Of a stretch of 20,586 nucleotides of DNA, positions 1-20,586 are shown piece after piece. Each line of letters begins with the position of its first letter. Positions within the stretch are counted from its first letter, which is position 1. The stretch is from positions 1-20,586 of the IMG/VR virus record IMGVR_UViG_3300013126_000308; one strand, written 5' to 3'. Source of the stretch: a virus. Both the position numbers and the translations under genes were made by a program. The notes below the pieces were generated by a model that was not told where the DNA came from, did not search any database, and saw nothing but the letters and a program-made list of their open reading frames with translations.

Positions 1-1837
1 AGACTTTGAGTGTGAGTTTAGTTTTGAGCTAGAAGGGGTGACTTACTTTATACAAAAGCGAGCTTTCAAGTATCGTCACGGAGCATTAAAGGGTAGGCTG
101 CGAGTAGAGATTGATTTCTGGTATATTAACGAGGATGGCGAGAAGGTATCACTAAATGGAGAGCAGCGAAGAGACACAGATAGAATCATTCAATCGTACG
201 TAGGTACGTTTGATGACTTTATTTTGACCGCTTTATCGCTTCAACAAAACAACTCCAACTTTATTGATAAAACTCAGAGCGAACGCAAGGATCTACTGGC
301 AAACTTCTTAGATGTTACTATTTTCGATTCACTATATGAGTTAGCAAACAAGAACAACCGTAAAGCAGCAATCGCACTAGAAGAGTATCAAAAACAAGAT
401 TTTGAGACAAAGCTTGGTGATGCTGAGGCATCAAAGGAATTGTACGAACAAAGGTACCAAGTAGTGTCTGACGACTTAGATTCGATCAATAAAGAAATAC
501 AAAATACTAACGATAAATTACTAGAATTAAACAAGGAACTACAACCCTGCAAGGGCGATGGACTGAGCCTAGAAGATTTAGAAACTGACCTACAACAGTC
601 CCAAAATTCGTTAGTAGAATGGGAGGATAAGTGCAAAGCAAGTAAGCAAATCTATCAAGAGTTTGAGCGTGATCATACAAGAAAGTGTACTGAAATTGAG
701 AACAAAAAGAAGTTGTTTGATGTCAACCTGTATAACGACCATCAAAGCGAAGTGGCAGCTAAAGTAATGCTAGACAAGGAGCTTGACGCACTAAAGCTTA
801 CAACTAAGAATAAGCTAGAAAAGCTTTCAAAACTTAATGAACATCAGTACGATCCTACTTGCAAGTATTGTGTGTCTAATGTATTTGTTCAGGATGCTAT
901 GCAGACAAAAAAAGAGCTAGAAGAAGATAAACAGACTGTAGCAGATTTTTTACAAAAACGTAAAGAATGTGTTAATTTTCTCGAACAAAATGCGTTTATT
1001 GAGGAACAAGCTAACGAACTCAACACACTACTCAAAGAGCAGGAAGCATTGAACCTCAACCGTACAACAGCTAGCGTTGGCTTAGAGAGAGCAAAGTCCA
1101 ACTGCGATAAGCTTAAAACACAAATTAAAGAGATTCGAGCTGATATCAAGCTGTACCATGAGAGTATTGCAATTCTAGACAATAATAAGATCATCCAAGA
1201 TGAGATCAGCAGGCTTAACAAAGATAAGAATGTTAAAGCAATTACACAATCTAAGCTTAATAACACAGTAAAAGACCTTCACGGTAAGATACAAGTAGCA
1301 GCTCAAACAATTGTAGAGTGTAACAAAACAATTGAACGTATGAAAGAGCTGTTAGAGGAGCAAGACGCTTACGACGTCTACTGTAAAGCGATGTACAAAG
1401 ACGGGATTCCTTATCAGTTAATCAGCAAAGCTGTACCCTATATCCAACACCACACTAATCTAATTTTGAACCAGATCACAGACTTTGAAGTACGATTAGA
1501 GACAGATGGTAAAAACATTAACGCATACATCTGCTACGAAGACGATAAGTGGCCTTTAGAGCTTAGTTCGGGAATGGAAAGATTCTTATCGTCTATTGCA
1601 ATTCGTATTGCACTAATCAAGATTACAAACTTACCAAAGCCAGACTTTTTAGCAATCGATGAAGGGCTTGGAGTGCTAGATAGTAGCAATCTTAACTCAA
1701 TGCATACGCTATTCACAAACATGAAAGATGTGTTCCGATTCAGCTTAGTGATATCGCATATTGACGTTGTGCGAGATATGGTTGATCATATTATTACTGT
1801 AGATAGAAAAGACGACTTTAGCTACATAAACTGCTAG
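1..1837 (+). CDS. gp46/SbcC/Rad50-like recombination nuclease ATPase subunit, 5' end missing
   Basis: The frame is open from base 2 to the stop at 1835-1837 with no upstream stop, so the true start and the Walker A motif lie outside the window; the GTG at base 38 is probably internal. Visible parts, in order: a Q-loop-like LQQNN (from 239), a long charged coiled coil, a CKYC zinc-hook-type CxxC (860-871) in the middle, a second coiled-coil arm, an ABC signature LSSGME (1562-1579), Walker B FLAIDE (1646-1663) and an H-loop histidine in SHID (codon 1757-1759). This order is that of Rad50/SbcC/T4 gp46, the ATPase partner of the gp47/SbcD nuclease in recombination-dependent replication and DNA end processing. 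The signature has Ser-Met where LSGGE is usual. The nuclease partner is not visible and would lie upstream if adjacent. The family call is firm; the name gp46 rests on phage context. Confidence 0.9.
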   Translation, partial: DFECEFSFELEGVTYFIQKRAFKYRHGALKGRLRVEIDFWYINEDGEKVSLNGEQRRDTDRIIQSYVGTFDDFILTALSLQQNNSNFIDKTQSERKDLLANFLDVTIFDSLYELANKNNRKAAIALEEYQKQDFETKLGDAEASKELYEQRYQVVSDDLDSINKEIQNTNDKLLELNKELQPCKGDGLSLEDLETDLQQSQNSLVEWEDKCKASKQIYQEFERDHTRKCTEIENKKKLFDVNLYNDHQSEVAAKVMLDKELDALKLTTKNKLEKLSKLNEHQYDPTCKYCVSNVFVQDAMQTKKELEEDKQTVADFLQKRKECVNFLEQNAFIEEQANELNTLLKEQEALNLNRTTASVGLERAKSNCDKLKTQIKEIRADIKLYHESIAILDNNKIIQDEISRLNKDKNVKAITQSKLNNTVKDLHGKIQVAAQTIVECNKTIERMKELLEEQDAYDVYCKAMYKDGIPYQLISKAVPYIQHHTNLILNQITDFEVRLETDGKNINAYICYEDDKWPLELSSGMERFLSSIAIRIALIKITNLPKPDFLAIDEGLGVLDSSNLNSMHTLFTNMKDVFRFSLVISHIDVVRDMVDHIITVDRKDDFSYINC

Positions 1838-1856
1838 TAAGTCCTATTTATAGCAT

Positions 1857-4010
1857 ATGGCCTTTCTATCTTTTTACAAAAAACCACAACCAAGAGGGTA
1901 CGACAGACAAACGTTCTATGTAGAGGACAGGACAGACACTTCACCGGACTATTTTAACATCACAGAGTTCCCACAATCAGTAGGAGGTGGTCGTTATGTT
2001 GTGAAGTTTAAAGGTAACGGTTTGAACCTAAAAGTAGGCAGTACTATAGATGTTGAGATGGTTGATGCTGCAGGACAAAATATGTATGTAGAGTTGTTAG
2101 ATTACGTCGATCGATTCAACAACCACTACATCATGTTTGAGGTATACGACACTACACCACAAGGTAGTGCAACACTGTATCTAGTAGGAGAGACCTTAGT
2201 AGACATAGATCGTGCTGGTCGAGGAAGAGCAGTGCCTTTATCTGAGCAAAATAAGTACAACGTCAGGTGGCAGCGATCGATTAGCGTTGCTCCATTTGAA
2301 CGTAACACTGCTGATTTAATATTTGATGATCCACCCAATGTAGATATTGTGCAAGTTCTAATACCAGAGCGAGCCTTAGTAAGCGAAGCGTCGGCATCAA
2401 TATCAGGAAGTAACTACTCAGTATTTACATCTAGCATAAACGACATGACAATCATAACCTCCAACTTTCAGGGGTATGATAGAGACTTTGCATCAAGTAC
2501 TGGAATACTAGATACACGGGTACAGTCTATTTTGCTAAACCCTGAGCAGAAACCGCTAACACAAAATAGCGTTGATTCATCCACAAGAACAGACATAGCA
2601 GAGATTGAGAATGGATATGTTCGTAATTATACAAATCGATTTGGAACCATTGTTAAGTCCGCCAGTGGATCTTTTAGAAAAGATTTTTTAGGAGGAAGCT
2701 TTAGCTTTTACGACTCAGCCAGTGTTCCTACTTTGTTAAGCCCAACACTACCAACAAACTATACGGTGTCTGGAAGTATTAGCGGACAGTTGACTACGTT
2801 CTCGGCAGATATTGTAGAGGTGCTAAGCAATAATGAAATAAGGTTATCAAAACCTCTAGACATACGCATACTAGACTCCAACAACATACAAAGACAGTAT
2901 GCAACAAACTTTCAATATAAGCAAGCGTCCAACTTCACTGCTAGTATAGTGTATTTGCCAAACAACCCAACATACGTAACAAGTTCAGTAGTAAGTCAAT
3001 CGTTTTTAGAAGTAACATTTTTTGATATCAAACCCATTAGTGGAGAATTATACAGACTTAAAGCTTATTACAAACGAGGTATTGCAACAGGGGAATATAA
3101 ACTAATATATGATCACGTAGTTAATCCGTTAGAGTATCTGACTGATGCTGCATATCCTAATCAGACAACGTATGCAAAGAGAGAGATAGATGCAAGATTA
3201 ATAGGACATTTTACAGAACAGCTCATAATAGACGACTACTGGGACACATTCGTAGAAACACCACAATCAATCTATCCACTATCTCCTCACATTAATCCAG
3301 TACGAAGTAGTGGATCGTTATCAGATAGTGCACCTTTACAAGCAGACTATACTGAATCTGCATTGTTTGCAACCAAGCTATATCAAAACTACACTGCAGA
3401 CCAAATATACACACTAGGATTCAATCTAACTCTCGATCCTAATACAGAACTAGAAATTTATATGGGAAGCGATCCTCTTAACTTAAATGCAGGATACGCA
3501 TCACCATACTTTCGTGCATTTTTAAAAGATCCAAATAGAGAGTTAACAAGATACTCTAGCGCATACAACCGATTTGGTAAGTTTATTGGAAAAGTAACAA
3601 ACAACAGTGCAACAGATAAGCGATATGGACGAGTTGAGTTTGACTTTGAAACAGACGCAGACGGATTTGGACGTCCAACATTTAGGTCTAGAGTTGTTGG
3701 TGAGACAAACACAACGGGCAGTGCTTATGTGAGTGAGATTGGAATCTCACCTATTGCAATTAATGGATTCAATCCAAACCTAATACAATTTGCAATTCCA
3801 TTTAATAATGAAATCACAAGCATATTGTCACTATCTCAATCGTTAGACTTTAAAATAGAATACTTTGATTACACTGGAAAGCAGTCTGAGTACACGACCT
3901 TTATCAACGATTTGGTGGTTAATTTTAAATCAGAAATACCATCCAATGGATGTCAAGACGAGATCACACTACAGCTAGTATCTATAGGTACACCACAAGA
4001 AGTTTATTAA
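1857..4010 (+). CDS. Probable virion structural protein (717 aa; tail, baseplate or fibre)
   Basis: I do not recognise a specific family. The protein is rich in Ser, Thr, Asn, Tyr and Phe, low in Lys, and shows alternating hydrophobic/polar stretches suggesting an all-beta fold. There is no signal peptide, membrane segment or catalytic motif. The N-terminal 110 residues (for example GGGRYVVKFKGN and VGSTIDVEMVDAAG) look like a compact beta domain. The middle (about 170-310) contains Ser/Gly-rich SGS-type segments typical of fibre or baseplate proteins. The ATG at 1857 follows a 19-base gap containing CCTATTTATA and has no Shine-Dalgarno sequence. The next gene starts one base after this stop, so the pair is probably co-translated. 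A virion role is inferred from composition and from the similar neighbour; the exact place in the particle is unknown. Confidence 0.6.
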   Translation: MAFLSFYKKPQPRGYDRQTFYVEDRTDTSPDYFNITEFPQSVGGGRYVVKFKGNGLNLKVGSTIDVEMVDAAGQNMYVELLDYVDRFNNHYIMFEVYDTTPQGSATLYLVGETLVDIDRAGRGRAVPLSEQNKYNVRWQRSISVAPFERNTADLIFDDPPNVDIVQVLIPERALVSEASASISGSNYSVFTSSINDMTIITSNFQGYDRDFASSTGILDTRVQSILLNPEQKPLTQNSVDSSTRTDIAEIENGYVRNYTNRFGTIVKSASGSFRKDFLGGSFSFYDSASVPTLLSPTLPTNYTVSGSISGQLTTFSADIVEVLSNNEIRLSKPLDIRILDSNNIQRQYATNFQYKQASNFTASIVYLPNNPTYVTSSVVSQSFLEVTFFDIKPISGELYRLKAYYKRGIATGEYKLIYDHVVNPLEYLTDAAYPNQTTYAKREIDARLIGHFTEQLIIDDYWDTFVETPQSIYPLSPHINPVRSSGSLSDSAPLQADYTESALFATKLYQNYTADQIYTLGFNLTLDPNTELEIYMGSDPLNLNAGYASPYFRAFLKDPNRELTRYSSAYNRFGKFIGKVTNNSATDKRYGRVEFDFETDADGFGRPTFRSRVVGETNTTGSAYVSEIGISPIAINGFNPNLIQFAIPFNNEITSILSLSQSLDFKIEYFDYTGKQSEYTTFINDLVVNFKSEIPSNGCQDEITLQLVSIGTPQEVY

Positions 4011-4011
4011 C

Positions 4012-5352
4012 ATGCCAACAGTAAACATATACACGCACGCTTTTGATTTTTATTATAAATGGATTGAGACATCATCGCTTGCCAATTTAAGCGCAACATG
4101 GTCACTACACAATGTAGTATCGCTTACTGGACAAAACCTTGACATGACCGACTCTTGGTATAATTTTGGAGGAAGTACACCAATAATGACCAGACACACG
4201 TCATCAATAACAACAACTGATGGTGCCTTGCCTTGGGCAAGCGCTGCAACAGATTTTTTATGGAACGTACTGTCACCGTCAATGTCAATATCCCAGTCAA
4301 TAGACGGAGCACTTCGCGCAAATACCTATTATAGGTTTGCTTACACAAACAAAGGCTTTTTACACAACGAGTTAGGATACGGAACAGTAAACTACCCAGT
4401 CACAAGCAGCTGGATTGCATATGAACCAAAGATGATACAATATGCATCCGGGTCAGGAACCAATGTTGGATATGCTGTAAGAGGACAAACATCTTCCTTC
4501 TACTTCCCAGCATTCTTACCTACAAGAGCACATGCCTATACATTACCAACTGCATTTACACCACCCACTACCACCTATCCTTTGGTTGGCGCTAATCCTT
4601 CAATGATAACCTATGCAGCAACGGCTACAGGATCTAATGATGGAAGGTTTTTTGACTTAGCAGGTGGTTGTGGAATTACACGAACATCTATTAGCGCATC
4701 ACTAGTAGCCTTTAATGCTAGCGCCAGTGCTACAACAACAGCAGCCCGAGACTTCTGCACAACCCAGCTAAAGAATCGTAGATTATTTTTCCCAACAGTG
4801 CGAACTGGATCAGTAGCTTCGCCTACAAACGCTCCAAGTATTTGGGTACAAACATACTACGGTCGACCGTCTAATCAATTTTTCACAGAGAACGGTGGAA
4901 TATACAACGTCAAGTTTAATCTGAAAAGAGACGTCACTAGAGGCTACTACCCAGATGTAGGTCAAAACTCACAACTGCTTGTATACATTCATAACATAGA
5001 CACAAGAATACCAACTCCAGTCGGACGAGTCCCCGGAGCTAGTGGATGGTATCCGCCTGAAGCAAACATTGTGAGAATCAAAAACAACCCTGCAATGTCC
5101 TTTGTAAACCCGGCTACTGGATTTTTAATTGAAAGCTACAACATTAACGTAGTTCAATATGGAACACCAGCACAGTTGGTGTTTGAGGCTAGTGGTAGTT
5201 TAGCAGATAATACATATTTTGGATGTATTGTGGATGATGTTGAGTTTTGCAAAATTGGTGTATCTACTGATCCAAACTTGATTAAGCCAACAACACCTAG
5301 TGGATACGTAGAAGCACTTCAAGATTTTATTAGTAACGATCCTACATCCTAG
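4012..5352 (+). CDS. Probable virion structural protein (446 aa)
   Basis: No named family recognised. Composition is strongly Ser/Thr/Ala/Tyr/Asn-rich with few charged residues, and aromatic residues are spread throughout, as in beta-rich phage tail, baseplate or receptor-binding proteins. Residues about 30-140 contain Trp-rich segments (DSWYNFGG, LPWASA, SSWIAYEP). The C-terminal part (about 300-420) has a jelly-roll-like look (GGIYNVKFNLKRD, QLLVYIHNIDTRI) and ends in a more acidic tail. There is no signal peptide or coiled coil. It begins one base after the 717-aa gene and ends two bases before the 179-aa gene, so the three form one unit. It may be a fibre or accessory baseplate protein used with the upstream product; this is inference from context. 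Confidence 0.55.
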   Translation: MPTVNIYTHAFDFYYKWIETSSLANLSATWSLHNVVSLTGQNLDMTDSWYNFGGSTPIMTRHTSSITTTDGALPWASAATDFLWNVLSPSMSISQSIDGALRANTYYRFAYTNKGFLHNELGYGTVNYPVTSSWIAYEPKMIQYASGSGTNVGYAVRGQTSSFYFPAFLPTRAHAYTLPTAFTPPTTTYPLVGANPSMITYAATATGSNDGRFFDLAGGCGITRTSISASLVAFNASASATTTAARDFCTTQLKNRRLFFPTVRTGSVASPTNAPSIWVQTYYGRPSNQFFTENGGIYNVKFNLKRDVTRGYYPDVGQNSQLLVYIHNIDTRIPTPVGRVPGASGWYPPEANIVRIKNNPAMSFVNPATGFLIESYNINVVQYGTPAQLVFEASGSLADNTYFGCIVDDVEFCKIGVSTDPNLIKPTTPSGYVEALQDFISNDPTS

Positions 5353-5354
5353 AC

Positions 5355-5894
5355 ATGATAAATAATAGAAAAATAAGAAACTGCACTGTATCGTTTCCAC
5401 CCACCCAAGGGTTAATGGCTACAGAGAGTCTAGGTAAGATACGACTAAAAAACATATACCAAGCGTGGAATGGTGAGAACATTGCACAAATAACACAACG
5501 TCACGAAGCTAACCCATTTAGTGTACGTACTGGCACACCAGTTATTGACGAACAACTGCGGCAAGATAGTATCTATCTAGTTACACACTACATTGCGTTT
5601 AATCCACTAGCTAAAAACATTGAGATAAGGGATTTAGTGTCTCGAAGAATTACAGATAAGCTGTATGTAGGACAAACAACTCAGGAGAGTGAGTACAAAG
5701 ACTACCGAATGTTTGTGGATGGCAATGCAGTTGTTGATGATATTTATCTAAAGAAGCACGAAAGCTTGCAAGGTATGTCAGTAGGAAAGTTACTGATTGA
5801 TTTAATATCGAAAGTAGAAAGACAGTCAGCAGAAATTCAACAGCTTAAGATTAAGCTTGCTGAGCAACATATTTATAAAAAACAAACAACTTAG
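5355..5894 (+). CDS. Probable tail/fibre-associated protein with C-terminal coiled coil (179 aa)
   Basis: Unrecognised protein. The first 120 residues are mixed alpha/beta. The C-terminal 45 residues, after a FVDGNAVVDDIYLKKH segment, form a heptad-like helix (LLIDLISKVERQSAEIQQLK). An arrangement of beta region, a VDGN-like turn and a short terminal coiled coil is common in trimeric phage fibre or adaptor proteins and in intramolecular chaperone domains, but no peptidase S74 dyad is visible. It sits two bases after the 446-aa gene and directly abuts the next ATG (stop 5892-5894, start 5895). The assignment to the virion module is from position and coiled-coil shape only. Confidence 0.5.
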   Translation: MINNRKIRNCTVSFPPTQGLMATESLGKIRLKNIYQAWNGENIAQITQRHEANPFSVRTGTPVIDEQLRQDSIYLVTHYIAFNPLAKNIEIRDLVSRRITDKLYVGQTTQESEYKDYRMFVDGNAVVDDIYLKKHESLQGMSVGKLLIDLISKVERQSAEIQQLKIKLAEQHIYKKQTT

Positions 5895-8495
5895 ATGAAC
5901 GATCTAACTAAATATTTAGTTGAAGGTATTCTCGCTGAGATGCAAGGAGGAATCAAAGTAATGCTCCCAGGAGGATTTAAGCCACCACACGAAGGACATC
6001 TTATGCTAGCAAAAGGGTATGCAAGTATGCCCAATGTAAACGAGGTAGTAATCTTAATTACACCAAAAGAACGAGATGGAATTACTGTACAAGATGCTAA
6101 ACAAATTTGGAACTTACTCCTAGCTGGAGTTTCTGATGTAAAAGTGCAAGAGACAAAGATACCAAGTCCATTGACAGCAGCTTACGAATACGTTAAGAAT
6201 GATGCAAAGACTGGTGAAACTGTAGCTCTCGGAGCTAGCAGCAAAGGAGACGACTACGCTCGTGTTAGGGATTTTGTAGCACAGCACCAAGAGGGTGGGA
6301 AGTATTACAAAAATGGAGTAAACGTTGTTGAACTTCCCTTTGAAAGCTCTAAGCCACTGCTGTACAAAGGACGTACGGACGGAAAGGACGGGCAGCCTAT
6401 TAGTGCATCACAACTTAGAGCAGACCTAGCAGCAGGTGATTTAGAAAACTTTAGAACAAATTATCCTAGCATTAAGTCTGAGTCAACAATTCAAGCAATC
6501 TACGACATTTTAAAAAAAAATCAACCAACAGCTGATGCATCTGTAGTTTCTGAATATGGTAAAACGTTCACGAGAGTTGGACCCAACTTTGATAAGGGTG
6601 TTCAACAAATAAAATCAGTAATGCAGACCTTTTTTCAAAGGTTAAAGTCAGCACCAAGAGACCTGCAAAGAGACTTTGCACAGCTTTATAAGCACATCAC
6701 CAAAACAGGACGCATACTAACTCGAATTGAAGTAGAGGATATAGCTGAAAAGTTGGAACCACTTTTAGTTAGATCCGGCTACCACAAGACACTAAATAGC
6801 AAAGAATATCCAATTGCTTTTTTGCAAGCTTTAAAGACTTTTCCTAAGTTACAGACCAAAATACCACAAGAAGTGTTAGCTGAGCGGGACAAGATCAACG
6901 AAAGCTTAAAGCAAAGCTTACAAAAATTATTACAAAAAGGAGGAACCTTAGCTAGATCGGTGTTTGATGCAGCTAAGCGTGAAGGCAAGGAAACAGTAAA
7001 AGCAGTTGAATTGATCAACCAAGCATTAGGTGGAAAGCAGCTTAGTGACAACGAAAAAGTATTTCTTAAAGCACAATCTAAAGACTTAGTAAAGGTGCTA
7101 CCACTTGTTGCAATACAAGCAATTCCACTACCAATTCCAATAACTCCATTCCTAGTTGTGCTTGGTAAAAAACTCGGATTTGATGTACTTCCAAACTCAC
7201 ACAAAACAATGCCACTAGCAGCTCTTACTGAGCGTTTGTTGTTGAAAGAAGGAGGAGCAGCAGGGCATATGGCTCATCCGTATGAGGATGTTGATCTGAC
7301 TTTTGAGGAAGTAGAAAACATGATAGATGCTGCACTTACAGGAAAGGTGGAGTATGCTCAAGAAAAATTAGATGGCCAAAATCTAATGGTGACATACAAA
7401 GACGGAAAGGTGTTGTCCGCTAGAAACAAAGGGCAACTAAAGAACGCTGCTGAAAAGGCTATGACAAAAGCTGACATGGAAGCGTCGATGGCACATCTAC
7501 CGGACAATGTTAAAAACTCGTTTCTTGATGCAATGGGCGATACGGAAGCTGCAATCAACAAACTATCACCAGCAGAAAAAGAAGAGTACTTTGGTAACGG
7601 TAAAAAGTTTGTCAATATGGAAGTACTACACCCAGCCAGCCAAAATGTAGCTGCATACGGTGTTACCGAGCTTAGGATGCACAATATACAAGAGTACGAT
7701 GAGGAGGGCAACGTTATCGGATCTGACGCTACTGCCCCAGCAAAACTGCAGGCTGCATTAGATCGTGTAGAAGCAACAAAACAAAGTACTTACGATATTA
7801 AGTCGACCGATATGGTTAACTTGAAAAAAACTGCTGATTACGAAAAACAAAAAGAACAACTAATAGCAGACCTAAACAGTATTCGTTCAAAATACAATCT
7901 AAGTAAAGCTAGTAAGCTAGGTTTATATTTTCAAAATGCTTGGATGGATTATATCAAAAAAGCAGCGAGAGATTATCAATACGATATACCAGCCGACGTG
8001 TTGCAAAACATTGTAAACCGATGGGCTTTTGGATCCAAGACACCAGACTTACGACAAGTAAAACAAAGCATTGCTAATCCTCAGTTTCAACAATGGTTTA
8101 TGGATACAGACAAAGGACCAGCGGTACGTGATCAAAAAAAAGCAATTGTAGAGCCAGTAGAGGATATTTTTCTTAAACTAGGTGTATTTGTGTTACAAAG
8201 CTTAGAAGGATTAGTGGCAATTAATCCTAACGATTCTATTGCTAAGATGAAAGACGAATTAGCAAATTCAATCGAGGCTATTAAGCAAAAAGCAAACAAT
8301 AGCGAGATGGGAGATGATGATGCATCTATGAAGTTTTTAAAGCATCAACTTAAGCGTCTTGAGAAGATTGGCGGATTTAATGCAATCCTTCCAACGGAGG
8401 GAATTGTATTTAAGTACAACGGAAAGTTATACAAATTAACAGGAGCTTTCGCTCCACTTAATCAAATTATTGGGTATATTAAATTTGGAAGATAA
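5895..8495 (+). CDS. Fusion: HxGH nucleotidyltransferase + LETM1-like hydrophobic middle + polynucleotide-ligase-like domain (866 aa)
   Basis: Three parts are visible. (1) Residues about 20-200 are a cytidylyltransferase/NMN-adenylyltransferase-like domain: GGFKPPHEGH at 26-35 gives the HxGH nucleotide-binding motif, and ISASQLR at 169-175 matches the ISxSxxR motif. (2) After a helical, Lys-rich stretch (about 225-395), residues 398-435 form a Pro-rich hydrophobic segment (VLPLVAIQAIPLPIPITPF) followed by LGFDVLPNS, resembling the LETM1 membrane-proximal motif. (3) Residues about 460-866 carry ligase/capping superfamily motifs: EKLDGQN with probable nucleotidylated K491, FVNMEVLHP (E576), TEGIVFKY (E835) and YKLTG (K847). 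Motifs III and IV are about 258 residues apart, far longer than in compact ligases. Substrates are unknown; NAD metabolism, RNA/DNA end repair or protein nucleotidylation are possible. Start at 5895 directly abuts the upstream stop. Domain calls are good for parts 1 and 3, weaker for part 2. Confidence 0.8.
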   Translation: MNDLTKYLVEGILAEMQGGIKVMLPGGFKPPHEGHLMLAKGYASMPNVNEVVILITPKERDGITVQDAKQIWNLLLAGVSDVKVQETKIPSPLTAAYEYVKNDAKTGETVALGASSKGDDYARVRDFVAQHQEGGKYYKNGVNVVELPFESSKPLLYKGRTDGKDGQPISASQLRADLAAGDLENFRTNYPSIKSESTIQAIYDILKKNQPTADASVVSEYGKTFTRVGPNFDKGVQQIKSVMQTFFQRLKSAPRDLQRDFAQLYKHITKTGRILTRIEVEDIAEKLEPLLVRSGYHKTLNSKEYPIAFLQALKTFPKLQTKIPQEVLAERDKINESLKQSLQKLLQKGGTLARSVFDAAKREGKETVKAVELINQALGGKQLSDNEKVFLKAQSKDLVKVLPLVAIQAIPLPIPITPFLVVLGKKLGFDVLPNSHKTMPLAALTERLLLKEGGAAGHMAHPYEDVDLTFEEVENMIDAALTGKVEYAQEKLDGQNLMVTYKDGKVLSARNKGQLKNAAEKAMTKADMEASMAHLPDNVKNSFLDAMGDTEAAINKLSPAEKEEYFGNGKKFVNMEVLHPASQNVAAYGVTELRMHNIQEYDEEGNVIGSDATAPAKLQAALDRVEATKQSTYDIKSTDMVNLKKTADYEKQKEQLIADLNSIRSKYNLSKASKLGLYFQNAWMDYIKKAARDYQYDIPADVLQNIVNRWAFGSKTPDLRQVKQSIANPQFQQWFMDTDKGPAVRDQKKAIVEPVEDIFLKLGVFVLQSLEGLVAINPNDSIAKMKDELANSIEAIKQKANNSEMGDDDASMKFLKHQLKRLEKIGGFNAILPTEGIVFKYNGKLYKLTGAFAPLNQIIGYIKFGR

Positions 8496-8496
8496 C

Positions 8497-8802
8497 ATGA
8501 GATCAACAAGACTAAAAACGCTTTTAGAAAAAAAAGAAGCAATTGCTACGTCAGCGGCAACAAACATTACATTACACTACGATCCTCAGTTTACTGAGAT
8601 AGGTGAAGAGGGTAAACCTGAGTACAGCTTTACAATTAGCATGTCCTCAGTAGGAGGTAAAGAGTACTTTCGAACTGTAGCTAGTAAAGAAGAGGAGGCT
8701 AAGTTAGCAGAAGCTGTGCGCTTAGAATTGCGCAGAGCTCTTCGTAGGTTTGATGCACGCGTTACTGAAGTCTTAGAAAAATATAGTATACAACCACGAT
8801 GA
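8497..8802 (+). CDS. Small conserved-looking protein of unknown function (101 aa)
   Basis: I chose ATG 8497, one base after the upstream stop, over an in-frame TTG at 8470 that would overlap the ligase-fusion gene. A weak GGAAG lies 6-10 bases upstream, one of the few purine-rich leaders in this window. The protein has a basic N-terminal helix, a beta-rich middle (SFTISMSSVGGKEYFRTV) and a charged C-terminal helix (residues about 63-95). There are no catalytic motifs, cysteines or membrane segments. It lies between the ligase fusion and the zinc-ribbon gene, with an ATGA overlap to the latter that implies translational coupling. No function can be assigned. Confidence 0.7.
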   Translation: MRSTRLKTLLEKKEAIATSAATNITLHYDPQFTEIGEEGKPEYSFTISMSSVGGKEYFRTVASKEEEAKLAEAVRLELRRALRRFDARVTEVLEKYSIQPR

Positions 8803-9314
8803 AAAAATTTGAAGTTACAAGAGCAAAGTTTGTAGAACGCAAGGAGGGTGACGTTTGGGAGGAAGGAGGAAAAACCTGGACTATTAAGAACGGCATTAAG
8901 CGCACAGCCACTAAAATGGATGATGCTAGAAAAAAAATGCTAATGCCATTAGCGTGTCCGGATTGTGGAAAGGCTATGAAATCGCATTGGGATAAGAAAT
9001 TCTGGGTGATTAACCAGACGTGCTTTGATTGCTTGGTTTGGCATGAACATGAGATTAGAACAATGGGTAAGTGGGAGGAGTACGAGCGAGCTAAGATTAG
9101 CGCAAATGCCAAGGCATTCTTAAAGGACGTTAAAGATGGCCTGCAAAATTACTCAGAGCAATCCATGGATAACAAGCATGTTACAGAGGATGGCCGTATT
9201 GAAAAGTGGCAAGGTCCAGATAAAAAGGTTATTGAGGAGTACATTGACAAAGAAATTAAACACTTAGAGACAGTAGTCAATAACTACATAAAAGATGAAC
9301 CAAAAAAAGATTAA
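8799..9314 (+). CDS. Zinc-ribbon phage protein (171 aa)
   Basis: Two CxxC pairs, CPDC at residues 53-56 and CFDC at 75-78, are separated by 18 residues and form a probable zinc ribbon, followed by WHEHEIRTMGKWEEYERAK. This ribbon-plus-GKWEEYE layout resembles a small family I associate with T4-like phages of unknown role. The C-terminal 60 residues are a charged helix ending in DEPKKD. There is no DNA-binding helix beyond the ribbon and no catalytic signature. The start overlaps the previous stop (ATGA at 8799) and the last 20 bases overlap the next gene, so all three are probably translated together. Nucleic-acid or protein binding is plausible but unproven. Confidence 0.75.
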   Translation: MKKFEVTRAKFVERKEGDVWEEGGKTWTIKNGIKRTATKMDDARKKMLMPLACPDCGKAMKSHWDKKFWVINQTCFDCLVWHEHEIRTMGKWEEYERAKISANAKAFLKDVKDGLQNYSEQSMDNKHVTEDGRIEKWQGPDKKVIEEYIDKEIKHLETVVNNYIKDEPKKD

Positions 9315-9762
9315 CGAAGAGTCACCGGGATTGTGGGCAAACATTCGAGCTAAGAGAGCACGAGGAGAAGAGCCTGCTCGCAAAGGATCTGAAGCGTATA
9401 AAAAGGCAGTAGCGGCTGCTAAGAAGATAAATGCTGAAGAGAATGTATACGAAGTTGATATATGTGAAGCTTGTGCACTTGCTTTAATGGAAGACATCAA
9501 AGCAGGTAATATACAACTCACAGAGGCTGAGTACCAAGGTCGTACGGTTAAACTAGGCAAGCCAATGCGCGGTGATGTTAAAAAGTTTAAGGTGTATGTA
9601 AAAAATCCAGAAGGCAATGTTGTTAAAGTAAACTTTGGACAAAAGGGTATGAAGATTAAAAAAAGCAACCCTGAACGCCGGAAGTCTTTTAGAGCAAGAC
9701 ACAACTGCGATAATCCAGGACCAAGACACAAGCCTAGATATTGGTCATGTCGTAAGTGGTAA
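9295..9762 (+). CDS. Phage protein with basic N-terminal motif and conserved-looking Cys/His C-terminal tail (155 aa)
   Basis: The N-terminus has SPGLWANIRAKRARGEEPAR (residues 10-29) followed by a Lys/Ala helix. A short acidic linker contains CEAC (57-60). The C-terminal half (about 82-155) starts GRTVKLGKPMRGDVKKFKVY, is strongly basic, and ends in RHNCDNPG (135-142) and YWSCRKW (149-155), whose Cys/His residues could bind a metal. I recall similar C-terminal sequences in marine T4-like phages annotated only as hypothetical. The start at 9295 lies inside the previous gene's last 20 bases. KINEE at residues 5-9 fits a possible prohead-protease site. A nucleic-acid-binding or internal-head role would fit the charge, but that is inference. 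Confidence 0.75.
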   Translation: MNQKKINEESPGLWANIRAKRARGEEPARKGSEAYKKAVAAAKKINAEENVYEVDICEACALALMEDIKAGNIQLTEAEYQGRTVKLGKPMRGDVKKFKVYVKNPEGNVVKVNFGQKGMKIKKSNPERRKSFRARHNCDNPGPRHKPRYWSCRKW

Positions 9763-9763
9763 T

Positions 9764-9800
9764 TTTATAGTATTACCATTTACTAGAATACTTATATAAA
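9764..9800 (+). promoter_or_regulatory. Imperfect inverted repeat with TATAAAATA-like box before the ParB-like gene
   Basis: The 45-base gap holds TTTATAGTATT (9764-9774) and AATAC...TATAAA (9787-9791, 9795-9800), complementary apart from three extra bases in the right arm. The right arm also reads TATAAAATA, close to the T4 late promoter TATAAATA, but it ends only about five bases before the ATG at 9808, so a transcript from it would be nearly leaderless. It could instead be a weak hairpin or simply AT-rich start context. Low confidence in any function. Confidence 0.25.
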
Positions 9801-9807
9801 ATAAACA

Positions 9808-11367
9808 ATGCCATACACGTATAAAAAAGTAGGGGACCAGTACTGCGTTTATAAAAAAGACGGAGGAAAGAAGGTTGGGTGCACTGATGGCAACAAAGAA
9901 TCACTCAACAAGTACTTAGCAGCGTTACACGCAAACGTAGATGAGCAAAAAAGTTTAAGTATTTTTAATACAATTCGTGAATATCTTAAAGAAGACGATC
10001 AGGTACTAAAAACCAATGAGCCTATTGGATTAAAGACATTTGCCAGTAACAAAGCAGCATCGGATGCAATCGTTGGATCTGGATTAGAGGATGGCGATAA
10101 GCAGGACGATAGGATAGGGGGTCAGTCTGCAACGATTGCAGTCAAAGACTTAAAGCCAGCCCAAACTGAAATCATAAAAGAAAAAGCATTTGGAATGGCA
10201 ATTGGAATGCTTGAGCAAGGTAAGTGGGATGGCCTAAGTCTAGGATCTATCGTATCCAACGATAACTACATCATGGATGGTCACCATAGGTGGGCAGCAG
10301 TATCTCTTATTGATCCAAAAGCAACTTTAAAAGTAATGGCTATTGATTTGCCCGGAGGTCCACTGGTAAGCGCACTCAATGCAGCTACTGTAGGAAAGCT
10401 AGGAATAACAAGTGGTAACAAAGGAAAGGGAAACGTGCAAGAGTTCACTGGAGATAAAATGTCAGCTGTAATTGATAATGCAATGGCAGTAGGTGTTAAA
10501 GACGAGTTTCCAAAAAGTCCAGATCAAGTAAAACAAGCGTTAGGAAAAATGCCGGGAGCAAACGGAGATCCCGAGAAGGGTAAGCAAATTATGCTCAAAA
10601 ACGCTGACGCATTGCCAAAACAAATAATGCCCGATGCTCCACCGAGAGTTAATATGCCAGTAATCAGTCCAGAAAAAGTAAATACAATACAAAAAATGAT
10701 AGCAAAAGGAACCTTAGATTTAAAACCACCGTTTAGCCCAACTGTAGATAAGCTCACACCATTGAGTGAGTCTGAGATAATAAGCAAGCAATTAACTCAC
10801 TGTCAGCAGTGGTTGCGTACCGGTAAGCATATTAGTGAGATTAAATTTACATCTTATGGTATTCCGGAAATACTACAACTAGTATATGATAATCCAAACT
10901 CACTAAAAGTGCTTGGGTATCGAGATTTTAAGCATTTTTTAGAGTGGGTCAAGGATGATTGGGATCAAGAAGAGCATAAACAAGCAGTAATGCAGCTGCG
11001 AGCTGCAAAAATACCAGGAGCTGAAAAACTTGTGTTTGAAATTAAACAACAAATGAAAAAAGAATACAAACAAAAGCTAGAAGAACAACTAGCTCGTAAA
11101 CTGATTAGAAAGTACCTTAAAGAAGCTGAAGGAGAAGAGGAGGATGGAAAACAACCTGATGCTGAAAAGATACAAGATGAGCCAGGATTAGATCCAGAGT
11201 TATCTGAGATCACAGACTTATACATCAAAAAGCTAAAAAACGCTCAGTCTGCAGTTGACCAGAGTGATGTTGTTGAAATTATTGCACAACTACTAGACAG
11301 CTTTGGATACGGAAACCAAGATAAACTAACAGTGCTTCAAGGAGCAAAACAATTATCAGTACGATGA
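9808..11367 (+). CDS. ParB-like domain phage protein (519 aa)
   Basis: The first 45 residues form a small module (YKKVGDQYCVYKKDGGKKVG, then NKYLAALHAN) that I associate with short proteins of marine T4-like phages. Residues about 105-190 look like a ParB/sulfiredoxin-like fold: VKDLKPAQ, then GKWDGLSLGSIVSNDNYIMD and DGHHRW at 157-162, the expected ParB nucleotide/phosphate-binding motif. Residues about 315-410 form a helical region with HFLEWVKDDWDQEEHKQAV, followed by a charged coiled-coil tail. ParB-like domains act as CTP-binding switches, nucleases or kinases, and which applies here cannot be seen. No ParA gene is nearby, so plasmid-type partition is unlikely. The stop overlaps the next start (ATGA at 11364). 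Gene call strong, domain call moderate. Confidence 0.75.
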   Translation: MPYTYKKVGDQYCVYKKDGGKKVGCTDGNKESLNKYLAALHANVDEQKSLSIFNTIREYLKEDDQVLKTNEPIGLKTFASNKAASDAIVGSGLEDGDKQDDRIGGQSATIAVKDLKPAQTEIIKEKAFGMAIGMLEQGKWDGLSLGSIVSNDNYIMDGHHRWAAVSLIDPKATLKVMAIDLPGGPLVSALNAATVGKLGITSGNKGKGNVQEFTGDKMSAVIDNAMAVGVKDEFPKSPDQVKQALGKMPGANGDPEKGKQIMLKNADALPKQIMPDAPPRVNMPVISPEKVNTIQKMIAKGTLDLKPPFSPTVDKLTPLSESEIISKQLTHCQQWLRTGKHISEIKFTSYGIPEILQLVYDNPNSLKVLGYRDFKHFLEWVKDDWDQEEHKQAVMQLRAAKIPGAEKLVFEIKQQMKKEYKQKLEEQLARKLIRKYLKEAEGEEEDGKQPDAEKIQDEPGLDPELSEITDLYIKKLKNAQSAVDQSDVVEIIAQLLDSFGYGNQDKLTVLQGAKQLSVR

Positions 11368-11828
11368 AAAAGAAAAAATCAAGCTTAGATCGACTAATTG
11401 AAAACGCAGTCAAAGCTGCTGCATCTAAGAAACCGCTGCACGAAACTAGAGGGCAACAAATAGCAAAACGACTAAGAGAGGATGATGCTTACAAAAAATT
11501 CTTTCAAAGCGCTTTAGATAAGTTCGGTGTAAGCTCACCAGCCGACTTTGATTCCAACGAAAAGAAGAAAGAATTTTTCAACTACGTAGACAAAAACTAC
11601 TCAGCTAAAACTGAGGGTAAGTTGAGAGAAGACTACTTTCCAGCTCATGGCACGGATAGTCAGGATGTAAAAAAAGCTAAACAAGCATTGGCTAATTGGT
11701 TTAAAAACAACATGCTGTTGGTCATACAAAATAAACCTATAAGTCGTAAAGCATTTGACATCTTACACGATCTTATAGACGACTATGCATTAGCGTTTGC
11801 TGAGGATTATACATCAGAACCTCGATAG
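11364..11828 (+). CDS. Conserved-looking phage protein of unknown function (154 aa)
   Basis: A basic helical N-terminus (residues 1-40) leads to YKKFFQSALDKFGVSSPADF and KKKEFFNYVDKNY (about 43-80), a pattern I associate with small proteins of marine T4-like phages. The C-terminal part (about 95-150) is helical with LANWFKNN and DILHDLIDDYALAFAEDY. There are no cysteines, membrane segments or catalytic motifs. Translation is coupled to the ParB-like gene by an ATGA overlap. A 14-base gap then separates it from the spanin-like pair. KPLHET (residues 23-28) fits the relaxed [L/I]-x-E protease pattern. Function unknown. Confidence 0.7.
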   Translation: MKKKKSSLDRLIENAVKAAASKKPLHETRGQQIAKRLREDDAYKKFFQSALDKFGVSSPADFDSNEKKKEFFNYVDKNYSAKTEGKLREDYFPAHGTDSQDVKKAKQALANWFKNNMLLVIQNKPISRKAFDILHDLIDDYALAFAEDYTSEPR

Positions 11829-11842
11829 GAAAATCTATTAGC

Positions 11843-12193
11843 ATGAAACTAGAGGTTACAAAAACACATTTAATATTAGCTGCAATAGCGATCATATTGA
11901 TTGGTTACATTTTGATTACACGCAACTTTTCAAAAACAGTAGTAGACAACTCAAACTATATACATAAAATTGATAGTCTAAATAGTGTGATACTCGATTA
12001 TAGAACCAAGCAGCTTGATTTAGATAAAAAAATTGCAAGCTACGAACTGGATATTAAACGACTGGATTTTCAAATAGATTCAGCAGAAAATAAAATAATC
12101 GAAATCAGAAACTACTATGACAATAAAATTAAAAATATTAGTCGTTACTCTGCTAGTGAGCTTGACGACTTTTTCGCAAAGCGCTACAAATAA
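11843..12193 (+). CDS. Single-pass membrane protein with coiled coil, inner-membrane spanin (Rz)-like (116 aa)
   Basis: Residues about 9-26 form one hydrophobic helix (LILAAIAIILIGYILIT) after a short basic N-terminus, predicting N-in/C-out topology. The remaining 90 residues are a charged, heptad-rich helix with Lys/Asp/Ile periodicity. This shape, together with a second exported gene starting inside its 3' end in the +1 frame, resembles the Rz i-spanin that works with Rz1 to disrupt the outer membrane at lysis. The sequence itself is not clearly homologous to Rz, and no holin or endolysin is visible nearby. AGGA lies about 14-17 bases upstream, too far for a good ribosome site. The alternative is a virion or host-modifying membrane protein. 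Confidence 0.65.
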   Translation: MKLEVTKTHLILAAIAIILIGYILITRNFSKTVVDNSNYIHKIDSLNSVILDYRTKQLDLDKKIASYELDIKRLDFQIDSAENKIIEIRNYYDNKIKNISRYSASELDDFFAKRYK

Positions 12194-12554
12194 CGAACCA
12201 CAAGTGTGCCTACCGGTAAGTAAGGCGCGTAAGATTGCCCAAGACCTTGTTCGATTGGATTCGTTAACTCAAGAGCACAACAAGACATTATTTGTACTAG
12301 AACGAACAAAGACTAAGTTGATCATAAAAGACAGTATTATAGGTGTTAATGAAGAAAAGATAGTAGGATATCTTAAAGAGATTGGAGTACACGAACAAAA
12401 ATACAAAACAGCTGCTGAACGAGTTACCAAACTAGAAAACGATGTAACTACATTACAAAAGAAAAACGAGAACTTGCAAGGATGGGTTAAGGGGTTAGGA
12501 GGAGGATTAATATCAGTAGTCACATCTTTAGTAGCGGTGATACTTATAAAATAA
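12117..12554 (+). CDS. Exported coiled-coil protein with C-terminal membrane segment, spanin-like (145 aa)
   Basis: The ATG at 12117 lies 77 bases inside the upstream gene, in its +1 frame. It is the only ATG in this frame, and the overlap encodes a convincing signal peptide: MTIK, a hydrophobic core (residues 6-16) and TTFSQSA. TTFSQ endings are common in Flavobacteriia exported proteins. After it come a helical region (about 35-120) and a C-terminal hydrophobic segment (GLISVVTSLVAVILI, about 129-144). Signal peptide plus coiled coil plus C-terminal membrane helix recalls a u-spanin, but there is no lipobox: the only cysteine is at residue 31. It ends two bases before the terminase ATG, and its last codons double as that gene's leader. 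Overlapping-gene layout is clear; lysis function is inferred. Confidence 0.75.
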   Translation: MTIKLKILVVTLLVSLTTFSQSATNNEPQVCLPVSKARKIAQDLVRLDSLTQEHNKTLFVLERTKTKLIIKDSIIGVNEEKIVGYLKEIGVHEQKYKTAAERVTKLENDVTTLQKKNENLQGWVKGLGGGLISVVTSLVAVILIK

Positions 12555-12556
12555 AC

Positions 12557-14125
12557 ATGAGTCAGCCGAGCTTAAAAGAAATAATCAAAGCAGAGTACGT
12601 AAAGTGTGCCAAGGATCCGGTATACTTTATGAAAAAGTATTGCTTGATTCAGCACCCTACTAAAGGGAAAATACCATTTAAACTGTTTCCATATCAGGAA
12701 GACTTAACAAACGATATTCAAACCAACGATAGGGTTGTGATTCTCAAATCACGTCAGTTAGGTATTTCAACATTGTCTGCGGGGTACTCGCTGTGGATGA
12801 TGCTGTTCCATACAGACAAAAACATACTAGTAGTTGCAATTGATCAAAACACTTCAAAAAACCTTGTAACAAAGGTCAATGTGATGTTTGAGAATCTACC
12901 AAGTTGGTTAAAAATGAGAACCACAGAAAAGAACAAGCTTTCCCTTAGGCTTGCAAACGGATCTCAAATTAAAGCGGTAGCAAGCTCAGGAACATCAGGA
13001 CGATCAGAGGCACTCTCTTTAGTGATTATAGATGAGGCAGCGTTCGTTGATAATGCTGAAGAGCTGTGGGCATCACTACAACAAACACTATCAACCGGTG
13101 GTAGAGGCGTAATTTTAAGTACACCAAACGGTACTGGTAACTTTTTTCATAAGTTATGGATAGCCTCGGAGGAGGGTAGAAACCAATTTGTCACTAGAAG
13201 GTTACCATGGCAGGTACATCCAGAGCGTACGCAGGAATGGAGAGACAGACAAGATGTAGAGCTCGGCTTACGTCTTGCAGCTCAAGAATGTGACTGTGAC
13301 TTTAGCACATCTGGTAATACAGTAGTTCATCCAGAGATGCTAATTTTTTATCGAGAAACTTACATGCAAGATCCGGTAGAGAAGAGAGGTTTTGATGGAA
13401 ACTATTGGATGTGGGAGATACCAAACTATACTAAAAACTATGTTGTTGTAGCTGACGTTGCCCGCGGTGATGCATCGGATTTTTCAGCTTTTCATGTAAT
13501 CGATATTGAAGAGGCAACCCAAGTTGCTGAATACAAAGGACAACTCAGCACTCGCGATTACGGTAACCTATTAGTCTCTGTTGCAACAGAGTACAACGAC
13601 GCACTGCTTGTTATTGAAAACGCCAACATAGGGTGGGCTACAATTCAGCAGGTGATTGAGAGAGGATACAAAAACCTCTACTATACACCAAAAGATATGG
13701 GACTAGATCCTGAACGATACCTAGCTCGCGCAACAGACTTGCAGCAGCAGCGAGAGCAGGTTGCTGGTTTTACTATGTCACATAAAGTGCGACCGTTACT
13801 AATAAGTAAGATGGAGTTGTATATGCGAGAAAAAAGCTGTATAATAAGAAGCAGAAGGCTTCTCGATGAGATGGGCGTTTTTATATGGAAAAACGCAAGA
13901 GCTGAAGCACAAGTTGGTTATAATGATGATTTGGTTATGAGTTGGTGTATGGGTTTGTGGGTAAGAGATACAGCTCTTAGATTAAAGCAACAAGGTATTG
14001 AACTGACCAAGACAACGTTAAACCATATGCGATCAACTGGAGTATACAAGCCAAGCTATAACAATACAGAAGCTTGGAGGATGAATGTAAATGGACAGCA
14101 AGAGGACATTTCGTGGTTAATTTAA
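12557..14125 (+). CDS. terL: Terminase large subunit, T4 gp17-like (522 aa)
   Basis: This is the motor that translocates DNA into the prohead and cuts the concatemer. N-terminal ATPase: KSRQLGIST at residues 64-72 occupies the Walker A position, followed by Walker B LSLVIIDEA (153-161, with D159/E160) and coupling motif LSTPNG (187-192). C-terminal RNase H-like nuclease: ADVARGDASDF with D300 and D308, VIEN with E354, and GYNDDLVMSW with D457/D458. The Walker A is deviant: Ile stands where T4 gp17 has the P-loop Lys in SRQLGKTT, and a Lys (K64) sits at the start instead, as in lambda gpA. Length is slightly short of T4 gp17 (610 aa). No small terminase is visible upstream. The portal gene follows after 24 bases. 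Confidence 0.95.
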   Translation: MSQPSLKEIIKAEYVKCAKDPVYFMKKYCLIQHPTKGKIPFKLFPYQEDLTNDIQTNDRVVILKSRQLGISTLSAGYSLWMMLFHTDKNILVVAIDQNTSKNLVTKVNVMFENLPSWLKMRTTEKNKLSLRLANGSQIKAVASSGTSGRSEALSLVIIDEAAFVDNAEELWASLQQTLSTGGRGVILSTPNGTGNFFHKLWIASEEGRNQFVTRRLPWQVHPERTQEWRDRQDVELGLRLAAQECDCDFSTSGNTVVHPEMLIFYRETYMQDPVEKRGFDGNYWMWEIPNYTKNYVVVADVARGDASDFSAFHVIDIEEATQVAEYKGQLSTRDYGNLLVSVATEYNDALLVIENANIGWATIQQVIERGYKNLYYTPKDMGLDPERYLARATDLQQQREQVAGFTMSHKVRPLLISKMELYMREKSCIIRSRRLLDEMGVFIWKNARAEAQVGYNDDLVMSWCMGLWVRDTALRLKQQGIELTKTTLNHMRSTGVYKPSYNNTEAWRMNVNGQQEDISWLI

Positions 14126-14149
14126 CCTATTTATTAAAAACGCATTTAC

Positions 14150-16015
14150 ATGGCTGAAAACCAAAACCCAAATTTATTTCAACGACTACAACGGCTATTT
14201 AGCACTGATGTTATTATACGTAACGTTGGCGGTAACCAATTAAAGGTTGTTGACACAGACCACTTACAGTCTAGTGGTAACCTGCAAAACAATAGCCGTA
14301 TTGACAGATTTAATCGACTATACGGAACCGGACCAACAACCGCTTACAACAATGGACAGCTATTACAAGCTACTCGTCTGGAGGTTTTTCGTGATTACGA
14401 AGCAATGGATTCCGACAGTATTATATCATCCGCTTTGGATATTTACGCAGACGAATGCACTGCAAAGGATGAGTTTGACGACACACTAACAGTTGTAACT
14501 TCTAACGAAAAAATATACAAAGTACTTCACAACTTATTCTATGACATTCTAAATGTTGAGTTTAATTTGTGGCCATGGATTAGAAGTACATTAAAATACG
14601 GTGACTTTTTCCTACACTTACATATCACAGAAAAATATGGGATTACAAACGTAGAGCCTATATCTGTTTATGAGATGATCCGAGAGGAAGGAGTAGATCC
14701 TGAAAAACCAAATGAAGTAGTATTTAGACGAGACTTATCAGCTGGAGTAACAACTACTGCGACATTTTATCGCAGAGACCTTGACTCATTAGAATATCAA
14801 AACTACGAAGTTGCACACTTTCGACTACTTACAGATACAAACTTTTTACCATATGGTCGATCGTTAATTGAGCCAGCACGTAAGGTTTGGAAACAGCTAA
14901 CACTAATGGAAGATGCAATGTTGATTCACAGAATCATGCGAGCTCCAGATAAACGAATCTTTAAAATTGATATTGGAAACATCCCACCAGCAGAGGTGGA
15001 TGCGTTTATGGAATCAACCATAAACAAAATGAAAAAGATTCCATTCATGGATGAGGCCACAGGCCAATACAACTTAAAGTACAATATGCAAAACATTCTT
15101 GAAGATTTTTATCTTCCAGTTCGTGGAGCAGAAAGCGGCACTACTATCGAGACTACACCGGGATTACAGCACGATGCAATTCCAGACATTGAGTATCTTA
15201 AAAACAGAATGCTTGGGTCATTGAAAATTCCTAAAGCATACTTGGGGTACGAAGAAGACACTACCGGTAAGTCTACTTTGTCATCTCAGGACTTTCGCTT
15301 TGCTAAAACAGTAGAGCGTATTCAAAAGATTATTGTATCTGAACTAACAAAGATTGCAATCATTCACTTATATGCTCAAGGTTTTGAAGATGAGGAGATT
15401 GTTGATTTCTCCTTAAAACTTACACCACCAAATACAATCTACGAAAGAGAGAAGATTGAGTTGTGGACATCCAAAGCAGGCTTAGCACAAACCTTAATTG
15501 AGCAGCGATTGTTCAGTAAATACTGGTGTTATGAAAATATCTTTAACATTCCAGAAGAGGATTGGTTGAAAGAACAAGAGAGTATTGCAAAAGGCGAAAA
15601 GGAGTTTTTCCGATTAGAGCAAATTAAAACGGAAGGAAACGATCCAGCCAAAACAGGACAGTCATTTGGAACACCACACGATATAGCGTCACTTTACAAA
15701 GGTGATGGAGGAGTACCTAGAGGGTATGATGAAAAGGAAGTACCTCCGGGCGGATGGGATGGAGCAGGAAGACCCGAAGAACCGGGCACCTACATGACTC
15801 ATCAACATCCAATGGGATGGGATCCGTTTGGTAGAAAAGCGTTTAAGGTTGCTCGAAATGTTTATGAAACAGCAAAAAATGCAGGAAATGGAGGATTAGT
15901 GAAACATAAAGAGGCATTAGCTAGCTTTGACAAGCATCGAGCTGTTCGCGAAACTTATCAAGAAAAACCAGAAGGACCATCGCTACTTAACGAGGAAAAC
16001 ATACTAGACGAGTAA
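14150..16015 (+). CDS. Portal protein, T4 gp20-like (621 aa)
   Basis: The portal is the dodecameric ring at the head vertex through which DNA enters and leaves and on which the terminase docks. Portal-type features: LEVFRDYEAMDSDSIISSAL and DIYADECTAKDEF (about 78-108), the wing/stem region around LKYGDFFLHLHI and the MIREEGVDPEKP loop, GRSLIEPARKVWKQLTLMED preceding the long helix, and GSLKIPKAYLGYEED with SSQDFRFAKTVERIQKII in the clip/crown part. It is about 100 residues longer than T4 gp20 (524 aa). The extra C-terminus (from about 505) is Gly/Pro-rich (GGVPRGYDEKEVPPGGWDG) and ends LLNEENILDE, which contains a possible prohead-protease site. The ATG at 14150 follows CCTATTTAT in the 24-base gap. 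Confidence 0.9.
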   Translation: MAENQNPNLFQRLQRLFSTDVIIRNVGGNQLKVVDTDHLQSSGNLQNNSRIDRFNRLYGTGPTTAYNNGQLLQATRLEVFRDYEAMDSDSIISSALDIYADECTAKDEFDDTLTVVTSNEKIYKVLHNLFYDILNVEFNLWPWIRSTLKYGDFFLHLHITEKYGITNVEPISVYEMIREEGVDPEKPNEVVFRRDLSAGVTTTATFYRRDLDSLEYQNYEVAHFRLLTDTNFLPYGRSLIEPARKVWKQLTLMEDAMLIHRIMRAPDKRIFKIDIGNIPPAEVDAFMESTINKMKKIPFMDEATGQYNLKYNMQNILEDFYLPVRGAESGTTIETTPGLQHDAIPDIEYLKNRMLGSLKIPKAYLGYEEDTTGKSTLSSQDFRFAKTVERIQKIIVSELTKIAIIHLYAQGFEDEEIVDFSLKLTPPNTIYEREKIELWTSKAGLAQTLIEQRLFSKYWCYENIFNIPEEDWLKEQESIAKGEKEFFRLEQIKTEGNDPAKTGQSFGTPHDIASLYKGDGGVPRGYDEKEVPPGGWDGAGRPEEPGTYMTHQHPMGWDPFGRKAFKVARNVYETAKNAGNGGLVKHKEALASFDKHRAVRETYQEKPEGPSLLNEENILDE

Positions 16016-16058
16016 TCTTATCTAATTGCGACATACTTATTACTAGGGAAAACTATAC

Positions 16059-16895
16059 ATGAAAAAATCAACACATTCCAAGTTAAAAAACACTGGAATC
16101 CTTTTTGAGCTGTTAACAAGACAGATAACTGCCGATACAATGGTTGGCGTATCTGATTCACCAGCTCTTAAAATTGTTAAGGAGTTCTTTGGGCCAAAAA
16201 AAACATTGGCAAAAGAGCTTGTACTGTATCAAACACTGATTAATGAGTCGTTTAAGTCACCATCCAAGGCTGAGATGTTGTTGAATACAACAATAAAGCT
16301 ACGTCGACAATTAAATCAAAAAATACTACACGAAAGTAAGTATGCATTAATTCGAGAAATTAAAAAGCACTACGATCTTCATGAGTTCTTCAGAGCCACG
16401 GTAAGCGACTACAAACTTCACGCAGCAATTTATAGACTGTTTGAAGGAGCTAATGTCACCCAAGTAGCAGAGCTTGTTCAGAGCAGAGAAACGTTGACTG
16501 AGCACATTATGCGAAAAAGACAGTCAGCAGTTAAGCAGGATGAGGTTGGTACATATATGAAAGAGTCGGAAGATGTACGTTTACTGGCATACCAGTTAAT
16601 GCTTGAAAAGTTTAACGACAAATACTCTGTACTATCTGCTGGACAGCGTACTATCCTAAAAGAGTACATAAACAATATATCCAATACAAGCGAGCTACGT
16701 ACTTTTATTATAAAAGAGAGCTTGGCTTTGAAAGAGCGGATAAACAAAAAAATAACTAAGGTACAAGACAAGATTACTGCAATTAAGTTGACAGAGGTTG
16801 CTCAGCTCCTAGATCGCAACAAGAGCATTAAGAGAGCTAAAGAAGAGCACGTGCACGCTTTGCTATTATATCACGAACTACTTAAAGAGCTATGA
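16059..16895 (+). CDS. Helical head-module protein of unknown function (278 aa)
   Basis: Almost entirely helical and Lys/Leu/Glu-rich, opening with STHSKLKNTGILFELLTRQI, a start I associate with a marine T4-like phage family encoded beside the portal. No enzyme motif, cysteine or membrane segment is seen. The C-terminal 70 residues (ERINKKITKVQDKITAIKL) look like a coiled coil. It occupies the place of T4 genes 67 and 68 (internal core proteins) between portal and protease but is larger than either. TLINESF (residues 59-65) fits the protease pattern. AGGGA lies about 10-14 bases before the ATG, a weak ribosome site. It overlaps the next gene by ATGA at 16892. A core or assembly role is inferred from position. 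Confidence 0.75.
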   Translation: MKKSTHSKLKNTGILFELLTRQITADTMVGVSDSPALKIVKEFFGPKKTLAKELVLYQTLINESFKSPSKAEMLLNTTIKLRRQLNQKILHESKYALIREIKKHYDLHEFFRATVSDYKLHAAIYRLFEGANVTQVAELVQSRETLTEHIMRKRQSAVKQDEVGTYMKESEDVRLLAYQLMLEKFNDKYSVLSAGQRTILKEYINNISNTSELRTFIIKESLALKERINKKITKVQDKITAIKLTEVAQLLDRNKSIKRAKEEHVHALLLYHELLKEL

Positions 16896-17620
16896 AAAGA
16901 AGCGAACAAAAAGAGCTTAAAGAGTTTGTAAAAAAGCAACTAAAAAACATGCGAGAAGGTAGCACAACTGCAAATGTTGCTAGCTACAGCACTCCTAAAG
17001 CGTTTGTGGGTAATGAAAAAGCAGATGAACCTACTTCCTTTGATGTAGAAGACGATCAGTATGCTTATTCAATTAAAGCACCAAAAGAACGTAAAAACTC
17101 AATCAAACTGCACGAGGTGTCTTACAAGTCGTTCAAAATGGACGAAACAAAAACAAGCGTGCAAAAAGTTAACCAGAACATATTGGAAGTAGCTAAGCGT
17201 TTGGGTGAAGTTGCAAGAATGCTAAATCACAGTATTAAGCTAAAGACAGAACATAAGCTACCAAAAGCTCACTGGAAACGAACCAACGAAGCTTTGGTCA
17301 AGATACATCAACGAATCTCAGAGCTTACAGAAAGAGCTAACAAACTATACAATCTAAACGAAGCTACTGCACAATCAATTAAACAAAAGTTGGTAGATTA
17401 TTTCAACAAAGCTGGTGTTCAAATTAGACCACAAGATGTTGAGTACAATCAAACTGGAACAGATCAGTATGAGTTTGACGTAATGGTCTTGGGTGAGCCA
17501 CAGGCTATTGATTATACAAAAGGTATGCTAATATATCAGGGCTATGACAAAGAACAACCGTTAGGAAATTTAGATCAAGAAGCTGAAGTTGTTGCAAACT
17601 TAATGAAAATACTTAGCTAA
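16892..17620 (+). CDS. Head-module protein, possible internal core protein (242 aa)
   Basis: No named family recognised. The very basic N-terminus (MKRSEQKELKEFVKKQLKNM) is followed by a flexible region, a helical bundle at about 80-150 (KVNQNILEVAKRLGEVARML) and a C-terminal alpha/beta part (about 160-242) with GVQIRPQDVEYNQTGTDQYE and FDVMVLGEPQAID. NLNEAT at residues 154-159 separates helical and alpha/beta halves and matches the T4 prohead-protease pattern L-x-E followed by Ala. Position between portal and protease is where T4 encodes internal core proteins gp67 and gp68. The start is coupled to the upstream stop (ATGA), and its TAA shares its last base with the protease ATG (TAATG). Confidence 0.7.
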   Translation: MKRSEQKELKEFVKKQLKNMREGSTTANVASYSTPKAFVGNEKADEPTSFDVEDDQYAYSIKAPKERKNSIKLHEVSYKSFKMDETKTSVQKVNQNILEVAKRLGEVARMLNHSIKLKTEHKLPKAHWKRTNEALVKIHQRISELTERANKLYNLNEATAQSIKQKLVDYFNKAGVQIRPQDVEYNQTGTDQYEFDVMVLGEPQAIDYTKGMLIYQGYDKEQPLGNLDQEAEVVANLMKILS

Positions 17621-18237
17621 TGAAACGAGTAATTGTAGACTATATTGGATCAATTGAAGTGTCTCCGGCACAAATTAACGAATCACTTGCACAAAACAAT
17701 GGAAAGCTGATTGTGTCTGGAGTCATGCAACGAGGAAGCACACCATCCGATCGCGCTTTTAATCAAAACGGCAGAAGCTATCCATTACCAATCTTAAAAC
17801 GAGAAGCTGACACCTATAAAAAAACATTTGTAAAGGAGCGTAGAGCTTTAGGTGAGCTAGACCATCCAGAATCTCAAGTAGTAAATTTAGCAAACGTATC
17901 TCACAATGTCCTAGATTTGTGGTGGCAAGGAAACGACTTAATGGGTAAGATTGAAATATTATCAACACCATCCGGAAACATTGCCAAGGAGTTGCTAAAA
18001 TCGGGCATTCGATTAGGAATTAGTTCACGAGGAATGGGATCGGTTAAAGAACTTGGAGAAGGAAAGGTTGAAGTTGAAGAGGACTTTGAAATTGTTTGTT
18101 GGGACTTAGTAAGCAATCCATCAACACAAGGAGCTTTCATGTCACCGTCTTTAAACGAAGGTGTTCAGTCAAGTAATCGAACTAGTTATAATAAAATTAA
18201 CTCACTTATTAATGAGATAATAACAGTAATGCAATGA
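17620..18237 (+). CDS. Prohead core protease, T4 gp21-like (205 aa)
   Basis: This serine protease cleaves scaffold, capsid and internal proteins during head maturation. Family features: a beta-rich N-terminus GKLIVSGVMQRG, NGRSYPLPIL (51-60), GELDHPES with catalytic His82, VSHNVLDLWWQG, and GISSRGMGSV with the catalytic Ser at 135 or 136, followed by VCWDLVSNPS and AFMSPSLNEG. His and Ser motifs sit in the order and spacing of the gp21/HK97-type herpesvirus-assemblin-like fold. Length matches T4 gp21 (212 aa). Two [L/I]NE sites flank the domain (INES at 19-22 and LNEG at 178-181), as expected if the enzyme trims itself at both ends. It is coupled to both neighbours by overlap. Confidence 0.92.
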   Translation: MKRVIVDYIGSIEVSPAQINESLAQNNGKLIVSGVMQRGSTPSDRAFNQNGRSYPLPILKREADTYKKTFVKERRALGELDHPESQVVNLANVSHNVLDLWWQGNDLMGKIEILSTPSGNIAKELLKSGIRLGISSRGMGSVKELGEGKVEVEEDFEIVCWDLVSNPSTQGAFMSPSLNEGVQSSNRTSYNKINSLINEIITVMQ

Positions 18238-18608
18238 GAAACATATTTCAACAAATCAACGAAGCAATGACCGGTGGTCATAAGATGCAACTAAGCGAAA
18301 AAGCTCAGACTTTAGATGAGATAAAAACTTACCAAGAATTAGGAGAGGTTATCTACAGAAGCGAAGGCTTGCGTGAAGCTGCTGCAAAAATCTCTCGAAT
18401 TGTAGAAAAAGCAGAAAACATGGTTTTGCAAGAAACAGAAGAGTGGTTTGATGAGGTTACTATTAAGCGTAATATGAAAGAACTTAATACTAAAAATAAA
18501 GAGTTTGTTAAGACGGTTAATGAGATGACAAGACTACAACAACGACTTGAGTCATTGTATGAGGAGATGGGTAACGGATTATCGAGATACTATGAAATTG
18601 GTCACTAA
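18234..18608 (+). CDS. Small coiled-coil head-module protein (124 aa)
   Basis: Unrecognised. It is nearly all helix, with heptad-like stretches at about 40-80 and 82-113 (MTRLQQRLESLYEEM). INEAM at residues 8-12 is a close match to the T4 prohead-protease consensus, suggesting a short propeptide could be removed. It starts by ATGA overlap with the protease gene and overlaps the following gene's chosen start by 17 bases. Coiled-coil content and location fit an internal scaffold or core helper, but nothing in the sequence proves it. Confidence 0.7.
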   Translation: MRNIFQQINEAMTGGHKMQLSEKAQTLDEIKTYQELGEVIYRSEGLREAAAKISRIVEKAENMVLQETEEWFDEVTIKRNMKELNTKNKEFVKTVNEMTRLQQRLESLYEEMGNGLSRYYEIGH

Positions 18609-18969
18609 CAAGGAAACTGCTATCAAACTGATAGGTGAAATTCTAAGCGAGTATCGTATACTTGCTGAAGAGAATCCTTTTGCCGCAGCTGCTGAAAAAA
18701 GCGGAGATGCAGAAGCCGGTGGGGAAGAGGCTGGAGGAGATGCAGAAGCCGGTGGGGAAGAGGAGGATAAAAAAGACAAAGAAAAAGCGCCAGCAAAGCC
18801 TGCAGGCATTATGGTTGACTTTGATATATCAGCTGTAAAGAAATACAACGATGTGCCTTTTAGATCAAACAGAGGCGAAGTAAAAGCTATTAACAAAAAC
18901 GGAATACAAGTTGCCGTAGATAATAACCAAATAATTCAAATAAACTTTCAAGACATAACCAATGAATAA
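18592..18969 (+). CDS. Small acidic-linker protein of the head module (125 aa)
   Basis: ATG 18592 is preferred to the longer in-frame ATG at 18547, because it leaves only a 17-base overlap and begins a plausible helix (KLVTNKETAIKLIGEILSEY). Residues 1-35 are helical. Residues about 38-66 are a low-complexity acidic/Gly stretch built from two copies of GDAEAGGEE. The C-terminal 55 residues form a compact beta domain (IMVDFDISAVKKYNDVPF, GEVKAINKNGIQVAVDNNQI) resembling a small SH3-like barrel. A helix, disordered acidic linker and barrel could tether partners during head assembly. The stop overlaps the next ATG by eight bases. Function unknown. Confidence 0.65.
   Translation: MKLVTNKETAIKLIGEILSEYRILAEENPFAAAAEKSGDAEAGGEEAGGDAEAGGEEEDKKDKEKAPAKPAGIMVDFDISAVKKYNDVPFRSNRGEVKAINKNGIQVAVDNNQIIQINFQDITNE
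18703..18762 (+). repeat. In-frame 33-bp tandem repeat (two copies)
   Basis: A 27-base unit at 18703-18729 recurs exactly at 18736-18762, a 33-base period coding for GDAEAGGEE twice with an AG spacer. The perfect nucleotide identity suggests recent duplication, with likely length variation among relatives. Confidence 0.85.
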
Positions 18970-19765
18970 GCCAACCCTCAGCTTAGCTGAATTAGCACAT
19001 AGGATTGTGTTGGAGAAAAAGTTTAACAAAATGATAGCTGAGATTACAGCAGCTATGACAGCCACTTCTAGGACGCTTAACGAAGCAGGACTACCCACGG
19101 GTATTGATCAAAGCATAGTAGCAGCATCCAAGGAGATACAAGCTGCTGGAGAGGATGTATCAGACGAAAACGTACAAGCCGCAATGTTAATGGCTGCCTT
19201 ACAGAAGGGTGGTGATATCAGTAAAGTTGATGCAACCGATGTAGAAGCTGCCATGGAGCAGGGTGTGAAGGAAGCTAAACAACCGCTTCGTGAGTCAGGA
19301 GGCCTAGCCTTACAGATTATAGAGGGAATATCACTAATACTGGGTAATGCAGCTTTGGTAGAGGCTATCTGTAGAGGGATTCAAAAAGTAACTGGTAAAA
19401 AGTTAGATCCATCTAAGTTTACACAAAGTATTAGAAACGGTGCTGGTAAGATTAAAAAGCTGGCCGGATGGCCAATGAAGGTGTTCGGAGATGGGATTGC
19501 GTGGATTATTAAAAAAATGGGTGGAGGCGAAACTGCGCAAAAAATGGGACAACTCACAGTTAAAATGGTGGTAGTGATATCTTTGATTGCCATTGGATTT
19601 GTCTTTTTTCCAATAGGAGGCATCAGTATTCTGGGAGTTATAATGTCTATAACTGCTTTGATTGGAAAAGGATTTGAGCTGAAGCACCTAATCGACGAAA
19701 TGTCTGAAGCAATGGATGAAGCCCGAGGAGGAAAATCATACGCCACATCCGGCGGAATAGTATAA
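18962..19765 (+). CDS. Head-module protein with hydrophobic membrane segments (267 aa)
   Basis: No named family. Residues 1-110 are Ala-rich and helical with TLNEAG at 38-43, a good match to the prohead-protease consensus. Residues about 113-138 are moderately hydrophobic (LALQIIEGISLILGNAALVE). About 160-190 is a basic/Gly amphipathic region (KIKKLAGWPMKVFGDGIAWI). Residues 201-234 contain two adjacent strongly hydrophobic segments (VVVISLIAIGFVFFPIGG and ISILGVIMSITALIG). A membrane-inserting protein inside a head operon is unusual; an internal protein ejected with DNA, or a membrane anchor for prohead assembly, are options. It is the last gene before the terminator at 19776-19809 and overlaps the previous gene by eight bases. 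Confidence 0.7.
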   Translation: MNKPTLSLAELAHRIVLEKKFNKMIAEITAAMTATSRTLNEAGLPTGIDQSIVAASKEIQAAGEDVSDENVQAAMLMAALQKGGDISKVDATDVEAAMEQGVKEAKQPLRESGGLALQIIEGISLILGNAALVEAICRGIQKVTGKKLDPSKFTQSIRNGAGKIKKLAGWPMKVFGDGIAWIIKKMGGGETAQKMGQLTVKMVVVISLIAIGFVFFPIGGISILGVIMSITALIGKGFELKHLIDEMSEAMDEARGGKSYATSGGIV

Positions 19766-19775
19766 ACTTTTTTAG

Positions 19776-19809
19776 GAAAACCTACCCAAAAGTGGGTTTT
19801 TCTTTTTTT
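19776..19809 (+). terminator. Rho-independent terminator
   Basis: GAAAA (19776-19780), a three-base CCT bulge and ACCCA (19784-19788) pair with TGGGT (19793-19797) and TTTTC (19798-19802) around an AAAG loop. A run of seven T follows at 19803-19809. It lies 11 bases after the preceding stop and separates the terminase-to-membrane-protein operon from the scaffold gene. Confidence 0.8.
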
Positions 19810-19817
19810 ACAGACTA

Positions 19818-19833
19818 CGTATTATCAAATACG
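19818..19833 (+). repeat. Perfect 6-bp hairpin between terminator and scaffold gene
   Basis: CGTATT (19818-19823) and AATACG (19828-19833) are exact complements around the loop ATCA. No T-run follows, so it is not a second terminator. It could be part of a structured leader or of a promoter/operator. Confidence 0.4.
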
Positions 19834-19846
19834 CTATTCGTGATAT

Positions 19847-19900
19847 GGCGTCCTAAAAGAATTTATTCCCAATTGCAGTTTACAATAACTGTAGGACGTT
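19847..19900 (+). promoter_or_regulatory. Nested stem-loops in the leader of the scaffold gene
   Basis: CGTCCTA (19849-19855) pairs exactly with TAGGACG (19892-19898), extendable by two G-U pairs on the outside. Inside, CAGTT (19876-19880) pairs with AACTG (19887-19891), ending directly against the outer 3' arm so the two helices could stack. The structure ends 13 bases before the ATG at 19914. A role in transcript processing, stability or translation of the scaffold/capsid message is inferred. I see no clear promoter within the gap. Confidence 0.4.
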
Positions 19901-19913
19901 CAAAAAAAATCAA

Positions 19914-20586
19914 ATGAACAAATTATTAAAAGACGCAATTGCAGACGCTAAAGCTGTTAGAGAAACTGCACTTGCAAACGCAAAATTGGCTTTGGAAGAG
20001 GCTTTCGCTCCAAAGATCCAATCAATGCTATCTCATAAGATCAAAGAAGATATGGGTAGCGAAGGAGAAGAGGTAACAGAAGAGGATGAGGACATCACAA
20101 TGGATGCACCTGCTTCAGAAGAAGGGGAAGAAAAAATGGAATCTAGATGGTCTAGAAATTCTGGTCTTTACGAAGAAGAGGAAGAAATGGAATCTGAAGA
20201 AGAGATGTCATCTGAAGAAGAAATGCCTGCTGAAGAGCCTGCTGAAGAAGAAGAGGTGTCTGACGAAGAGTTAGAAGAAATCCTTCGTGAACTAGAAGGT
20301 GAAGATGACCCAGAGAAGCTTATGGAAGAGGATGGTGACGACGATGACGACGATGATGATGAGGAAGAAGCTCCAAAAACTGAAGCTCGTCGTAAGAAGA
20401 AAAAAATGATGGAAAACGAGGAAGATGGAGAGGAGTCGAAAGAAGATAAAGAAATCTCAATCGAAGAAATCATTCGTGCATTACGTGAAGGAGACGATGA
20501 AGAAGAAATGAAGTCTGAAGGTGAGGATGGCGAGGACTCTGAGGAGATGAAAAAAGACCTAGAGGAGGCTTACAAAGTTATTAAAT
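19914..20586 (+). CDS. Prohead core scaffolding protein, T4 gp22-like, 3' end beyond window
   Basis: The frame is open from ATG 19914 to the last base (224 complete codons, no stop). The first 50 residues form an Ala/Lys helix (KDAIADAKAVRETALANAKL, then ALEEAFAPKI). The rest is extremely acidic and low in complexity, with runs of Glu and an eight-Asp run encoded at 20337-20360, broken by short basic patches (EARRKKKKMM) and helices (EEIIRALREG). An acidic helical protein just after the gp21-type protease is the expected gp22 scaffold, which forms the prohead core and is later degraded by the protease. The intact gene is probably longer than the part seen. Arg codons are mostly CGT (5 of 8), suggesting selection for high expression. 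The spacing to the terminator and structured leader suggests its own transcript, probably shared with a downstream major capsid gene. Confidence 0.85.
   Translation, partial: MNKLLKDAIADAKAVRETALANAKLALEEAFAPKIQSMLSHKIKEDMGSEGEEVTEEDEDITMDAPASEEGEEKMESRWSRNSGLYEEEEEMESEEEMSSEEEMPAEEPAEEEEVSDEELEEILRELEGEDDPEKLMEEDGDDDDDDDDEEEAPKTEARRKKKKMMENEEDGEESKEDKEISIEEIIRALREGDDEEEMKSEGEDGEDSEEMKKDLEEAYKVIK

Follow-up and report, generated by a model that had tools for sequence, protein, structure and literature searches.

An adenylyltransferase fused to an RNA-ligase-like domain in aquatic T4-like phages, with a predicted capsid-targeting sequence

The fusion gene, its neighbours and its relatives

The window analysed here, the whole 20,586-base virus record IMGVR_UViG_3300013126_000308, contains a gene for a protein in which a HIGH-superfamily nucleotidyl transferase domain is connected, through a variable middle region, to a predicted domain of the RNA ligase superfamily. 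The earlier note on this DNA proposed that one polypeptide holds both domains and that its gene is located among phage head genes. Both proposals hold: a single frame of 866 codons is open from 5895 to 8495, and the genes of the large terminase subunit, portal protein and prohead protease were found downstream. The features are as follows.

5895..8495, plus strand: whole fusion gene (adenylyltransferase, variable middle, RNA-ligase-like domain); 866-residue open reading frame with ATG start, and relatives
5895..5939, plus strand: residues 1-15, MNDLTKYLVEGILAE, predicted capsid-targeting sequence with an L-X-E prohead-protease site at its end; from [LI]xE statistics and the T4 rule (PMC9026906)
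5946..6530, plus strand: HIGH-superfamily nucleotidyl (adenylyl) transferase domain, residues 18-212; from motifs, fold, NCBIfam and a PDB profile match to PPAT (3e-4)
6531..7220, plus strand: variable middle region, residues 213-442; low model confidence, last part similar to an LR745206 protein
7221..8492, plus strand: RNA-ligase-superfamily (covalent nucleotidyltransferase) domain, residues 443-866; from invariant motifs and predicted fold
7365..7367, plus strand: motif I lysine K491 (EKLDGQN), predicted AMP-accepting nucleophile; invariant, n=59
7620..7622, plus strand: motif III glutamate E576; invariant, n=59
8397..8399, plus strand: motif IV glutamate E835 (EGIVF); invariant, n=59
8433..8435, plus strand: motif V lysine K847 (YKLTG); invariant, n=59
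8799..9314, plus strand: Zn-ribbon-like protein, next after the fusion gene in most relatives; from synteny and weak Zn-ribbon matches
9808..11367, plus strand: ParB-like domain protein (phrog_2859), a separate gene in the window; profile match
12557..14125, plus strand: terminase large subunit, context (phrog_2, 1e-46)
14150..16015, plus strand: portal protein, context (phrog_213, 3e-61)
17620..18237, plus strand: prohead (head maturation) protease of the gp21 type, candidate processor of the N-terminal tag (phrog_207, 1.4e-49)

An SbcC-like open reading frame (38-1837) covers only profile positions 404-952 of 967, probably because the record ends within the gene.

The first relatives were found in the Microcystis phage Mel-JY01 (639 residues) and two huge phages, and single parts of the protein in Lak phages and LR745206. 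A search of IMG/VR with an alignment of four ligase halves (A1) identified the ligase half in at least 586 confirmed stretches, among at least 600 matches. The profile search of genome contigs gave only six matches, in short MAG contigs that are probably viral. The search for the same domain order in marine T4-like phages, which the earlier note had suggested, was successful: the adenylyltransferase is part of the same reading frame in 37 of the 39 relatives with a complete N-terminus. The two exceptions are L042, which contains only the second half of the adenylyltransferase, and L058, a stand-alone ligase. In the huge phage LR756500, the ligase gene is directly followed by a gene with a C-terminal adenylyltransferase, and a similar gene lies further downstream of the L058 ligase. 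An assembly error as the origin of the fusion was ruled out, because the fusion recurs in dozens of contigs and in a cultured phage. Among aquatic T4-like phages, the adenylyltransferase-ligase fusion is a recurring arrangement. The gene order of virion genes, fusion, Zn-ribbon, terminase, portal and protease, with further genes before the terminase and before the protease, is kept even where the fusion proteins are just 33-39% identical to that of the window.

The fusion had been put forward as the best candidate for an undescribed system. In the accessible portion of the open-licence literature, we found neither the ligase half nor a fusion of a HIGH adenylyltransferase with a ligase described, so that this part of the claim stands. 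However, the window is not a singular case, and proteins of the same structure are publicly recorded under the label 'Cytidyltransferase-like domain-containing protein'; the protein of the cultured phage Mel-JY01 is annotated 'cytidylyltransferase like protein' (WWT39297.1).

Conservation and folds of the two domains

Single-sequence profile searches with the window protein detected both halves weakly (PF01467 0.15, TIGR00125 0.003, PF09414 0.14), and alignments were therefore built. The marks of NMN-adenylyltransferase type, (H/T)xGH and ISxSxxR, which the earlier note had recognised as HxGH and ISxSxxR, are present in the N-terminal part as GGFKPPHEGH and ISASQLR, and residues H35, S170 and R175 show no or almost no variation among 19 relatives. 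The PF01467 match is stronger in relatives, down to 2.6e-9. Structure prediction, one of the checks suggested beforehand, returned the HIGH-superfamily fold for residues 18-212, and the model resembles PPAT, NaMNAT and NMNAT structures with Z about 13-14.6 (about 14 for the PPAT/NMNAT fold). PPAT and NMNAT folds score equally high. The dN/dS of the adenylyltransferase part is 0.055 relative to a 91.5%-identical relative and ranges from 0.055 to 0.17, which indicates strong purifying selection on this part. The HIGH motif drifts to GPHH (GRFQPFGPHHKK) in many marine relatives (L062, L026, L031, L075 and others), in which the first histidine is lost and another is gained; a TGAH variant also occurs.

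The residues that the earlier note had assigned to ligase motifs I, III, IV and V (K491, E576, E835 and K847; columns 49, 134, 393 and 405 of the first sequence of alignment A4) are all invariant in the 59 sequences of A4, as are E490, D493, G494, R510, N511, G836, T849 and G850. PF09414 matches 29 of the 59 ligase domains weakly (best 0.0035) and stays below its curated cut-off in the window protein and the 59 relatives, and PF09511 was not among the matches, which places the domain outside the T4 Rnl1/Rnl2 family proper. No Pfam or PHROG family scored above cut-off for the ligase half, and the Pfam scan did not bear out the assignment of the domain to a DUF family of cyanophages. Searches of the PDB gave only chance matches, both with the single sequence and with the profile of the ligase alignment, which matched ribosomal protein S6 in a helical stretch. 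Therefore, the ligase assignment needed a comparison of folds.

The AlphaFold2 model of residues 443-866, calculated with A4, has a pLDDT of 90 and a pTM of 0.87. RNA ligases are at the top of both the Foldseek list against the PDB, with modest E-values, and the VIA list, in which the highest Z, about 9, is moderate only: Naegleria Rnl 9.3, fungal Trl1 8.8, T4 Rnl1 8.8 and T4 Rnl2 8.2, compared with 5.4-7.4 for DNA ligases and 5.4-5.7 for capping enzymes. The window domain has motifs I, III, IV and V in the same order as these RNA ligases, and its core superposes on theirs with Z 8-9. In contrast to them, it has no appended C-terminal domain, carries a helical insert between motifs III and IV and is fused to a HIGH adenylyltransferase. 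Motifs III and IV are separated by 259 mostly helical residues, and the chain extends no more than 19 residues beyond motif V, so that its accessory domain is inserted rather than appended. Judged from the model, residues 443-866 form an RNA-ligase-superfamily domain with both the motifs and the core fold.

The position of the gene among head genes and the drifting HIGH motifs would be expected if the fusion were a head protein in which relic enzyme folds serve a purely structural purpose. We consider this extremely improbable, given the invariant ligase motifs and the low dN/dS of the adenylyltransferase.

N-terminal tag and predicted packaging

Protease gp21 of T4 cleaves after L/I-X-E, and T4 internal proteins have targeting sequences of 10-20 residues (PMC9026906; PMC5694885). 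The window protein starts with MNDLTKYLVEGILAE, in which LAE occupies residues 13-15. The N-terminus follows the pattern M(N/S)xLxxxLVExxLxE in the clade of the window, and KLTEWLVKPFLNE or MSLKKLVEEITKPILQE in marine relatives. A sequence [LI]xE ends at residues 8-20 in 73.8% of the family reading frames, as opposed to 2.4% at residues 40-52, a statistic that is not independent because the members share ancestry, although the X residue varies freely. A separate count of the tag pattern in the family agrees (32 of 40). The N-terminal extension is missing from one subgroup (L024, L030, L041, L057 and L060). The N-terminus of the window protein thus fits, by its sequence, a T4 capsid-targeting sequence with a gp21 site.

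In the phage collection, the closest terminase is that of Flavobacterium phage immuto. The tag pattern is present in 18 of the 35 head-module reading frames of immuto and in 19 of the 114 elsewhere (p = 9e-5). Many unrelated head-module proteins, encoded at 100-140 kb of immuto (L103, L104) and in L008-L020, begin with a short helix that terminates in [LI]xE, such as MIKLKDLLNE and MKKSELVKLIKE; it looks as though an entire group of proteins were directed to the prohead. The ligase alignment had no match in immuto. Its 907-residue 'NadR' protein starts with a Pol-beta-like part and also contains a GGFKPPHLAH domain, and no ligase was found in it.

Distant relatives of the adenylyltransferase have been detected in virions: the 'cytidylyltransferase' T4-GC190 in S-SM1 (PMC3037559), the cytidylyltransferase ORF154 in S-CREM2 (PMC10665884) and an NMNAT in S-SCSM1 (PMC9602691). 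The mass spectrometry covers these relatives rather than the ligase-bearing family itself, and the authors of two of the proteomes caution that such enzymes may be carried over in CsCl (PMC10665884, PMC9602691). The S-CREM2 protein gp154 begins with MKNFSSFLTEA. Encoded close to it is gp156, likewise listed in the virion table, which aligns with the Pol-beta insert of the relative L062 at 32% identity across 234 residues (1e-34). By analogy with these proteins and with the T4 tag rule, there is fair support for packaging of the fusion protein in the virion. It would share with T4 internal proteins and Alt a tag of 10-20 residues ending in L/I-X-E and a gp21-like protease encoded in the same gene cluster; it differs from them in its cargo, a putative RNA-repair and adenylyltransferase enzyme, and in that its packaging is predicted. 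Polyvalent proteins of phages are likewise large and composed of several domains, their enzymatic modules are exchangeable, and packaging and injection have been predicted for them; the available part of the 2017 survey by Iyer et al. reports no RNA ligases among them (PMC5512222). Unlike polyvalent proteins, the window family has a constant adenylyltransferase-ligase core and a short T4-type N-terminal tag.

Exchangeable modules and proposed function

The modules around the constant core are swapped among relatives, which carry a HAD phosphatase, a Pol-beta transferase, a P-loop kinase or none of these. A P-loop kinase precedes the core in L063 (AAA_33 4e-7, Zeta_toxin 1e-6), L078, L086 and others. 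A HAD-like domain was seen in the alignment of L019 and L052, the latter matching phrog_415, 'polynucleotide kinase', with 9e-12. The relative L062 contains a Zn_protease-like domain and a Pol-beta-like transferase (phrog_36119, 1e-43), which we do not call RlaP because the Pfam scan gave no RlaP match. Phage LR756508 (L002:4483-7230) has the ParB-like domain (phrog_2859), encoded separately in the window, fused in front of the adenylyltransferase-ligase. Almost no sequence separates the two core domains in L013-L015. In the window, residues 349-447 of the middle region are 47.5% identical to a stand-alone protein of the huge phage LR745206 and match LETM1_RBD weakly; the LETM1-like segment is common to the window and L005. 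No recognised end-processing domain was found in the window's own middle region, and PDB searches with the HAD and kinase inserts gave nothing useful.

Polynucleotide kinases, HAD phosphatases and Pol-beta transferases are described as partners of phage RNA ligases in the repair of cut tRNA (PMC7824862). The swapped modules match this RNA-repair set better than they match NAD synthesis. Together with the RNA ligases as nearest folds and the invariant catalytic residues, these end-processing-type modules in the same reading frame point to RNA repair. We favour, at somewhat less than even confidence, a bifunctional enzyme that is packaged in the head and injected with the DNA for the early repair of broken RNA ends, most likely those of tRNA cut by a host defence. 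Mel-JY01 and LR756508 speak against RNA repair, since they also carry separate Rnl1/Rnl2-type RNA ligases, so that another RNA ligase is not obviously needed in some of these phages.

The HIGH domain might alternatively be an NMN adenylyltransferase that sustains NAD+ against NAD-depleting defences, with the ligase-like domain using NAD+, or its NMN being recycled, in a closed cycle. The best matches of the adenylyltransferase domains in relatives are to NMNAT/Nudix (NadM) models (L064 3.6e-8, L002 2e-7), and the authors of cyanophage studies take the virion relatives as NMNAT (PMC10665884, PMC9602691). Several marine relatives have a NUDIX gene just upstream of the fusion (L020:49-480, PF00293 1.8e-18), and NadM is an NMNAT-Nudix fusion (PMC9503650). 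However, the NCBIfam equivalog cut-offs of 100 or more bits are never reached (best 20 bits for the window, up to 33 bits for relatives), and the window domain is equally close to PPAT and NadD. NadV is stated to accompany every phage NadM (PMC9503650), yet it was found in only one of four related genomes. Furthermore, in the stand-alone ligases L058 and L003 the conserved block is preceded by only some 20 residues, which leaves little room before motif I for an NMN-binding Ia domain of the LigA type. The family shares the HIGH domain with NadM and with NadR, an NMNAT-kinase, and some relatives have a Nudix gene or P-loop kinase nearby; it differs in the fusion to a ligase fold and in the kinase of its relatives, which matches AAA_33/Zeta_toxin. 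We regard the maintenance of NAD+ as an unlikely alternative. The limited room for an Ia domain and the three genomes without NadV also weaken the coupling of cofactor synthesis to end joining proposed in the earlier note, the simplest form of which needs an NAD+-dependent ligase. The NUDIX genes (L020:49-480 and equivalents in L021, L033, L037, L065, L074 and L078) encode a tag-like N-terminus, MSIPKLKDLLKE.

Because the gene adjoins those of the terminase and portal, a role in repair of DNA ends or nicks tied to packaging or injection can be proposed, in which nicks in phage DNA are sealed at the head. The position upstream of the terminase and portal genes is conserved, and DNA ligases belong to the same superfamily. 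Nevertheless, RNA ligases outscore DNA ligases in the fold comparison, the neighbourhood may merely reflect late expression and packaging, and RNA repair explains the swapped modules at least as well, which makes DNA sealing rather improbable. Instead of joining ends, the enzyme might transfer nucleotides to a host protein or to RNA 5' ends, similar to capping or RNAylation: the ligase fold would make AMP-enzyme and pass the AMP on, and the HIGH domain would add a nucleotide such as NMN to ATP-ended RNA. NMNATs and RNA ligases have been proposed as possible non-canonical capping enzymes (PMC8131947), and ligase folds and GTP capping enzymes form one superfamily. We nonetheless consider such nucleotidylation highly improbable, as E. 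coli NadR and NadD did not cap RNA when tested (unpublished data quoted in PMC8131947) and our analysis yielded nothing positive for it.

For RNA repair by a packaged enzyme, the following mechanism can be proposed. The N-terminal helix MNDLTKYLVEGILAE would direct the protein into the prohead core, where a gp21-like protease would cut after LAE. The protein would be ejected with the genome, as suggested by T4 internal proteins and the virion proteomes of relatives. In the cell, K491 would become adenylylated, and the ligase domain, judging from its fold and invariant motifs, would seal 5'-phosphate to 3'-OH ends, probably of RNA rather than DNA, because the nearest folds are RNA ligases. The adenylyltransferase domain may support the reaction or the adenylate/NAD pool of the cell, with NMN or another small phosphate as the acceptor, and the P-loop kinase, HAD phosphatase and Pol-beta transferase of relatives may prepare the ends. 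We infer both the substrate and the coupling of the two domains.

Phage RNA repair is known as the work of enzymes that are made during infection, and we know of no other virion-borne RNA repair system. A ligase that rides in the virion would act before host anticodon nucleases stop translation. More tentatively, we speculate that T4-like phages of seas and lakes inject, together with their DNA, a single protein in which an adenylyltransferase and an RNA ligase are joined by swappable end-healing modules; the phage would then counter host tRNA cleavage or NAD depletion ahead of its own gene expression. The family makes virion-borne RNA repair testable, and Microcystis phage Mel-JY01 is a cultured carrier. 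As the family is very common in aquatic viromes and its ligase half is unnamed in the libraries searched, the annotation of hundreds of genomes would change.

In cyanophages and huge phages, genes of the ligase-like and adenylyltransferase types lie side by side or are fused, with either one in front. In S-SM1, GC71 is the gene before GC190, and the pair is adjacent in many cyanophages. Cyanophage T4-GC190 (phrog_395) and T4-GC71 thus resemble the window family in having a HIGH adenylyltransferase of T4-like phages, detected in virions, beside a ligase-like gene; they differ in being separate genes in most cyanophages, with the ligase part first, and, in S-PM2, in their position close to replication genes. 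A 591-residue S-PM2 protein joins both parts and matches the fold of the fusion family at rank 13 (E 1.6e-4); its ligase-like half, with the sequence KWDGAPA, is related to GC71. When A4 was compared by hhalign with the N-terminal regions of the S-PM2 and L003/L058 proteins, no support was obtained, so that these links are drawn solely from fold or motif. A ligase-like nature of GC71 is likewise suggested by the S-PM2 fold match and motifs, as sequence profiles gave no connection. The resequenced S-PM2 genome (L119:268-2043) has one 591-residue ligase-like and adenylyltransferase reading frame, whereas the older record NC_006820 has two genes, GC71 and GC190, at 103025-104804; the discrepancy is either a sequencing difference or a real fusion. 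A second type of protein, with a possible N-terminal ligase-like motif E[NK]L[DN]G and a C-terminal HIGH adenylyltransferase, is encoded in L003 (7268-9229) and L058 (5594-7330), downstream of the stand-alone ligase of the fusion family.
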